The notes: generated by a model not told the origin, from the letters alone. 64,000 nucleotides of DNA from Halococcus sediminicola (GCF_000755245.1 NZ_BBMP01000004.1:32736-96735), one strand, 5' to 3'; positions 1 to 64,000 are shown, numbered from the stretch's first letter. Translations and numbers: made by a program.

Positions 1-1203
1 GAAAACAAACGCGAAGAGCTATGCGAGAAGTTCGGCATCCACGACGAGTTCCCCGACGCAGTCCTCGAAGAGGCCGAAGAGCGGACCGAGGACACCCAAC
101 GGGACATCGACGACGAACTCGATTCGCGCGAGGACCTGCGGGAACTGACGACGTGGACGACCGACCCGGTGGACGCGCGCGACTTCGACGACGCGCTGAG
201 TATCGAGAAACGCGACGACGAGTACGTGCTCTGGGTGCACATCGCCGACGTCACGCACTACGTGGACCCGGACAGCGAGATGTGGGCCGAAGCGGTCCGG
301 CGCGCGAACACGGTGTACCTGCCCGACTACACCATCCACATGTTGCCCGCGAAACTCGCCGAGACGGTCTGCTCGCTCGTGCCCGACGAGGATAGATTAG
401 CACACACTGTCGAGATGCACCTGGACCGCGAGACGCTTTCCTACGAGACCATCGACATCTACAAATCGGTGATCCGCAGCAACGAACGACTCACCTACAC
501 ACAGGCCGAAAACCGTCTCGACGACCCGGAAAGCGACCTTCACGAGGCGAACTCTCTCGTCTTCGAACTCGCCGACCGACTGCACGAACAGCGCAAGGCC
601 GACGGGTCACTCGTCCTGAACCCCCGCCGCGACCGCGCGCACACGATCATCGAGGAGTGCATGTTGAAGGCGAACAAGGCCGTCACTCACGAGTTGATGT
701 GGAACAGAGGTGTGGAGGCGATGTACCGCGTCCATCCCCAGCCCTCGCCCGAGCAGTGGGACGAAGCCCTCCAAGAGATTCAGGAACTCGACGGGGTGTC
801 GATTCCCGGCGACGCGTGGGGCGAGGACCCGCGCATCGCGGTCAACGCCACCCTCGAAGAAGCGCCGGAGCGCCAACTCGGCAAGATCCAGTTCGCCGTG
901 ATGAAGGTCATGCCCCGTGCGCGCTACATGAACGACCCCTTCGGGGGCCATCACGCGCTGAATTTCGATATCTACGGGCATTTCACCAGCCCGATTCGGC
1001 GGCTCTCGGACCTCGTGAACCACTGGATCGTCAGCGAAAACGACGTGCCCGAGGATCTGCTGGGGCTGTGTGACCACGCTTCCGATCAGCAGCAGGCCGC
1101 CGAGAAATGCGAACGCGAGTACAAGCAGTTTCTGGAGGAAGTCGGGCTGGATGCGGATGCAGTGAACAATCGGGGTATCGAGGTCGTCGAGGATTCTGAT
1201 TGA
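1..1203 (+). CDS. RNase II/RNase R family 3'-5' exoribonuclease, 3' part
   Basis: The reading frame is open from the first base, so the 5' end of the gene lies outside the window. The visible 400 residues contain the RNB catalytic signature: DARDFDDALS, with its cluster of metal-binding aspartates, near residue 57, then HIADVTHYV, and near the C-terminus HFTSPIRRLSDLVNH, which is typical of RNase II/R enzymes. Such enzymes degrade RNA processively from the 3' end. No C-terminal S1 domain follows; the protein ends about 50 residues after the RNB domain, as I recall for short haloarchaeal members. The N-terminal cold-shock/OB region cannot be judged. The product is probably a cytoplasmic RNA-turnover enzyme. 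Confidence 0.9.
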   Translation, partial: ENKREELCEKFGIHDEFPDAVLEEAEERTEDTQRDIDDELDSREDLRELTTWTTDPVDARDFDDALSIEKRDDEYVLWVHIADVTHYVDPDSEMWAEAVRRANTVYLPDYTIHMLPAKLAETVCSLVPDEDRLAHTVEMHLDRETLSYETIDIYKSVIRSNERLTYTQAENRLDDPESDLHEANSLVFELADRLHEQRKADGSLVLNPRRDRAHTIIEECMLKANKAVTHELMWNRGVEAMYRVHPQPSPEQWDEALQEIQELDGVSIPGDAWGEDPRIAVNATLEEAPERQLGKIQFAVMKVMPRARYMNDPFGGHHALNFDIYGHFTSPIRRLSDLVNHWIVSENDVPEDLLGLCDHASDQQQAAEKCEREYKQFLEEVGLDADAVNNRGIEVVEDSD

Positions 1204-1236
1204 ATTAATTAGCCATTCTACGTACGATGTCCGAAT

Positions 1237-1800
1237 TTACTGTCTGCTGTTTTCTAATTCCTCGATAGCAGAGAGGAGACTTTCGCCCATTATCAATGAT
1301 CCAAATAGAAATGTTGCCATCGCAAATGCTACACAGATCATACTTATAAAAAATATCCACTCCGGCGAGCGAGTGGCAGCTAACAACACAAAATACACTA
1401 ATATAATGAAGAAGCTAATAGCTCCAGTAAGAAACGACCCAACCGCAGCTCCTATTAGCCCCTTCCCAGGGTTTTCAGTATCACCACCTATTGCGAGTGC
1501 CATAGCCAAAACAATCAGAAGACATAGTCCTCCGAAGATCATCCAGTTGGATTCAAATAGATCTAGGAAATAACGGACTTCATCAGGGACAGCTATCAAA
1601 ATAAGATAGACCGATAGAAACGTTCCACCTATCGCAAAAAACGCAATACTGACAAAAACAGTCTGGACGCCGTTCCTTAACGTGCTCATCACCCCATCAT
1701 CTTCTGCGGATTGGAGTATATCCGCTACGTTCGATTTTTGGAATAAACGCAATGCGAATTGAGAGATGAATATTTCAGCCGTAAACGCGAGAATAATCAA
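1237..1800 (-). CDS. Hypothetical multi-pass membrane protein, AT-rich
   Basis: I do not recognise a family. The 187-residue product has about five hydrophobic segments, including stretches near residues 45-70, 87-105, 115-143 and 150-172, and so is likely an integral membrane protein. The start is a TTG codon at 1800, and the frame stays open upstream with no ATG, continuing as hydrophobic sequence. The true start is therefore uncertain and the gene may be a 5'-truncated remnant. Base composition is clearly lower in GC than both neighbours, which suggests recent acquisition. It is convergent with the RNase gene. No partner gene explains its role. Confidence 0.55.
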   Translation of the reverse strand: MIILAFTAEIFISQFALRLFQKSNVADILQSAEDDGVMSTLRNGVQTVFVSIAFFAIGGTFLSVYLILIAVPDEVRYFLDLFESNWMIFGGLCLLIVLAMALAIGGDTENPGKGLIGAAVGSFLTGAISFFIILVYFVLLAATRSPEWIFFISMICVAFAMATFLFGSLIMGESLLSAIEELENSRQ

Positions 1801-1918
1801 TTGTAGAATTTGTATCAGATGACTAGTCGTAATTGGAATCTGTGCTACTATAATCCGCAGAATGAAAATGTTTGTTGAAAATCTGTCGCGGCGGCCCGCC
1901 GCAGCCGATTGCCGCTGT

Positions 1919-3226
1919 TTAGAGGTCGTACTGCTCTCTCACCAGTTCCCCGATGCCGCGCTCGTCGAGGCGGTCCATCGGCGCGAGCATCGTGAGTTGC
2001 ACGACACCCGGCAGGCGACCGATCTCGACGCCGCCGGTGAAGGTGCATCGGCCTCGAATCTCGCCCTCGGACATGTCGAGCAGGTCGCCCGCGCGGTCGA
2101 AGGCGTTCTCGGTCGCGGCGTTGATCGTCTCGCCGCTGCCGATGACCTGTATCGGTCCCATTGCTTCGGCCATCTCGACGCCGTGCTCGTCGGCGAGCGC
2201 GCGCCCGGTCTCGCGTTCGGCGTCGGTGTAGGGTTTGCTGATGTGTGGCAGGTCCTCCTCGTTGGGGAGCAAGAGCGGCCCGTCGATATCGAGACCCTTG
2301 ATGACCTCGATGCCGAGTTCGGTGCGCCCGCTCACGTCCGTCGTGTGCAGCGACAGTTCGCCGTCGCCCTGATTGGCGTGCAGGTCGCCGACGTAGACCC
2401 CGCCGCCGTCGACCTTCACCGGGCAGACGAGCACCGCGCCCTCGCGGACGGCGTTGACGTCCATGTGGCCGTCCGTGCGCTCGGCGAGCGCTTCCTCGTC
2501 CGGGAGCCCCCAATCGTGGTCGGCCCCAATGAGGAACTGGCCGAAGTCGCCGGCGTTGTGCGAGTCGGGCAGTTCGATGGGTGGGGTAGTGCCGACGTTG
2601 CCGATAAAGGGACGGAGATGCCCGAGCGTGCCGGCCATTCCGGAGGGCTTGTAGAGGAGTATCGGATGCTGGCGGGAGTTCTCCGGGATGGCCATCGCCT
2701 CGCGGGCGTTCTCGGCGAGCTCTTCGGCCGCCGCGTCGTCCATCGTCAGCCCCACACTCCGCTCCTCATCGAAGGCCACGGTGTAGCCGAACTCGAACCC
2801 GAACGAGGAGGCGTTCGCACCGCACTCGGCGCATTTGATGGCATCCTCGCCCGTGCCCTCGATGATGCTTGCGGGCCATTCGGTGCCGCATTCGGGACAG
2901 CGGTGGTCGACGAACGGATCGTCGCCGAACGCTTCTTCGCGCTCTCGCATGCTACCCGTACTCGTCGCGACGCTCGTCACCTCGACGTCTTCGATCGTGA
3001 GTGCGATCGCATCACCCACCTCGGCGTTCTCGACGGCGATGGGTCGCGTCACCTCGTGACCACCCCTGAAATCGGGCGTTATCATCGGTCCCCAGCACGC
3101 TGGCGGCGTGTGCGTGCGAATCGTGCCGCCGTCGGCGACGGTGCCGGCCCACTCCTGGTCGGGTCCAACTAGCCCGAGCGTGTACTGGTCGACGGTGAGT
3201 TCCTGCTGAATTTCGCGTTGTGCCAT
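1919..3226 (-). CDS. Acetamidase/formamidase family protein with zinc-ribbon insertion
   Basis: The 435-residue product matches the FmdA/AmdA family, which hydrolyses short-chain amides to ammonia and a carboxylate. Supporting motifs are HTHTPPACWGP-type text near residues 38-47, GADHDWG in the middle and DLHANQGDGE, a typical metal-site segment. The start is set at the ATG (MAQREIQQ) rather than the in-frame ATG ten codons upstream. An extra segment at residues 110-135 carries two CxxC pairs (C110/C113, C132/C135), resembling a treble-clef zinc ribbon embedded in the enzyme. The gene stands alone, so its substrate and nitrogen-scavenging role are inferred from the family. Confidence 0.87.
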   Translation of the reverse strand: MAQREIQQELTVDQYTLGLVGPDQEWAGTVADGGTIRTHTPPACWGPMITPDFRGGHEVTRPIAVENAEVGDAIALTIEDVEVTSVATSTGSMREREEAFGDDPFVDHRCPECGTEWPASIIEGTGEDAIKCAECGANASSFGFEFGYTVAFDEERSVGLTMDDAAAEELAENAREAMAIPENSRQHPILLYKPSGMAGTLGHLRPFIGNVGTTPPIELPDSHNAGDFGQFLIGADHDWGLPDEEALAERTDGHMDVNAVREGAVLVCPVKVDGGGVYVGDLHANQGDGELSLHTTDVSGRTELGIEVIKGLDIDGPLLLPNEEDLPHISKPYTDAERETGRALADEHGVEMAEAMGPIQVIGSGETINAATENAFDRAGDLLDMSEGEIRGRCTFTGGVEIGRLPGVVQLTMLAPMDRLDERGIGELVREQYDL

Positions 3227-3322
3227 AGTCCGGCGGAGACTATGGGACGTACTCACATAAACATCCCCACCGCAAAACGTCCTGATGAGTTCGCTACGCC
3301 GTGTTTGTCGTCGTTCGGGTCG

Positions 3323-3490
3323 TTACTCGGCGACCACCTGTGCGAGGAGCGCGATGATGATGACTGGAATGCCGATGCCTGAGGCGATGAGCACCACGAG
3401 AATCAGGATTTTGACGGGGGTACTCGCGTCGCCCCAGATCGAACGCCGTGCGTCGTTGATACTTTCTGCGAGGTCGGTGATTGCACCCAT
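3323..3490 (-). CDS. Small single-pass membrane protein
   Basis: The 55-residue product (starting MGAITDLAES) has a short charged N-terminus and one long hydrophobic segment (ILILVVLIASGIGIPVIII) at about residues 27-47. An upstream in-frame Met would add ten residues (MRMHRRDGVG), but the inner ATG gives the more natural protein. It lies between the acetamidase and PHP genes on the same strand. No function can be assigned. It could be a small membrane-associated regulator or a generic haloarchaeal small protein. Confidence 0.6.
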   Translation of the reverse strand: MGAITDLAESINDARRSIWGDASTPVKILILVVLIASGIGIPVIIIALLAQVVAE

Positions 3491-3562
3491 ACCCACCCCG
3501 TCACGGCGGTGCATCCTCATGGTTTGGCCGGCCTATGCAAGTGTCGCGTCGGGCAGGCGAAT

Positions 3563-4315
3563 TCACGACTCGCTCATCGAGGCCGGGACGGTCGGGAGAA
3601 AGGGGACCTGCGAGGTGGCGAGATAGGTGCCCTTGCGGAGCGCACCCTTCGCGTACTGGCGCGCGCTGCGGTGAATCGGCGTTCGTCGGCCTCGGATTTC
3701 GGTCGCACCCCGTCGAATGGCATCGATGACTGCTCGACCGTCGATGTCGCCCACCCCGAACGCGGCCGCGTCGAGGTCGATGCGGATTTCGGTGTACGCC
3801 CGGCCCACGTTCGGCAGGAAGTGCGCGTCGCTCGCGCCGACCTTCGGATACTCCCGCGCGGTGGCGAAGGCCCTCGCCCGGCGGTTGCGATAGCCGGTAA
3901 AGACCATCGAGTTGTAGACCTCGATGGCGTCACAGTCGGTGAGGTTCTTCTTCCGAACCCCGTGGCGACTCCGCTGGAAGGGATGTGGGACGATCGCGAC
4001 GCCGCCGGATTCGCGGACGCACTCGACGGTCTTTGCGAGCGACAGCCCGCGCTTCGGCCGCTCTTCGACGCCGATGGCGAGCAGGTGGCCCGCGCGGGTC
4101 GATACCTCGACGCCGGGAATCCCCAACAGTCCGTAGTCGGCGGCGAGGTCGGCCGCGCGTAGCGATTCCCCGATGGCGTCGTGATCGGTGACGACGATGC
4201 CGTCGAGACCGATGTCTTCGGCGTGTTCGAGGAGCAGCTCCACCGGTTCCCGGCCGTCGTACGAACCCTCGGAGTGGACGTGCGGGTCGATGGCGACCGT
4301 AGCCGTCCGCGTCAT
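3563..4315 (-). CDS. PHP-domain metal-dependent phosphoesterase
   Basis: The 250-residue product has the PHP-fold metal ligands: DPHVHS with H12 and H14, then GIVVTDHDAIGES, GVEVSTRAGHLLAIG, a central VPHPF motif and a C-terminal GASDAHF. These correspond to the clustered His/Asp ligands of PHP phosphoesterases such as histidinol-phosphatase-like and nucleotide phosphatase enzymes. The start is the ATG at 4313-4315; a longer frame runs back into the tRNA-Ala gene and is rejected. The substrate is unknown. The protein is soluble and cytoplasmic by sequence. The downstream small membrane gene is on the same strand but 70 bp away. Confidence 0.87.
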   Translation of the reverse strand: MTRTATVAIDPHVHSEGSYDGREPVELLLEHAEDIGLDGIVVTDHDAIGESLRAADLAADYGLLGIPGVEVSTRAGHLLAIGVEERPKRGLSLAKTVECVRESGGVAIVPHPFQRSRHGVRKKNLTDCDAIEVYNSMVFTGYRNRRARAFATAREYPKVGASDAHFLPNVGRAYTEIRIDLDAAAFGVGDIDGRAVIDAIRRGATEIRGRRTPIHRSARQYAKGALRKGTYLATSQVPFLPTVPASMSES

Positions 4316-4506
4316 GGTTGATTCGATATCTCGTCCAGCCGTGATAAATCCACCTCCGACATCGGCGGCGGTTGCTGGATTGTGTAGGTATCCTACCGCG
4401 AGTGAACCGATGTGAGCGAGCGGGTGCGAGGGCGACCATCGGGAGTCCGACGCGCTTTTTCCCCACGTTTTTGCCAACGAACGAGTGAGTGCAGCAAAAA
4501 GTGGGA

Positions 4507-4578
4507 TGGACTCGTCGGGATTTGAACCCGAGGCCTTCCCCGTGCCAGGGGGATGATCTACCACTGATCTACGAGCCC
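4507..4578 (-). tRNA. tRNA-Ala (anticodon GGC)
   Basis: Read on the minus strand, the 72-nt sequence folds as a cloverleaf. The acceptor stem is GGGCTCG/CGAGTCC, the D stem GATC/GATC, the anticodon stem TCCCC/GGGGA with loop CTGGCAC (anticodon GGC, decoding GCC), and the T arm TCGGG-TTCAAAT-CCCGA; the discriminator base is A. The third acceptor pair is G-U, the classic alanine identity element. No CCA is encoded and no intron is present. A TATA-like box lies about 30 bp upstream. Confidence 0.97.
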
Positions 4579-4603
4579 GCACCCGCTTCTATCGACGGCG
4601 ATT

Positions 4604-4613
4604 GGATAAACCC
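4604..4613 (-). promoter_or_regulatory. TATA-box promoter of tRNA-Ala
   Basis: On the minus strand the segment reads GGGTTTATCC, an archaeal TATA-like element centred about 30 bp before the first tRNA nucleotide at 4578. That spacing suits transcription starting at or just before the mature 5' end. Confidence 0.55.
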
Positions 4614-4625
4614 ATCGTATCGAGT

Positions 4626-4640
4626 CGAAACGGTTTACTT
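4626..4640 (+). promoter_or_regulatory. BRE/TATA promoter of the rps15 operon
   Basis: CGAAAC followed by GGTTTACTT matches the haloarchaeal BRE-plus-TATA layout. Predicted initiation is near 4662-4665, giving a leader of about 90 nt before the rps15 ATG at 4756. The promoter is divergent from the tRNA-Ala promoter 15 bp away. Confidence 0.5.
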
Positions 4641-4755
4641 CGGTGCGGAGAGTGATGGAGATGGGAACAGCACGGCCGCAAATCCGACTCGTCTACGTGG
4701 ACTCCGAGATTGCGGTAGTGTTCGGTAGCGTCTCGTGCGATTCCTATCCTCACCA

Positions 4756-5217
4756 ATGGCACGAATGCATACACGACGCCGCGGCTCGTCCGGTTCGGAC
4801 AAGCCCGTGGCAGACGACCCGCCGGAGTGGAGCGACGTCGACAGCGATGCGGTCGAAAACCGCATCGTCGAACTCGCCGAGCAGGGCCACAGCCCGAGCG
4901 AGATCGGTCTCAAACTCCGCGACGAGGGTGTACAGGGCACGCCGGTGCCGAACGTCCAACTGGCGACCGGCAAGAAAGTCACCGAGGTCCTCGAAGGACA
5001 CGACGCGAGCGCCGACCTGCCCGAGGACCTCCGGAACCTGATGGAGCGGGCGGTCGGGCTGCGCGAGCACATGGCCGCGAACCCGAACGACGCCCAGAAC
5101 AAGCGCGCACTCCAGAACACGGAGGCGAAGGTCCGCCGGCTCGCCGACTACTACCGCGGCGACGCGCTCGATGCGGACTTCCAGTACACCTACGAGCACG
5201 CACAGGAACTCCTGTAG
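4756..5217 (+). CDS. rps15: 30S ribosomal protein S15
   Basis: The 153-residue protein has the archaeal/eukaryal S15 (S13e-type) layout: a basic N-terminus (MARMHTRRRGSSGS), a segment PPEWSDVDSDAVENRIVELA, and a C-terminal helix region with NPNDAQNKRALQNTEAKVRR-type text that contacts 16S rRNA. The ATG at 4756 is preferred over an upstream in-frame Met because MARMH is the conserved N-terminus. The next gene starts directly after the stop, and the conserved order rps15 - recJ-like - pcc1 - rps3ae supports a single translation and RNA-modification operon. Confidence 0.97.
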   Translation: MARMHTRRRGSSGSDKPVADDPPEWSDVDSDAVENRIVELAEQGHSPSEIGLKLRDEGVQGTPVPNVQLATGKKVTEVLEGHDASADLPEDLRNLMERAVGLREHMAANPNDAQNKRALQNTEAKVRRLADYYRGDALDADFQYTYEHAQELL

Positions 5218-6321
5218 ATGGCTATCGCCGGTCGCTCCGAGGATTCGCTCGCGGCCGACAGCGTTGCCGACGCGCTCCGCGAGGCCGCGTTCGTGCGGCT
5301 GCTCGCAAGCGACGACAGCGACTCGCTCGCGGCGGCCGGCCTGCTCGGGCGCGCGCTCGCCGAACGGGGAACGCCGTTTCAGGCGCGCGTTGCCGGGCAA
5401 CTCGTCGGCGCGACCGACGACGCGACGACCGTCCACATCGGCTTCGAGGGCGGGGATCTCTCGCTTCCGCTGGAGCAGCCAGCGAGCGAGACGGCCTTCG
5501 GGGTGGCCCGCGACCTCGATTGCGACCCCGACCCCGTGCTCGCGCTCGCGGGCATGGGCGAGGCCCTCGAGGGAACCAGCGCCTTCGAGGACGCCCGCGG
5601 GCAGGGCGTCGTCGAGCGGCGTCCCGGCGTCGCGGTACCGGTCGCCGACCTCACCGACGGGCTGGCGCACACGACGCTCGTCCACGCGCCCTTCTCGGGA
5701 GACGAGGAGGCGACCGCGGCGGCCCTCGACGGACGCGACGACCCGCGCGAGGTCGCCTCGTTGCTCGCGCTCTCGGTGGCGAACACGGACGGAGCGACGC
5801 CACGGGCCGCCGAGTCGGTGGCCCGCGCGCTCAGGCCGTACGCTATCACTGCGGGCGAAAGCGCCGTCAGCGGCCGCTGTGAGACCGTCGGCGGCTACGC
5901 CGACGTGCTCCGTGCGAGCGCGCGCGAGCAACCGGGCGTCGGTCTCGCGCTCGCGCTCGGCTACGACGCGTGGGACGCCGCGCTCGCGGCGTGGCGTACA
6001 CACGGAACGCGGACGCACGCGGCGCTCCGCGAAGCGACGACCGAACGCCATCGGGGCGTGTTCGTCGCTCGCGTCGACGACGCGCCGCTCGCCACGACCG
6101 CCCGCCTTCTGTGTGATTTCCGCTCGCCGGAGCCGATCGCGCTCGCCGTCTCCGAAACGCGCGCGGCGGCTGCGGCCACGGAGGACACCGATCTCGGCGA
6201 CCACATGCACGAGGCCGGTGCGGCCGCCGGTGGAGACGGCGACGGAAGCGCCCGGCGCGGACGGGCACGCTTCGAGAACGCCGACGAGTTCGTTTCGGCG
6301 TTCCGGGAGGCGCTCCCATGA
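5218..6321 (+). CDS. RecJ-like exonuclease/DHH-related protein of the rps15-pcc1 operon
   Basis: The 367-residue product begins at the ATG immediately after the rps15 stop codon and overlaps the start of pcc1 by 4 bp. As I recall, proteins at this position in haloarchaea are annotated as RecJ-like single-strand exonucleases of the DHH superfamily. No convincing DHH motif or other canonical DHH metal motif is visible, and the C-terminus has a DHHA1-like look (ending with ENADEFVSAFREALP). The assignment therefore rests mainly on gene order, and catalytic activity is doubtful. It may instead be a non-catalytic partner in replication or tRNA processing. Ala/Asp-rich composition is normal for the host. 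Confidence 0.7.
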   Translation: MAIAGRSEDSLAADSVADALREAAFVRLLASDDSDSLAAAGLLGRALAERGTPFQARVAGQLVGATDDATTVHIGFEGGDLSLPLEQPASETAFGVARDLDCDPDPVLALAGMGEALEGTSAFEDARGQGVVERRPGVAVPVADLTDGLAHTTLVHAPFSGDEEATAAALDGRDDPREVASLLALSVANTDGATPRAAESVARALRPYAITAGESAVSGRCETVGGYADVLRASAREQPGVGLALALGYDAWDAALAAWRTHGTRTHAALREATTERHRGVFVARVDDAPLATTARLLCDFRSPEPIALAVSETRAAAAATEDTDLGDHMHEAGAAAGGDGDGSARRGRARFENADEFVSAFREALP

Positions 6322-6581
6322 AGCGCGCACGGCTGCGGACGGACTCCGCGGATGGAAGAATCGTCGCGGCGGCACTCGAACCGGACAACACGACGGAGAT
6401 GGAGACGGTTGTCGATGGCGACACCATTGAGACGACGTTCGAACGCGAGCGCACAGGAGGACTGCGCTCGACGATCGACGATTACGTCGTCAACCTCTCG
6501 GTGGCCGAACGAGTCGTACAGATGGCGAACGAACACAGCGACCAACCGAACAGCGACACAGCGAACAACGACACATCATGA
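6318..6581 (+). CDS. pcc1: KEOPS complex subunit Pcc1
   Basis: The 87-residue protein matches Pcc1, the dimerising subunit of KEOPS, which helps Kae1 install the universal t6A modification on ANN-decoding tRNAs. Visible features are the N-terminal strand, the IVAAALEPDN segment, the central FERERTGGLRSTIDDYVVNL and a helix (VAERVVQMANEH) typical of the family. A short hydrophilic tail follows. The start overlaps the upstream gene (ATGA-type coupling) and the stop overlaps the rps3ae start, so translation is coupled across the operon. Confidence 0.93.
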   Translation: MKRARLRTDSADGRIVAAALEPDNTTEMETVVDGDTIETTFERERTGGLRSTIDDYVVNLSVAERVVQMANEHSDQPNSDTANNDTS

Positions 6582-7213
6582 GCGAACGTTCAGTATCACG
6601 ACAGCAGCAGACGAAGCGGTGGTACACCGTCTTCGCGCCCGAGTCATTCGACCGGGCCGAACTCGGTGAGACCCCCGCGGACGAACCGAACGCGGTGCTC
6701 GATCGCACCATCGAAACGACTCTCGGCGAACTGACCGACGACGCCGGCGCGAACAACATCAAGCTCACCTTCCGCATCACCGACGTCGGGAGCGACGCGG
6801 CCTACACCGAGTTCGAAAAGCATGAACTCACGCGCGATTACCTCGGCAGTCTGGTGCGTCGCGGGGCCTCGAAGGTCGCCGCCTATCTGACTGTGCGGAC
6901 GAGCGACGACTACCGGGTCCGCATTCAACCGGTGGCCTTCACCACGAAGAACGCCGACGACAGCCAGGAGAAGGCGATCCGCAAGCGGATGACCGAACTC
7001 GTCCGCGAGGCCGCGAGCGAGCGCACCTTCGAGGAACTCACCGACAGCGTGACCCAGGGACGGCTGTCGAGTGCCATCTACGGCGAGGCACGGACCATCT
7101 ACCCGCTGCGCCGCGTCGAGATCGGCAAACTCGCACTCGATGCCCACCCCGACGAGGTCGCCGAAGAGGAAGAGACCGCCGTCGACGTCGACGAGAGCGA
7201 CGTCGAGGTCTGA
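6578..7213 (+). CDS. rps3ae: 30S ribosomal protein S3Ae (eS1)
   Basis: The 211-residue protein contains the S3Ae hallmarks: KRWYTVFAPESFDRAELGET at the N-terminus, LTDDAGANNIKLTFRITDVG and the C-terminal IYGEARTIYPLRRVEIGKLA. It is a small-subunit protein near the mRNA exit channel in archaea and eukaryotes. It overlaps pcc1 by 4 bp and ends the operon. The convergent cupredoxin gene begins 2 bp after its stop, so no separate terminator space exists. The tail is strongly acidic. Confidence 0.97.
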   Translation: MSERSVSRQQQTKRWYTVFAPESFDRAELGETPADEPNAVLDRTIETTLGELTDDAGANNIKLTFRITDVGSDAAYTEFEKHELTRDYLGSLVRRGASKVAAYLTVRTSDDYRVRIQPVAFTTKNADDSQEKAIRKRMTELVREAASERTFEELTDSVTQGRLSSAIYGEARTIYPLRRVEIGKLALDAHPDEVAEEEETAVDVDESDVEV

Positions 7214-7214
7214 G

Positions 7215-7631
7215 CTACTCGGTAACGGTGAATTTTCCGACCATTCCGGTCGGCTCGTGTGGGATGCAGAAGTAGTTGTACGTCCCGGGGACCTCGAACG
7301 TGTGCTCGAACGTCTCGCCGCTCTCGATGGCACCGTCTGTCCCCGAGGTCCACGCCTCGCGGGCGGCTCCTTCACCCTCGAAGCCGCCGGAGGCGAAGTA
7401 CGTCGCCGCGTCGGGAATCCGCGACTGGTAGGCGGTCACGGTGTGGCTGCGCGAACCGGTGTTGCGCCAGACGACCGGCTCCCCGACGCGCGGCTCGAAG
7501 TCCTCCTTCGGGAGGAAGGCGCTCGAACTCATCCCGATGTCGTAGTCGGGCTGTTCGCGCGAGGAGCCGAGACAGCCGGCGAGACCGACGGCGACTCCGG
7601 TCGTGGCGGTAAGAAACGCACGACGGTTCAT
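7215..7631 (-). CDS. Halocyanin-like type I copper lipoprotein
   Basis: The 138-residue protein has an N-terminal signal starting MNRRAFL and a lipobox (LAGC, Cys20), so it is likely exported and lipid-anchored on the outer face of the membrane. The cupredoxin copper site is complete: H63 (SHT), C122, H125 (FCIPH) and M130. Such proteins shuttle single electrons between membrane complexes. It is a single-domain halocyanin-like or plastocyanin-like protein. It is convergent with rps3ae and divergent from the CDP-alcohol transferase gene. Confidence 0.9.
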   Translation of the reverse strand: MNRRAFLTATTGVAVGLAGCLGSSREQPDYDIGMSSSAFLPKEDFEPRVGEPVVWRNTGSRSHTVTAYQSRIPDAATYFASGGFEGEGAAREAWTSGTDGAIESGETFEHTFEVPGTYNYFCIPHEPTGMVGKFTVTE

Positions 7632-7726
7632 GGGTTCGACTTCGAGCGCGGGGGGTATAGACTCCGCGATACGCGCTGGGGCGGCGAGGATAAACGCCTA
7701 AATCGCCCGTCGGCGATGGCGCTGAC

Positions 7727-8431
7727 ATGGCTACTCGGCCGCGATTCGTCGCCGCGCTCAGTCTCGCCGACGGCGTCACGGCGGCCAACGCCGCCCTCGG
7801 CTTTCTGGCGGCGGCGCTCGCGCCGATTTCGCCCGCGCTGGCCGCCCGGTTCGTCCTGCTGGCGGCGGTCGCCGACGGACTCGACGGTGTGCTCGCCGGG
7901 CGGGTGGGGGCCACGCCGGTCGGCGAGTTCCTCGACTCGCTGGCCGACGTCGCCTCGTTCTGTGTCGCGCCCGCGTTGCTCGTCTTCTCGGTGGTGCGCC
8001 TCGAATGGGGCGTCGCGCCGTCGAGCCTCGTGGGGGCGCTGGCGCTCGCCGTCGCCGCGCTGTTTGTCGTCAGCGGTGTGGTTCGACTGGGGCTCTATAC
8101 AGCCTACGACGTCGAGCGCGGCCACACCGAAGGCGTCCAGACGACGCTCGCGGCGACGGTGCTCGCGGCTGGCTTGCTCGCCGGCATCGAGACACCAACC
8201 CTGCTCCTCGGTGCGACCGCGGTCTTTGCGGGGTTGATGGTCGCGCCGGTCACGTATCCCGACCTTCGGGTGCGCGATGCGCTCGTGATGGGTGTCGTGC
8301 AGGCCGGTGCAATCGTCGTTCCCGACGTCCTCTTCGGCGTGTTTCCACGCCTCCTGCTCGCCTGTGCGCTCGCATATCTTCTGTTCGCGCCGTGGTCGTA
8401 TCCGGCGGGCGACGAAGGGAAACGCACTTAG
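7727..8431 (+). CDS. pssA: Archaetidylserine synthase (CDP-alcohol phosphatidyltransferase)
   Basis: The 234-residue protein has about seven membrane segments and the CDP-alcohol phosphotransferase region DGVLAGR...GEFLDSLAD near residues 48-70. Its layout resembles archaeal PssA, which transfers archaetidyl from CDP-archaeol to serine during polar lipid synthesis. The usual motif is DGxxAR...GxxxDxxxD. Here the metal-binding aspartates are all present, but Gly sits where the conserved Arg after Ala is expected, with Arg one residue later. This may be a tolerated variant or may affect substrate choice. The downstream HEAT-repeat gene follows 23 bp after. Confidence 0.85.
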   Translation: MATRPRFVAALSLADGVTAANAALGFLAAALAPISPALAARFVLLAAVADGLDGVLAGRVGATPVGEFLDSLADVASFCVAPALLVFSVVRLEWGVAPSSLVGALALAVAALFVVSGVVRLGLYTAYDVERGHTEGVQTTLAATVLAAGLLAGIETPTLLLGATAVFAGLMVAPVTYPDLRVRDALVMGVVQAGAIVVPDVLFGVFPRLLLACALAYLLFAPWSYPAGDEGKRT

Positions 8432-8454
8432 GCGATTCGAGCGAAATCCGCTCC

Positions 8455-10173
8455 ATGAGCGACGGGGACGAGCCTGCGGACGAAATCGAGCGAGAGGCGG
8501 ATGCGGCCGGGGAGGAGACCTCGACCGAGTCCGAAGAGACCGATCAGCCGGCGGCCGAGGAGGCCGGCGAGGCCGAATCGGAGCGTGGCTCCGACGAGCC
8601 GACCGCCGACGGGAACGACACGGACGAACCCGCCGGCGAGACCGACGACGAGGGCCGGCGCGAAGGCGACCAGCTGGGAGCCGAACACGCCGACGAGGAA
8701 GCCACATCCGGCGACGACGCCGACATCGAACCGCCGGAAGGGGACGAAACCGAGCAGGACGAAGATACGGAATCCGACGACGAAGCCGCGGACGAGACCA
8801 AAGAGGAGGCCGAGGATAGCGAGACGACCGACGAAGACGACGAATCGACCGACAACGAGGGTGGCAATGGTGACGAGGAAGCCGAAGACACCGAAAGCGA
8901 CGACACCGAGGAGGGCGAACTGGAGGCGCGAACGCCCGAAGCGCTCGACGAGCGCCTCGACGAGGTCGAAACGGGTATCGAGGAAGCCGACACCGAAGCC
9001 GACCTCGATGTGGTGGAGAACGATCTCGACGGCGTCGAGGAGGACATCGAGGCGGCCGACCTCCCCGAACCCGACGAGGACGAGGAGGACGCCGAGGATC
9101 CGGGCGAGGAACTCGAATCCAGAGTGACGGAACTGCGCGAGGCAATCGAGGACCAGCGCGGTCCGTACGCCGAGGACGCCGTCGAGGCAATCGAGGGCGC
9201 ACAGTCGACGCTCACCGAGACGCGCTGGACCGAACAGGGTGAGCGTGAGATTGCTGACGTGGTGGATTCGTTCCTCGACAGCGCCGGCGAGACGCTCGAC
9301 GAGGAGTTCACGGCCGCCAACGACGAGCCGGAGCATCTCGCGGCGGCGCTCGGCGAGGTAAACGAGACCATCGAAAATCGGGACCTCGACCCGGACGACG
9401 ACGCCGAGACCGTCGCGGCGCTGGTCGAGGCGGCCGACGAACTCACCGCGGGTCTCGACGACGCCGAGGAATGGGACGATCTCACCGTACGGGAGAAACT
9501 CACCGTCGAGGGTTTCTACGACGTGCTCACGCCCGAGACCCGCAAGGACTTCCCGCCGGAGTGGAACGCCATCAAGATCTACGAGAAGCGGGGCGATCCC
9601 GAACCCATCCTGCGCGGGCTCGACATGTTCGGCTCGGATTTCATGGAGGAACACTGCATCGAGTCACTCAAACGGATGGGCGCGCCAGAAGCCTACGACG
9701 TGATGGAAGAGCGCGCCCAGAAGCGCAACAAACCGCCGATCGAGGTGCTCGGAAAGATCGGCGACGACCGCGCGCTCGACACCCTCCACGAGTACATCGA
9801 GGGCGAGAGCGACCCCGCGCTCCAGAAAGTCACCATCAAGGCCATCGGCGAGATCGGCTCGACGGACTCGACCCAACCGATCGCCGACCGGCTGGTAGCC
9901 GAGAACGAGACCGTCCGCTCGAACGCGGCGCGCGCACTCGGTCTCATCGGTGACACACGCGCCATCTCGCCGCTCTCCGATGTGCTCTCCGACGACGACT
10001 CGAACTCGGTGCGCGCGAGCGCCGCGTGGGCACTCAACCAGATCGGAACGGAGAAAGCGCTCGACGCCGCCCGCGAGCACGCAAACGACCGCTCGTTCCT
10101 CGTCCAGAGCGAGGCCGAGAAGGCCGACCGCGCGATGGCCGAGGACGGCGACGCCGCCGAGACGACCGTCTGA
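8455..10173 (+). CDS. Acidic coiled-coil/HEAT-repeat protein
   Basis: The 572-residue product starts at the ATG of MSDGDEPADE; a longer frame overlaps pssA and is rejected. Residues 1 to about 160 are almost entirely Glu/Asp/Thr/Ser/Gly and must be disordered. Residues from about 160 to 340 contain repeated acidic heptad-like helices. Residues from about 380 to 560 form PBS-lyase-type HEAT repeats, with recurring text such as VLGKIGDDRALDTL, AIGEIGSTDSTQPI and ALGLIGDTRAISPL. HEAT repeats form protein-binding solenoids; no catalytic residues are visible. The protein is probably a cytoplasmic scaffold. It may be cotranscribed with pssA. Confidence 0.85.
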   Translation: MSDGDEPADEIEREADAAGEETSTESEETDQPAAEEAGEAESERGSDEPTADGNDTDEPAGETDDEGRREGDQLGAEHADEEATSGDDADIEPPEGDETEQDEDTESDDEAADETKEEAEDSETTDEDDESTDNEGGNGDEEAEDTESDDTEEGELEARTPEALDERLDEVETGIEEADTEADLDVVENDLDGVEEDIEAADLPEPDEDEEDAEDPGEELESRVTELREAIEDQRGPYAEDAVEAIEGAQSTLTETRWTEQGEREIADVVDSFLDSAGETLDEEFTAANDEPEHLAAALGEVNETIENRDLDPDDDAETVAALVEAADELTAGLDDAEEWDDLTVREKLTVEGFYDVLTPETRKDFPPEWNAIKIYEKRGDPEPILRGLDMFGSDFMEEHCIESLKRMGAPEAYDVMEERAQKRNKPPIEVLGKIGDDRALDTLHEYIEGESDPALQKVTIKAIGEIGSTDSTQPIADRLVAENETVRSNAARALGLIGDTRAISPLSDVLSDDDSNSVRASAAWALNQIGTEKALDAAREHANDRSFLVQSEAEKADRAMAEDGDAAETTV

Positions 10174-10227
10174 AACGCGCTCGTCGAAGACGAGAGTTTA
10201 TATACTCGAACGGAACCATCGCCGTGC

Positions 10228-11862
10228 GTGTCCGTTCGTGCCGTCGCGTTCGTGGTCGTTCTCGTCGTCGCGTCGCTGAGCGGGGCGGCGATGGCGGCGG
10301 ACGACGAATCGGTCGAAGCACAACCGGACGGACCGCACATCGAGGCGGTCTATCCGAACCCACTCGCCGACGACGATGCGGGCGAATACGTTCTGCTCGA
10401 CGTTCCCCGAGAGACGAATCTCACGGGCTGGACGCTCGGCGACGGCGAGACGACGATCACGCTTCCGAACACGACCGTCGAGGGGCAGGTGGTGCTGACG
10501 GACGACCCGAACGCCACCAACCTCTCCGGGCCAGCACAGGTACTGAACGGGTCGGTGAGCCTCGCCAACGGCGGTGAAGAACTCGTCCTCGCCGACGGCG
10601 GGGAGGTCGTCGACGAGACGGTCTACGAGGACGCACCGGATGCCGAGGTATGGAATCGGACCGCCAACGGCTGGGCGTGGCAACACCGCGGGGCGACCGA
10701 CTTTCGGGCGGTGCGGTCGGACGCGACGAGCGCGCGGGCGTTCGTGCTGCCCGATGCGCCCGGAATGCCCATCGACGTACTCGACTCAGCACAAGAGCGC
10801 ATCCTGCTTTCGGGCTATTCCTTTGCCTCCGAGCGCGCTGCGCGTGCGCTGCAACGAGCCGCCGAGCGCGGCGTCGAGGTGCGAGTGCTGGTCGACGACG
10901 CACCCGTGGGTGGCATCAGCGATCGACAGGGTGAACTGCTCGACGACCTCGCGCGGGCCGGTATCCCAGTTGAGGTCATCGGCGGCGACTGGGCACGATA
11001 CGATTTTCATCATCCGAAGTACGCGGTCGTCGACGACCGCGCGCTCGTCATGACCGAGAACTGGAAGCCATCGGGAATCGGCGGGAAGTCGAGCCGTGGC
11101 TGGGGTGCGGTCGTCGAGGGTGAAGTTGCCGACAGGCTCGCCGAAATCTTCCGTGCGGACGCCGACTGGCGCGACACCGCCTCGTGGAGTACGTTCCGCG
11201 CGAACCGCACGTTCGAGGAGGACGAAGTGGCGAACGAGAGCTATCCGACGACCTTCGAGTCGCAGAACGTGAGCATCGAGAGTGCACAGTTGCTCGCCGC
11301 GCCCGACAACGCGGAGGGCGCGCTCGTCGAGCGCCTCGACGGTGCCGACGATTCGATCGACGTCGTGCAGGCGTCCATCGGGAGCCAACGGCAGCCGTTT
11401 CTCCGAGCAGCGGTTCGTGCGGCAGAACGCGGCGTCGAGGTGCGTATCCTGCTCGGCGGTGCGTGGTATTCGGAGGAAGACAATGGCGAACTCGCCGAGT
11501 GGCTGAACGAAAAGAGCAGTGATGAGAACCTCTCGCTCGAAGCCAAAGTCGCCGCGTCGGGATCGCGCTTCGAGAAGATCCACGCCAAGGGTGTCATCAT
11601 CGACGGCGAGGAGGTGGTCGTGGGGAGCATGAACTGGAACAATAATTCCGCCCGCGAGAACCGTGAAATAGCCCTCGTGCTCGACGGCGAGGAAGCAGGG
11701 ACCTACTACAGCCGAGTGTTCGACGCCGACTGGACGGACGAGGAGAGCGAGCGCGGTCTCGACACCGGTATCGAAACGCCGCTACCCGTCGGGGTGATCG
11801 CGGCGGTCGTGGGTGTGACGGTGCTCGCGGCTGTCGTCGCGCGCCGTATCGAGTTCGAGTGA
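10228..11862 (+). CDS. Secreted, membrane-anchored lamin-tail/double-PLD protein
   Basis: The GTG-initiated 544-residue protein has a Sec-type signal (residues 1-23), a lamin-tail-like beta domain (about 37-155), two phospholipase-D modules and a C-terminal membrane anchor (about 515-537) followed by a short basic tail. The two HKD motifs are complete: H262/K264/D269 (HPKYAVVDD) and H452/K454/D459 (HAKGVIIDG), each followed by a typical W-containing strand (TENW, GSMNW). PLD enzymes act on phosphodiester bonds in lipids or nucleic acids. Orientation predicts an extracellular catalytic domain, so exogenous DNA or lipid is a plausible substrate. The substrate is not shown by sequence. Confidence 0.88.
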   Translation: MSVRAVAFVVVLVVASLSGAAMAADDESVEAQPDGPHIEAVYPNPLADDDAGEYVLLDVPRETNLTGWTLGDGETTITLPNTTVEGQVVLTDDPNATNLSGPAQVLNGSVSLANGGEELVLADGGEVVDETVYEDAPDAEVWNRTANGWAWQHRGATDFRAVRSDATSARAFVLPDAPGMPIDVLDSAQERILLSGYSFASERAARALQRAAERGVEVRVLVDDAPVGGISDRQGELLDDLARAGIPVEVIGGDWARYDFHHPKYAVVDDRALVMTENWKPSGIGGKSSRGWGAVVEGEVADRLAEIFRADADWRDTASWSTFRANRTFEEDEVANESYPTTFESQNVSIESAQLLAAPDNAEGALVERLDGADDSIDVVQASIGSQRQPFLRAAVRAAERGVEVRILLGGAWYSEEDNGELAEWLNEKSSDENLSLEAKVAASGSRFEKIHAKGVIIDGEEVVVGSMNWNNNSARENREIALVLDGEEAGTYYSRVFDADWTDEESERGLDTGIETPLPVGVIAAVVGVTVLAAVVARRIEFE

Positions 11863-11931
11863 CGTTTCGAGACTACAATCAGTCTTCGGCACTCCGTTTC
11901 GGGATGACGAATTTCGGCGAGTTGCGATGTT

Positions 11932-12078
11932 CTACAGGTTCGAGATCGCGTCGTCGATGTCGAAGTCTTCCGTGGTCTCGGAACCCTCCTCGTTCCGATC
12001 GACGCTCTCCTGTTCTTCGTCGATGTCGACCTCGGGACCCTCCTCGTCGGTGAACTCGGTGTGGACACCCCACGGCAT
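11932..12078 (-). CDS. Small acidic hypothetical protein
   Basis: The 48-residue product (starting MPWGVHTEFT, ending DIDDAISNL) is rich in Asp and Glu. It begins with an ATG preceded by a GGTGGT-like stretch. A longer frame on this strand is a shadow of the DHH gene and is rejected. No domain is visible. It lies between the PLD gene and the DHH-family gene. Coding status is moderate; the acidic composition and clean ends favour it. Confidence 0.45.
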   Translation of the reverse strand: MPWGVHTEFTDEEGPEVDIDEEQESVDRNEEGSETTEDFDIDDAISNL

Positions 12079-12244
12079 CTCAATACCACCCGTTCGGGGT
12101 AGCGGTCGGCTCTCGGTGCGTTTCGGAGGTGTGGATGGGTGCTTGCATGGCGGTATGGACGGTCGAACGTAGCGGACGAATGAGTATATGACTGTCGCAC
12201 CGACGGACGAACCGTGCTGACGTCGGTTCAGTGAGTTTGCCGAG

Positions 12245-14164
12245 TCAGTCCTCGAAGCCAGCCACGCTTGCGCTGCCGAGTTCCTCGTCGATTTCGGCGT
12301 CGCCCATCTTCGCTTCGAGCGCGTCGAGGACCGTCTCGCGCATGCCCTTGACGAACTTGATCGAGCCGACCACGAGGTGGCCGCCGCCGCTGACGCCGCC
12401 GTCGGTCTCGGCTTCGAGTTCCTCGACCATCCGCGGGATGTCGAGGCGCACGCCGTCGGAGCGGAGCACGGCGAAATCGGGCCCGTAGCCGACGGTGATG
12501 ACGGGACTGTCGCTCTCGGCCACCTTGCGGTCGTGAATCGCGCCCGTCGTCTTGCCCGGTGCAGGGTAGGTAAAGCGATGGGCGTGGCGCTCGACGTCGA
12601 TCCGGTAGAGGTCCGCGCCGTTTGCGAGGCTCGCACTCTCGACGTGAGGCATCACGGCGTCGAGTTGTTTTTCGGTGTCGCGTTCGGCTCGTTCGGAGAG
12701 GAATTCGACGAGTTCGGTGTGACGGGCGTCGTCAGCGCCGTCGACGCCGAGTACGTCCGTGAGCAGCGACTCGCCGGCGCTGTAGCGTAGCCAGTGCGCC
12801 GAGTAATCGAGCGCGTCGCCGATCGCCTGGAGATCGCTCTCGTCGTAGCCCGCTTCGCGGGCGAGGGCGAGGTAGTCGGTCATCGCGTCGGCTTCCGAGC
12901 GGTCGGTGAGACCCGCGACCGCCGGGACGTGAGTGAGTTCGTCGGTGATTTCGGGGTGGATCATTCGGGCGAGTTCCACACACAACATTCCGGTCGTCAC
13001 CCGGTAGTCCTCGTCGTGGAGGTAGGGGTTGACGTGTTCTGTGAGCAGCCCGTCGACCGCGTCGGGGTCGGGATGGTGGTGATCGACGGCCACGATGGGG
13101 ATATCGTACTGAGCCAGCGCCTCGTAGGCCGGCACGTCCTCCTCGGTAGAGCCGTTGTCGAGCATCGCCACGAGCGGGAGTCGCTGGCCGTGGCGGTCGC
13201 GGTCGCCGAGCGCGAAGTTGAGGTCCCGCGTGACGTCCTCCATCTCGTAGTAGGGGGCCTTGCTCGGCAGGCGCTTGAGCAGGTGGCGTGCCGCCGACGG
13301 ATCGCCGTGAACCTCGGCGACGAAGCGCGAGAGCGCGAGCGTCACGGGGATGGATGCACACATCCCGTCGCCGTCGGCGTGGTGGCGGATGCGAATCGGT
13401 CGATTCTCCAACACGGCACGGCGCAGGCGCGTCGCCACGGCTTCGAGGTCCTCGTGAAGTTTGTCGAGGGCCGGCCAGTCGATGAGCGGTTCGACGTCGT
13501 GCGGTTCTGCCTGCCGTTCGAGCGCGCTGTCGAGGCGCTCGCGGAGTTCCGCCGTGTCGTCGAGCGCGTCGAGCGCGTCGACCTCGATCTGGAGCGCTCC
13601 CTCGCGCCGCTCAACCGTCCCCGTGACTCTGACCATGTCGCCGAGGTCGAAGTCCGGATAGGCGCGGACGCCGGCCGATTCGAACGCCGCACACGGGACG
13701 ATGCCGCCGGCGTCGCGCACCGTGAACACGGTGGGGCCGCCGGTCTGTTTGATCTGCACGAGTTCGCCCTCGACGGTGACCGTCTCTCCCTCCTGGCTCC
13801 CGAGTTCGTCGGCGGCCGTGATCTCGGGGTCGTGTTCGACATGGGTCGTCTCGGGGTCGTGTTCGACATGGGTCGTCTCGGGGTCCTCGACGGAAACCGA
13901 CTCGAAGCCGAGATCGCCGTTCATCCTGATTTCGACGAGTCGCACGGTCAGCTCGTCGCCGACGGCGTAGGTTCCGTCGAGATTCGACTCGTGGACGAGG
14001 CCCGAGACCGATTCGGAGAGATCGACGAAGATCCCGTACTCGACGACGCCGTTGACCGTCGCGCGATAGTACGCGCCCTCTTCGACGTCCTCGACGGTGC
14101 AATCGGGGGCGAGGTCGTGAACGGAAGCGTCGCCGACTGGTTCGGAATGAGATGGAGTGGACAT
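12245..14164 (-). CDS. DHH-family phosphoesterase with S1 and OB domains (RecJ-like)
   Basis: The 639-residue protein starts at the ATG of MSTPSHSEPV; the in-frame ATG 14 codons upstream is less likely. It has an S1-type RNA-binding fold (about residues 25-90, with GIFVDLSESVSGLVHESNL), an OB-fold nucleic-acid domain (about 115-205), and a DHH phosphoesterase core with HHADGDGM, MLDNGSTEEDV and the DHH motif in VAVDHHHPDPD. A C-terminal DHHA1-like region follows, with GGVSGGGHLVVGS. The layout fits archaeal RecJ-like nucleases (nucleic acid processing or repair). A 27-bp tandem duplication near the S1/OB junction adds nine residues. It is transcribed divergently from the JAMM gene. Confidence 0.9.
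   Translation of the reverse strand: MSTPSHSEPVGDASVHDLAPDCTVEDVEEGAYYRATVNGVVEYGIFVDLSESVSGLVHESNLDGTYAVGDELTVRLVEIRMNGDLGFESVSVEDPETTHVEHDPETTHVEHDPEITAADELGSQEGETVTVEGELVQIKQTGGPTVFTVRDAGGIVPCAAFESAGVRAYPDFDLGDMVRVTGTVERREGALQIEVDALDALDDTAELRERLDSALERQAEPHDVEPLIDWPALDKLHEDLEAVATRLRRAVLENRPIRIRHHADGDGMCASIPVTLALSRFVAEVHGDPSAARHLLKRLPSKAPYYEMEDVTRDLNFALGDRDRHGQRLPLVAMLDNGSTEEDVPAYEALAQYDIPIVAVDHHHPDPDAVDGLLTEHVNPYLHDEDYRVTTGMLCVELARMIHPEITDELTHVPAVAGLTDRSEADAMTDYLALAREAGYDESDLQAIGDALDYSAHWLRYSAGESLLTDVLGVDGADDARHTELVEFLSERAERDTEKQLDAVMPHVESASLANGADLYRIDVERHAHRFTYPAPGKTTGAIHDRKVAESDSPVITVGYGPDFAVLRSDGVRLDIPRMVEELEAETDGGVSGGGHLVVGSIKFVKGMRETVLDALEAKMGDAEIDEELGSASVAGFED
13823..13876. repeat. 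27-bp perfect tandem duplication within the DHH gene
   Basis: Two identical 27-bp copies (13823-13849 and 13850-13876) are followed by a 9-bp start of a third copy. On the coding strand they encode a nine-residue unit, roughly DPETTHVEH, twice. The unit length is a multiple of three, so frame is kept. It lies between the S1 and OB domains and probably lengthens a linker. Confidence 0.95.
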
Positions 14165-14259
14165 TCTTGGCAGTCGTTTGCCGCGACCGACTTTAACGCT
14201 TGGCAAACACGTGTGTCGGCTTCGGAACGCTTAGATGGACGCCGGGCGAGTCCCGTCCT

Positions 14260-14742
14260 ATGGGGCTGTTCCGGTCGCGTGAGTTGCTCGGCATCGCCGC
14301 CGACACTCTGGAGTTCGCTCGCTCGGCGGCCGCCGAGACCCACCCGAACGAGTACATGGGTCTCCTGCGAGGTCAACCGGCCGGCGAACTCGGACTCGAC
14401 GAATCGGGTACTGTGATTACCGACGTGCTCGTCATCCCCGGAACCGAATCGAATCCCGTCAGTGCCACGGTGAAGACGAGTCTCGTGCCCAACGATATGC
14501 GCGCCGCCGGATCGATTCACTCCCACCCGAACGGCGTTCTCAGGCCGAGTGCCACCGATCGCGCGACCTTCGGCAAAGGTGAGGCACACATCATTCTCGG
14601 CGCACCCTACGGTCCCGACGACTGGCGCGCGTTCGACCGCGAAGGCGAGGAGCGCGACCTCCCGGTGCTCGACGTCTCGCTGCCCGACGCCGAGGAATTC
14701 TTCGATTTCACACAGGCCGACATCGACGAGGAACTCCGATGA
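14260..14742 (+). CDS. JAMM/MPN metalloprotease (desampylase-like)
   Basis: The 160-residue protein carries a complete JAMM zinc-protease site: E31 (NEYMGLL), H87 and H89 in SIHSHP, and S97/D100 in RPSATD. Archaeal JAMM enzymes remove ubiquitin-like SAMP modifiers from target proteins. The start is the ATG at 14260 (MGLFRSREL), chosen over a frame reaching into the promoter region. Its stop overlaps the ribL start by 4 bp (ATGA), so the two are co-translated. The link between a SAMP or cysteine-conjugate protease and flavin cofactor synthesis is unexplained; sulfur/cofactor metabolism is a possible theme. Confidence 0.9.
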
Positions 14743-15176
14743 ACGATTCAAGCACCGTCATCGCACAGGGCACCTTCGACATCCTTCACCCAGGTCATCT
14801 CCACTACCTCCGCGAGGCGGCGGCGATGGGCGACGTCCTCCACGTGATCATCGCCCGCCGCGAGAACGTCACCCACAAAGAACGACCGGTGCTTCCCGAC
14901 CGCCAGCGCCGGGACATGGTCGCCGCGCTCGACCCCGTCGACAGCGCGCTGCTTGGCGACAAAGAGGACATCTTCGTGCCCATCGAGCGCATCGACCCCG
15001 ACGTCATCGTGCTCGGCCACGACCAACACCACGACGAGGCGGGCATCGAGAGCGCGCTCGCCGAACGCGGCATCGACTGTGCGGTGAAACGCGCCTCGGG
15101 CCGCGAACCGGACTTCGACGGCGAGGTGCTCTCGACGGGGACGATCATCGACCGCATCTGCGAGCAGCGGTGCTGA
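14739..15176 (+). CDS. ribL: FAD synthase, archaeal RibL type
   Basis: The 145-residue protein is a minimal cytidylyltransferase-like enzyme with [14 protein letters not shown] (H17 and H20 of the HxGH nucleotide-binding motif), a GHDQHHDE segment and STGTIIDRI near the C-terminus, which corresponds to the family's ISTT-like motif. It transfers AMP from ATP to FMN to make FAD. Length and motifs match archaeal RibL. It overlaps the JAMM gene by 4 bp. Two cysteines lie near the C-terminus (ICEQRC), as I recall for the redox-sensitive methanogen enzyme. Confidence 0.92.
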
Positions 15177-15234
15177 TTCGCGTCCGACGAGCGTCTGACT
15201 GACGCTTTTTGTGTAGCGCACGATCGGTGAGAGT

Positions 15235-15534
15235 ATGTCGAGCACCAGCCAGCCGACGGACACGCGAGCGGTCGTCGAGGCGCTCTCGTATCACGACTGC
15301 CCGCTCGACCGGACGCCCGCCCGTGACGACGCCGTTCTCGCGGCCTACAAGTACCTCCTCACCCACCGGACGGTCTCGCGGCTCGGACTCGTGGGCAACG
15401 TCTATCCACAGCGCGACGGCGGACTCGGTCCGAGTGAGTGGTACGAGGCGCTCGTCGCGCCGCTGTTGAGCGAGCTGCCGGGCGTCTCGCCGCCCGGGCC
15501 GGGTACGGCGCTCTGGCGATACGTGTCCGAATAG
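15235..15534 (+). CDS. Small hypothetical protein
   Basis: The 99-residue product begins MSSTSQPTDTRA and contains a basic patch (AAYKYLLTHRTVSRLGLVG) and a Pro-rich end (GVSPPGPGTALWRYVSE). I do not recognise a family. The start ATG is 8 bp after a GGTGAG-like sequence, which supports translation. It follows ribL on the same strand at 58 bp and converges with the pilin gene. Composition is typical of the host. Confidence 0.65.
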   Translation: MSSTSQPTDTRAVVEALSYHDCPLDRTPARDDAVLAAYKYLLTHRTVSRLGLVGNVYPQRDGGLGPSEWYEALVAPLLSELPGVSPPGPGTALWRYVSE

Positions 15535-15560
15535 CCGAGTGACCGACCCGTGTCACCGGT

Positions 15561-17213
15561 CTATTTCGATACCGTGACCGAGTACGTTGCAGTATCGGTT
15601 TTCGTCTCTCCACCGTCCGTATACTCGTATTGCACACTGATGATCAACAGTCCGTTGTCGGTTTTCTCGTTGAGGTTGCTCAGCGTGACCGATGTCGTGC
15701 TCCCTGCCGAAACGCTGAAGGGACTGCTGAGCGTTTCGGCCTTTCCATTCAGGTCGACATCAGTGCCCGCGAACCTGCCTTCCGTGGCAAACTTCCCGTT
15801 CGGGAACTTGCCAACGTAGCCGTTGAACTGTACTCGTGTCGCCTTCATATCGACACTCCCGCTGTTCTCGAAGACGAACTCGACTGCATTGTTGCCGACC
15901 GTCCTAGCGTTCTCGACGGTGACGGTTGAGGCTGTGAGTGCAAAGCCGTTGTCGATGTCGCTACCGATGTCGTCCGGGTCGGTATCGCTATCAGCGGGAA
16001 CGTCAAACTCGTAAGTGACGGTGTTCAGCTGCTTACTGGTTCCGTCGGGTAAGGTGGCTGTTCCCGTATCGCCCCCGACGAGCGTGAGTTCGATTTCGAC
16101 CGTACTGCCGGCATCCGCGGGACCGGGGGCATAGTTGAACGTTGCACGTCCACCGTCGTCCGTCGATGCGGTGGCGGTATCGCTTCCCGACCCGGCAAAC
16201 GTCCCAGACCCGCTGACGATTTTGGCCTCGACCGTCTCCCCGGCAGCGAAGGTACCGAATTCGTCGTGAGCGCTCACGGTCAGCGTCTCCGGTGTACCGA
16301 CGTCGACGGTCGGCTCGGTCGTCGAATCCTCGCTTTTGAGATACTTCAACTCGGGCTCGTCCGAACTTCCGAGAGTGACCTCAGCGGCACGGAGTGCGTA
16401 GCTCTCTCCGCTCTTCAATCCGATTTTTACGCTCCCGGGGTCGCCACCGCTGTATCCGTTGAGCTTGACGTTCGGCGTCCCGGCTCCGAAACCGTCCCCC
16501 AAAATCTCCGTCCACGTGTCTCGGGGGAGTGTCGTCGGAACGCTGATTTCGCCGCCGTCCGACCCAACGCGCACGTACTCGGTCGACGTGCTCACAGGTC
16601 GTGCGGTCAGGCTCGTCGTGACGCCGCTTTTCTGATACTCACCCGCAACGAGAAGAAGATTGATACGCTTTCCGTCGTCGGAAAGCAGCCCGCCTTCGGA
16701 CCCGAGCGTTGGTGGGTTGTCGTTCTCGAAGTCCTTGATGAGCATCCCGTTTTCGAGCGTGTACTCCGTCCGCTGTTGGAGCAAATTATAGCTTGGTTGG
16801 TAGCCAATGATTCGGGTCTCGAACGTCGGGTTCGTGCTCCAGTACCCACTGCCGTCGCTCAGTCCCGATACTGTCACCGTCTGCGGGTCGCCAGTACTGA
16901 GTGACCCGGCCGGACTGCCCGGGTTGATCGCGAGTGCCCGGTCGGGATACTGCACGCCGGTAGTGACGGTTGCCGATTGAGGAACGCCGCTCGTTCCGGC
17001 CTGCTGAATCGCATCGTTCAACCGACTCATCTCGCCCTCGACAGTTTGGGAGTGCTTGAACTCGACTTCCTCGTTCTGTGCGGGGACGACGCTCGACTGA
17101 TACAGCGTGAAAACGATCATTATCAGCGCGAAAATCAACACGAACCCCACGACTGGCGAAACCGCGCGCTCGTCGTCCATCAATCGCTTCAGTTGCTGTT
17201 TGAGTGAATTCAT
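15561..17213 (-). CDS. Large type IV pilin-like surface protein with Ig-like domain
   Basis: The 550-residue protein has a class III prepilin-type N-terminus: a short basic leader ending DDERAVSP followed by a 20-residue hydrophobic helix (about residues 20-38), the layout cleaved by PibD in haloarchaea. It is far longer than ordinary pilins (about 120-200 residues). A bacterial-Ig/invasin-like segment sits at about residues 308-380 (TPETLTVSAHDEFG, KIVSGSGTFAG), and a C-terminal beta-rich domain ends in a CARDB-like region. It starts 4 bp after the pilC stop and is the last gene of the pilB-pilC-pilin unit, so it probably is exported by that machinery. It may be an adhesive tip pilin. Confidence 0.85.
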   Translation of the reverse strand: MNSLKQQLKRLMDDERAVSPVVGFVLIFALIMIVFTLYQSSVVPAQNEEVEFKHSQTVEGEMSRLNDAIQQAGTSGVPQSATVTTGVQYPDRALAINPGSPAGSLSTGDPQTVTVSGLSDGSGYWSTNPTFETRIIGYQPSYNLLQQRTEYTLENGMLIKDFENDNPPTLGSEGGLLSDDGKRINLLLVAGEYQKSGVTTSLTARPVSTSTEYVRVGSDGGEISVPTTLPRDTWTEILGDGFGAGTPNVKLNGYSGGDPGSVKIGLKSGESYALRAAEVTLGSSDEPELKYLKSEDSTTEPTVDVGTPETLTVSAHDEFGTFAAGETVEAKIVSGSGTFAGSGSDTATASTDDGGRATFNYAPGPADAGSTVEIELTLVGGDTGTATLPDGTSKQLNTVTYEFDVPADSDTDPDDIGSDIDNGFALTASTVTVENARTVGNNAVEFVFENSGSVDMKATRVQFNGYVGKFPNGKFATEGRFAGTDVDLNGKAETLSSPFSVSAGSTTSVTLSNLNEKTDNGLLIISVQYEYTDGGETKTDTATYSVTVSK

Positions 17214-17217
17214 CTTA

Positions 17218-19224
17218 TCATACCACCCCGAAAACGATGAGCGCGAACGTCGGCAACACGACGGCGAACTTCGCGCCCGTGAGCAGGTTGCCGCTGCGGA
17301 TGTAGCCCGCGATGAATCCCGACATAACTCCCTGAATCGTCACCGCGTGGAAAAAGAGCATGCCCATCAGTTCGACGTCGATGCTCGCCCCGAGTCCGGC
17401 CTGCCCGCCCGTACCGCCCGTGTCGAGACCCGCCATCGTATCGAGGAAGTTTACCTTCAGGATGGCCATCACCGCTAGCAGCGTGAAGAACGTCATCACG
17501 ATGATGACGACCTGCATCCGGGCCTGCGAGCGCTGCTCGCGCTCGATGTCGTCCTGGTTCTCGCTGGCGCGCGCCGCCGTCGAGAGCACCTCCGTTATCT
17601 GACTCGACGCTTCCTGGGCCTTGCCGACGACGTTCACCGTGCGCGCGAGCCGCGGGATGTGATATTTGTTGTTGAACTCGACCAGCGCCGTCGTCAGATT
17701 CGTCCCGTAGTTGACTTTCGCGTACATCACCCGAAACTCCTCGGCGAGTCGGCCCGAGGAGGTGTCGGCGACGAGTTTCAGCGACTCCAGGAGGGTCAAT
17801 CCCGTGCTGTTCGCACTCGACAGTTTGCGAAGGTTCTCCGAGAGTTTGCCCGTGATGTGCCGGCGCGTGCGGACGTTCCACTCGTAAAATATGGCCACCG
17901 GCAAGCAGTTCACGTACAGCGGGACGTACACCCAGAGGAAGGTTCCGCCCACGGAGTTTCGGATGAATCCCTCCATCGAAATCGGCGCATTCCCCGAAAC
18001 GACGCCGAAGGCGACCAGCACGACCGACGCTGGGATCGTGAGCGCGAGCACCGCGAGCGGATAATCGCGGAAGAAGTAGTGGGGCTTCGTGAGTAGCTCC
18101 GCCGTCCGATAGGTCCCCTCACGGCTTTCGATGCGGTCGAAGATCCTATGTGTACCGACGTAGCGCTCGACGAGTCCGAGATCGGCAATGCGTTCGATCC
18201 CCGTCATCGTTTCCCGGTCGTCGCCTCCCTCGGGACGGAGATAGCCGTCGCCGACCTCGTCCTGTTTGACCGTCGAGACTAATACTGTGAAGCCAATGCC
18301 GATGAGCGGGATCAGTCCGTAGACGGTCATGTAGAGGAGCGCAGTCTGTGAGCCGCCGATCATGCTCATCACGACGAGAATGATGATGAGCAGAAGCGGG
18401 AACACCGAGAGCGTAATGTACATCTCACCGAAGAGTTCGAGCGTTTCGAGCACCAACGACTGCTCCTGTTTGGTGGTTCGGAGGTGTTTGTCCTTCTTGT
18501 CGCTCAGAAAGTCAGTCATGTCCCCACCCGAATCGATGATCGAGAGCATGTCCGTCAGAAACTGGCTCAGCTCCTCGCTCGGCGTTCTGAGCGCTTGCTT
18601 TCTGATGGCCGTTCGATAATCGGTGTCGAAGTATTCGGTTTCGAGGTGGATGCTCTCGAACTCCTTTGCCACCGCACCGTACGTGTCGTCGGCGCGCGCC
18701 ATCGCCTCGAAAATTTCGAGTTGGTTCAACCCGCCAATCGACAGCGCGTACATGAACGAGACCGAATCGGCTAGTAACATATTGATCTCGCGCTTGCGCG
18801 AACTCGCCCGGAAGTAGGGGACGGCGACGAGCGCGCCGAACCCAGCGACGAACCCGACCAATCCACAGACCAGCCCCGAGAGCAAGACGAGCAGCGGTAT
18901 CTTCACCACCTCGAAGACCTCCAACAGGGGACCGCGAAGCAGCCGGATGTCGGTGAGTTTCGGCGTGCCAGTCACGAACAGTTCGACGAGCGCATAGCCC
19001 GACAGCGTGGCGACCACCCACAGCACCGCGCCGGCGACGACGCCGACTGCGAGCGCCCGCGAGAGATACATCTCCACCGTGTCGGGCATGCGCGCCGCGG
19101 CCAGTTTGCGCTCCATGTCGTCGACGAAATCGCCGTCCTCGTCGAACAGCAATCGATAGAGCGGGTAGAACCGGTCGCCGAGCGTCCGCGACCGGTTCCC
19201 GAATCCATCGGCCCCGTAGCTCAC
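17218..19224 (-). CDS. pilC: Archaeal type IV pilus platform membrane protein PilC (TadC/FlaJ family)
   Basis: The 668-residue protein begins with GTG overlapping the pilB stop by 4 bp. It contains two T2SF-type membrane halves: a first module with GGLNQLEIFEAMARADDTYG and a second with TGLTLLESLKLVADTSSGRL, each followed by hydrophobic helices. This duplicated F-domain layout is typical of archaeal TadC/FlaJ-family assembly platforms. Membrane segments cluster at about residues 55-85, 100-150, 275-330, 375-440 and 570-665. It would anchor the PilB ATPase and drive pilin assembly. Because it lies downstream of the interrupted pilB gene, its expression may be reduced by polarity. Confidence 0.92.
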   Translation of the reverse strand: MSYGADGFGNRSRTLGDRFYPLYRLLFDEDGDFVDDMERKLAAARMPDTVEMYLSRALAVGVVAGAVLWVVATLSGYALVELFVTGTPKLTDIRLLRGPLLEVFEVVKIPLLVLLSGLVCGLVGFVAGFGALVAVPYFRASSRKREINMLLADSVSFMYALSIGGLNQLEIFEAMARADDTYGAVAKEFESIHLETEYFDTDYRTAIRKQALRTPSEELSQFLTDMLSIIDSGGDMTDFLSDKKDKHLRTTKQEQSLVLETLELFGEMYITLSVFPLLLIIILVVMSMIGGSQTALLYMTVYGLIPLIGIGFTVLVSTVKQDEVGDGYLRPEGGDDRETMTGIERIADLGLVERYVGTHRIFDRIESREGTYRTAELLTKPHYFFRDYPLAVLALTIPASVVLVAFGVVSGNAPISMEGFIRNSVGGTFLWVYVPLYVNCLPVAIFYEWNVRTRRHITGKLSENLRKLSSANSTGLTLLESLKLVADTSSGRLAEEFRVMYAKVNYGTNLTTALVEFNNKYHIPRLARTVNVVGKAQEASSQITEVLSTAARASENQDDIEREQRSQARMQVVIIVMTFFTLLAVMAILKVNFLDTMAGLDTGGTGGQAGLGASIDVELMGMLFFHAVTIQGVMSGFIAGYIRSGNLLTGAKFAVVLPTFALIVFGVV

Positions 19225-20345
19225 TCCGCACCACCCTCGTCAGTCATATCGGAGTCGGTTTCGGCTCGTCCGCCGTCGGCAACGGCGGCGGCCAGCCCCG
19301 GCGCTGCCCGCTCGTCGTACTCGTCGAACAGGCGGTCTTCGGCCTCCGCGAGGATCGACGCGGTGTGCTCGCGCAACTCCTCGCTCGGGTCCGGCCGGGG
19401 CACCATCGCCTCCTTCTCGGGGTCGGTGTCGATGAGAACGCTCTCCATCCCCCGGAGGTCGTCGAGGCTTTCCTCCAGTCGGTCGTTGGCGATGAGCGTC
19501 AAAATCGCGTCGGGGTCGTTGATGAACCCCTGCAGTGTGGCGGCGGCCTGCGTGTACGTGTTGAGACCGTGGTCGACGAGGTAGGCGAGCACGACCTTGC
19601 GCCGGAACAGCTCCGACGACAGTCGCTCCTGGCTCCAGCCACGGTCGAACTTGATGTCTTCGAGCGTGCTCGACGTCCCCAGTTTGAGGAAATCGTCGGT
19701 CTCGGCCTGCCACTGATAGACGTCCTGAACGTTGATCTCGTCGTGCTCGGCGTCGTAGTAGTTGATCTCGGTAAGCGCCTTGTTCCGGCGGACCTTCCGG
19801 CCCCGAACCCGGGTTGCGGTCTGGACGCTCACGAGGTCGAGCGCGGTAAACAGCGTCTTCGAGACGTTGATGGGGTCGGTCGTGAAGCGCTTGATGACCT
19901 CGCCCACGTTGTCGGCGTGAAAGGTCGTGAGCGAGGTGTGGCCCGTGCTCATCACCTGAAACAGCGTCCGTCCTTCCTCCCCGCGGATCTCGCCCATCAC
20001 GATGTACTCGGGGCGCTGGCGCAGCGCCGCTTCCAAGAGCTTGAACTCGTCGATATCGCCGGCATCGTCGCCCGTGAACGAGGGGCGGGTAGTCGAGGCG
20101 ACCCAGTTGCGCTGGGGGATTTCGAGTTCTCTGGTGTCCTCGATCGAGACGATCTTCGCCTTGCTCGGGATGAACAGCGAGACGGCGTTCAGACTCGTCG
20201 TCTTGCCCGACGCCGTACCGCCCGCAAAGAGCATCGACTTGTTGTTCTCGATGCAGAGCCAGATGTACGCCATCTCCTCTAGCGAGAACGTGTGCCAGTT
20301 GATGAGGTCGATTGGCGTGAATGGGACGTCCTTGAACTGCCGGAT
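19221..20345 (-). pseudogene. pilB: PilB secretion ATPase, C-terminal part, separated by the integrated element
   Basis: From the repeat at 20335-20345 onward, the frame reads IRQFKDVPFTPIDLINW and continues into the ATPase core: Walker A GGTASGKTT, the Asp-box IEDTRELEIPQRNW, Walker B-like EYIVMGEIRGEEG and the His-box TGHTSLTTFHADN. These belong to the VirB11/PilB hexameric ATPases that power pilus assembly. The N-terminal half is at 26761-27798. The fragment lacks its normal start; an internal ATG at 20273 would exclude the conserved segment before Walker A. Excision at the flanking repeats would join the two parts in frame. As it stands the ATPase is probably inactive. Confidence 0.93.
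20335..20345. repeat. Left attachment core (attL-like), AACTGCCGGAT
   Basis: This is an exact 11-bp match to 26807-26817. On the minus strand it holds the codons for I-R-Q and part of the Phe codon of pilB. The flanking bases differ on the two sides, so the crossover must fall within this core. Confidence 0.88.
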
Positions 20346-20349
20346 ACAA

Positions 20350-20365
20350 ACTTGCTGTTACAGTA
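20350..20365 (+). repeat. Possible left recombinase-arm motif ACTTGC-N4-ACAGTA
   Basis: ACTTGC, four bases, then ACAGTA lies 4 bp inside the left core. The right end has ACTTGC-N3-ACAGTA (26793-26807) inside its core. The pair could be arm sites for the recombinase or an accessory protein. One copy of each is weak evidence. Confidence 0.4.
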
Positions 20366-20393
20366 GAAGTACAGAAAACAGAGAGGGGTAATA

Positions 20394-20591
20394 CTATTTA
20401 TTTTCGATAGGTTGTAAAACGATCTTCTCCAGTTTGGGTTGATCGCACACTACGCACCCAATGGTATCGAGGTTTTGGGCCTCTAATGGGTTCTCAAGCG
20501 TACGAACAGCGCCACAGTTCTGGCACGCCCATAACTCATACTCGTCGCCACTGTCTGTACCCTCGAATGGCATAGGTGTGTCAACGGACAT
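20394..20591 (-). CDS. Small zinc-ribbon protein
   Basis: The 65-residue product (starting MSVDTPMPFE) has two CxxC pairs, C23/C26 and C46/C49, spaced as in zinc ribbons of rubredoxin or DksA-like size. An upstream in-frame Met would give 126 residues, but the added sequence is low in hydrophobic content, so the shorter protein is preferred. It is the first gene inside the left end of the element and points out toward pilB. It could bind nucleic acid or protein. Confidence 0.6.
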   Translation of the reverse strand: MSVDTPMPFEGTDSGDEYELWACQNCGAVRTLENPLEAQNLDTIGCVVCDQPKLEKIVLQPIENK

Positions 20592-20746
20592 ATAACACTT
20601 AAATTTACCTGCCGTACACTCAGCGAGACCGGCCACCACAACTAAGTAATTTGAAACTACATTTGACACGGATGGGCGTATCCCAACTACCGGCCCATCC
20701 ATTGACCGGAACCGCCCGACGTAACCGGGTTCGATCCGAAAAACAC

Positions 20747-20768
20747 TATCACGGCCGGGACCGTGATA
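20747..20768. repeat. Inverted repeat TATCACGG-N6-CCGTGATA
   Basis: This is a perfect 8-bp inverted repeat with a 6-bp spacer, between the zinc-ribbon gene (minus) and the 117-residue gene (plus). With no T-run after it, an operator is as likely as a terminator. Confidence 0.6.
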
Positions 20769-20831
20769 CCCCACAAATCGGGGAATAGGAGGATTGAGGT
20801 ACGGTCAAAGATATGAAAACAGGACAGCCGT

Positions 20832-20842
20832 GAAATACTTAA
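20832..20842 (+). promoter_or_regulatory. TATA-type promoter GAAATACTTAA
   Basis: The box is centred about 32 bp before the ATG at 20870. That spacing predicts a leaderless or nearly leaderless mRNA, common in haloarchaea. No Shine-Dalgarno sequence is seen. Confidence 0.5.
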
Positions 20843-20869
20843 CCTCCGTACAGTTGATAGACTCACACT

Positions 20870-21223
20870 ATGAATCAAATTGACATTGCTGTCGAATGTA
20901 ACCGACGAGAATTATCTGTCCGGGATTTCATTGAACCAGATGGGAACCGGCTATCTACGGGAATGACTAATCAAATATCTAATGATTGTGAAATCGAGTA
21001 CAAAGGTACCATGATGTATAAGGGAGTTGACACTCCGGAAGTACTCGAATTTGTCCTGAACGTCGGTAGCGACGTATCGAAAGGAATCCTCGGTGCTTGG
21101 CTGTACGACCAACTCAAAGGGGCCGAAAATTCACGGCTGTACGTAGATGGGGAGCTTGTTTCAGTTCAAAAGGACAGAATACAGAACAGACTGGATGAGC
21201 TATTAGAGGAAGAAAACGAATAG
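20870..21223 (+). CDS. Hypothetical element protein, 117 residues
   Basis: The ORF has a clean ATG start preceded by a TATA-type box and no leader. The sequence has no recognisable domain; residues 48-78 form a helical region containing VLNVGSDVSKGILGAWLYDQL, and the C-terminus is acidic (LDELLEEENE). Codon use is more AT-rich than in host genes, as for the rest of the element. It is transcribed away from the zinc-ribbon gene. A DNA-binding or host-interaction role is possible but not shown. Confidence 0.75.
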   Translation: MNQIDIAVECNRRELSVRDFIEPDGNRLSTGMTNQISNDCEIEYKGTMMYKGVDTPEVLEFVLNVGSDVSKGILGAWLYDQLKGAENSRLYVDGELVSVQKDRIQNRLDELLEEENE

Positions 21224-21233
21224 TCCGGGCGAC

Positions 21234-21356
21234 CTATCGAGTGCGCCCGTCGGTCCACCGAGAACAGTTCGGGCACCTGTATAGGTTGCCCGCATTGAGT
21301 GGGGTCGTCGGCACGTTGTCGGGGTCGAACGACTCACCGCAGTGTTCGCACTTCAT
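21234..21356 (-). CDS. Very small zinc-finger protein, 40 residues
   Basis: The protein, starting MKCEHCGESF, holds a first CxxC pair (C3/C6) and a second (C28/C31), a compact treble-clef or zinc-ribbon spacing. Its ATG follows directly after the TAA of the SWIM-domain gene (CTAAATG), so it is translationally coupled and probably a partner. Both are on the minus strand. Tiny Zn-finger proteins of this kind are common in haloarchaea, often as regulators, but the function here is unknown. Confidence 0.72.
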   Translation of the reverse strand: MKCEHCGESFDPDNVPTTPLNAGNLYRCPNCSRWTDGRTR

Positions 21357-21737
21357 TTAGGGTTCCGGGACATGGCGGGGATCCTCCGGTGGGAGGAACC
21401 GACGTTCGTCTATATCGTTCTCGTCGTCGGTCTCGTCGTCGGTCTCGACTTGACCCCCGTCCGTGGCGACCGGGTTCCGTGCTGCCGTAGCGGTGGCCCG
21501 TGCTGCCGAACGGAGCGCACCGTCCGCCCGAATAGCATCCGTGTGGTAACAGTGGCCGTGGTGCGTCCATCCTTTGCACGTGCACTTGTCGATGGTCCCG
21601 TCCGTCGAGACGTGGACCGAGTGCGCGTCACCGCTGCCGAGTGGGGACCAACAGTTGATGACCCCGTTTGCGCACAGAGTGGTCTCAAGAGCGATACCTT
21701 TTTTCGCTGTCCGCGTGTTGATTTTGTCGTCCGTCAT
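21357..21737 (-). CDS. SWIM-type zinc-finger protein
   Basis: The 126-residue protein has a complete SWIM motif: C52-x-C54 and C63-x-H65 (CTCKGWTHHGHCYH), a zinc fold that binds DNA or proteins. It precedes the 40-residue zinc-finger gene with immediate stop/start coupling. A variable acidic tail (TDDETDDENDIDERR) follows. The leader region carries two back-to-back hairpins (21759-21790). SWIM proteins occur in mobile elements and in DNA-repair or recombination contexts, so an element regulator is plausible. Confidence 0.75.
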   Translation of the reverse strand: MTDDKINTRTAKKGIALETTLCANGVINCWSPLGSGDAHSVHVSTDGTIDKCTCKGWTHHGHCYHTDAIRADGALRSAARATATAARNPVATDGGQVETDDETDDENDIDERRFLPPEDPRHVPEP

Positions 21738-21758
21738 GGTCTGGCGGACACCGAAGGG

Positions 21759-21790
21759 CCGTGTATCAGCACGGTCCTTTTCCGAAGGAC
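21759..21790 (-). promoter_or_regulatory. Two adjacent hairpins in the SWIM-gene leader
   Basis: On the plus strand CCGTG/CACGG (loop TATCAG) at 21759-21774 abuts GTCCTT/AAGGAC at 21774-21790. On the minus transcript they fall between the predicted start (about 21808, from the GGTTTTAAGG box at 21831-21840) and the ATG at 21737. A structured 5' leader could regulate translation or transcript stability. Confidence 0.4.
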
Positions 21791-21970
21791 TGCGCCCCTC
21801 AGTGTCTATTATACCCTATGAGCTACGGGTCCTTAAAACCGTCGTTCGCGTTCAACCAACATAGAACCGTAATTATATCAAAGTTAATCCTACTCGAAAA
21901 CTCACGGACGCAACCGCAACCGCCATGGATGGGACCGCCACGGGAGAGGACCGCAGAACTTGTCAAGTAA

Positions 21971-21985
21971 CCGAAAGACTTAAAT
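21971..21985 (+). promoter_or_regulatory. Promoter module copy 1 (CCGAAAGACTTAAAT)
   Basis: A BRE-like CCGAAAG is joined to a TATA-like ACTTAAAT. It differs by one base from the copies at 23116-23130 (minus) and 23923-23937 (plus). Predicted initiation is near 22005, directly before a hairpin-rich stretch with no convincing ORF. Confidence 0.55.
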
Positions 21986-22004
21986 GTTTGGAAGTAATAG
22001 TATT

Positions 22005-22165
22005 GATACTGTCAAACGCGACAGCTACCTTCCTTGCGGTCAACTCATACCATAGGGTCGAACGGTTACTTATCCGTTCGACATTTCAATATCCGGATAG
22101 ACCTATCTATGTCACCCGACCGGCTTCCGGTCTCGACCACCGCCGTCCCAACCGGGTTACGGTTT
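22005..22165 (+). ncRNA. Candidate structured RNA A of the element
   Basis: Downstream of promoter copy 1, several perfect stems follow in order. CTGTC/GACAG lies at 22009-22024. A 9-bp stem GTCGAACGG/CCGTTCGAC with an 8-nt loop lies at 22057-22082. TATCCGGATA is self-complementary at 22090-22099, GACCGG/CCGGTC with a 3-nt loop is at 22118-22132, and the conserved segment is at 22135-22165. That last segment recurs at 23395-23426 (about 28 of 32 positions match). No plausible ORF covers the stretch. The strand, ends and function are inferred from promoter position and structure only. Confidence 0.4.
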
Positions 22166-22196
22166 GAGGGGGAGAGAACGTCATGGGGGGACGTGG

Positions 22197-22457
22197 CTAC
22201 TCGGTCGAAAGGCGCTCGGCGAGACTGGGACCGTCGTCGGAAGGGATCTCGGTCAGCACACAATCGGGGCAAGGTTCGGCCGGACTGGTGGTTAGTGCGA
22301 CCCGTTCGACGGTCTCGGTCTCGAAGGCACCACAGCTGCAACTAAGAGACCGATGGAAGTGTCCGTCCGCCACGAATACTGTTGCGCCCGGACAGGCTAT
22401 GTACTGTTGCATTAGCGACGTTCGGCCGGAATAGAAAACGTGTGGACGAATAGGCAT
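22197..22457 (-). CDS. Small Cys-rich hypothetical protein
   Basis: The 86-residue product (starting MPIRPHVFYS) has C22, a CxC pair (C40/C42) and a CxxC pair (C63/C66), consistent with one zinc site. A longer frame extends upstream, but the added 51 residues have no recognisable features, so the inner ATG is preferred. A TATA-like segment is about 50 bp upstream. It points toward the structured RNA A, which is on the opposite strand. Function is unknown. Confidence 0.6.
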   Translation of the reverse strand: MPIRPHVFYSGRTSLMQQYIACPGATVFVADGHFHRSLSCSCGAFETETVERVALTTSPAEPCPDCVLTEIPSDDGPSLAERLSTE

Positions 22458-22618
22458 GTTCGTCCGAAGCGGGGGAAGTGTACCAGTACCGCATTGTGGA
22501 GGACCAATTAAGGCCGGTCTGAAGGCTGGTACAGTTATCCGTATGCACTCTATGCGTATAAACTTTTCGGTGGTCATTAGTAGCACCATATAGTTGATAC
22601 TACAGAACAAAAATAGTT

Positions 22619-22921
22619 CTATCCGAATGAAGATAGTTCTGGCCGACGATGAATTACCTCGGGGCGAATGATATTATTGCCACCGGACCAGTCCGTGCCG
22701 GTCGGATGAGAACTGTTAACGTGCTCCCTGAATGTAATTAGTCTGTCCGAAAAAGACGCCCCGATGTATTCGGGTGAACGGTGTTCCGTTCCGGCCAGAA
22801 CCGTACTGTTCTGCCGGACACCGTCCGACCTTTTGCGGATGGATCTACTCCTACAGCAATAGTTCGGCGCTTTTTCTTCCGGACCTGTCCCACTCTTGTC
22901 GGTGAGTAGTTTGTCCTCCAT
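22619..22921 (-). CDS. Possible small ORF with structured leader, doubtful
   Basis: A 100-residue frame begins MEDKLLTDKSGTG after GGGGAGAAGAAATC, in which GGAG is a reasonable ribosome-binding site. Upstream on the same transcript are the hairpin GGACCCC/GGGGTCC (22943-22960) and promoter copy 2 (23116-23130). The residue order is unusual, with basic patches (SRSIRKRSDGVRQ) and no domain, so coding status is uncertain. It may instead be noncoding. Confidence 0.3.
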   Translation of the reverse strand: MEDKLLTDKSGTGPEEKAPNYCCRSRSIRKRSDGVRQNSTVLAGTEHRSPEYIGASFSDRLITFREHVNSSHPTGTDWSGGNNIIRPEVIHRRPELSSFG

Positions 22922-22942
22922 GATTTCTTCTCCCCTTAGACC

Positions 22943-22960
22943 GGACCCCCTCTGGGGTCC
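22943..22960 (-). repeat. Perfect 7-bp hairpin GGACCCC/GGGGTCC before a GGAG motif
   Basis: A 7-bp stem with loop CTCT (plus-strand reading). On the minus strand it lies 6 nt before the GGGGAG segment of the doubtful 100-residue ORF, so it could mask its ribosome-binding site or act as a terminator. Confidence 0.5.
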
Positions 22961-23115
22961 CTCCTGTGCGGTAGGAGAATACTTTCTGGAGAACCTGATG
23001 GTTCGTTAGAATAACGCCGACATACTACTGAGGGAGTACAGCTTAACTATTGCTGTTGACCTTGCCTATTGGTCCTCCCCCGCTTTTGACGACACCCAAC
23101 TTTAGTTGGCCAGAT

Positions 23116-23130
23116 ACTTAAGTCTTTCGG
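23116..23130 (-). promoter_or_regulatory. Promoter module copy 2 (CCGAAAGACTTAAGT, minus strand)
   Basis: The reverse complement of this stretch is identical to 23923-23937. Predicted initiation is near 23092 on the minus strand, giving a leader of about 170 nt before the doubtful ORF at 22921, with the 22943-22960 hairpin inside it. Confidence 0.55.
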
Positions 23131-23292
23131 CGAACGGAGGCCTTGGTACGTAACGCGGTGGTTTTCCATATTATTCTCGTAACTTATGATCATACTTACT
23201 CCCCATTTATTTGCCAAATACTTACCACTAATAACTTATGAGTAACGTACGTGAATAATCTGCATAGATATAAACCTGTCGCGCGAAGTCCC

Positions 23293-23307
23293 CATATATA
23301 CTTAAAG
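23293..23307 (+). promoter_or_regulatory. TATA-like promoter before candidate RNA B
   Basis: CATATATACTTAAAG contains a strong archaeal TATA-like core. Initiation would fall near 23330, at the start of a run of consecutive hairpins. Confidence 0.5.
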
Positions 23308-23329
23308 GGCAGGCACTTGCAAGTACCGA

Positions 23330-23426
23330 AAGGCTTTTATAGCCTGAACCCTTCACCTTTAGTGAAGAGAGTACACCCATACTCTCGACTTTCTGACCAC
23401 TGCCGTACCCATCCGGGTCACGGTTT
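23330..23426 (+). ncRNA. Candidate structured RNA B of the element
   Basis: Directly after the TATA-like box come consecutive stems: AGGCT/AGCCT (loop TTTAT) at 23331-23345, CTTCAC/GTGAAG (loop CTTTA) at 23351-23367 and GAGAGT/ACTCTC (8-nt loop) at 23367-23386. The segment at 23395-23426 related to RNA A follows. A self-complementary ACTTGCAAGT is at 23315-23324. The arrangement of several hairpins followed by the shared segment is like candidate A, although stem sequences differ. The end may be at the terminator near 23750. Function is unknown. Confidence 0.42.
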
Positions 23427-23714
23427 ACTAATGTCCGTCAGCGCCCGCTGTGTCTCACAGGATGGATACCCCTACCGAGAGAACGAAACGTGCTCACGGG
23501 CCAATCAGGTGCCTTCTCGGCAATGTGAGTAGGTCGGCGGGACTCGGCACCTATCCGACCGCATCTATTCTTTTCTGGTCGTACTTGACTGTATTTATCC
23601 GGACATCGAACGATCCTCTCGGACCTATTATCTCGGTCGATGGCTTCGGATGGAAATAGTGTTGGTTCTGTGGTAGTTCTTTTGTTTCGGGCGAGTAGTG
23701 GCGTACGTATGTAT

Positions 23715-23750
23715 GACACGGTTCTGCCCGAACGTGTCAAGAAGTTTTTT
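23715..23750 (+). terminator. Hairpin with following T-run
   Basis: GACACGGTTC, loop TGCCC, then GAACGTGTC form a stem with one bulged G (23715-23738). A six-T run lies at 23745-23750. This fits an intrinsic-terminator-like site for plus-strand transcripts from the candidate RNA B promoter. Confidence 0.5.
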
Positions 23751-23770
23751 AAAATAATTATATATAGAAA

Positions 23771-23786
23771 ACTCTATATATAGAGT
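23771..23786. repeat. 16-bp perfect palindrome ACTCTATATATAGAGT
   Basis: It is symmetrical and has no spacer, and lies in a very AT-rich stretch. It is a candidate operator or protein-binding site in the element's noncoding region. Confidence 0.6.
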
Positions 23787-23922
23787 GGGTACATCGACTG
23801 AGAAAATCCAGAGTGATTTCTGTCCAAAATTTCGGCTCCTATAGCCGGGTCGGTGAGACCCTTATTCGTTCCGGCGAGAGGGTTCTATTCTTGTAATAGT
23901 AAATAAAAATAACTATAGACAA

Positions 23923-23937
23923 CCGAAAGACTTAAGT
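23923..23937 (+). promoter_or_regulatory. Promoter module copy 3 (CCGAAAGACTTAAGT)
   Basis: Identical to the minus-strand copy at 23116-23130. Its TATA part is centred about 28 bp before the ATG at 23962, so a leaderless transcript could start at that codon. It also lies upstream of the four-gene small-protein operon. Confidence 0.55.
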
Positions 23938-23961
23938 AGTTGGGACTATTACAAATTAGAC

Positions 23962-24033
23962 ATGGGGGGACCTCCCCTCATTAAACGCCGATTCCGACGA
24001 CGACCTCGACATCTATCCAGATCGTGTCATTAG
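23962..24033 (+). CDS. Possible 23-residue basic leaderless peptide, doubtful
   Basis: An ATG begins where initiation from promoter copy 3 is expected and encodes MGGPPLIKRRFRRRPRHLSR plus three residues, which is very Arg-rich. It may be a leader peptide or chance. A hairpin of GGGG/CCCC covers its first codons. Listed for its promoter position rather than homology. Confidence 0.25.
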   Translation: MGGPPLIKRRFRRRPRHLSRSCH

Positions 24034-24169
24034 GTCGTTCGGACTTGAAGCGTCTGAAATGGGCCGAGGCTCAAGGCCTCTTGACAAAGGAGCACGGCAT
24101 GGGGGTCGGCCGAGAACGACCCTCCAATTCCGGCCGGTTCCGGGCAACTGGGACCGGTCCTGTCGCAAC

Positions 24170-24358
24170 ATGCCAGATATTACAACCGTAGAAATCCGAA
24201 GGGACTCACGCGAGCGCCTACGCTCCATCCAGCAAATCAGGGGCGACAATGCAACACACGATACACTCTATTTTCTGTTAGAGAATGTAGAAATACAGCC
24301 GCAATCAGCAGATAGTCCGGAAACATCCGGTATTATTGTGGAGAACTACAACAAATGA
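24170..24358 (+). CDS. Ribbon-helix-helix-like small protein
   Basis: The 62-residue product starts MPDITTVEIRRDS. A beta-strand-like TTVEI followed by helical RERLRSIQQIRG and a second helix HDTLYFLLENVE resembles a ribbon-helix-helix DNA-binding fold. The start is chosen at the inner ATG because the longer frame adds 37 low-complexity residues. Its stop overlaps the next start by 4 bp. It heads an operon of four small genes in the element, likely regulators or antitoxin-like proteins. Confidence 0.65.
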   Translation: MPDITTVEIRRDSRERLRSIQQIRGDNATHDTLYFLLENVEIQPQSADSPETSGIIVENYNK

Positions 24359-24570
24359 AGCAGGTAACTGTAAGTCTGGACGACGAGACAGCACAGGCCC
24401 TTAAAGAATCGATTGACCGACGGCGCGACCGCGTAGAATTGCAACGACTACGTTTCGCTAATGGTGCCAGCACTACGTCACAAGTAGAGGAACTATCGGA
24501 AGGACACGACACGGATCTCCCCGACGCGGTACGTGCATCGATTCAGTACACTCTCGATGACTTAGAATGA
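24355..24570 (+). CDS. Second RHH-like small protein
   Basis: The 71-residue product (starting MKQVTVSLDD) begins with a beta-strand-like KQVTVSLDDETAQALKESI, typical of the RHH start, followed by basic residues RRRDRVELQRLR. It overlaps the upstream and downstream genes by 4 bp (ATGA), implying coupled translation. Function is unknown beyond a likely DNA-binding role, and its spacing suggests a complex with its neighbours. Confidence 0.62.
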   Translation: MKQVTVSLDDETAQALKESIDRRRDRVELQRLRFANGASTTSQVEELSEGHDTDLPDAVRASIQYTLDDLE

Positions 24571-24791
24571 TTGACGTTTCCGCCGAGAACATTGAGGAGA
24601 ACAGTAGCGACGACGAACCCATTACGGTCGAAACGGAGCACCGAGAGGAATTGAGTCGAGAGGCCTACGACCGAGAACTTGTGAAGCGGGTCGCCGAGTT
24701 GAACGACCTTACGCCAGAGCATGTAATGTCCCGTCGGACCGTTATGCTCGACATGAGTGAGTTGTCGGTAGAACCCGGTGACTTCGAGTAG
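24567..24791 (+). CDS. Small acidic hypothetical protein of the element operon
   Basis: The 74-residue product (starting MIDVSAENIE) is acidic in its first half (EENSSDDEPITVETEHREEL) and continues as a helical segment with MSRRTVMLDMSEL. Its start overlaps the preceding gene by 4 bp and the next starts directly after its stop. No domain is recognised. It could be an accessory factor for the RHH proteins. Confidence 0.6.
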   Translation: MIDVSAENIEENSSDDEPITVETEHREELSREAYDRELVKRVAELNDLTPEHVMSRRTVMLDMSELSVEPGDFE

Positions 24792-25085
24792 ATGTTTGAC
24801 TTATTCGGGGAGGAAACTGAAATGGCTACAATAGAGTTTGGGGAGGTGGAAGCATACCACCTCCTATACCGAATCGAGAAAGGCGGAACGAATCACGAAT
24901 ACTCTACATACGTGGACATGCACGGGCACAATCTGGGTTCGGACGGACGGGTAAACGTCGACCTGAATATTGACCCGGATGAGTCCGAATTTGACGCTGA
25001 TACTATCCGCGAGGGGGAGCAGTTCCTTGAAGCACTAATTGATGAGCAGTGCGACCTTCCGTCGGCAAAATTCAGACACGAATAG
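24792..25085 (+). CDS. Hypothetical protein, last gene of the element operon
   Basis: The 97-residue product (starting MFDLFGEETE) begins at the base after the preceding stop. It has no recognised domain but an ordered alpha/beta-like text, EVEAYHLLYRIEKGG and DGRVNVDLNIDPDE. The C-terminus carries QFLEALIDEQCDLP. The four-gene unit is convergent with the recombinase gene. The 154-bp gap to the recombinase stop holds no gene I can see. Confidence 0.62.
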   Translation: MFDLFGEETEMATIEFGEVEAYHLLYRIEKGGTNHEYSTYVDMHGHNLGSDGRVNVDLNIDPDESEFDADTIREGEQFLEALIDEQCDLPSAKFRHE

Positions 25086-25239
25086 AGGGATCGACAGTTT
25101 AGACCCCCTGAGGACCGGCCCTTTCGGCAGTAAAAATCCCATACCCACGAGCGCAGGGAATACACCTTAATAGAGATGGATCTGGGAACCGGCTAATCGC
25201 CAGAGGGGGACGTCGCTGCAAATACACAAATCGGCCGAT

Positions 25240-26238
25240 CTACTCGGTTCCGGGGCCGTATTTGCGGGTCATATCACGGACATCGGTTGTAGCAATATCC
25301 AAATACCTTTCGGTCGTATCTAACTTACTGTGGCCCAATACTTTTTGCAGTGTCCGAACGTCCATGCCGTTACGGAGCGATTGGACGGCCCCCGTGTGGC
25401 GAAGCGTGTGGCTGGTTACTCGCATATGGTCTTTCCCGCCGTGGTCGGTGTATAGATGTTCCTGTATGCCAGCATCTTCGGCCGACTGCTGGATAATCCT
25501 ATTAAATGTATGGTCGTTTATATACTCCGACCTATGCGTCGGGAACAGGTATCCTGCGTCGGATTTGGCATACCCCTCGCGGTAGATATCAATCCATTGG
25601 TCTAACAAGAAATTCAGTGACGGTTGATAGTACACGGTCCGATTGAGGTGGGTCTTATCCGCCCGGATCTTGATGCTTCTCTCCTCGCGGTCTATGTCTG
25701 TCAGACGGATTTGCACCAATTCGCCCCTCCTAAGCATCGTCTGATATGCGAGACGGATTAGTAACTCATTACGGAGCGGTGGGTCGCGGACGTGCTCGCA
25801 GATGGCCTGTACCTCTTCCGGCGTAATGCTGTGTATGTCTTCCCGCAGTGCCTGCGATTTCTCGGTCCCCTTTCGTAGTGCCGACCAATCCGATATATCT
25901 AATTCGTCGGTAGGGTTCTCCGGTGCGGTCGGAACGTCGAACCCTTCGGCCTGCATGTCGGCCAATTCGCCGTAGAACTTTGATACCGCGTTCCGGCGCA
26001 TTTTGACCATACTCACAGAATAGTCGTCCTGTAGCATCTTACGGAGGTGTACCCGCAAATCTGCTGTAGTCACGTCGAAGGGGTCAATATCGTTGTCTGC
26101 GAGGTACCGGAGCCAGTAGCGGATCGAGTAGGTGTATCGTTCTGCCGTACCCGCCGTGTTCGTGACCGTGACCCTATCCTTAAATCCATCTAACAGGTTC
26201 TCATATTCCGTGTCGGGGACCGTCTTTTGCGCTGGCAT
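25240..26238 (-). CDS. Tyrosine recombinase (integrase)
   Basis: The 332-residue protein has the full catalytic set of tyrosine recombinases: R170 (MLRRGEL), K195 (ADKTH), H277/R280 (HTLRH), H303 (LGHS) and Y312 (TERYLD). It has a SAM-like core-binding N-domain. It would bind the core repeats and catalyse insertion and excision at pilB. The gene overlaps the RHH-like gene by one base. Transcription runs away from the right core, in the same direction as the pilB promoter fragment. Confidence 0.95.
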   Translation of the reverse strand: MPAQKTVPDTEYENLLDGFKDRVTVTNTAGTAERYTYSIRYWLRYLADNDIDPFDVTTADLRVHLRKMLQDDYSVSMVKMRRNAVSKFYGELADMQAEGFDVPTAPENPTDELDISDWSALRKGTEKSQALREDIHSITPEEVQAICEHVRDPPLRNELLIRLAYQTMLRRGELVQIRLTDIDREERSIKIRADKTHLNRTVYYQPSLNFLLDQWIDIYREGYAKSDAGYLFPTHRSEYINDHTFNRIIQQSAEDAGIQEHLYTDHGGKDHMRVTSHTLRHTGAVQSLRNGMDVRTLQKVLGHSKLDTTERYLDIATTDVRDMTRKYGPGTE

Positions 26239-26753
26239 TAGTTGCCACCCCTTCGGAAGTAAACGGTCCGTGGTTCGGACCCATCGGGTGGGGCATTGGT
26301 GGCCGACGAGACGCCTGCGGTCTCACCGGTAAGGGTCCCAAGAGCGTCCGTAACGTCGGACTCATCGGCCCCGATACGGCGGGCTATGTCCTCGGCAGTA
26401 ATACCGTCTCCGCGCGACCGGGGTTCGCCTTCCGGTAGCATTTCATACACTACTTTCCGGAAGTCATACCCTTCGGCTGAATCCTGCTCGCGTTCGACAG
26501 CACCCATCCGGTCTTGTAGGTCCGTTACCTTGTTATCGATTTGAGTTAGTGCGCTCAAGATCTCGCCTGTTGCTTCCGAACCTTGCTCCGTACGGTCGGA
26601 CGTGTCCTGTCCGTCGGACCCGGCCATGTGCTCCGTGACGGAGAGTCGTATCAGGTGGGATAAACTACTGGTTTCGGCCGATTCTTGGGCGTACTGCTCC
26701 CACTCCTCTTTCGTACCGGGTGAGACTTGTAGGTTGATTTGGGTCCGTCCCAT
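26238..26753 (-). CDS. RHH-like protein next to the recombinase (possible directionality factor)
   Basis: The 171-residue protein starts MGRTQINLQVSPGTK. A strand-helix-helix segment (TQINLQV, KEEWEQYAQ, SSLSHLIRLSVTEHM) suggests an RHH fold at residues 3-45. A coiled-coil-like stretch (ILSALTQIDNKVTDLQDRM) and a winged-helix-like domain (GITAEDIARRIGADESDVTDAL) follow. A longer frame runs through the right core and is rejected. Its promoter could be a TATA-like element 22-27 bp upstream, or read-through from pilB. It probably controls recombination direction, an inference from its position. Confidence 0.72.
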   Translation of the reverse strand: MGRTQINLQVSPGTKEEWEQYAQESAETSSLSHLIRLSVTEHMAGSDGQDTSDRTEQGSEATGEILSALTQIDNKVTDLQDRMGAVEREQDSAEGYDFRKVVYEMLPEGEPRSRGDGITAEDIARRIGADESDVTDALGTLTGETAGVSSATNAPPDGSEPRTVYFRRGGN

Positions 26754-26792
26754 ATCCCTACTATGGACCGGGGTGATATAGAACTTTCCTAT

Positions 26793-26807
26793 ACTTGCGA
26801 AACAGTA
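26793..26807 (+). repeat. Possible right recombinase-arm motif ACTTGC-N3-ACAGTA
   Basis: The motif abuts and shares one base with the right core repeat and resembles 20350-20365 with one base less spacing. It lies within about 40 bp of the RHH-like gene start, so it could also be an operator for that gene. Confidence 0.4.
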
Positions 26808-26817
26808 ACTGCCGGAT
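26807..26817. repeat. Right attachment core (attR-like), AACTGCCGGAT
   Basis: This is an exact 11-bp match to 20335-20345. The pilB N-terminal fragment reads into it in frame (Thr-Ile-Arg-Gln) and then continues for about 15 element-encoded residues before a stop. Confidence 0.88.
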
Positions 26818-27884
26818 GGTATAATTGGTGCCGTGGTCGGACACCTCGTAGCCGAGCGTGAGCTGGGCGCGCGACCCATCCGGAAGGGTGGCATCGACCT
26901 GTGGCTGGCGTTTCGAGATGCCCTTGCCCGAGCGCTGGGCGAGTTTTACGACGAAATCGTCGAGGTCGCGCTCGCCGTGATGGACGTTCGTGATGAGTTG
27001 CTCGCGGTCGGCATGGTAGACGAAGACCGGAGAATCGTACCCGTCACACGAGATGTCCTCGACGTTGACGTCGTGTTTGATGCCGTCGATGCGCTCGTAG
27101 CCGATGAAATCGCGTTTGAGATAGTAGAGCAGTTTCTCGACTTGATACTCGGTGAGCGTTTTCGAATCCTCGTCGAGCACCGCCGGTTCCGGGCGGGCCG
27201 CGATACCCGAAAACCCCGACCCGTCGTGGGTATCGCCCGCGTCGTTGCCGAACAATCCTTTCAACTTCCCGAACAGCCCCGAACTCCCCGCGCCGGCGAT
27301 GGAGCCGTCGTAGAGGTCGTAGCGGTCGAGCAGGCGGCCGGTCTCGGCCTCGATGACGTCCGCGCGCTCGAACTCGTCGCCCCCCACGATACTCTCGTCG
27401 CCCGAATACGTGATACCGGTCTTGAGTTTCCCGGTGAAAAACGCCTGTAGCTCCGACTCGATGGGCGTGAGGTGTGGCTCGACGAGGTAGTATTTCTCCT
27501 CGTTTTCGCGCGTGGAATGGAAGATGACGACGAACGAGTAGGGTTCGTTGACCCAGTAGCGTGTCACTTCGCGGAAGTGGGGTTTGCGCTCGATCGGGAC
27601 GGCCTTTTCGAGGTCGTAGCGGTTCGCGACCGTCGTCCGCCCGTCCGCCCCGGTGAAAAATCCGTCCTCGTCGCAGTCGGCGCTCGTCTCGACGGTCCGA
27701 GCAGCGACGACGCCGGCGAGGGCGTGTCCGGTTTCGGCCGCGTCCGCGAGGCGACTTTCGATCGCTTCGACGCCGACGTCGTTCGCGCCATCCGGCATTG
27801 CCGAGGGTGGCCGCGGTATCGTACAAAAACCCTCACACCGGTCGAGAACGATACCGTTTACCCGACTCCGAAAGTATTCTCGGT

Positions 27885-29114
27885 ATGAATACGGTCCTTC
27901 TTCTCGTCGGTCTCGCGGTCGCGGTCTTCGTCGGATTCAACATCGGCGGTTCCTCGACGGGCGTCGCGTTCGGGCCGGCAGTAGGGAGCCGGCTCGTCTC
28001 GAAGACGGGCGCGGCCGCGCTCTTTACGCTCTTCGCGCTCGTTGGCGGCTGGACGGTCGGACGCAACGTCGTGGCGACGATGGGCGGCGACATCGTCCCA
28101 TCGAGCGCGTTCACGCTCGCGGCGAGCGTCGGCGTGCTCTTTTTCGTCGGGCTTGCCCTGCTCATCTCGAATCTCTTTGGAGTACCTGCCTCGACCTCGA
28201 TGACTGCCGTCGGCGCGATCGCGGGGCTGGGTCTCGCGAGCGGGAACCTGGACTGGGAAGTGATGGGGCGCATCGTCTCGTGGTGGCTCGTCGCTCCGGT
28301 GGTAGCGTTCTGGGTCTGTGCGGTCGTCGGCCGGTATCTCTACCCCTATCTCGAAGCGTGGTTCGCGCTCGACCGATCCGACAGCGCGCTGTTCGACGTC
28401 GACCGCTCGGGCACCGTGCCGATACCGCGACTCGCCGAGAACACCCGACCCAAGGAAGTGTTCTGGAGCGGCGTCGTCCTCGCCATCAGCTGCTATATGG
28501 CCTTCTCGGCCGGTGCGTCGAACGTCGCCAACGCGGTCGCGCCGCTGGTCGGCAACGGCGCGATCACCATCGACCAGGGCGTCCTCATCGCCGCCGGAGC
28601 CATCGCCATCGGCGCGTTCACCATCGCTCGGCGCACCCTCGACACCATCGGGAACGACCTCACCGACCTTCCACTGCTGGCGTCGCTCATCGTCGCCAGC
28701 GTGAGCGCCTCCATCATCACGATCCTCTCACAACTAGGCATCCCGGCGAGTCTGGCCGTCAGCGCGACGATGTGCATCGTGGGGCTGGGCTGGGGACGGG
28801 CGACGCGAACGACGACCATCGCCGACGCCGCCTCGGCGGCCATCCAAGGTGAAGAAAGCGCGACCCTTTCAACTGGGGCGCTCGCCGCGGAGACACCGGA
28901 GCGCGCCGAGGGCGCAGGCGGCACCGCCGACGGCGGCCGGCCGGAGCGCGTCCGTCCCATCGGCGACGAGGAGCCGACCGACCTCACCGCACAGGACCTC
29001 TTCGACCCGTCGGCCACGGGAAGAGTGGTGATGCTCTGGATTCTCACCCCCTCGCTGTCGGCGATCGCCTCCTACCTGCTCTTTCGCGTCTTCCCCGTCT
29101 ACGGCGGGGCGTAA
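27885..29114 (+). CDS. Inorganic phosphate permease, PiT family
   Basis: The 409-residue protein is a PiT-family permease: an N-terminal half with FNIGGSSTGVAFGPAVGSR, a repeated second half with GASNVANAVAPLVGNGAI, and about ten membrane segments separated by a hydrophilic loop (about residues 320-380). PiT carriers import phosphate with a cation. The start is the ATG at 27885; the upstream frame is part of the promoter region of the divergent pilB. A long insert near residues 325-380 (ESATLSTGALAAETPERAEG) is not typical but not unusual for haloarchaea. Confidence 0.92.
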   Translation: MNTVLLLVGLAVAVFVGFNIGGSSTGVAFGPAVGSRLVSKTGAAALFTLFALVGGWTVGRNVVATMGGDIVPSSAFTLAASVGVLFFVGLALLISNLFGVPASTSMTAVGAIAGLGLASGNLDWEVMGRIVSWWLVAPVVAFWVCAVVGRYLYPYLEAWFALDRSDSALFDVDRSGTVPIPRLAENTRPKEVFWSGVVLAISCYMAFSAGASNVANAVAPLVGNGAITIDQGVLIAAGAIAIGAFTIARRTLDTIGNDLTDLPLLASLIVASVSASIITILSQLGIPASLAVSATMCIVGLGWGRATRTTTIADAASAAIQGEESATLSTGALAAETPERAEGAGGTADGGRPERVRPIGDEEPTDLTAQDLFDPSATGRVVMLWILTPSLSAIASYLLFRVFPVYGGA

Positions 29115-29200
29115 CCGACGCAGACAAACGAACCGCGTCCCAGGTTGTCGACGATCCGTCGTAGGTCACGCCATCGTTCACCAGGGCTCGCAGTCGCTGT

Positions 29201-29224
29201 CGACTGTCGCATTTCCGACAGTCG
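29201..29224. repeat. Perfect 9-bp inverted repeat CGACTGTCG-N6-CGACAGTCG
   Basis: It lies between the phosphate permease and the repeat lipoprotein gene, 47 bp before its ATG. It has no T-run, so it could be a terminator of the permease or a binding site for regulation of the lipoprotein. Confidence 0.65.
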
Positions 29225-29271
29225 ATGCTTCGAGACCGGACGATTATATGCCGGTCACGTGTTGGTGAGAC

Positions 29272-30162
29272 ATGAAACGATCAATTAGCACCGTCCTCCT
29301 CGTGATGTTGGTGGTGTCAGCTGGTTGTTCGGGTCTCGCCAAAAACGATGGCGAATCAACCGCGACATCGACAGTCATCCGGGAGTCCAAGACACCGACG
29401 GCAACAGTGGCAAACGCGACGGCTGTCGATCCGAGTGAAACACCGACCACGGCAGCGACCGAGACGTCCGATGCCACGATCGCACCGACGGCAACACCGA
29501 CTGCGACACTGACGGAGACGGAGACGACGATGGACGCTCATACGATGAAAATAGAAGCCGTGGGCGACGGTACGTCAAGCTATACGATCTATGACGTGGG
29601 TGACGGTGCGAAGGCCGCAGCAGGAACTGAGAAAACGGATTCGGTCGTTGCAAACGACTCGGCAACTTACGCCACGGGTATTACCGGAGAACAGGCCGCA
29701 GACACCTTCGATATCCGGGCCGAGAGCGTCGGGCAGGTCGTGAACAACGGGACGGCAACGCTCAAGCTATACATCGACGGGGAGCTACGGGGGACGTACG
29801 AGCCGAACGAGAACGCGAGCCCATCGACCACTACAGTAGACAATGGTAGGCCTGCTCACAATCTCACGATACGAGCCGTCGATGGTGGGACGTCACAATA
29901 CGTTGCGAACGGTGTCGGCGAAAGTGCGTATCCCGTTCAGGACACTGAGAAAACGGATACGATAGTGAGCACGGAAAACGACGGGAGCTTCCCGACGGCA
30001 AAGGGCATTACCGGTGATCACGCCAAGGACACGTACAGAGTCGAGTGGCCGTACCTCGAAGGCTTCTCCAACGACGGCAACGCCACACTACAGGTGTATA
30101 TCGACGGGGAACTGAGAACGACGGTCGGACCGGGCGAGGTCGATCCGATGAATGGTCCGTAG
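29272..30162 (+). CDS. Thr-rich lipoprotein with two repeated domains
   Basis: The 296-residue protein has a lipoprotein signal with lipobox VSAGC (Cys19). A Thr/Ala/Ser-rich linker (about residues 30-85) is likely glycosylated. Two copies of an approximately 85-residue domain follow: HTMKIEAVGDGTSSYTIYDV...TLKLYIDGELRG (first) and HNLTIRAVDGGTSQYVANGV...TLQVYIDGELRT (second). Related repeats are often surface-exposed beta domains. It is anchored outside the cell by lipid. Several NxT/S sites support glycosylation. Function is unknown. Confidence 0.82.
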   Translation: MKRSISTVLLVMLVVSAGCSGLAKNDGESTATSTVIRESKTPTATVANATAVDPSETPTTAATETSDATIAPTATPTATLTETETTMDAHTMKIEAVGDGTSSYTIYDVGDGAKAAAGTEKTDSVVANDSATYATGITGEQAADTFDIRAESVGQVVNNGTATLKLYIDGELRGTYEPNENASPSTTTVDNGRPAHNLTIRAVDGGTSQYVANGVGESAYPVQDTEKTDTIVSTENDGSFPTAKGITGDHAKDTYRVEWPYLEGFSNDGNATLQVYIDGELRTTVGPGEVDPMNGP

Positions 30163-30265
30163 GAGCCGGAAACGACCGATGAGTTGATGACGACTGTCGT
30201 GTTCGCTACGACGAGGGTTTCGGGGCACAGATCGTTGCCGTAACGTACGGGTCGGCGAGCCGTGC

Positions 30266-31405
30266 TCAGTCGAGAAATCGTTCGATCCTGTCCATCGCCT
30301 CGCGCAACTCCCCGATGCCCGTCGCGTACGACACTCGGAGATGGCCCTCGCCGCCAGCGCCGAAGATATCTCCTGGGACGACCGCCACGCCCTCGGATTC
30401 GAGCAGCGCCTCGGCGAACGCCTCGGCATCTTCCCACGGACTCTCGGGAAAGACGTAGAACGCGCCCTTGGCCGTGAAGCAGTCGATACCCATCTCGTCG
30501 AACCGGGAGAGGACGAACCGGCGACGGCGGTCGTACTGGTTGCACATCTCTCTCACCTGTGCCTCGCAGTTGTCGAGTGCGTCGAGAGCGGCGTATTGAG
30601 CCGTCGTCGGGGCCGACAGCATCGAATACTGGTGGACGCGGTTCATCGCCCGAATCCCCTCGGGCGGGGCGAGCGCGTAGCCCAGTCGCAGACCGGTCAT
30701 CGCGTACGCCTTCGAGAAGCCGTTGAAGACGACCGTGCGCTCGCGCATCCCCGGCAGGGTCGCTATCGAGGTGTGCTCGCCCTCGTAGGTCAAGTCCGCA
30801 TAAATCTCGTCGGCGAGCACGGTCAGATCGTGCTCGCGGGCGAAGTCGGCGATCGGTTCGAGGTCGCGCTCGCTCATCGTCGCCCCCGTCGGGTTGTTCG
30901 GATAGCAGAACACAAGCGCCTCGGCGTCGCCTGCACCGTGTTCGCGGAGTGCCTCAACGGTGAGTTCGAAGTCGTCCGCTTCTCTGGTGGGAATCGGCAC
31001 CGGTTCGCCGCCGGCGAAAGTTACGCCCGGCACGTACGAGACGTAGGATGGCTGGGCGACCGCCACCCGATCCCCCGGATCGACGAACGCGCGAAAAGCC
31101 ACGTCGATGGCCTCGCTCGCGCCGGCGGTCACGAGCACCTCCTCGTCGGGGTCGTAATCGAGACCGTACTGTGCCGCCGCCCGCTCGGCGATGGCCTCTC
31201 TGAGCGACGCCATCCCGCGATTGGCGGTGTAGGAGGTGCGACCGTGCTCCAGCGAGTCGATAGCCGCCTCGCGCGCGCTCCACGGTGCGGTGAAGTCCGG
31301 CTCGCCGACCCCCAGCGAGATGACGTCGTCCATCTCCTCGGCGAGTTCGAAGAATCGGCGGATTCCGGATGGTGGCACCCGCTCGACCCGCTCGGACGTT
31401 TTCAT
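30266..31405 (-). CDS. Pyridoxal-phosphate aminotransferase (class I/II, aspartate aminotransferase fold)
   Basis: The 379-residue protein has the fold-type I marks: VTAGASEAIDVAFRA, YPNNPTG, ADEIYADLTY, the PLP-lysine FNGFSKAYAMTGLRLG and a C-terminal LRVSYATG. It transfers amino groups between amino and 2-oxo acids; substrate specificity is not resolved from sequence. Its start codon overlaps the stop of the Lrp-like regulator (ATGA), so both come from one transcript and the regulator probably controls an amino-acid pathway. It starts at MKTSERVERV. Confidence 0.92.
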   Translation of the reverse strand: MKTSERVERVPPSGIRRFFELAEEMDDVISLGVGEPDFTAPWSAREAAIDSLEHGRTSYTANRGMASLREAIAERAAAQYGLDYDPDEEVLVTAGASEAIDVAFRAFVDPGDRVAVAQPSYVSYVPGVTFAGGEPVPIPTREADDFELTVEALREHGAGDAEALVFCYPNNPTGATMSERDLEPIADFAREHDLTVLADEIYADLTYEGEHTSIATLPGMRERTVVFNGFSKAYAMTGLRLGYALAPPEGIRAMNRVHQYSMLSAPTTAQYAALDALDNCEAQVREMCNQYDRRRRFVLSRFDEMGIDCFTAKGAFYVFPESPWEDAEAFAEALLESEGVAVVPGDIFGAGGEGHLRVSYATGIGELREAMDRIERFLD

Positions 31406-31890
31406 GGCGAGACCGAGAGCCGGTCGTCGTCGTGACCATCGTCGAACTCGATGCCGCGCTCCTTGTACGACTCCATCAGGTAGTGGGTCACGGTCTGGGT
31501 GATCTCGGGCACGGGCGCGACCTTCTCGGAGACGAATCTGGAGACGTCGCCCATCGAATCGGCCTCCACAGTGACCGAAAAGTCGTACTCGCCGCTGACG
31601 AGCCTGAGCGACTGGATCTCCGGAAAGCCGACGAGCCGGTCGGCGATGTCGTCGTAACCCGTCTCGCGGTCGAGCGTGACGTTGCACTCGACCAGCGCGC
31701 GCACCGGCTCCTCGTCCGTCCGTCGCCAGTCGACGACTGCCTGATAGCCCCGGACGACGCCCTCGGCTTCGAGGGTCTCGATACCGTCGACGACGTCACC
31801 CTCGTCGGTACCGAGCATGCGTGCGAGGTCGGCGGTCGTATAGCGCGCGTTCTCACGGAGCAACGAAAGCAGTTCCGCGCGGGAGTCCAT
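31402..31890 (-). CDS. Lrp/AsnC-family transcriptional regulator
   Basis: The 162-residue protein has an N-terminal winged HTH (LLRENARYTTADLARMLG, GDVVDGIETLEAEGVVRGYQ) and a C-terminal RAM/ligand domain with LVSGEYDFSVTVEADS. It overlaps the aminotransferase start by 4 bp (ATGA). Such regulators sense amino acids and often control a nearby gene; here it is likely to regulate the aminotransferase. The start is the ATG at 31890. Confidence 0.92.
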   Translation of the reverse strand: MDSRAELLSLLRENARYTTADLARMLGTDEGDVVDGIETLEAEGVVRGYQAVVDWRRTDEEPVRALVECNVTLDRETGYDDIADRLVGFPEIQSLRLVSGEYDFSVTVEADSMGDVSRFVSEKVAPVPEITQTVTHYLMESYKERGIEFDDGHDDDRLSVSP

Positions 31891-31929
31891 ACAGCGACGC
31901 CAGCGCCGCGGGACAAAAGCGTTCCGTCG

Positions 31930-33510
31930 CTACTCCTCGTCGAGGAAGGCGACGAGGAGTTTCTGCTGGGCCTTCCGGAGGTGGTTGTGCAGCGTCGGCG
32001 AGGAGACACCCATCGAGTCGGCGATCTCCTCGGCCGTCGAGCGCCGCGGCCATTCGTAGTAGCCCGCGAAGTACGCCGCCCGCAGCGCCGCGCGCTGTTT
32101 GTCCGTCAGCCGCTCGTCGACCGACCGCCGAACGCCCGCATCGCCCGCAACCGGGCGTTCGACGGTGTGTTTCGACAGTAGCTCCGACCCCGGATGGGCG
32201 CGCTCGAACGAATCGACCAGCGCGCGCACGTCGGTCTCGGGGGCGACTTCGATGACCATGTTCCCGACCCCGTCCTCGACGCCGTACGCGCCGACCGTTC
32301 CGCCGGCGCTGACGGCGCTGTTGACGGGTGATTCCCGAGTGATGATCTCGAAGACGCCGCCCTCCTCGTGGCTGCTGACCGACCGGCAGTCCACGACGGC
32401 CGACGATTCCGTGGCGAGGTCGAGCACGCGCTCGCTCTCGACACCCTCGACGGTGACGTACTGGAGCACCGCACCGTCGGCGGCGGGGACCACGCCATCG
32501 ACGACGTACCGACAGTCGAGGCGCTCGGTCAGCGTCGTCGAAAACGCCTGCTCGTCGGTGACCCGGAGTTCGAGCGCGACCGCCGTATCGGAGAGGAGTA
32601 ACTTCATCGTCTGGGCGGCGTTGATGGCGAAGCCGGCCACCTCGCCGAGGGCGGCGAAGCCGGCGCGCTCGCGCTCGGAGAAGGCATCCGGGCGCGTCGC
32701 CGCGACGACGAGCACCCCGTAGACGACGTCGTTGTACGACAGCGGCACGGCCGCCATCGACTCGGCGTCCTCGGTGCTCGCCTGCCACGGTCCCGCACCG
32801 CCCTCGAAGACCTCCACGTCCCCCGTCGCCGGCAGTTCGTCGGCCATCGTCGCCATGCCGCCGTCGGCGGTGGCGATCTCCACATCGGCGGTGTCGATGC
32901 CGGCTCCCGTCCGGATGGCGAACGCGCCGCTCGCGTCGCGCTCGGCGATCCACGCGAACTCGTATAGGTCGGCGCTTGCGATACGTTCACAGACCGTGGC
33001 CGCGATCTCGTCGCGCGTCGCCGCCGCGACCAACCCGCGAACGATGTCCTGGATGACGACGTTGATGCGGTCGAGCGTCGCCAGTTCGTCGCGCTGACTC
33101 TCGATACGGCGCTCGGCACGGTGTTTCGCCACCGCGTTCTCGATGCGGTTTGCGAGCACCGTGTACTGGTCGAGACCGCCGCCCTTCTGGAGGTAGTCGG
33201 TGACGCCGACCGAGATGGCCTCGCTCGCCACGTCCTCGCTTCCCTTCCCCGTCGAGAGTACGAAGGGAAGGTCTGGATGGCGCTCGCGGACCGTTTCGAG
33301 CAGTTCGAGGCCGTTCATCTCCGGCATCCGATAGTCGCTGACGACGCAATCGACGTGCTCGGCGTCGAGATACGACAGCGCCGCCGCGGCGCTCGTCTCG
33401 GCGTGGACGGTGACTCCCTTACCCACCCGTTCGAGTGCCATCGCCGCCGTCTCGACGACGTGGCGCTCGTCGTCGACGAAGAGCACGTGAACCCCATCGG
33501 CGCTGTCCAT
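31930..33510 (-). CDS. Response-regulator/GAF/HTH_10 transcription factor
   Basis: The 526-residue protein has an N-terminal receiver domain with phosphoacceptor D59 (SDYRMPEMNG), a GAF-like sensor domain (about residues 150-300), a BAT-type linker region and a C-terminal HTH_10 bacterio-opsin-activator domain (LTDKQRAALRAAYFAGYYEWPRR, STAEEIADSMGVSSPTLHNHL). The start is MDSADGVHVL; a longer frame lies in the intergenic region. The upstream gene is a hybrid sensor kinase with a nearly matching receiver domain. It probably is the output of the same pathway. The signal is unknown. Confidence 0.9.
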   Translation of the reverse strand: MDSADGVHVLFVDDERHVVETAAMALERVGKGVTVHAETSAAAALSYLDAEHVDCVVSDYRMPEMNGLELLETVRERHPDLPFVLSTGKGSEDVASEAISVGVTDYLQKGGGLDQYTVLANRIENAVAKHRAERRIESQRDELATLDRINVVIQDIVRGLVAAATRDEIAATVCERIASADLYEFAWIAERDASGAFAIRTGAGIDTADVEIATADGGMATMADELPATGDVEVFEGGAGPWQASTEDAESMAAVPLSYNDVVYGVLVVAATRPDAFSERERAGFAALGEVAGFAINAAQTMKLLLSDTAVALELRVTDEQAFSTTLTERLDCRYVVDGVVPAADGAVLQYVTVEGVESERVLDLATESSAVVDCRSVSSHEEGGVFEIITRESPVNSAVSAGGTVGAYGVEDGVGNMVIEVAPETDVRALVDSFERAHPGSELLSKHTVERPVAGDAGVRRSVDERLTDKQRAALRAAYFAGYYEWPRRSTAEEIADSMGVSSPTLHNHLRKAQQKLLVAFLDEE

Positions 33511-33587
33511 CCGTTCGCTCACTGTGTAAGATATCACAGTAGCCCCTGCGATAAAAAACAGTATGTAGCCACGCCGATAGCTTCGTC

Positions 33588-36500
33588 CTATCGCCGCGTC
33601 GTCATCGGTGTTCGTCGCCCCTCGCTCTGCTCGGTGTGGACCTCGAATCGGGCACCCTCGGCCGAATCGGCGGCCGAAATCGTCCAGCCGTGGGCGTCGG
33701 CGATCTCGCGGACGATCATCAGTCCCAATCCAGTTCCTGACTCGCTCGTCGAGTAGCCGTGTTCGAAGACCCGCTCGCGCTCGTCGGCGGGGATGCCGGG
33801 ACCGTCGTCGGCGACGAAGAAGCCCTCCTCGATCGAGCCGACGGTGACGTGGACGTCGTCGCCGGCGTGGTCGATGGCGTTGCGAAAGAGATTCTCGAAC
33901 AGCCGTAGCAGTCGATCGGGATCGCCATCGACCGTCTCCGTGAGTTCGACGTCGACGGTCGCCGCGTCGCTTTTGACCGTTCGCCACGCCCGCTCGGCGA
34001 CGGTCGCAAGCTCGACGGGTTCGGTGTCGTCGATGACGCGCCCCTGCCGGGCGAGCGTGAGCACGTCCTCGATGAGCGTGTCCATCCGGTCGACGGCCCA
34101 CAGCGCCGCCTCGTGGTGTTCTGAGTGCTGGTCGGCCTCGGCGAGTTCGAGCCGTCCGCGCGCGACGCCCATCGGACTGCGCAGGTCGTGGGAGATGACG
34201 CTCGCGAACCCGTCCAGCAGTTCGTTCTGGCGTTCGAGGTCGCGCTCGCGGCGCTTCTGGTCGGTGATGTCGGTGTAGATGGCGTAGCCGCCGCCGCTGT
34301 GCTCGCCGAGCGCGAGCGGCGCGACGTGCAACAGGAAATCGCGCACGCCGTCGGCCGTCCGCCGGCGAACGGTCGTCTGATGGCTCTCGCCGCGGGCGAG
34401 CGCCGCGTTGAGCGCCGTGGCCTCCGCTTCGTGGTCGGGTGGGACGATGTACTCGTCGACGTTCTCCCCGAGGACTTCCGTAGTATCGTAGCCGAACATC
34501 GTCTCGAAGCGTTCGTTCGCCCGGCGGACGATCGGCTCGCCGTCGACGAGTTCGTAGCGCAGCACCGCGTCGGGGACGTTCTCGAACAGCGCGGTGAGGC
34601 GGTCGCGCTCGACGACGAGGTCGCGCTCGCGGGCGGCACGGTCGAGCGCCGTCTCGGTGTTCGCCGCGAGCAGTTTCGAAAGCGAGACGTCGCGGTCGTC
34701 GAACGCGGCCGGTTCGGTCGCGCCGATGGTCAGTATGCCGTGGTCACCGAGCGATAACAGTAGCTCGCTCCTGATGGGCGTGTTCGGGTTGTGAACGCCC
34801 GACTCATGGTCGACGCGGTCGTAGCGTTCCATCTCGCCGGACTCGAAGACCGCCCACGCGAGGCTCTCGCCGCCGGTGTACGTCGGAGGGGCGTCGAACA
34901 GTTCCTCGCCAGCCTCGGAGATCACCGTTGGTCGGAGCACCCCCTCCTCGTGGAACCAGACGCCGTTCAGCTCCATGTCGAGGACGTCCTCGGCAGTCTC
35001 GACGGCGACGGTAGCGACCTCGCGGCGCGTGGTGGCGGTCATCATCTCCCGCGTGGCGTCGTGGAGCGCTTCGAGCAGCCGCTCGTGGCGCTTGTGGGCC
35101 GTGATGTCCCTGACGACGCCGACGGTACCCTCGAACCCCGTCTCCCCCTCCAGCACGGTGAGCTGGACCTCACAGGGGATGGTCTGCCCGTCGGCGACCC
35201 GCACGTCCGTCTCGTAGGAGTCGCTGACGGCGTCGACACCGTCGGCGAGCAACTGGCGAACCAGCGACCGCCCGGTGGCGACGTCGTCGGCGTCGAGCAG
35301 CGTCGAGACGTGCTCGCCGAGGAGGTCTTCCCGAGCGTACCCCGTCTCGGCGACGAGCGTGTCGTTGACGGTGCGAAATCGTCCGTCCGAGTCGAGCGTG
35401 TAGATCATGTCGCCGGCGGCGTCGAGCATTCGCCCGTAGCGGCGCAGTCGTTCCTCGCGTTCGAGGCGGTCGAGCGCCGTCGTCGCGTTCGCCGCGAGCA
35501 CGCGCGCGAGTCTGATGGTCGTGTCGTCGAACGGCTCGTCGAGCGAGGCGACGGTTATCGTCCCGTGGCCGTCGAGTGGGAGATACAGGCGGTGACGGAT
35601 GGGGATCTCGTCGCCGGGTGTGCCTCCCGAACCGACGACGACCGCCTCATTGGCGCGGAACGCCCGCCACGGAAACCCCTCGCCGCGCGCGTAGCTCGGC
35701 CGCTCGTCGAGCAGGTCCCGCGTCGCGTCGGTCACGGCGGCCGGGTCAAGCGTGTCGCGGGCGTCGTCGTGAAAGCGGACCACGGCGATGGGAAAGCCCA
35801 GAATCTCCTCGATGGTCGCCGCGACACTCTCGGCGATAGTATCCTTAGTTTCGGCGGCGACGAGTCGCCGTGTCGCCTCGTGGAGCGCCGTGACGACGCG
35901 CTCGCGCCGGCGGTGTTCGCTGACGTTGCGCCCGACGCCGACGATGCCGTGGCCACCGTTCGTCCCCACACAGCGCGTGGCGCTGAACTCGTGGGGGATG
36001 GTCTCGCCGGCTTTCGTCACGAGCGCCGATTCGACGACGGCGCGCTCGCCCGTCTCGACGATGTCGCCGACGCGCTCGGTGATGCGCTCGTGGTCCTCGC
36101 TCGGCACGAACTCCCGATAGTTCATCCGCGCGATCTCCGGATCGGTGTAGCCGACGACCGACGCGAACTCCTCGTTCCAGCGGACCATCTCCCCCTCGGT
36201 GTCGAAGGCGTACGCCGGGTCGGGCAGCGCCTCGAAGATGGCCTCGGTGAGCGCGCGCTCCTCGTCGAGGGCCTGCTCGCGGTCGCGCCGCGCGGAGACG
36301 TCCCTGAACACGCCGTGGAGGAGCGTCCGCTCGCCGATTTCGACGACGCGCGCCCTGATTTCGACCGGCACCGTCTCGCCGTCGGCGGTTTCGACCACGA
36401 CGTCCGAGCCGTCGGGAAACCGGGCGACGTCGTTGCCCGGGTCACCGAGATGGCGCTCGAAGAGGTCGCGGTAGCGCTCTGTTTCCCCCTCGGGATGGAG

Positions 36501-37061
36501 GTCCGTCTGGTCCATCCCGACGATGTCCTCGCGTGAACGGTCGAGCAGTGCCTCGGCGGCGACGTTCGCCTCGACGATCCGTCCAGTATCGGCGTCGGCC
36601 ACCAACACCGCATCCGGGGCGGCGTCGATGAGCGAGCGGTACTTCCGCTCGGAGCGTTCGAGCGCGCGCTCGGCACGGTAGCTCTCGACGGCGTTGGCGA
36701 TGCGGTTGGCGAGCAGTTCGTAGCCTTCACCGCCCGACCCCTTCCGGAGGTAGTCGGTGACGCCGGCCGAGATGGCCTCGCTGGCGACGCCCTCGCCGCC
36801 CTCGCCGGTGAAGAGGATAAAGGGGAGGTTCGGATGGCTCTTGCGCACCGTTTCGAGCAGTTCGAGACCGTTCATCTCCGGCATTCGGTAGTCGCTGACG
36901 ATGCAATCGACCTCCGCGGCGGCGACGTGTTCGAGCGCCGCATTGACGGCCGTCTCGGTCGTGACGTCCAGCCTGTCGTCGATGCGTTCGAGATACGTCC
37001 CGGCGAGGTCCGCGACCGCCGGTTCGTCGTCGACCATCAGCACCGAAATCCCCTCGGTCAT
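33588..37061 (-). CDS. Hybrid sensor histidine kinase with N-terminal receiver and multiple PAS/GAF domains
   Basis: The 1157-residue protein starts with a receiver domain (D57 in SDYRMPEMNG). PAS domains follow at about residues 140-255, 265-390, 545-665 and 815-945, with GAF-type domains at about 395-540 and 670-810. Kinase core marks are H958 in ISHDLRSP, an N-box LFENLFRNAIDHA, G1 DDGPGIP and a GTGLGLMIV segment. No transmembrane helix is visible, so the sensor is cytoplasmic. It sits directly before the HTH_10 regulator, with 77 bp between. It may phosphorylate its own receiver or the partner's. Confidence 0.92.
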   Translation of the reverse strand: MTEGISVLMVDDEPAVADLAGTYLERIDDRLDVTTETAVNAALEHVAAAEVDCIVSDYRMPEMNGLELLETVRKSHPNLPFILFTGEGGEGVASEAISAGVTDYLRKGSGGEGYELLANRIANAVESYRAERALERSERKYRSLIDAAPDAVLVADADTGRIVEANVAAEALLDRSREDIVGMDQTDLHPEGETERYRDLFERHLGDPGNDVARFPDGSDVVVETADGETVPVEIRARVVEIGERTLLHGVFRDVSARRDREQALDEERALTEAIFEALPDPAYAFDTEGEMVRWNEEFASVVGYTDPEIARMNYREFVPSEDHERITERVGDIVETGERAVVESALVTKAGETIPHEFSATRCVGTNGGHGIVGVGRNVSEHRRRERVVTALHEATRRLVAAETKDTIAESVAATIEEILGFPIAVVRFHDDARDTLDPAAVTDATRDLLDERPSYARGEGFPWRAFRANEAVVVGSGGTPGDEIPIRHRLYLPLDGHGTITVASLDEPFDDTTIRLARVLAANATTALDRLEREERLRRYGRMLDAAGDMIYTLDSDGRFRTVNDTLVAETGYAREDLLGEHVSTLLDADDVATGRSLVRQLLADGVDAVSDSYETDVRVADGQTIPCEVQLTVLEGETGFEGTVGVVRDITAHKRHERLLEALHDATREMMTATTRREVATVAVETAEDVLDMELNGVWFHEEGVLRPTVISEAGEELFDAPPTYTGGESLAWAVFESGEMERYDRVDHESGVHNPNTPIRSELLLSLGDHGILTIGATEPAAFDDRDVSLSKLLAANTETALDRAARERDLVVERDRLTALFENVPDAVLRYELVDGEPIVRRANERFETMFGYDTTEVLGENVDEYIVPPDHEAEATALNAALARGESHQTTVRRRTADGVRDFLLHVAPLALGEHSGGGYAIYTDITDQKRRERDLERQNELLDGFASVISHDLRSPMGVARGRLELAEADQHSEHHEAALWAVDRMDTLIEDVLTLARQGRVIDDTEPVELATVAERAWRTVKSDAATVDVELTETVDGDPDRLLRLFENLFRNAIDHAGDDVHVTVGSIEEGFFVADDGPGIPADERERVFEHGYSTSESGTGLGLMIVREIADAHGWTISAADSAEGARFEVHTEQSEGRRTPMTTRR

Positions 37062-37175
37062 CCTCGGTGTATCCGAATGCCACCGGAATGAGAAAAACCT
37101 GTCTCCGGGTCGCCATCGACGGCCGCCACCCGCGTGTCCGTGGAAGCTTTAGCCCCCGCGGTCGTGTGGCCGGGC

Positions 37176-37742
37176 ATGGTCCTCGAAGAGTCCACGCGCG
37201 ACCTCGAACGCGGCGACCCGGCCCCCGAGTTCGAACTGCCCGGCGCGGACGGCGAGACGTATTCGCTCGCCGATTTCTCCCACTATCGAGCACTGCTGGT
37301 CGTCTTCACCTGCAATCACTGTCCGTACGCACAGGCGAAGGTGGAACCGCTCAACGGTCTCGCGAACGCCTACGACGACGTCGCCGTCGTCGGCATCAAC
37401 CCCAACGACGCCGACGAATATCCCGACGACTCCGTAGAGCGGATGCAGGAACTCGTCGCCGACGGCACCGTCCAGTACGACGCCTATCTGCACGACGAGT
37501 CACAGGCGGTCGCGCGGGCCTACGGTGCGGTCTGTACGCCCGACCCGTTCCTCTTTCGCAACGGGGATGCTGGGTTCGAACTCGCGTATCATGGTCGCCT
37601 CGACGACGCCACCGGCCCGGACGAACGGCCGTCGGGCGAACCGGGCTTCGAGATGGCCGGAGCCATCGAATCGGTGCTTTCGGGGGTGCCGGTCGACCAG
37701 CAGTTTCGGCCCTCGCGTGGCTGTTCGATCAAGTGGAAGTAG
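37176..37742 (+). CDS. Thioredoxin-fold redoxin (AhpC/TSA-like)
   Basis: The 188-residue protein has a redoxin fold with the active-site CNHCPY (C46, C49), preceded by VVFTCNHC and followed by a GINPNDADEYPDD segment. It could reduce peroxides or act as a thiol-disulfide oxidoreductase. The start MVLEESTRDL is preferred over an ATG 14 codons upstream. It lies between the divergent kinase operon and an AMP-ligase gene. The Asn-His between the cysteines is usual for this subgroup. Confidence 0.85.
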   Translation: MVLEESTRDLERGDPAPEFELPGADGETYSLADFSHYRALLVVFTCNHCPYAQAKVEPLNGLANAYDDVAVVGINPNDADEYPDDSVERMQELVADGTVQYDAYLHDESQAVARAYGAVCTPDPFLFRNGDAGFELAYHGRLDDATGPDERPSGEPGFEMAGAIESVLSGVPVDQQFRPSRGCSIKWK

Positions 37743-37809
37743 CCGACTCACCACCCACGGTATGTGAACAATTACCGTGGGGAAGAATCATTAGCTGTCG
37801 GCCGTAGGA

Positions 37810-39459
37810 ATGAGTATGCCCGGAGGCAGCGACCAGACACTTCGACCCTTCCTGTGGCGCGCAGAGCGAATGTATCCCGACGTCGAGATCGTCTCGCGCA
37901 CCCACGACGGCATCGAGCGCTACGACTACGCGGAGTTCGGCGAGCGCGTCGCCCGACTGGCGAACGCCCTCGACGAGAGTGGTATTAGCGACGACGCCCG
38001 TGTTGGGACCTTCTGTTGGAACCATCACCGCCACTTCGAGACGTACTTCGCCGTACCCGACTCGGGCCGGCAACTCCACACCATCAATCCCCTCCTGCCG
38101 GACGAGCACATCCAGTACATCGTCCAGAACGCGAGCGACGAACTCCTGTTCGTGGACCCGTCGTTGTTCGAAAAACTCGCCGGCGCGGTCGACGAGGACG
38201 CGTTCGCTTCGGTACGGAAATTCGTCGTAATGGGCGAGGAGATACCCGAGACGGACCTCGACTGCGTGGACTACGAATCGTTCATCGACGGGCACAGTGA
38301 CGAATACGACTGGCCGGCGCTCTCCGAGGAGCGCCCTGCCGGGATGTGTTACACCTCGGGCACCACCGGTAAACCAAAAGGTGTGGAATACACTCAGGGG
38401 ATGCTCTGGTCGCACACGATGGCGACCCTCACGCCCCAGGGGCTGGGTCTCGACGACACCGACGTGGTGATGCCGGTCGTCCCGATGTTCCACGTCAACG
38501 CGTGGGGGATGCCGTTCACCTCGACGGCAGCGGGCGCGAAACACGTCTATCCGGGCCCCTCGCCCGATCCCGCCGACATCGCCCGCCTCATCCAAGAGGA
38601 GGGCGTCACCATCACCGCTGGCGTGCCCACGGTGTGGCTGGGACTGCTCGACTACATGAAAGAAAACGAGGTCGACCTCTCCTCGCTCGAACAGGTCATC
38701 ATCGGCGGGAGCGCCGCGCCCGAGTCGGTGATTCGGCGCTTCGACGAGCACGGGGTGGACGTGCTCCACGCGTGGGGGATGACCGAGATGAGTCCCATCG
38801 GGTCGGTCGCCAGACTCAAAGACGGGATGGACGAGTGGGACGACGCCGACCGCTACCAAAAGCGCGCCAAACAGGGCCTGATGGTTCCTGGGCTAGAGTT
38901 CAAAGTCATCGACGAGGACGACGAAGAGATCGTGTGGGACGGCGAGGAGTTCGGCGAGCTATGGGTCCGCGGGCCGTGGGTCACGACCGAATACTTCGAG
39001 CGCCCCGAGGCCAACGAGGAGGACTTCGAAGATGGGTGGCTCAAGACGGGTGACGTGGTGAGCGTCGATCCCGAGGGCTACATCAAGATCGTCGACCGCG
39101 CGAAGGACGTCATCAAGTCGGGTGGCGAGTGGATATCGAGCGTGGAACTCGAAAACGCGCTGATGGCCCACGACGACGTGAGCGAGGCCACCGTGGTAGG
39201 GGTGCCCCACGAGCGCTGGCAGGAGCGGCCCGTCGCCTTCGTCGTCGGCGAGGAGCGCGAATCGCTGAAGGAGGAACTGCTCGATCTCGTGCGCGAGGAC
39301 TACCCGAAGTGGTGGGTGCCCGACGACGTGGTGTTCATCGACGAGGTACCCAAAACGGCGACCGGAAAGTTCTCGAAGAAGGACCTCCGCGAGGAGTATT
39401 CCGACGAGTCGCTCGTCGCGGGCAAAGCGCCGGCGGAGGCCGCTCCCGAGGACGAATAG
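37810..39459 (+). CDS. AMP-dependent acyl-CoA synthetase
   Basis: The 549-residue protein has the adenylate-forming signature YTSGTTGKPKGVEYT, LHAWGMTEMSP in the A5 region, and a C-terminal domain with KTGDVVSVDPEGYIKIVDRAKD and the A10 lysine motif PKTATGKFSKKDLRE. It activates a carboxylic acid as an acyl-AMP and then forms the acyl-CoA. It resembles medium/long-chain fatty-acid CoA ligases. It is followed on the same strand by an acyl-CoA dehydrogenase gene. A second start (MPGGSDQT) two codons later is possible. Confidence 0.93.
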   Translation: MSMPGGSDQTLRPFLWRAERMYPDVEIVSRTHDGIERYDYAEFGERVARLANALDESGISDDARVGTFCWNHHRHFETYFAVPDSGRQLHTINPLLPDEHIQYIVQNASDELLFVDPSLFEKLAGAVDEDAFASVRKFVVMGEEIPETDLDCVDYESFIDGHSDEYDWPALSEERPAGMCYTSGTTGKPKGVEYTQGMLWSHTMATLTPQGLGLDDTDVVMPVVPMFHVNAWGMPFTSTAAGAKHVYPGPSPDPADIARLIQEEGVTITAGVPTVWLGLLDYMKENEVDLSSLEQVIIGGSAAPESVIRRFDEHGVDVLHAWGMTEMSPIGSVARLKDGMDEWDDADRYQKRAKQGLMVPGLEFKVIDEDDEEIVWDGEEFGELWVRGPWVTTEYFERPEANEEDFEDGWLKTGDVVSVDPEGYIKIVDRAKDVIKSGGEWISSVELENALMAHDDVSEATVVGVPHERWQERPVAFVVGEERESLKEELLDLVREDYPKWWVPDDVVFIDEVPKTATGKFSKKDLREEYSDESLVAGKAPAEAAPEDE

Positions 39460-39531
39460 CGAGTCGACAACTCTCCACGACCCGTTGCCGGTTTACACGA
39501 GTTATTTGGGTCGCGCCCCCGACGTGGGGAC

Positions 39532-40680
39532 ATGGAGCTACTGGACGAGTCCATCGTTCCCGAACACGCCCGCGAGGTGAAACAGGACGCCCACGAGTTC
39601 GCCGAGGAGTACATCGCGCCCAACGCCGAGGAATACTTCGAAAGCGGCGAGTACCCGTGGGAGATCCTCGAAGCCGGCCAAGAGGCGGGGCTGGTCGCCC
39701 AAGACATCAACGAGGACCTCGGCGGACGGAACCTCGACCTCCAGCAGATGCTCGCCATCGGCGAGGAGTTCTACAGGGCCGACGCGGGCATCGCGCTCAC
39801 GCTCCAACTGGCGAGCTTCGGCGCGGAGATCGTCGAGAAGTATGGAAATAAAGACCAACACGAGGAGTATCTCCGCCCGGTCGCCGAGTGCGAGCAGATC
39901 ACCGGCTTGGCAGTGTCGGAGCCCCAGACCGGCAGCGACCTCGCCGGGATGCAGACCACCGCCGAGAAGGACGGCGACGAGTGGGTCCTCAATGGCGAGA
40001 AATACTGGGTCGGCAACGCCGTCGAGGGCGATTGGCTCACCGTCTACGCCAAGACGGACGACTCCGACGACCGCTACTCGAACTTCTCGATGTTCATCGT
40101 GCCCACGGACGCGCCGGGCTACGAGGCCGAGCACATCCCCGAGAAGATGGGCTTTCGCGCCTCGAAACAGGGCCACATCTTCTTCGAGGACTGCCGGATC
40201 CCCGAGGCGAACCTCGTCGGCAACGAGGGGACGGGTTTCTACATGCTCGCCGAGTTCTTCAACCACGGCCGTATCGTCGTCGGCGGTCACGGGTTGGGTC
40301 TCGCCGCGGCAGCCATCGAGGAGGCCTGGGAGTTCGTCCACGACCGCGACGCCTTCGGCCGCGAGGTCAGCGAGTTTCAGTCGGTGCAGCACGATCTGGC
40401 GGACATGCTCATCGACTTCGAACGCGCCCGCGCGCTCAACTGGCGCGCCGCCGAGAAGGTAGCCAATCAGGACAACGCGGGCTACTGGGCCGCGTTGGCG
40501 AAAGCGAACTCGACCGAGACCGCCGTCGACTGTGCCGAGAAAGGGATGCAACTCCACGGCGGGCGCTCCGTGTTGACCGAGAACCGCATCGCGCGCGTCT
40601 ATCGTGACTGCCGGATCCCCGTCATCTACGAGGGAGCCAACGCCGTCCAGCGCAACCTGATCTACAGCCAGCGCCAGTAG
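39532..40680 (+). CDS. Acyl-CoA dehydrogenase
   Basis: The 382-residue protein has ACAD marks: LAVSEPQTGSDLAGMQTTAE (flavin and substrate contacts), WVLNGEKYWVGNAVEGDW, HGRIVVGGHGLG, QLHGGRSVLTENRIARVYRD, and the catalytic-Glu-bearing IYEGANAVQRN near the C-terminus. It oxidises acyl-CoA to enoyl-CoA with FAD. It lies directly after the acyl-CoA ligase gene, so a fatty-acid or related beta-oxidation step is likely. Its substrate chain length is not shown by sequence. Confidence 0.94.
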   Translation: MELLDESIVPEHAREVKQDAHEFAEEYIAPNAEEYFESGEYPWEILEAGQEAGLVAQDINEDLGGRNLDLQQMLAIGEEFYRADAGIALTLQLASFGAEIVEKYGNKDQHEEYLRPVAECEQITGLAVSEPQTGSDLAGMQTTAEKDGDEWVLNGEKYWVGNAVEGDWLTVYAKTDDSDDRYSNFSMFIVPTDAPGYEAEHIPEKMGFRASKQGHIFFEDCRIPEANLVGNEGTGFYMLAEFFNHGRIVVGGHGLGLAAAAIEEAWEFVHDRDAFGREVSEFQSVQHDLADMLIDFERARALNWRAAEKVANQDNAGYWAALAKANSTETAVDCAEKGMQLHGGRSVLTENRIARVYRDCRIPVIYEGANAVQRNLIYSQRQ

Positions 40681-40695
40681 ATAACCACCGCTCGA

Positions 40696-41889
40696 TCAGA
40701 AATCCTCGCTGAGAATCACCTCCTGCGCCGGAAACATCCCGTCGAGACGCGCCGCCACCTCGTCCGATTCGACGGCGAGGTCGCCGGCCATCCTTGCCCG
40801 TTCGATCGAGAAATGGCCGACGAACAGCTGTGAGAGCGTCGTAATCCCGACTCTCGCGTCCGGCGACTCGTCCACACGAGTGCAGGTCGCCGCGCCGTCT
40901 TCCACCGCGAGCGCGAACGTGTCGTCGTTCCACGCGGCGGTCGAGTCGTCGACCGAGAGGACAACGCGGCCCTCGGCGGGCGTGGGATAGTCGAGGGTGG
41001 CGAGCGCCTGCTCGACGTCGACGAGACGGACCATTCCGCCGGGCGTCAGTTCGCAGTCGATGGCACGCGGGTCGTCGACGAGATCGAGGAGGGGCCAGTC
41101 GAGGCGGCCGCGGATGCGGACGCGCTCGACCTGCGAGTCGTGGTAGTACAGGAATCGAAGGAGATCGAGAAACGCTTCGTGGTCGATCGCGTTGCATTCC
41201 TTGACCCACATCGTTCGCCCGTCGTCGGTTTCGACGTCGTAGACGACGTAGCCCCGGAGGTCGCCGTTTCGCTCCACACCGTAGACGTAGGGGTCGTTCT
41301 CGCGACCGGTGAAAATCCGATCGCGCCACCACTCCTCGCTGCGGCGCATCCAGAGCGAGACGCCCTCGCCGCCGGCCGCGAGCACCGGATTCATCGCCGC
41401 GAAATCGTCGGCACTCAGCCGGCGGAACTCGCCGCCGTCGGTCCCCGCCGCGAAGGCGAGTGCCTCGGGATCGCACTCGTAGATCGCCGTGGTGCCGGCC
41501 CGTGCCCAGCCGTACCGTCGGTAGAAGGCGTACTCGAACGGCCAGAGCGCGGAGAGATACTGGTCCCGTTCGCGGTACTCGACGAGCGATTCGCGGAGCA
41601 GTCGGGCGATCAGTCCCTGCCGGCGGTTTTCGGGTGGGGTGGCGACGCCCGCGAGTCCCGCCAGCGGGTGCTCGCCGCCGCGTACCGTCGTCGTGAACCA
41701 GTGGTGAGTAGCGGTACAGAGCAGTTCGTCACTGTCGAACAGACCGCGGCGCGCGCCGGGTCTCGCTCGCCGCGGGAGGTCGTCGACGTTTTCGGAGATT
41801 TCCGACGGTTCGGCGGGGCTGAAGGCGTACTGATGGATCGCCCGGAACTCGTAGATGCGGTCGTCTGGAACTGAGCGGTACGTTGGCAT
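40696..41889 (-). CDS. Eis-like GNAT acetyltransferase
   Basis: The 397-residue protein has an N-terminal GNAT acetyltransferase domain (LAGLAGVATPPENRRQGLIARLL acetyl-CoA loop), a second acetyltransferase-like domain and a C-terminal SCP2-like region, the three-part layout of the Eis family. Eis enzymes acetylate amines with acetyl-CoA. The substrate is unknown. It is convergent with the acyl-CoA dehydrogenase gene. Confidence 0.85.
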   Translation of the reverse strand: MPTYRSVPDDRIYEFRAIHQYAFSPAEPSEISENVDDLPRRARPGARRGLFDSDELLCTATHHWFTTTVRGGEHPLAGLAGVATPPENRRQGLIARLLRESLVEYRERDQYLSALWPFEYAFYRRYGWARAGTTAIYECDPEALAFAAGTDGGEFRRLSADDFAAMNPVLAAGGEGVSLWMRRSEEWWRDRIFTGRENDPYVYGVERNGDLRGYVVYDVETDDGRTMWVKECNAIDHEAFLDLLRFLYYHDSQVERVRIRGRLDWPLLDLVDDPRAIDCELTPGGMVRLVDVEQALATLDYPTPAEGRVVLSVDDSTAAWNDDTFALAVEDGAATCTRVDESPDARVGITTLSQLFVGHFSIERARMAGDLAVESDEVAARLDGMFPAQEVILSEDF

Positions 41890-41927
41890 GATCGTCCTGC
41901 AGTCCGACCGGTGAAATAACTGGCCCG

Positions 41928-42743
41928 TCAGAGCAAGAAGACGCCGCCGCCGACCACCGCGAGCGAGCCGAGTCCGACACAGACCAACCAGAACGAAACG
42001 CGCTCGACCAGTCGCATCAGCGCGTCGATGGTGAGATAGCCGACGACCGCGCTCGTGGCGAGCGCCACGGCGGCCATCGCGGGCGAGATCGCCGGAATCC
42101 CGTCGCTGAGCGTCGTGACCACGCCCGCGCCGAGCGCCGCCGGAATCGAGAGTAGGAAGGAGAGCCGGAACGACGACGGACCGTCGTGGCCCCGCAGCAA
42201 CAGTGCGCTCGCGGTCGTCCCCGACCGGGAGATGCCCGGCAAGATCGCCAGTCCCTGCAGACCGCCCACCAGCACCGCATCGAAGAGGTCCGGCGTCTCG
42301 CGCCGCCCACCACGGTCCTCGACCCCGCGCTGGACGAGTCCCGTGACGACCAGCAGACCGCCGATGAGCGCGACGAACGCCCCGCCCGCCAGTTGACCCA
42401 CCAGTTCTTCGAGCACCAGCAGAGCGGGTAAGCCGACCGCCGCGGTCGCGAGCGTGGCGACGACCAGGAAGGTGAGTTCCGAGCGCTCGCGGTCGAACGC
42501 TCCGTCGGGCCGCCAGTTGGGGATCTCGCCGAGGAGTTCAATGACCTCGTCGCGGTAGTAAGCGAGCGCCGAGAGCGCGGTCCCGGCGTGGAGAAAGAGC
42601 GATAGCTGGACGGCGACCGCCGGCGAGACGTTCTCGACGACGGTGAGATACAGCGTGATGTTCCCCTCGCTCGAAATCGGCAGCCACTCGAAGACACCCT
42701 GTAAAATCCCGACGACGAGCGCCAGCACGACCGATCGGTCCAT
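41928..42743 (-). CDS. uppP: Undecaprenyl-diphosphatase-like protein (UppP/BacA family)
   Basis: The 271-residue membrane protein has about seven to eight segments and the family motifs: QGVFEWLPISSEGN (position of the LPISSxGH motif) and GISRSGTT. The phosphatase releases phosphate from isoprenoid diphosphate carriers, which in archaea are dolichol-type. In this protein Asn replaces the usual His of the first motif, a variant I recall as common in haloarchaea. It lies next to the O-antigen-ligase-like gene. Confidence 0.88.
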   Translation of the reverse strand: MDRSVVLALVVGILQGVFEWLPISSEGNITLYLTVVENVSPAVAVQLSLFLHAGTALSALAYYRDEVIELLGEIPNWRPDGAFDRERSELTFLVVATLATAAVGLPALLVLEELVGQLAGGAFVALIGGLLVVTGLVQRGVEDRGGRRETPDLFDAVLVGGLQGLAILPGISRSGTTASALLLRGHDGPSSFRLSFLLSIPAALGAGVVTTLSDGIPAISPAMAAVALATSAVVGYLTIDALMRLVERVSFWLVCVGLGSLAVVGGGVFLL

Positions 42744-42860
42744 GTCCACCGGCCACGGCGGCCGGATAAAGGCGGTTCGATTGCTTCCTCCCACGCGCCT
42801 GACTGTGAAAATACCGATACACGTATGTGGGGCGACCGCGTATGATGTCAGCGTATAGAC

Positions 42861-44420
42861 GTGAATGGACTGCTCGCCGACCAGTTCGGGACGACCGACA
42901 ACGCCCTCCCGGTCCGCGAGAGCGCGGTACGGGTGTCCGTCTGGTTCGCACTGTTGTTGACCGCGCTGCTCGCCGTCTGCGTGCCGGTCGTCGCGGCGGC
43001 GAGTGGGTTCCCGACCCCGGTACTCGTCGTGGTGGCCGGCCTCTGTTATCTCGCCGTCATCCTCGTGAGCGGACACGTCCAGACCGGTCTCGCGAGCGCC
43101 GTCGTCGTCCTCAGTCTGTTCGACGTCGCCGTGACGCTCGTCGACGGCCCGGGCATCGCGACGGTCGACGTCGTGGCGGCCGACCTCGTCGCCGTTCCGC
43201 TCCTGTTCGTCCTGCTGTACGAGAGCGTCCGTGACGGGGTGTCGCTGCGGGTCAACGAGCGCTCGCTCGCGGCAGTCGGCCTGCTGGCGTTCGTCTGCTG
43301 GGCGTTCGCCGCGGGCGTCGTCGCCAACGGCGTCTCGTCGGCGGCCGCGTTCATGTACGCCATCGAGCAGTTGCGCAACCTCGTCGTGTTCGGCGTCGCC
43401 GCGCTGATCGTCTACCACATGGATGTCCGTTGTGTACTCTATCCGTTCCTCGTGGCCGTCGCCGGCAACCTGCTCGTCTCGCTCGCCCAGATCACCAACG
43501 GGGGAATGCTCGGCTTTCCCTTCTTGGGTGAGCCACCCGACAGATATCTCCGCTCGTTCGTCCTCGGTTCTACCGACGTCGCAACCGGCTTTTACGCGGG
43601 GGGGTTCGTCGGCCACGGCCGCGAACTGGTGATGGTGTTGCTGCTGGCGCTCCCGCTCGCGGTCGTCGTCGCGGTTCGTCGCGCGTGGTTCTCCCCGGTG
43701 GTGATCGTCGCCATCGCCGCCTCGGTGTTCTCGATTCGCATCGCCGACACGGATGCCGGCTGGGCGACGCTCATCCTCCTCGGACTCGGTTTCGGCGCGT
43801 CCCTCACCGTCTGGCTGTTCTTCGCGTCGAACCGTCGCTTTTCAACCGCCATCACGGCGGTCGCCGGCGTCGTGGCCGTCGCGGTCTGGGGCGCCGTCGC
43901 CCGCGTCCTGTGGGCCATCTTTCAGTCGAGCGACGGCGACACCGGAATTTTCCGTACCGACACGCTCGCGGTCCGGGTCGAGGAGTACATCACGGCGGTG
44001 CAGGTCGCCGTCAAATACCCGTTGTTCGGCATCGGCGGGAAGAACTTCTATCTGCTCTCCGAGCGCTACGGCCTGCCGGCCGACCTCGGCGTTCACAACA
44101 CCATCCTCACGAACCTCGCCGCGACCGGGTTCGTCGGTGGTGGCTTCTACCTCCTCGCCGCCCTCGCCGTGGCGTTCGTCGCCCTTCGGTTGGTGGTGGC
44201 GACCGAGGGAACCGAACGCCTGCTCTGGGTCGCCATGCTGGCGGCGATGGCCGCCTTCCACGCCTACTCCTCGTGGATGGCGGCCTACCACTGGACGGTC
44301 GGCAACGCGGCCTTTTGGCTGCTCGCGGGTGCGACGGTCGGGGCCGCGAGCAAGCGATACCGGAATCGAGCCACGCGCTCGCGGCTCGGCTCGTCGGTCA
44401 CCGGCCGCCTGTCGGGCTGA
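42861..44420 (+). CDS. O-antigen-ligase/polymerase-like membrane protein
   Basis: The 519-residue protein starts with GTG, with about 12-13 membrane segments. Near the C-terminus the sequence KYPLFGIGGKNFY and GVHNTILTNLAATGFVGGG match the Wzy_C/O-antigen ligase region. It could transfer surface glycans onto lipid or protein carriers. It neighbours the UppP gene, which would recycle the carrier, on the opposite strand. The assignment is to the family, not to the substrate. Confidence 0.82.
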   Translation: MNGLLADQFGTTDNALPVRESAVRVSVWFALLLTALLAVCVPVVAAASGFPTPVLVVVAGLCYLAVILVSGHVQTGLASAVVVLSLFDVAVTLVDGPGIATVDVVAADLVAVPLLFVLLYESVRDGVSLRVNERSLAAVGLLAFVCWAFAAGVVANGVSSAAAFMYAIEQLRNLVVFGVAALIVYHMDVRCVLYPFLVAVAGNLLVSLAQITNGGMLGFPFLGEPPDRYLRSFVLGSTDVATGFYAGGFVGHGRELVMVLLLALPLAVVVAVRRAWFSPVVIVAIAASVFSIRIADTDAGWATLILLGLGFGASLTVWLFFASNRRFSTAITAVAGVVAVAVWGAVARVLWAIFQSSDGDTGIFRTDTLAVRVEEYITAVQVAVKYPLFGIGGKNFYLLSERYGLPADLGVHNTILTNLAATGFVGGGFYLLAALAVAFVALRLVVATEGTERLLWVAMLAAMAAFHAYSSWMAAYHWTVGNAAFWLLAGATVGAASKRYRNRATRSRLGSSVTGRLSG

Positions 44421-44462
44421 GGCGAACGGGACGTTTTACTGCCACGCCGTGTTGTGGTTCGC

Positions 44463-45635
44463 ATGCGCGATGCATACGTCGTCGGCGCGGGCCAGTCGCC
44501 GTTCGGCTCGTTTCCCGACGCAACCTACCGCTCGCTGTTCGATACCGCCTTCGGGCACGCCCTCGACAGCGTGGATGGCGAACTCGATCCCGACCGCATC
44601 GACGAGGCTTTCCTCGGCACGCTCGGCGTCGGCGGTCGCCAGATCGGCCTGAGTGGCCCCGCAGTCACCGAACACGTGGGACTGCACGGCGTGCCGACGA
44701 CGCGCGTCGAGAACGCCTGTGCGGCCGGCGGCTACGCGTTCCGGTCGGCGGTCACGGCGGTGCAGTCGGGTCGAGCGGACGTCGCCCTCGCGGGCGGCTA
44801 CGAGGTGATGACCGACACGAGCGCCGACCAGACCCGGTGGTGGCTCGGCGTGAGCGGCGACACCGAGTACGAGCGCCTCAGCGGGACGACCTTCGCGGGC
44901 GTCTATGCCCAGATGGCCAACGCCTACTTCCACGAGTACGACGCTGACCCGGAATCACTCGCGCGCGTCGCGGTCAAGAATCACGCCAATGGTTCGAAAA
45001 ACCCGAACGCACACCTCGGGTTCGCCTGCTCGATGGACGACGCGACGAACGCGCCGCCGGTGGCCGAGCCGCTCAATCGCTATCACTGCTGTCCGATCTC
45101 CGACGGGGCGAGCGCCGTCCTCGTGGTTTCGGAGGACATCGCCGAGGAATTTTCGCCCGTCCGCGTCGCGGGTGTCGGCGCGGCGAGCGGTCGCGTCGGC
45201 CTGTTCGAGCGCGAAACCCTCACGTCGATTCCGGCGAGCAAAACTGCCGCCCAACGCGCGTACGAACGGGCGAGAATCGGTCCTGCGGACGTGGATTTCG
45301 CCGAGGTCCACGACTGCTTCGCCATCGCCGAACTACTGGCCTACGAGGACCTCGGCTTCTGCGAGCGCGGCGAAGCAGCGACGCTCCTCGAAGACGGACG
45401 GACGGACCCCGACGGCGAGCGGCCCGTCAACACTTCTGGAGGGTTGAAATCGAAGGGGCATCCCATCGGCGCGACCGGCACGGGACAGCTCGTCGAGCTG
45501 TTCGAGCAGTTTCAGGGTGAGGCCCATGTACAGGTCCAGAGTCCACAGGTCGGACTCGCCCACAACGTCGGCGGGAGCGGTGGCGGGGCCACAGTAACGG
45601 TTCTCGAACGCACGGACGTCGGGGGTACGCAATGA
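44463..45635 (+). CDS. Thiolase-family acyltransferase (SCP2-type)
   Basis: The 390-residue protein has the catalytic cysteine C86 in ENACAAGG and the KGHPIGATGTGQ region with its His, plus a C-terminal NVGGSGGG. It forms or breaks C-C bonds between acyl-CoAs. It overlaps the next gene's start by 4 bp (ATGA) and so is probably in a complex with the HMG-CoA-synthase-like protein. A start at the upstream Met is possible. In archaea, thiolase, HMG-CoA synthase and DUF35 proteins form a complex. Confidence 0.92.
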   Translation: MRDAYVVGAGQSPFGSFPDATYRSLFDTAFGHALDSVDGELDPDRIDEAFLGTLGVGGRQIGLSGPAVTEHVGLHGVPTTRVENACAAGGYAFRSAVTAVQSGRADVALAGGYEVMTDTSADQTRWWLGVSGDTEYERLSGTTFAGVYAQMANAYFHEYDADPESLARVAVKNHANGSKNPNAHLGFACSMDDATNAPPVAEPLNRYHCCPISDGASAVLVVSEDIAEEFSPVRVAGVGAASGRVGLFERETLTSIPASKTAAQRAYERARIGPADVDFAEVHDCFAIAELLAYEDLGFCERGEAATLLEDGRTDPDGERPVNTSGGLKSKGHPIGATGTGQLVELFEQFQGEAHVQVQSPQVGLAHNVGGSGGGATVTVLERTDVGGTQ

Positions 45636-47023
45636 GAGGCATCGACGACGCCGCCGTGTATCTCCCGCGCTATCGACTGGCCGGCGAGGAAGTCGAGGCG
45701 GCGTGGGGACGGAGTCCACACAGCGAGACGGTCGTTCCGGGAGCCGACGAGGACGCCTTCACGATGGCCGTCGCGGCGGCCGGTCGACTCTTCGAACAGG
45801 CCGACTCCGAGCGCGAGGCGGTCGAGCACGTCGCTCTTGCGAGTACGACGCCCCCATTGGAGGAAGGGCTGTTCGCACCGCGACTCGGGCGCGCACTCGG
45901 GTTGGGAAACGAGACCGAAACCAGCGAGTACACCCAGAGCACGCTCGCGGGTGCCGAGGCGCTCTCGCGCGCGCTCGACGCGAGCGGGCCGGCGCTCGTC
46001 GTCGTGACCGACTGCCCCGCCAGCGACCCGGCGGACGGCTGGGGTGCCGGCGCGGTCGCACTCCTCGTGACCGACGACGCCGCAGTCGTGGTTCCGGAGC
46101 GGGCGTGGTACACCGACGAGTATCCGGGGCTCCGCTACCGCGAGCGCGGCTCCGAGACTGTGGAATCCATCGGCGTCACGACGTACGAGCGAACGGCGAC
46201 CCGCGAGTGTGTGGCCGGAGCCGCCGCACAGCTCGATGGCATCGAGAGCGTTGCACACGCCACACTCCATCAGCCCGACGGACGGATGCCGGGTCGCATC
46301 GCTGGCGACCTTCCGCTCGACGGCGGTGCAATCGAGCGCGGGACCGTCGTCGATCGAGTGGGCGACGCCGGCGCGGCGACCGTCTTTCTCGGATTGACTC
46401 GTGTGCTCGCAACCGCCGCCACGGACGACCGGACGCTCGTGGGTGCGTTCGGCAGCGGCGGCGCGGGCGCGGCGTTCGTCTTCGAAGGGACTCTTCCGGT
46501 AGCGGGTCTCGACGGCGGCGACCTGCCCGACGGCGAGCGGATTTCGTACGCGCACGCCCTCCGCAAGCGCGGCGTGCTCGACGAGGAGGAAGTCGCGGGC
46601 GGCGGCGCGCGCGTGAGCCTGCCGACGTGGCGCGAGAGTCTCGACCAGCGCTACCACCTCCGCGCCGGACGCTGTCCCGACTGCGGAAACGTACAGTTCC
46701 CGCCAGAGGGTGCTTGCTCCGACTGTGGCTCACGGGCCGACTTCGAGCCACACGACCTTCCCCAAGTCGGCACGGTGCGGGCGCGGACGGTCGTCGGGCA
46801 GGGCGGCGCACCGCCCGAGTTCGCGACCCAGCAGCGCCGCGACGGGGCCTACGGGGTCGTCGTAGTCGGCTTCGAGGGGACGGACGTGACGCTGCCGGCC
46901 CAGCTCACCGACTGTGACCCAGAGAGGGTGCAAATCGGCGATTCGGTCCGGGCGGTCGTCCGGCGCATCTACGAACAGGAGGGCATCGGGCGCTACGGCG
47001 TGAAATTCGTGCCGGCCGAGTAG
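45632..47023 (+). CDS. HMG-CoA-synthase-like protein fused to a DUF35 zinc-ribbon/OB domain
   Basis: The 463-residue protein joins a thiolase-fold HMG-CoA-synthase-like part (residues 1-325) to a DUF35 part (about 335-460), with zinc ligands C348/C351 and C362/C365 and an OB-like end. The catalytic His motif HQPDGRMP is retained (H213). The usual nucleophilic-Cys segment (CKAGT-like) reads TLAGA, with Thr104 in place of Cys and no nearby cysteine. It is therefore either a scaffold or a divergent enzyme. It overlaps the thiolase gene, matching the archaeal thiolase-HMGCS-DUF35 assembly as a single chain. Confidence 0.88.
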   Translation: MRGIDDAAVYLPRYRLAGEEVEAAWGRSPHSETVVPGADEDAFTMAVAAAGRLFEQADSEREAVEHVALASTTPPLEEGLFAPRLGRALGLGNETETSEYTQSTLAGAEALSRALDASGPALVVVTDCPASDPADGWGAGAVALLVTDDAAVVVPERAWYTDEYPGLRYRERGSETVESIGVTTYERTATRECVAGAAAQLDGIESVAHATLHQPDGRMPGRIAGDLPLDGGAIERGTVVDRVGDAGAATVFLGLTRVLATAATDDRTLVGAFGSGGAGAAFVFEGTLPVAGLDGGDLPDGERISYAHALRKRGVLDEEEVAGGGARVSLPTWRESLDQRYHLRAGRCPDCGNVQFPPEGACSDCGSRADFEPHDLPQVGTVRARTVVGQGGAPPEFATQQRRDGAYGVVVVGFEGTDVTLPAQLTDCDPERVQIGDSVRAVVRRIYEQEGIGRYGVKFVPAE

Positions 47024-47082
47024 CCGTCGATGGCGGGGAGTGAATAGTGGGGTTTCTTGTATCGCACTGTCGATGACGACGT

Positions 47083-47562
47083 ATGCCGTACAGCTACGAG
47101 CCGCACTACTTCGAGGACCTCGACGTGGGCCAGACCTTCGAGAGCGCCGGGCGCACGGTGACGGAGACGGATTTCGCCATCCACTCGATGTTCACCGGCG
47201 ACTGGACCGAACTCCACACCAACAAGGAATACTCCGAGGACGGTCCCTTCGGCGCGCGCATCGCGCAGGGACCGATGACGTTCATCCTCTCCACAGGACT
47301 CTTCCAGCGCACAGGGATCGTCGAGCGAACAGTCGTCGCCTTTCTCGGGATGAACTACATGGATATTCCGAATCCGGTGTTCATCGGCGATACAGTGTCT
47401 GCGGAGTACGAAATCACCGACAAGCGCGACCTCGAAAGCCGCGACGACGCGGGACTGGTCGTGGTCGATACCGAGATGACCAATCAGGACGGCGAGTCGG
47501 TCTTCGCCGGCGACATGAAGTTCCTATTCAAGCGCAAGGACGCCGAGGCTGCGGACGGATAG
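47083..47562 (+). CDS. MaoC-like enoyl-CoA hydratase/dehydratase
   Basis: The 159-residue hot-dog-fold protein has the hydratase segment DWTELHTNKEYSEDGPFGAR (Asp and His contacts) followed by IAQGPMTFILS. It hydrates trans-enoyl-CoA or dehydrates hydroxyacyl-CoA. It follows the thiolase and HMGCS-like pair on the same strand at 59 bp. The trio may form a beta-oxidation or related acyl-CoA pathway. Length is that of a single-domain MaoC. Confidence 0.92.
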   Translation: MPYSYEPHYFEDLDVGQTFESAGRTVTETDFAIHSMFTGDWTELHTNKEYSEDGPFGARIAQGPMTFILSTGLFQRTGIVERTVVAFLGMNYMDIPNPVFIGDTVSAEYEITDKRDLESRDDAGLVVVDTEMTNQDGESVFAGDMKFLFKRKDAEAADG

Positions 47563-47587
47563 CGAAACGGACGGCCTCAGAGGTTAC

Positions 47588-47602
47588 CCACGGTAAACGT
47601 GG
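47588..47602 (+). terminator. Small hairpin CCACG-GTAAA-CGTGG after MaoC
   Basis: A 5-bp perfect stem with a 5-nt loop 25 bp after the MaoC stop. No T-run follows. It could mark the end of the operon or be chance. Confidence 0.3.
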
Positions 47603-47808
47603 AACAGGGATGAATGGTAGTTGGGAGTCTCGTTATCCCCGTTCCGAATCAGATCACGACCGGGTCTGAAATAGATCGTGTGCTTGCGTAGACAGGTCAA
47701 GGTATACCGACACACGAATCCCGACGACCGTCACTGAACTCGCCCACTCGCACGAACGTCAGCGTCCCGACCCACACGCTTTTCGAGACGCCGCCGAATG
47801 GGGGAAGT

Positions 47809-48681
47809 ATGGCCGACATCGATCTGCTCGACGAACCGCGCGCCATCGACACCCACGCCCACCAGCCGACCGAGGAGTTCCTCCACGACGCCGGCGGCGA
47901 GATGATGCACGATGCGGCCGGCAAGTTCGGTACGGAACTCGAAACGTGGGGCTACGAGGAGATGATCGACGAATACCACGCGGCCGGCATCCGCCACACC
48001 GTCCTGCTGGGGTGGGATGCAGAGACCAACACCGGCAATCCACCGGTCGAAAACGACTACGTGGCCGAAGTCCGCGACGAGTATCCCGACTTCTTCACCG
48101 GCTTTGCGAGCGTCGACCCCCTCAAAGACGACTGCGTGCAGGAGGCCGAGCGCGCGATCGAGGACCTCGACCTCTCGGGATTCAAATTTCAACAGATAGC
48201 GCAAGGGTTCGACCCGAGCGCACCCGACCACGACGAGTTGTGGGAGACCATCGAGGACCTCGGCGTCCCAGTCGTGTTCCACGGTGGGAACTCCACGTTG
48301 GGGGCTGGTTCACCGGGCGGACGCGGCCTTCGGGTCAACCACGGCAACCCGCTCCTCGTCGACGACGTGGCCGCGCGCTTTCCCGACCTCCAGATCCTGC
48401 TCGCGCATCCGGCCTTTCCGTGGGAGAAAGAGCAGTTGGCCATCTGCCAGCAGAAGGGGAACGTTTACATGGATCTGTCGGGCTGGCTCCCCAAATACAT
48501 CGACGAGCAGGTGCTCCACTACGCGGGCACCATCCTGCAGGACAAAGTGATGTTCGGTACCGACTACCCGATGATCCGTCCGGAGGCGTGGCTCGACTCC
48601 TTCGCAAAACACACCGACTACTCCGAAGAGATCCAACGAAAACTCCTCTGGGAGAACGCCGAGGCGTTCCTCGGCCTCTGA
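47809..48681 (+). CDS. Amidohydrolase-2 family metal-dependent hydrolase
   Basis: The 290-residue TIM-barrel protein has an N-terminal DTHAHQ metal motif, a central VVFHGGN segment, an AHPAFPW metal/His segment and a C-terminal MFGTDYPM with its Asp. This pattern fits the amidohydrolase-2 group, which includes decarboxylases and hydrolases of cyclic acids. Substrate is unknown. It is preceded by a 246-bp gap that I find empty apart from one small hairpin. Confidence 0.9.
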   Translation: MADIDLLDEPRAIDTHAHQPTEEFLHDAGGEMMHDAAGKFGTELETWGYEEMIDEYHAAGIRHTVLLGWDAETNTGNPPVENDYVAEVRDEYPDFFTGFASVDPLKDDCVQEAERAIEDLDLSGFKFQQIAQGFDPSAPDHDELWETIEDLGVPVVFHGGNSTLGAGSPGGRGLRVNHGNPLLVDDVAARFPDLQILLAHPAFPWEKEQLAICQQKGNVYMDLSGWLPKYIDEQVLHYAGTILQDKVMFGTDYPMIRPEAWLDSFAKHTDYSEEIQRKLLWENAEAFLGL

Positions 48682-48736
48682 GACGACTTTCGTTTGCAGG
48701 CAGCACGCCGAACACGCCCGTCGGCGACGATCGGCC

Positions 48737-49123
48737 ATGGACGACGAGCAGTTCTTCTCCGACGTCGAATCGCGCGCCGATCTCGATAGCCACGAGCAGG
48801 CGGTCGCGGCCGCCGAGTCGGTCCTCGGCGTGCTCGGCGAACGGCTCAACACGATAGAGGCGCTCGCCGACGAACTCTCCGCAAACCTCGCGGCGGCACT
48901 CGACAGCGCGGGCGACGAAGCCGCCGGGTTCACCCCCGACGAGTTCGTCGAGTGGGTGCGCGAGGCCGAGCGCGAGAAGACGACCGACCTCGATGCCGAC
49001 AAGGCCCGACTGCACACGCAGGCAGTCTTCGAGAGTCTCTCGGAGTCTGTCGCCGGGGAGACGTGGAACGCGGTCAGAGCCCAACTGCCCGACGAGTACG
49101 AGCGCCTCTATCGGGCTGGCTGA
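48737..49123 (+). CDS. DUF2267 family protein
   Basis: The 128-residue, all-helical acidic protein matches the DUF2267 family layout: two similar helical halves, each with an AVAAAESVLGVLGERLN-like start and a Phe-Leu-rich end. Its function is not established. It ends 10 bp before the convergent HTH_10 regulator. The start is the ATG of MDDEQFFSDV. Confidence 0.8.
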   Translation: MDDEQFFSDVESRADLDSHEQAVAAAESVLGVLGERLNTIEALADELSANLAAALDSAGDEAAGFTPDEFVEWVREAEREKTTDLDADKARLHTQAVFESLSESVAGETWNAVRAQLPDEYERLYRAG

Positions 49124-49133
49124 GCCGGCCGAA

Positions 49134-49793
49134 TCACTCGTCCGAGCGCGTGCCCATCAGTAGCGTGTCTTCGACGAGTACGCGCTGGGCGCGGCGCAGG
49201 CGTTCGGAGAGTGCCTGATGGGAGATGTCGAGTTCATCGGCGAGGTCGGAGACATCGATCTCTCGTGGGACCGAAAAGTAGCCCTGCTCGGTCGCCAGCG
49301 TGAGCGCCTCGTACTGCTTTTCGGTCAGGCCGTAGCGACCCACCGGGTTGCCGTCCATCTCGCGGATGGTCTGGACTTCGAAGGTCAGTCCGTTGGCCTC
49401 ACAGAAGTCGTAGGTCGCCGACAGCGAATCGCGGGTCGGGTAGAGCACCCGGAGATACCACCAGCCGTCGGCCCCGTAGGCGTCGAGGATGGTCGCCTCC
49501 GAGCCGGTGAGCATCTGGACGACGAGCTGGATGTCGGCGACCCACTCCATCCGGTAGAGCGATTCGGCGTCGAGTTCGCTCAACGGCGAGGGGTCGGCGA
49601 CGCTCGGGTCCTCGGCCAGCGCCGTCTCGAAGGCCTCGTGGCTCGCACCGCGGAGCCAGACCAGCGGCATGACGACATCGTCACCGGTCTCGACGATGCG
49701 CTCGATCTCGCACTCGATGTCCGGTCCCGACGCGAGCGTCTCGTAGAGTGCGAACTCATCGGCAGGCACTCGGCCCTTGACGACTGTCGCCAT
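49134..49793 (-). CDS. HTH_10 (bacterio-opsin-activator-type) transcription factor
   Basis: The 219-residue protein has a BAT-like N-domain (residues 1-150) and an HTH_10 DNA-binding domain at the C-terminus, with LTEKQYEALTLATEQGYFSV and SDLADELDISHQALSERLRR. Haloarchaeal members are regulators with varied signals. No obvious target is visible; the small membrane-protein gene upstream is on the same strand, 53 bp away. The start is the ATG at 49793. Confidence 0.92.
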   Translation of the reverse strand: MATVVKGRVPADEFALYETLASGPDIECEIERIVETGDDVVMPLVWLRGASHEAFETALAEDPSVADPSPLSELDAESLYRMEWVADIQLVVQMLTGSEATILDAYGADGWWYLRVLYPTRDSLSATYDFCEANGLTFEVQTIREMDGNPVGRYGLTEKQYEALTLATEQGYFSVPREIDVSDLADELDISHQALSERLRRAQRVLVEDTLLMGTRSDE

Positions 49794-49845
49794 CGATGGG
49801 CGGACTACTGGGCCGAAACGGATAAACGGGCGGACTCGTCGCGAG

Positions 49846-50025
49846 TTACTGACTCTCGGCGTCCGCGGCGTCGGTGGTGTCGTCGTTGCCGCTACTGGGG
49901 CTGAGCATGCGCTTCACCAGCCGGATCCCTAAAAGCGCCCCGACGCCAGCGGCCAGCGCCCCGGGAACTCCGTATCGTTTGTAGCCTTTCTTCCCTGCCT
50001 TGATGACTGCCGTGCTACCGAGCAT
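49846..50025 (-). CDS. Small single-pass membrane protein
   Basis: The 59-residue product (starting MLGSTAVIKA) has a basic segment KAGKKGYKRYG, a hydrophobic stretch (VPGALAAGVGALLGIRLV) and an acidic tail. An upstream Met is in a frame that lacks support. It could be a helper of a membrane complex. Function is unknown. Confidence 0.55.
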   Translation of the reverse strand: MLGSTAVIKAGKKGYKRYGVPGALAAGVGALLGIRLVKRMLSPSSGNDDTTDAADAESQ

Positions 50026-50114
50026 GGACGGACACAACGGCAGCCGACAAAAAAGCGCTGTGCCTGCATGGGCGGAGTGCAACGTTCAAGTATTCACACC
50101 GCAAATCGAGCGCA

Positions 50115-50513
50115 ATGGTCCGTTCACGCCGCAGGTTCCTCGCCACCCTTCCGCTCGTCGGCGGTCTCGCACTCGGTGGCTGTCTCACTCTCAACCCTAC
50201 AGTTTCGGCCAACACCGATAGTTCGGCCGTCTTCGAGAAGATATCGACCACCGAACCGTGGGTCAGCGGCCGCGTCAAGACGTCGGTCACGCTCGCGTCG
50301 AACGCGACGAGCGAACAGAGCGTCACCGACCTCACGGTGACGACCGAGAGCGGGAAATCGTTCGACTCGGCGACGGTCGATAGCGGCCAGACCAGCGGTC
50401 TCACCCTCTATCTCCCGGCGGGCGAGAACGCGACCATCACCGCTACCGATTCGATCAACGGAACGACCATCGAGACGCACACGGTGAAAACCGGCGGCGA
50501 CGAACTCTTCTGA
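50115..50513 (+). CDS. Predicted Tat-exported lipoprotein
   Basis: The 132-residue protein has a twin-arginine-type start (SRRRFLATL) and a lipobox LGGC (Cys23), so is likely exported folded and anchored by lipid. The mature part is a beta-rich, Thr/Ser-rich domain with NATS/NGT glycosylation sites. Its stop abuts the stop of the convergent membrane-protein gene. It could be a FxLYD-like domain, but no function is clear. Confidence 0.8.
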   Translation: MVRSRRRFLATLPLVGGLALGGCLTLNPTVSANTDSSAVFEKISTTEPWVSGRVKTSVTLASNATSEQSVTDLTVTTESGKSFDSATVDSGQTSGLTLYLPAGENATITATDSINGTTIETHTVKTGGDELF

Positions 50514-51602
50514 CTACCGTTGGGAGCCACGGAGGATGAGCGGGCCGATGGCGAGTGTACGTTTGGCGATCGTCGCGACCCGAGCGATATACGCGATGAG
50601 CAACAAGAACGGGAGCGCCGAGACCGTGAACGCACCGGAGACGAGCCAGAGGATGTCCGGGACGCCGAGCGTCGCGCCGGTGAGCGTGCTGCCATCGACG
50701 AACGCGAGCATCGCACCGGCGACGACCAGCGCCGGCACCGCCACGTAGAGAATGAGTTGTGAGAGGTCGATGAGCGCCCACTCGAAATAGAGGGTCTTGA
50801 TGTGTTCTCTGGCGGGACCGAACATCGACAGCGTCGTCCTGAGTTCTTCGAGGATCGCGTGGTCCTCGTCGGTCAGGCTGTCCTCGTGGTCGTCGCCGAT
50901 GCGTTCGACCTGAAAGACCTTCCAGCCGTAGTTGAAGTTCAGCGCCGCAAAGAGCACGTCGAACTCGCCGAAGGTCGCGCCTTCGAGTTCGTCGTCGACC
51001 TCGTCGGCATTGCCGGCGATGCTCTCGGTGAACTCGTCCACTTCGGCGCGGAGTTGGTCGTCGTCGTTGTCCGAGACGGCGTCGCGGAGTGCCACCGCTC
51101 GGCGCCGTGTCGCGTCGATGATGACCCGGAGGAACATCGATGGGTCGGCCGGCATCGGCTGGCCGATGAGGTCGCGGGTGTACGACCGGAAGTCCATCGT
51201 GTCGCTCATGCGGGCGTGCTGTTCGCCGAGCGGGCCGTTCTCTTGGGAGATGACGAGCTGTGAGATGGTGAGCACGAGCGTCGTCGCGGTGACGATGGCG
51301 CTGACCATCGTCGAGAACATCGTCTCGATGGTGTCGGCGGTTCTGAGACTCGCCTCGAACGGCGGATAGACGAACACGCCGAGGACGACGAACGCCACGA
51401 ACACCGAGAGCGCAAGCAGGCCGGTGATGAACAGGCGGTTCGCACCGAGCATGACCCAGAGCTTGATGCGGCTCTCGTCGGCGCGCTCGCGCATCGTGTT
51501 CGCCGTGCCGACGTCGACGTCCGGGTCGATGTCCGAGTGCATCTCGACGTCCGCTTCCGGGTCGGCATCGATGTCCGTCCGTGCGTCGGGGTCGGCGCTC
51601 AT
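50514..51602 (-). CDS. Four-helix membrane protein (DUF2254-like)
   Basis: The 362-residue protein has two membrane segments near residues 53-80 and 90-115 and two near 275-300 and 310-340. The middle part is a soluble acidic helical domain. The N-terminal 40 residues are rich in Asp (DPDARTDIDADPEADVEMHS). The start is the ATG at 51602, which overlaps the stop of the small DUF4177-like gene. Function is unknown. It may be a stress-related membrane protein. Confidence 0.75.
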   Translation of the reverse strand: MSADPDARTDIDADPEADVEMHSDIDPDVDVGTANTMRERADESRIKLWVMLGANRLFITGLLALSVFVAFVVLGVFVYPPFEASLRTADTIETMFSTMVSAIVTATTLVLTISQLVISQENGPLGEQHARMSDTMDFRSYTRDLIGQPMPADPSMFLRVIIDATRRRAVALRDAVSDNDDDQLRAEVDEFTESIAGNADEVDDELEGATFGEFDVLFAALNFNYGWKVFQVERIGDDHEDSLTDEDHAILEELRTTLSMFGPAREHIKTLYFEWALIDLSQLILYVAVPALVVAGAMLAFVDGSTLTGATLGVPDILWLVSGAFTVSALPFLLLIAYIARVATIAKRTLAIGPLILRGSQR

Positions 51603-51784
51603 GCGGACCCCTCGACGGGGCGTTTGAGCACCAAGAATTTCGTGCCGCCGCCGGCGTACTCGACACTTGTAACGAGTTCCCAGCCCGCAGCGCCGAGTTC
51701 GTTCAGTTCCGCTTTCGGGTCGCTCGCCTCCTTCTGTGTCGGCCCGCGCGGCGGGCGCAGCGTCTCGTATTCCCACTCGGTCAT
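51599..51784 (-). CDS. DUF4177-like small protein
   Basis: The 61-residue protein (starting MTEWEYETLR) has the typical short DUF4177 pattern: a first strand, LNELGAAGWELVTSV and a C-terminal FLVLKRP. It ends within the start codon of the membrane-protein gene (4-bp overlap), so the two are probably co-translated. Function of DUF4177 is not established. Confidence 0.8.
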   Translation of the reverse strand: MTEWEYETLRPPRGPTQKEASDPKAELNELGAAGWELVTSVEYAGGGTKFLVLKRPVEGSA

Positions 51785-51922
51785 GATCGGATGGTCACGG
51801 ACGGCCTATCGGAAGCCGACGGCTAAACGGCTCCGCTTTCGACAGCAACGCCCGCGAGTGACCCCGAGCGCACTCGCCAGGCCGTCAAAACGGCTATGCC
51901 GGTCGCCGTGATACGTCACGTC

Positions 51923-52405
51923 ATGACAGTTCGTGAGGCGACGAGCGACGACGCGGAGTCGATCGCGGGCGTGGCGCGGGTGTCGTGGAAATACGACTAT
52001 CCCGACATTCTGAGCCGCGATACGGTCGAACAGGGCGTCGAGGAGTGGTACGCACCCGAGACCATCGCCACCGAAATCGACAGCGACGACGCGGTGGTAC
52101 CGGTGGCCGAGCGCGACGGCGAGATCGTCGGGTTCGCCCACGCCGTCGAGGACGAGACCGGCGGCACGATTTTGCGCGTCTACGTCGCGCCTGACCACCG
52201 AGACGAGGGCATCGGCGGCGACCTGCTCGGCCACACCCACGAGGCACTCGCCGACCGCGGTGCCGAGCGGGTGCGCGCGATGGTGCTCGCCGAAAACGAG
52301 CCGGGCAACGAGTTCTATCGGCGCTTCGACTTCGAACTGGACGAGAAAAGCGAGACCCGCATCGGGGAGGAGACCTACCGCGAGAACGTCTACGTCCACG
52401 AATGA
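51923..52405 (+). CDS. GNAT-family N-acetyltransferase
   Basis: The 160-residue protein has the GNAT acetyl-CoA loop LRVYVAPDHRDEGIGGDLLG and the C-terminal segment ENEPGNEFYRRFDF. The start is the ATG of MTVREATSDD. The acetyl acceptor is unknown. It is followed 64 bp later by the methylmalonyl-CoA epimerase gene on the same strand. Confidence 0.92.
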   Translation: MTVREATSDDAESIAGVARVSWKYDYPDILSRDTVEQGVEEWYAPETIATEIDSDDAVVPVAERDGEIVGFAHAVEDETGGTILRVYVAPDHRDEGIGGDLLGHTHEALADRGAERVRAMVLAENEPGNEFYRRFDFELDEKSETRIGEETYRENVYVHE

Positions 52406-52469
52406 GTGGTGGGTCGACACCCAAATATTCACCCGTAGCGATTTATCCCCGGTCTCCGAACGGGAGGCG

Positions 52470-52943
52470 ATGACACACGACACGCCGATCCGCGTCGACC
52501 ACGTGGGTATCGCGGTCGAGTCCATCGCCGATGCCGAACCCGTCCTCGTGGCGCTCGGCTGCGAGAAACTCACCGAGGAGTCGGTCGAGGGGCGATTCCG
52601 ATGGGCGTACTACGAACTCGGCGACGCCTCGCGGCTCGAACTCATCGAACCCGAAACCGAGGGATTTCTGACGGAGTTCCTCGACGAGCACGGGCCGGGA
52701 CTCCATCACGTCACGCTCGAAGTCGCCGACATTGTGCGGGTCATCGAGGCGTGCGAGGCGGCCGGGTTGCGGGTCATCGACCGCACGGATTTCGAGGAGT
52801 GGACGGAGGCGTTCGTCTCGCCACGGAACGCAACGGGAACGCTCTTTCAACTGATGGAGTACCACGAGGGGTACGCGAACGAGCGCCCCGCTGGAGAGGG
52901 GATGTACGTCGGCGGCGCGCGACTCGGCGGACGGATGGAGTGA
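52470..52943 (+). CDS. mce: Methylmalonyl-CoA epimerase
   Basis: The 157-residue VOC-fold protein has IRVDHVGIAVESIADAE with its metal His, RLELIEPE, GPGLHHVTLEVADI with the second His, and GTLFQLMEY with the Glu. It interconverts (R)- and (S)-methylmalonyl-CoA, feeding propionyl-CoA into the citrate cycle. It starts at the ATG after a GGGAGG ribosome-binding site. The usual mutase genes are not in the window. Confidence 0.9.
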   Translation: MTHDTPIRVDHVGIAVESIADAEPVLVALGCEKLTEESVEGRFRWAYYELGDASRLELIEPETEGFLTEFLDEHGPGLHHVTLEVADIVRVIEACEAAGLRVIDRTDFEEWTEAFVSPRNATGTLFQLMEYHEGYANERPAGEGMYVGGARLGGRME

Positions 52944-52996
52944 GGGGAGGCCGGCGATTCCCAACGGCTTAACCGTCTCCCATCCCTATCGGACGC

Positions 52997-53284
52997 ATGA
53001 GCGAAGAATCATCGGGGCGGAAGAACCTCCGCATGCCCGACGACAACCAGGTGTTCGCCGTCGTGACCCAGCACAACGGCGGCAATCACGTCCAACTCCA
53101 GTGTATGGACGGCAAGGAGCGCATGGGCCGCATCCCCGGTCGCATGAAGTATCGCGTCTGGATCAACGAGGGCGACGTCGTGCTCGTCGAGCCGTGGGAC
53201 TGGCAGGACGAGAAGGGGACCATCGAGTGGCGCTACTCCGACCAAGACGCCGACCAGCTCCGTCGTGAAGGCCACATCGAATAG
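52997..53284 (+). CDS. Translation initiation factor aIF-1A
   Basis: The 95-residue protein is eIF1A-like, with an OB-fold: [38 protein letters not shown] and [17 protein letters not shown]. It helps the small subunit accept initiator tRNA and select the start codon. Its stop lies 5 bp from the convergent CoA-transferase gene. The N-terminal tail is short as in archaea. Confidence 0.96.
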
Positions 53285-53289
53285 CCGTT

Positions 53290-54855
53290 TTACTCCGATC
53301 GGACGAACTCGGTCAGCGTCATCGGCTCCGCACGGAACAGCCGCGCGTCCATCTCCGAGAGGTCGTCGGCGACGGCCGGCGCGAACGCCATCCGGTCGAC
53401 GACGTCGCTGTCGACATCGACGCCCGGCGCGATCTCGGTGAGCGTGACGCCCTCATCACCGAGTTCGAAGACGGCCCGCTCGGTGACGAAGACGATCGGC
53501 TGGTCGGTTTCGAGCGCGTAGTCGCCGCTGAACGTGACCTGTTCGACGCGCTCGACGAATTTCGGTGCTCCAGCCTCGCTTTCGACGGTGAGTCGTCCGT
53601 CGCCGACGGACACCGAGGAGTCGCCGGTCGTGAGCGTGCCACAGAAGACCACCTTCTCGGCGTTCTGAGTGATGTTGATGAACCCGCCACAGCCCGGTAG
53701 CTGCGAGCCGAACCGGCTGACGTTGACGTTGCCGTCGCGGTCGGCCTGTGCGATGCCGAGATAGCCGATATCGAGTCCGCCGCCGTCGTAGAAGTCGAAC
53801 TGCTCGGGCGAACTCACGAGCGCGTCGTGGTTGCTGGCCGTTCCGAAGTCGATACCGCCGGACGGCGAACCACCGATGGGACCCGCCTCGACAGTTTGAG
53901 TGATCTCGTCGCTGACGCCGCCGGCGGCCGCGACGGCCGGAATCGCCTCGGGCACGCCGACGCCGAGGTTCACCACGGCGTCGGGCACCAGCTCCATCGC
54001 CGCCCGACGCGCGATGACCGTCCGCGCGGTCAGCGGCGTTTCCTCTGGCGTCGAGTCGCGCGGTGGCCGGACCTCGCCGCTCAGCGCACCGCTGTAGTCG
54101 GTCCCGTACGTCTGCGTGTGGTCCTCGGCGGGGGCTTCGACGACCGTATCGACGACGATTCCTGGGATATCGACCTCGCGTGCGTCGAGCGAGCCGGCCT
54201 CGGTTACGCGCTCGACCTGTGCGATGACGGTCCCACCGGCGTTGTGGGCGGCCTGTGCGGTCGCCAGCATGTTCGCCGTGAGCGCCTCGCGTTCCATCGA
54301 GACGTTGCCGCGCTCGTCGGCGGTCGTCCCGCGAATCAGCGCGACGTCGGGCGCTATCGCGTGATAGAACAGATACTCCTCGCCGTCGAGCGTAATGACC
54401 TCGACGAGGTCCTCGGTGGTCGCGTCGTTCGCCTTCCCGCCCGTTCGCCGCGGGTCGACGAACGTCCGCAGTCCGACGGTCGTTACCGTTCCCGGTTTGC
54501 CGGCTGCGGCGTCGCGTAGCAGGTGGTCCATCGCGCCGAAGGGCAGGTTGTAGGCCTCGACGTCGCCGTCGACGATGCGCTCCATGAGCTGCGGGACGAA
54601 CCCCCAGTGGCTGCCGATGACCCGTTCGAGCATCCCGTCGCGTGCGAGATGGGCGACGCCGTGCCCCTGTCGGTCGCCCTCGGCCGCGGGATGGTACAGC
54701 GTGAGGTCGCCGGGCGACCCCGTTCGTGCGTAGCGCTCGCCGAGCGCCGAGAGCAGGTGTTCGGGGATCCCGACGGCGACGAACCCGCCGACGGCGATCG
54801 TATCGCCTGCGGCGACCGCCTCGACGGCCGCGTCGGCGGGTCGAACGAGTGACAT
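53290..54855 (-). CDS. Acetate/3-ketoacid-type CoA-transferase (single-chain, YdiF-like)
   Basis: The 521-residue protein contains both subunit halves of family I CoA-transferases in one chain. Marks are GDTIAVGGFVAVGIPEHLL, GTTADERGNVSMEREA in the first half, and NLGVGVPEAI and QTVEAGPIGGSPSGG, the likely catalytic-Glu segment, in the second. It moves CoA between acyl groups through a glutamyl-CoA intermediate. The start is MSLVRPADAA; a longer frame is rejected. It precedes the ABC transporter operon but lies on the same strand downstream by 73 bp. Confidence 0.92.
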   Translation of the reverse strand: MSLVRPADAAVEAVAAGDTIAVGGFVAVGIPEHLLSALGERYARTGSPGDLTLYHPAAEGDRQGHGVAHLARDGMLERVIGSHWGFVPQLMERIVDGDVEAYNLPFGAMDHLLRDAAAGKPGTVTTVGLRTFVDPRRTGGKANDATTEDLVEVITLDGEEYLFYHAIAPDVALIRGTTADERGNVSMEREALTANMLATAQAAHNAGGTVIAQVERVTEAGSLDAREVDIPGIVVDTVVEAPAEDHTQTYGTDYSGALSGEVRPPRDSTPEETPLTARTVIARRAAMELVPDAVVNLGVGVPEAIPAVAAAGGVSDEITQTVEAGPIGGSPSGGIDFGTASNHDALVSSPEQFDFYDGGGLDIGYLGIAQADRDGNVNVSRFGSQLPGCGGFINITQNAEKVVFCGTLTTGDSSVSVGDGRLTVESEAGAPKFVERVEQVTFSGDYALETDQPIVFVTERAVFELGDEGVTLTEIAPGVDVDSDVVDRMAFAPAVADDLSEMDARLFRAEPMTLTEFVRSE

Positions 54856-54928
54856 ACGTCCCCCGTCTCGGGTTTGGAACATAGGCGTGTCGGTGCCGTC
54901 CGACCGCCGACTTACCGAGGCATCGATC

Positions 54929-55972
54929 TCACTGAGAGTGTTCGTCGACGCCACCGATGACGTGGATGGCGTCGGGCGGGAGCGCCACTCGAACCCGCTC
55001 GCGCTCGCCAGCGAGCAGGTCGTCGACGGACGGCGAGAGCGCGAGGCGCACGGTCTCGTCGCCCCCGTCGAGTGCGACGTCGATCAGATGGCCGTCACCC
55101 TCGAAGACCCATCGTGTGACGGTTCCGGTGAGGGTGTTCGGGTGGTCGACCTCGACGAGTCCGACGTACTCGGGTCGGATGCAGAACCAGACCTCGGTGC
55201 CCACTCCTTCCTCGATGGTGGCGTCGAGTCGCCGACCGTTCCAATCGAGCGCGGGCCCCGCTTCGGTGTCGATAACTCGTCCCCGAAACAGATTGACGCT
55301 GCCGGTGAACGAGGCGACGAAGGGCGTCGCGGGGTGGGCGAATACCTCCGAGGGCGTATCGAGTTGATGGATCTCGCCGTCGGCGATGACCGCCAACCGG
55401 TCGCCGATAGCCGTCGCCTCGCGCTGGTCGTGGGTGACGTAGATAACGGGGACGTCGAGCGAGGAGAGTATGGGTCGGAGTTCGTCGCGGAGCCGACGTT
55501 TGATCGGCGCGTCGAGGTTGGCGAGCGGTTCGTCGAGCAGCAATGCATCGGGGTCGGCCGCCAGCGAGCGTGCGAGCGCGACCCGCTGGCGCTCACCCCC
55601 GGAAAGAGTGTCCGCGCGCTGGTCGAGTATTCCCGCTATTTCGAGCGTGTCGGCGAGTTCCGTCACCCGACCCTCCGATCGGGCGGCGTAAGCGACGTTC
55701 TCGCGGGCGGTCATATGTGGAAAGAGCGCGCCATCTTGAAAGACTAGCACCGTGCCACGCGCTTCGGGTGGCTGCCCGGTGAGATCCAGCCCGTTCAAAA
55801 CGACCTCGCCGGCGTCGGGAGTGACGACGCCCGCGATCGCCGACAGGAGCGTGGTCTTGCCACAGCCGGACGGCCCGAGAATTGAAAGGACCTCCTCGCC
55901 GACGGCGAGGTCGATGGGACCGAGTTCGAAGTCGCCGTGGGATTTCCACACGCCGTCGACGACGAGCGTCAT
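54929..55972 (-). CDS. Molybdate/tungstate ABC transporter ATP-binding protein
   Basis: The 347-residue protein has Walker A GPSGCGKTT, signature LSGGERQRVALARSLA, Walker B LLLDEPLANLD and the switch His in THDQREA. A C-terminal TOBE-like region follows (about 245-340), typical of ModC/WtpC. The start overlaps the permease stop by 4 bp (ATGA). It would energise import of an oxyanion, probably molybdate or tungstate. Confidence 0.9.
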   Translation of the reverse strand: MTLVVDGVWKSHGDFELGPIDLAVGEEVLSILGPSGCGKTTLLSAIAGVVTPDAGEVVLNGLDLTGQPPEARGTVLVFQDGALFPHMTARENVAYAARSEGRVTELADTLEIAGILDQRADTLSGGERQRVALARSLAADPDALLLDEPLANLDAPIKRRLRDELRPILSSLDVPVIYVTHDQREATAIGDRLAVIADGEIHQLDTPSEVFAHPATPFVASFTGSVNLFRGRVIDTEAGPALDWNGRRLDATIEEGVGTEVWFCIRPEYVGLVEVDHPNTLTGTVTRWVFEGDGHLIDVALDGGDETVRLALSPSVDDLLAGERERVRVALPPDAIHVIGGVDEHSQ

Positions 55973-56784
55973 TCCCACGGATTGGCCGCGATGGTGTTGA
56001 GAACGGCGAGCGCCGCGACCGAGATGAGAAGGAGGAGAATGGCGATGGGGTAGGCGTTGTCGAGTCCGAGCTCGACGAACGAGACCCAGATCTGGACCGG
56101 CATCGTCCGGGGGTAGTACGACAGCATCATCGTCGCGCCGAACTCGCCCATCGCGCGCGCGAAGGTGAGCGTCACGCCGGCGAGAATCCCCGGCATGGCG
56201 AGCGGTAGCGTCACGTTCTGTGCGGTCGTCCACCGCCCCTTGCCGAGCGAGCGCGAGGCGTGTTCGAGGTCGAGCGGGACGCCCTCGAAGGCCGCCTTCG
56301 CCGTGACGACGATGAACGGCGAGGCCACGAACGTCTGAGCGAGCACTACGCCGGTCAGCGAGCGTGTGAGCGGCACGCCGGCGCTGGCCGCGGCCGCGCC
56401 GATCGGTGCGCCGGGACCGAACACCGTGAGCAGGACGATACCGCCGACCGTCGGCGGGAGCACCAGGGGAAGGACGACGACCCCCAGCACGGCGTTCGTC
56501 CAGCGCGACTCGCCCCGCGCGAGCCAGTACGCGAGCGGCAGTCCGAACACGGTGGCGACGGTCGTGCTGATCGACGCCGACAGCACCGACGTCGTCGCCG
56601 CGTCCACGACCGTCGAATCGGTCATTCGGGCGATGACCTCACCCGGCGGTACCGACAGGAACAGCGAGATCAGCGGCGCGAGATAGTAGAGACAGAGCAC
56701 GCCGCCGAGGACGAGCGCGACGGTGAGCCAGTCGAAACCGAGCAGCGTCGTTCCGGTTCGGGACGGATTCGAGCGTGTTGCCAT
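55969..56784 (-). CDS. Molybdate/tungstate ABC transporter permease
   Basis: The 271-residue protein has six predicted membrane segments and the ABC-permease coupling loop EHASRSLGKGRWTTAQNVTLP followed by GEFGATMMLSYY, the ModB/WtpB-like segment. The start is MATRSNPSRT; a longer frame covers the intergenic region. It overlaps the ATPase gene by 4 bp and follows the binding-protein gene by 7 bp, so the three form an operon. Confidence 0.92.
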   Translation of the reverse strand: MATRSNPSRTGTTLLGFDWLTVALVLGGVLCLYYLAPLISLFLSVPPGEVIARMTDSTVVDAATTSVLSASISTTVATVFGLPLAYWLARGESRWTNAVLGVVVLPLVLPPTVGGIVLLTVFGPGAPIGAAAASAGVPLTRSLTGVVLAQTFVASPFIVVTAKAAFEGVPLDLEHASRSLGKGRWTTAQNVTLPLAMPGILAGVTLTFARAMGEFGATMMLSYYPRTMPVQIWVSFVELGLDNAYPIAILLLLISVAALAVLNTIAANPWE

Positions 56785-56791
56785 CGGCGAG

Positions 56792-57841
56792 TTACGACCC
56801 TGGTCCCGACTTCGACGGTGACGGTCGGCCGCTGTGATCGCCAAGCGAGGACTGTGCCCCAGAGTTCGCCGTCTCGGACCCACCGATCACTCGTTGCACC
56901 CGTTTCGGCACGCTTCCCTCGTAGGTCGGGAATCCCTCGCGCAGGACGAAGCCGTGTTCGTCGAGGTAGTCACCGGTCGTATGGGCGGCGAACACGTCGA
57001 GGGCGGCGTCGCTCGTCTCTCGGATGGTCGCCCCGTAGCTGACGAGTCCCCCTCGTACCGTCCGGCCGTTCGGCAGCGAGTACGAGACCGTCGAGTACCA
57101 ATCCTTCTCGTGTTCGGGGTTGCTCAGGTCGATCTCGTCGGGCAGATCGATGTACTCGTAATCGCGCTCGACGGCCATGTTCCGGTAGGCGATGGCGGCG
57201 TCGATCGAACCGCTCTCGAAGCGGCTGATGAGGCCCGTCTCGGGGTAGATCTGATTTCGTTGGAGGAGTTTCTCCGTGAGGTTCGACGCATCCTCGTAGT
57301 ACCGCGAGGCGAGGTCGAGGGTAAAGCGGGTCCGGTAGCCGAGCGGGTCCTGATCGGGGTCGGTGCGGCCGAGTCGCACGTCCCCGTCGGCCAGCGCCTC
57401 GTACCAGTTTTCCGGCCCCGCTTCGGCGAGGCGCTCGCCGCCCTCGGTGTCGGGATTGTACGCGACGACGACGGCGTTACTCGCAAACACGGAGTGCCAC
57501 GCCGGCGAGAGCGGCCGGTCGAACAGCGCCACGTCCGCTATCGAGAGGATGTCGGGGTCGCGCTTGCCCTCGGCGACCAGTCGGGCGACCGTCGCCGAGC
57601 CGTGGGCTTCGACTTCGACAGGAACGTCGACGGCGGCAGCGAGACCGTTCGACAGCGCGTTCTGGAGGCTCCCGGCAGCGAGGATCGAGACCGGATCGGT
57701 ATCGCCGGCGGTTCCCTTGCGCCCGCCGGTGCGGCTGAAACCGCTCCCCACGCACCCGGCGAGACCCACGAGCCCCGCCGAGCCGGCCGCGCGCAGGAAC
57801 GTGCGGCGCGAACGGCTGGCCGGCCGGCGTTGTTCCCTCAT
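56792..57841 (-). CDS. Molybdate/tungstate-binding lipoprotein (ModA/WtpA-like)
   Basis: The 349-residue protein has a Tat-type start (SRRTFLRAAG) and lipobox LAGC (Cys30). The mature part is a type II binding protein: VSILAAGSLQNALS, VEAHGSATVARLVAEGK, DILSIADVALF and an IDAAIAYRNMAVE segment, as in WtpA/ModA. It would bind the oxyanion outside the membrane and pass it to the permease. It is the first gene of the three-gene transporter operon and divergent from the ModE-like regulator. Tungstate versus molybdate is not resolved. Confidence 0.9.
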   Translation of the reverse strand: MREQRRPASRSRRTFLRAAGSAGLVGLAGCVGSGFSRTGGRKGTAGDTDPVSILAAGSLQNALSNGLAAAVDVPVEVEAHGSATVARLVAEGKRDPDILSIADVALFDRPLSPAWHSVFASNAVVVAYNPDTEGGERLAEAGPENWYEALADGDVRLGRTDPDQDPLGYRTRFTLDLASRYYEDASNLTEKLLQRNQIYPETGLISRFESGSIDAAIAYRNMAVERDYEYIDLPDEIDLSNPEHEKDWYSTVSYSLPNGRTVRGGLVSYGATIRETSDAALDVFAAHTTGDYLDEHGFVLREGFPTYEGSVPKRVQRVIGGSETANSGAQSSLGDHSGRPSPSKSGPGS

Positions 57842-57905
57842 GGACACAACCGGGTTGTTCTCGATTCGTCATAAACGCTTTGCCCGCCCGCCCGAACCGA
57901 CCGAC

Positions 57906-58619
57906 ATGGATCTCGATGCGGGTTTCGACGCCCAGTTCGACAAGTCGGGGGTCGGGTTCGACGAGCGCGACGCGGCGCTGCTGCGGGCCATCGACGACCA
58001 CGGCTCGCTCAACGCGGCCGCCGACGCGCTCGGGCGGTCGTACTCGCGCTCGCAGCGCCGCGTCGTCGCCCTCGAAGAGGCCTTCGGCCCACTGGTCGCC
58101 CGCAAGCGGGGCGGTTCGGGGGGTGGCGGAAGCAGCCTCACCGAGGCCGCCCACGATCTCCTCGCCGCGTTCGACCGCCTCCGGGCGGAGTTCACCGGTG
58201 TGGCCGAGGTCGGAGAGACGGTGCTTTCGGGCACCGTCGCCGACCGCGACGGCGAACTCGCCACGGTCGAGACACTCGCTGGAAGCGTCCGGGCGATCGT
58301 CCCCGCGACGGCCCGCGACGTTCGCCTCGCCGTCCGGGCCGATGCCGTCACGCTCCACGCACCGGGGGCGACCCCGGAATCAGAGACCAGCGCCCGCAAT
58401 CGGTTTCGCGGGACCGTCGTCGACATCGACGGCGGCGATGCGCTCGCGCGCGTCGCGCTCGACGTGGGAACCGACACGCGACTGCTCGCGCTCGTGACAC
58501 GGGAGAGCATCGCCACGCTCGACCTCGCGCCCGGGGACGACGCGCTCGCCTCGTTCAAGGCGACCGCGACGCGGGCGACTCCGGCGCGGGCCGACGGGGA
58601 GAACCGAATCGACCGCTGA
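57906..58619 (+). CDS. ModE-like molybdate-responsive regulator with TOBE domain
   Basis: The 237-residue protein has an N-terminal ModE-type winged HTH (ALLRAIDDHGSLNAAADALG, SYSRSQRRVVALEEAFG, KRGGSGGGGSSLT) and two TOBE-like domains (about residues 100-150 and 160-225), which bind molybdate or tungstate. It is divergent from the transporter operon by 64 bp, so it is likely its repressor. The start is the ATG of MDLDAGFDAQ. Confidence 0.92.
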   Translation: MDLDAGFDAQFDKSGVGFDERDAALLRAIDDHGSLNAAADALGRSYSRSQRRVVALEEAFGPLVARKRGGSGGGGSSLTEAAHDLLAAFDRLRAEFTGVAEVGETVLSGTVADRDGELATVETLAGSVRAIVPATARDVRLAVRADAVTLHAPGATPESETSARNRFRGTVVDIDGGDALARVALDVGTDTRLLALVTRESIATLDLAPGDDALASFKATATRATPARADGENRIDR

Positions 58620-58646
58620 TTCGAAGGGTGGGTTCGCCGTCCGCCG

Positions 58647-59915
58647 TCACTCGGGCAGCAGCGAGCGGGGAACGGGGAGCAACTGGCCGATGAGGTCGCG
58701 GTGATCGGCCGCGAACTCCTTGAGCAGGGAGACGTCGCCGACGTGGAACAGTTTCGCCAGCGCGAGCGGGTTGCCGCCGTTGGCCGCCGTGAGCGTGTCG
58801 TTGCTGAGTCGGTGGAGGTCGCGGATGAGGCGGTCGTAGCGCTCGGTCGGGGCGTAGTAGAGCAGGTGGGTCATCAGCAGGCGCACCGCGACCTTCGGGG
58901 CCACGTCGCGATGCCAGAGCGTGTCGTAGATCGTCATCTCGTCGGCCGAGGTGTCCATCCGACCGGTGAAACAGCGGTCGGCGGTGACGGCCGCCGCCCG
59001 CCCGGATTTCATGCACTTGTCGATGCCCTGTCCCCACAGCGGGTCGATCGAGGGGACGGTGTCGCCGATCGCCATGAATCCGTCCGTACTCAACTGGCCC
59101 GGCGGCTGGATGTGTGCCGAGCCACGGTGCTGGCTGTCGTCGATGCGCTCGGCGTTCGCGAACCGGGGGTCGTCGTCGAGCCAGCGCGTGAGCGCGTCGT
59201 CGATACGGACCCGTTCGGCCTCCGGGCTGTACTTTTCGTTCTGGATGAAGCAGAGACCGACCTTCGCCGTGTCCGCGCCGGTGTGGAATATCCACGCGTA
59301 GCCGCCGGGCGCGAGGTCGTGGTCGAGTCGGAGCATCATCGCGTCGGTGAGGTCGGCGTAGTCGGGACAATCGAGGTCCACCCCATCGAACTCCCACTCG
59401 ATGCCGATGGCCTGTTTGCTCCGCTGCAACTCGCTCATCCCGAGCGCTTTGGCGATCGGGGCGGACGGGCCGGTCGCGTCCACGACGATGTCGGCGTACA
59501 CCTCCTTCCCGCCGCCGTAGCGCACGCCGGCGACCGCGCCGTCTTCCATGATGGGCTGGGAGACGCGGGCATCGAAGCAGTAGGTCGCGCCGCGCTCGCG
59601 GCCATCGCGAACGAGATAGCGCTTGAAGTCGGCGAATTCGAGGACCGCACCGGGTTGGGTGAGGTTGAAGTTCTCGCTCGGCGACTCTAAGACGACACTG
59701 TCGGTGTAGTTCATCACCACGTCGTCGGGGATGCCGAACGATCCCATCATCGAGGGGAACGTTCCCCCGGTGGACTTGTTGCTCTGGGCCGGGAACGTTC
59801 CTTCGGGCTCGGTTTCGAGGACGAGCACCTCGTAGCCGCGCTCGGCGAGGTCTCTAGCACACTGTGCGCCGGCGGGACCAGCGCCGGCGATGACGACGTC
59901 GTACCGGTCGGGCAT
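58647..59915 (-). CDS. Geranylgeranyl-reductase-family flavoprotein
   Basis: The 422-residue protein has an N-terminal FAD-binding Rossmann motif (DVVIAGAGPAGAQCARDLA), the mid segment DATGPSAPIAKALG and the GDTVPSIDPLWGQGIDKCM flavin motif of the digeranylgeranylglycerophospholipid-reductase family. Such enzymes reduce isoprenoid double bonds of archaeal lipids or quinones. The start is MPDRYDVVIA. The substrate is not shown; haloarchaea have several paralogs. Confidence 0.9.
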   Translation of the reverse strand: MPDRYDVVIAGAGPAGAQCARDLAERGYEVLVLETEPEGTFPAQSNKSTGGTFPSMMGSFGIPDDVVMNYTDSVVLESPSENFNLTQPGAVLEFADFKRYLVRDGRERGATYCFDARVSQPIMEDGAVAGVRYGGGKEVYADIVVDATGPSAPIAKALGMSELQRSKQAIGIEWEFDGVDLDCPDYADLTDAMMLRLDHDLAPGGYAWIFHTGADTAKVGLCFIQNEKYSPEAERVRIDDALTRWLDDDPRFANAERIDDSQHRGSAHIQPPGQLSTDGFMAIGDTVPSIDPLWGQGIDKCMKSGRAAAVTADRCFTGRMDTSADEMTIYDTLWHRDVAPKVAVRLLMTHLLYYAPTERYDRLIRDLHRLSNDTLTAANGGNPLALAKLFHVGDVSLLKEFAADHRDLIGQLLPVPRSLLPE

Positions 59916-59981
59916 GAAAACGGTTCGGTTCGGTGTGCTATTTAGTCTTGCTGGCTGGGCCTCGGGTGTGGGTAGGTGTCA

Positions 59982-60437
59982 CTACTCGCGGTAGCCCTTG
60001 CGGAAACTGCGGAACTCGCTACGATGTGACTCCTCGTCGCTCAGGATATCGATGGCGAGGTCCTCGGTCACGGGGTCGTCGGCCTCTTGAGCGGCTTTCA
60101 TGAGCGAACGGTAGGTGTCGATGGCCGCCTGTTCGTACTCGATGACGCCGTCGATGACGCTCAGAACGTCGGCGGTGTCTTCGGGCGGCTGGAGCGCCTC
60201 CTGTGCGGGTTCGAACTCGAACGACCCGAGCGGCTTCGCGTCAAGTTCCTTCAGGCGTTTGCTGAGGCGCTCGGCGTGGAGTAGCTCTTCCTGTTTGGCG
60301 TCGGCGCGGAGGCTGTCCTTGACCTCGGCGGCGCTGACGCCGTCGAGCACCGCGGCGTTCGTGAGATAGTTCATCACCGTCTCCATCTCGTCGTTGTAGG
60401 CGCTGCGGAGCAGTTCTATCACTTGGTCGTCTGCCAT
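59982..60437 (-). CDS. Ferritin-like protein
   Basis: The 151-residue four-helix protein has iron-ligand patterns: E17 in NDEMETVMNYL, the LLHAERLSKRL segment, EYEQAAIDTYRS and DEESHRSEFRSF. Such proteins act in iron storage, oxidase or DNA-protection roles. It ends 66 bp from the flavoprotein gene start. The ligand set is near that of bacterioferritin-like or rubrerythrin-like proteins, and the exact class is not certain. Confidence 0.88.
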   Translation of the reverse strand: MADDQVIELLRSAYNDEMETVMNYLTNAAVLDGVSAAEVKDSLRADAKQEELLHAERLSKRLKELDAKPLGSFEFEPAQEALQPPEDTADVLSVIDGVIEYEQAAIDTYRSLMKAAQEADDPVTEDLAIDILSDEESHRSEFRSFRKGYRE

Positions 60438-60612
60438 GAATCCATATAGTCGGTACAGACTCTTAGTGCTACTGGCCCCCGTCCGGGGTCATCGACTCGG
60501 GGCGCTCGCTGCCTGCGAAGACCGTTTCCCGCCCTCCTTCGCTCCTCCAAACCTTTAACCACGCACGCCGAGCGCCCCGGAGTATGAACCGCAGTCGAAC
60601 GGTGGCAGCGAC

Positions 60613-62925
60613 ATGAGCGACGACATCCCTGGTTCCGAACCGCTCACCACCGACCCGCCGGCACTCGATGCGCCGCAGGCATCGAACATCGCCGCAGAGC
60701 GGTTCGGGAAACGCGGAACCGCCACGGAACTGGGCGGGGAGCGAGACCGGAACTTCCGCATCGACACGGACGAGGGGGACAGATACGTTCTCAAGGTGTA
60801 CAACCGGGCGGACGACGAAGGAACAATCGATTTCCGCACGCAGGCGATACGACACATCCACGACACGGATTCCGACCTGCCGGTGATGGACGTCATTCCG
60901 ACGGTCGACAGGGCCCCGTGGACGTCGGTGACCGTGGACGGCGAGACCCATCTCGTACAGCTGTTCACGTTCGTCCCCGGTCGGAGCGCGTCGTTCGAGA
61001 ATCTCGACGACGATGCGCTGTACGCATACGGCGAGAGCGTGGCGCGGATGGGGCGGGCGCTGCGCGGCTTCTTCCATCCCGAAGCGGGGTACGACATCAT
61101 CTGGGACCTCCGCCACGCGTCGGCACTCCGTTCGTTGCTCGACCACGTCACCGACGACCGGCGACATGACCTTGCCGAGGACGTCCTCGACCGATTCGAC
61201 GAGCGCGTCGAACCCGCCTTCGGCAACCTCCGCGCGCAGGTGATTCACAACGATCTCGGGCCGGACAACGTGCTATTGGACGAGCACGACAGGGTGAGTG
61301 GTATCACGGACTTCGGCGACCTCACCCACACGGCGCTCGTCTGTGACCTCGCCGTCGTACTCGCCAACGTGCTGAACCGCCACGACGACCCGCTTGCGGC
61401 GGCCCAGTCGGTTGTCAGAGGCTACGTGGGTGTCACGCCGCTGGAGGACGCGGAGATTCGCCTGCTGCCGGACCTCGTGGCGGCACGACTCGCCGCGAGA
61501 GGGATCATGCACGCGTGGAAACGCGAGAAGTACGCACACAACGCCGACGACGCCGACGAGCTGTGGGAGACGTTGCTGGCGCTCGAGGGGACCGATCTCG
61601 ACGCACTGAGACGGCTCCTGCGAACCGCCGCGCAGGGAAGCGCCGTTCCATATACTCAAACCGAGACGTCCGAACTGCTCTCGCGCCGCCGGCGGGTGCT
61701 CGGTTCGGCGCGGCTCTCGTACCGTGACCCCGTCCACTTCGTCGCCGGCGACGGCGCTTGGCTGTTCGACGGGTCCGGACGGTGCTACCTCGACGCGTAC
61801 AACAACGTGCAGGTCGTCGGACACGCGAACCCCGAGGTCACTGCCGCCATCGAGACGCAAGCCCGCAAACTGACCACCAACACCCGATACCTGCACGAGT
61901 CGACGGTCGCGCTCGCCGAGCGGCTGCTGGCGACACTGCCCGACGAGTTGGACAGAGTCATACTGGTCAATTCGGGCAGCGAGGCCAACGAGGTCGCGTG
62001 GCGGCTGGCGACCACCCGGACGGGTCGAGAGGGCGGTATCGTGACCGACCACGCCTACCACGGCATCACCGACACGACGGCGGCGCTGTCGCCGGAGAAC
62101 TGGCCGGACGGCTACCGGCCATCCCACGTCGAGACCGTCTCGCCACCGGTCGGCTCCGAGTATCACGGAATCGATGCCGCCGATTCCGCGGCGACGATGG
62201 CCGATGCGCTCGACGCGCTCGGGGAACGAGGGTCGGAAATCGCCGCGTTCCTATTCGACCCGCTGTTCGCCAGCGCCGGCATCCTCCCGCCGGAACCCGC
62301 GAAACTCCGCCGGATGGTCGAACAGGTCCACGAGGCGGGCGGACTCGTCGTCGCCGACGAGGTGCAGGCCGGGTTCGGGCGAACCGGTTCACATATGTGG
62401 GGGTTTCAGGCGGCGGACGTCGTCCCCGACGTCGTCACGATGGGCAAGCCGATGGGCAACGGCCATCCCGTCGCGGCCGTGGCGACGCGCTCGGAGATCG
62501 CCGCGACGCTCAGGGAGCGAACCGGACTGTTCAGCACCTTCGGCGGGAACCCGGTGTCGTCGGTGGCGGCGCTCGCCGTACTCGACGTCATCGAAGACGA
62601 GGAGCTACTGGCGCACACCGCCGCGGTCGGCGACTATCTACAGGAGAGCCTGACACAACTGGCTGCACAGTACGACTCCATCGGGGAGATACGCCGGAGC
62701 GGACTCATGGTCGGTGTCGAACTCGTACAGGACCGGGAGACGTGGACGCCGGCGACGGACGAGGCGACGGAAGTGGTCGACCGTCTCCGGCAGCGCCGCG
62801 TTCTCATCGGCGCGACCGGGAAAGCGGGGAACGTACTGAAGATTCGGCCGCCGCTGGTGTTCGAGAGCGATCACGCGGACCACCTCGTGGCGGCGCTCGA
62901 TGACGTGCTCGCTGGGTTGGAGTAG
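60613..62925 (+). CDS. Aminoglycoside-phosphotransferase-type kinase fused to class III aminotransferase/phospholyase
   Basis: The 770-residue protein has an APH-type kinase domain (1-340): the ATP Lys in YVLKVYN (K61), H212-N-D214 and N219 in [11 protein letters not shown], and D233 in TDFGD. A class III PLP domain follows (about 365-770) with [16 protein letters not shown]582 in [10 protein letters not shown] and K612 in GKPMGNGHP. This resembles hydroxylysine kinase plus phosphohydroxylysine or phosphoethanolamine phospholyase in one chain. It may phosphorylate an amino alcohol and then eliminate phosphate. The substrate is inferred. Confidence 0.92.
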
Positions 62926-63082
62926 GTTCACGACTCGGTGGAATGGGTGTGGTTTGGCTCTTCGACGGCTCTATCGCGATCGATTAACGCCGTCGCGACC
63001 CCCCGATTCCATGCCAATCTTTTTGGTCACATGGCGGGAGTATAACGTGGGAGTGGGTCACTCCCGGAGGAGACACTCACAC

Positions 63083-63718
63083 ATGGAATTCAGTGGGACG
63101 TTCGAACTCGACGACACGACGACCGAGGAAGTGTGGCTCGCGCTCTCGGACCCGGTGATGATCGCACACGCGCTGCCGGGTTGTGAGTTCCTCGTCGAGG
63201 TCGAGGACACGAACCCGGACTTCGACGCCCTCCGCGAGGAGTATAGCGAGAGGGACGTCGAACCGACCTCGGACCCGGAAGTCATCGCCGAGCGCGCCTT
63301 CGAGGAAGGGAATCATTACGCCGGCATCGTCGGCATCAGCATCGGTCCGGTGAATCCGACCTTCGAGACGGTGGTGACCATCGACGAGCGCGACCAGCCG
63401 TACATGGAGGCCTCGGGGGAGGGGTCGGCCGGCGACAGTTCCTTCGAGATGACCTCGTGGATGGATCTGACCGACGTCGACGACGGCGTCGAAGTCGAGT
63501 GGCAGACCGAGGCCGACGTGTTCGGGCGCATCGCGGGGATGGGCCAGCGCGTCATCAACCCGGCGGCCAACCAGGTCGTCAAGCGGTTCTTCTCGTCGGT
63601 CCAGGACGAACTACGCGAGCGCGAAATCGCCGAAGGCGGCGAAGTCGAAGCGGCCGAATCGACCGACGACGACCGCGGCATCGTCGACCGCATTCTCGGC
63701 CGATCGGAAGGAAACTAA
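63083..63718 (+). CDS. CoxG-like SRPBCC protein
   Basis: The 211-residue protein has the CoxG/SRPBCC pattern: MEFSGTFELDDTTTEEVWLA, DPVMIAHALPGCEF, a beta-rich middle, and a C-terminal helix NPAANQVVKRFFSSVQDEL. CoxG proteins assist assembly or membrane attachment of CO-dehydrogenase and related molybdenum hydroxylases. An insert (about residues 48-72) is acidic. It starts at the ATG after GGAGGAGA and is followed 3 bp later by the 2Fe-2S subunit gene. Confidence 0.92.
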   Translation: MEFSGTFELDDTTTEEVWLALSDPVMIAHALPGCEFLVEVEDTNPDFDALREEYSERDVEPTSDPEVIAERAFEEGNHYAGIVGISIGPVNPTFETVVTIDERDQPYMEASGEGSAGDSSFEMTSWMDLTDVDDGVEVEWQTEADVFGRIAGMGQRVINPAANQVVKRFFSSVQDELREREIAEGGEVEAAESTDDDRGIVDRILGRSEGN

Positions 63719-63721
63719 CAC

Positions 63722-64000
63722 ATGACAGAACACGACATCGAGATTGCGGTCAACGGCACGGAACACGAACTCACCGTCGATTCACGGACGCTGCTCGTCC
63801 ACGCTCTGCGCGACGAGTTGGGCTATACAGGGACGAATATCGGCTGTGAAAGTTCGACCTGTGGGGCCTGTACGGTGCATTTGGACGGCGACGCGGTGAA
63901 ATCCTGTACGCTACTGGCGGTACAGGCCGATGGCAGCGAGGTCGGCACCGTCGAAGGACTCGCCGACGACGGCAGCTACGCCCCGATTCAGGAAGGGTTT
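63722..64000 (+). CDS. 2Fe-2S subunit of a molybdenum hydroxylase (CoxS/XdhC type), 5' part
   Basis: The gene continues past the window end. The visible 93 residues have a plant-type ferredoxin motif: GCESSTCGACTVHLDG followed by SCTLLAVQADG. This is the small iron-sulfur subunit of xanthine-dehydrogenase/CO-dehydrogenase-type enzymes, carrying electrons from the molybdenum site to flavin. The CoxG-like gene upstream supports this. The large subunits would lie beyond the window. Confidence 0.95.
   Translation, partial: MTEHDIEIAVNGTEHELTVDSRTLLVHALRDELGYTGTNIGCESSTCGACTVHLDGDAVKSCTLLAVQADGSEVGTVEGLADDGSYAPIQEGF

Follow-up and report, generated by a model that had tools for sequence, protein, structure and literature searches.

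The pilB gene of Halococcus sediminicola, the ATPase gene of a type IV pilus operon, is divided by an integrated element in the 64,000-nucleotide stretch of DNA analysed here (the window). This arrangement raises the question of whether the element is a reversible pilus switch, as a preliminary description of the locus had proposed, or has a different relationship to the gene that it interrupts. The observation itself, an element lying between in-frame repeats within pilB, is confirmed. The interruption is likely an off-state of recent and selfish origin, probably slow to reverse, caused by an element with an integrase and a ribbon-helix-helix (RHH)-like partner, and not a programmed switch.

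The 11-bp att core AACTGCCGGAT occurs exactly twice in the window, with a chance expectation of 0.01 (shuffles). Both copies share one codon frame of the minus-strand pilB gene. The identity between the two sites is limited to these 11 bp, and the sequence beyond the repeat is unrelated. In silico removal of positions 20346-26817 produces a single stop-free PilB frame of 701 codons, which reads ...GTNYTIRQ-FKDVPFTPIDLINW... across the join. The two pilB parts (19221-20345 and 26761-27798), the repeat shared in the same Ile-Arg-Gln codon frame and the frame of about 701 codons left by removal of 6,472 bp were all claimed in the preliminary description, and each was recovered here. The joined protein matches archaeal GspE 2oap (E-value: 1.6e-104) and FlaI by sequence. 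The circular junction predicted for the excised element reads ...GAAACAGTAACTGCCGGATACAAACTTGC... The features of the locus are listed in the table.

Table. Features of the interrupted pilB locus and of the element that it carries (window coordinates).
Feature	Position	Strand	Basis
Pilin-like protein of the pilB operon, 550 aa	15561..17213	-	PF07790 (Pilin_N), E-value 1e-4, just under the curated cut-off; DUF7289
pilC, intact, overlaps pilB 3' end	17218..19224	-	PF00482 (T2SSF), E-value 2e-26
pilB 3' part (linker, Walker A, Asp box, Walker B, His box, C-terminus)	19221..20345	-	PF00437
att core, left copy, AACTGCCGGAT	20335..20345		repeat search
Integrated element, 6,472 bp, 52% GC	20346..26817		removal/join analysis
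Zinc-ribbon-like ORF, 65 aa, at element left end, reads toward pilB 3' part	20394..20591	-	ORF call
ORF, 117 aa	20870..21223	+	ORF call; searched against Pfam and PHROG
Cys/His-rich SWIM-like protein, 126 aa	21357..21737	-	tblastn to second element of the same genome
Four small adjoining ORFs, 62, 71, 74 and 97 aa	24170..25085	+	ORF calls
Tyrosine integrase, 332 aa	25240..26238	-	PF00589, E-value 4e-31
Integrase partner, RHH-like, 171 aa	26238..26753	-	weak PF08784 match; homologues before the integrase gene in relatives
att core, right copy, AACTGCCGGAT	26807..26817		repeat search
pilB 5' part, codons 1-327 of joined frame	26818..27798	-	ORF; 100% tblastn match, residues 1-331

In the integrated state, the N-terminal pilB ORF (26761-27798, minus strand) reads through the repeat and a few foreign codons to a stop at 26761, while the C-terminal ORF is open to 20345, ends at 19221 (minus strand) and retains all of its motifs, including a Walker A sequence of GGTASGKTT. 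The cut follows YTIRQ, the end of the N-terminal domain in an alignment to GspE 2oap. Because it falls at the join between the N-terminal and ATPase domains, a split PilB that functions as two chains is conceivable, and the C-terminal ORF has an internal ATG at 20273 from which a second chain could start. However, a product initiated there would be without the domain linker and first helix, and the N-terminal product gains foreign residues; a working two-chain PilB is thus considered highly improbable. As the C-terminal half could be translated from this ATG, full loss of PilB function is presumed. The genome is a draft of 27 contigs, and the split might also be regarded as an assembly chimera. 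This explanation is hardly credible, as the boundaries fall exactly at the att repeat beside the integrase module, like those of 19 independent loci described below, and the contig is 140 kb in length.

The GC content of the element is 0.52, compared to 0.64 for the window. Its integrase has the candidate catalytic residues R170, K195, H277, R280, H303 and Y312 (assigned by motif), which are invariant in an eight-sequence alignment. The RHH-like partner overlaps the integrase start, and its own start is 54 bp from the att core. A structural model of this protein (mean pLDDT only 66) has a ribbon-helix-helix-like N-terminus, a coiled coil and a winged-helix-like C-terminus. Because the gene is always found beside the integrase gene and because of these predicted folds, the partner is likely to be an accessory or directionality factor. 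The first two of the four small ORFs resemble small ribbon-helix-helix proteins by eye; Pfam and PHROG searches with all four gave no match. The 126-aa SWIM-like protein has a homologue in a second element of the same genome (tblastn E-value: 4e-8), and a SWIM-motif ORF of that second element belongs to PF04434 (E-value: 6e-4). Among the ten ORFs of the element, none matched a PHROG with a virion role, and the integrase domain was the sole viral Pfam match. The target of the element is pilB and not a tRNA 3' end, the sole tRNA within the window being located at 4507-4578. The attP arms of the window element carry the short direct repeats ACTTGC and ACAGTA, where some relatives have long inverted repeats instead, and no strong single-strand fold was found in the attP DNA (z=0.7).

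The preliminary description had called for a comparison with pilB in related strains. In 30/30 aligned relatives, nine congeners among them, PilB is uninterrupted at the site and carries the motif GTNYTIRQFK(D/E)VP. A strong PilB match was found in 370 of 391 haloarchaeal genomes scanned across the class, and no second split PilB was present among the matches listed for these 391 genomes. Eight genomes with weak-scoring PilB matches and one genome lacking a strong match were re-checked for splits, and all eight weak matches cross the insertion point. The same two fragments with decayed repeats, which would have pointed to a fixed mutation, were not found in relatives among the matches listed. 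The element is accordingly present at this site in none of the nine congeners and in no class-scan match listed; its absence from the congeners is better matched by sporadic mobility than by a conserved developmental role like that of the sigK element.

The strong PilB matches in the carrier genome are the two halves only, and a single distant protein is the one further T2SSE match. For this reason, the carrier genome as assembled (95.5% complete) is without a second type IV pilus ATPase. An excised or circular form of the element was sought in the assembly and none was found: there is one copy of the integrase and no intact pilB. This result would be expected if the insertion were a one-way knock-out heading for decay. 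In one congener, pilB is interrupted by an in-frame TAG near residue 595, downstream of the insertion site, so loss of the gene seems to be tolerated in the genus. Both pilB halves are intact, however, as are the two repeats and the integrase, and the split gene shows no elevated level of protein change. Pairwise dN/dS values between the window pilB and its nearest relatives are 0.13-0.15, and dN to a common reference relative (L011) is 0.122 for the window pilB versus 0.139 for its sister (L008), such that the split gene is not evolving faster. These values argue for an interruption that is recent or reversible, two cases that the dN comparison cannot tell apart, and against an old dead gene. 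Permanent loss is accordingly regarded as somewhat unlikely. The AAT TAT codons beside the core, which are AAC TAC in 30/30 relatives, were considered as the footprint of an earlier crossover; because GC3 is 0.85, they are unremarkable.

Relatives of the integrase are found both in the same genus and across the haloarchaea. The window element can be classified by its gene arrangement as a member of a haloarchaeal family in which an RHH-like gene and a tyrosine integrase gene adjoin the att site. This family, here called RHH-int, is defined in this analysis and may have prior descriptions beyond the open-access literature. In 19/19 distinct related elements, the RHH-like gene is directly before the integrase gene and adjoins the att site; its start is 56-66 bp from the att core in most relatives and 69-71 bp in two. 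The elements of the family are 2.8-9.9 kb in size. For most of the 19, direct repeats of 9-17 bp could be identified, in some cases with a single mismatch, and the targets of most of these elements join in frame. A search of IMG/VR identified no close integrase relative with the protein alone and two distant ones with an alignment. Phage records gave generic integrase matches only (about 23-26%, among the matches listed), and the best match in plasmid records is from Natrinema zhouii (35%).

Including that of the window, the family comprises 20 elements in 16 target genes, with both ends verified for 13 targets. The target names given here come from Pfam where cited and otherwise from reading of the joined protein. 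Ten of the 16 targets are split: pilB in the window, a second secretion-type ATPase at the same site in two genomes (G230 and L057; PF00437, E-value: 9e-21), a DUF7266 pilin-like gene (G400; PF23928, E-value: 5e-52), an archaeal pilin in a congener of the window organism (G005), a type IIG restriction-modification-like gene in the window's own genome, TspO, a zinc-ribbon membrane protein, TctA in two genomes, an ABC-2 permease and an old-yellow-enzyme gene in two genomes (left fragment by motif, with the exact repeat unsettled). Four are kept or rebuilt, with insertion at the 3' end of a menB-like gene (H. persicus) and of DoxX, and at the 5' end of a HAD hydrolase gene and of aRF1, the last in two genomes where the element provides a new start. 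The remaining two are incomplete, namely DUF389, which is at a contig end, and a Haloarcula gene for which the left end was not found. The essential aRF1 gene is thus rebuilt by its element, while pilB is not. In a tree of the integrases, that of the window forms a pair with the integrase of the DUF389 element of a congener (support 100/99), and those of the DUF7266 and zinc-ribbon elements are near neighbours. Because closely related integrases enter different genes, target change is frequent; specificity shifts over short distances in the tree, and pilus targets arise in several branches.

Type IV pilus genes make up four of the 16 targets: PilB, a PilB2-like ATPase, the DUF7266 pilin-like gene and the pilin. 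We infer that the second split ATPase is PilB2. The DUF7266 target clusters with a homologue of the ATPase that is split in G230 and L057; two genes belonging to a single type of haloarchaeal pilus-like locus are thus hit independently. The element in the congener G005 cuts the pilin gene directly behind its RAVSP signal and encodes a Pilin_N protein of its own (PF07790; E-value: 5e-19), which begins at an ATGA overlap that follows the truncated fragment. This insertion looks like a pilin swap, in which the host pilin is exchanged for that of the element.

These targets suggest that the family may have been under selection to block DNA uptake (type IV pili and TctA) as a defence against curing, or to remove a pilus receptor as a defence against rival viruses. 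In addition to the four pilus genes, TctA is a target in two species, and one relative appears to replace the host pilin with its own. In Methanococcus and Methanoculleus, transformation requires both a pilus-like filament and a TctA protein (PMC10133366), the TctA of haloarchaea and that of methanogens being likened here by family and not by established orthology. Pneumococcal prophages likewise disrupt the pilus gene comYC, with a known effect on transformation (PMC12637031). The binomial chance of at least four pilus targets in 16 is 6e-5 at a background of 1.4%, which was assumed from H. volcanii pilus counts (PMC6491452) and a gene total of about 4,000. However, as the enrichment was noticed post hoc and the calculation ignores conservation bias, it offers a lead, not a test. 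Att sites require conservation and the targets are conserved genes, eleven targets are unrelated (TspO, the old-yellow-enzyme gene, the ABC permease, aRF1 and others), and pilus-dependent natural transformation in haloarchaea was not found to be established in the open-access literature. Adaptive targeting is therefore judged unlikely. The broadest version of this idea, that a family of mini-elements repeatedly evolves integrases that target TctA and type IV pilus genes, and that it silences or re-dresses pili and DNA uptake and so protects itself against curing and rival viruses, with the window pilB as the clearest off-switch restored by excision, is rather unlikely when taken as a whole. 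If targeting is adaptive, the antagonism between transformation and mobile elements known from pneumococcus would extend to haloarchaea, and the case for TctA as a component of DNA uptake in archaea would be strengthened.

The proposed model for the window element is as follows. The integrase would have recombined the 11-bp core at the conserved Ile-Arg-Gln codons of PilB, where the N-terminal domain meets the ATPase domain. The insertion would abolish PilB-dependent pili in carrier cells. The same integrase and its RHH-like partner could excise the element and so restore pilB, an activity for which no demonstration with an RHH-int element was found in the open-access literature. Loss of pili may benefit the element if pilus-dependent DNA uptake or pilus-using viruses are thereby blocked. 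The naturally split and unsplit pilB alleles are ready material for probing the function of PilB-dependent pili.

A stronger proposal is that a cue drives excision, as with the comK and sigK elements, and that cells control piliation through it. The joined pilB ORF, the integrase and the RHH-like partner are all intact, and pilus genes are recurrent targets of the family. There is also a natural parallel, as pilB2 of Halobacterium salinarum NRC-1 is inactivated by an insert of about 10 kb that carries CopG-like and integrase genes and is flanked by an 8-bp repeat (PMC4292770, PMC10264941). The insert is also present in strain 63-R2 and absent from the sister strain R1, in which pilB2 is uninterrupted (PMC4292770, PMC10264941), making recovery of pilB credible. 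The authors of those reports favour repeat-mediated deletion over self-excision to explain the difference between NRC-1 and R1 (PMC4292770, PMC10264941). Restoration of the ORF is the automatic outcome of site-specific recombination and would be seen with any such element, so it is not evidence for a switch. Furthermore, the element is absent from the nine congeners and from every other PilB match listed for the class, and the assembly contains no excised form. Cue-driven control is therefore quite improbable. What stands of the reversible switch in the preliminary description is a tyrosine-integrase insertion at an in-frame repeat with an ORF restored by precise removal; its programmed character is unsupported. 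That description also knew of no haloarchaeal element with this target; the pilB2 inserts of NRC-1 and 63-R2 show that the target class is not new (PMC4292770, PMC10264941).

The slowly reversible insertion favoured here can be compared with several known systems. Like the window element, the NRC-1 insert lies in a pilus ATPase gene between short direct repeats, carries CopG-like and integrase genes and has an uninterrupted counterpart in R1; it differs in that it occupies a different PilB paralogue, has an 8-bp repeat and encodes phage-like genes (terminase and primase). This comparison is based on the published description of its layout and not on the integrase sequence. The Listeria comK and pneumococcal comYC prophages are similarly inserted site-specifically in a DNA-uptake regulator or pilus gene whose ORF is restored by excision, but these are full bacterial prophages. 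Excision of the comK prophage is regulated. The Bacillus sigK (skin) element also splits a gene that recombination can restore. It uses a serine recombinase under developmental control, whereas the window element has a tyrosine integrase and no sign of programming. A further parallel is found in the integrases of SNJ2-type pleolipoviruses (PMC8371274), which are likewise tyrosine integrases of haloarchaea, with a SAM-like domain at the N-terminus and accessory ORFs next to the integrase gene. However, SNJ2 is a virus that targets a tRNA 3' end, whereas the RHH-int family targets protein-coding genes and the window element is without recognisable virion genes; the record of HRPV-12 has no annotated integrase. 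Archaeal att sites in protein-coding genes are known, and recombination at them was called untested in a 2021 review (PMC8371274). What is new relative to these systems is the pattern of the family and not the class of target: a single curiosity becomes a testable pattern, in which one fast-retargeting integrase module often enters archaeal pilus and possible DNA-uptake genes.

The Halococcus sediminicola genome encodes another RHH-int element (a haloarchaeal mobile element with a ribbon-helix-helix-like gene and a tyrosine integrase adjoining the att site) in addition to the one that splits pilB in the window. This element (loci L054 and L075) is 9.9 kb in length and interrupts a type IIG restriction-modification-like gene, with the split point between ...DDLGIP and AYNGGLFDEE... 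and a matching core of approximately 12-13 bp. In the window element, the section with the repeated motif listed below is possibly a regulatory or replication region. Convincing genes are few in this section.

Coordinates of features in the two Halococcus sediminicola elements
Feature	Location	Orientation	Repeats
CCGAAAGACTTAA-like motif, several copies	window, 21969-23951	both	D3, D9, I4, I6
Second RHH-int element	contig C6, ~80000-91000		

Two congeners also have altered pilus genes. The pilB gene of G004, whose genome is a single contig, carries a TAG codon in frame near residue 595 (L010), possibly a separate, independent loss of pilB. In G005, a 9.0-kb element on contig C18 (L053, L076 and L084) cuts a pilin gene 3' of the signal peptide. 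Its cargo includes its own pilin and an Mrr-like restriction nuclease (PF04471; E-value: 5e-26), and the host pilin has apparently been swapped for that of the element.

Mutually related proteins of ~270 aa are among the cargo of L052, L063 and L067. Because the L067 protein matches PF07232 (putative rep protein; E-value: 2e-6), some members of the RHH-int family may replicate as plasmids. The Halobacterium salinarum DSM 3754 genome has an RHH-int element inside an old-yellow-enzyme gene (L056). The integrase of this element is nearly identical to that of a Halovenus rubra element, a likeness in sequence that suggests recent transfer between families.

Other related elements enter aRF1 and TctA. 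The Salinibaculum sp. KK48 and Haloferax sulfurifontis elements (L066 and L067) are inserted close to the 5' end of aRF1, an essential gene, and provide it with a new start and N-terminus. TctA is cut by two elements from different genera at one common site, between GVNTA and N (L063 and L065). Methanogens depend on this protein family for DNA uptake, a process to which it is essential (PMC10133366).
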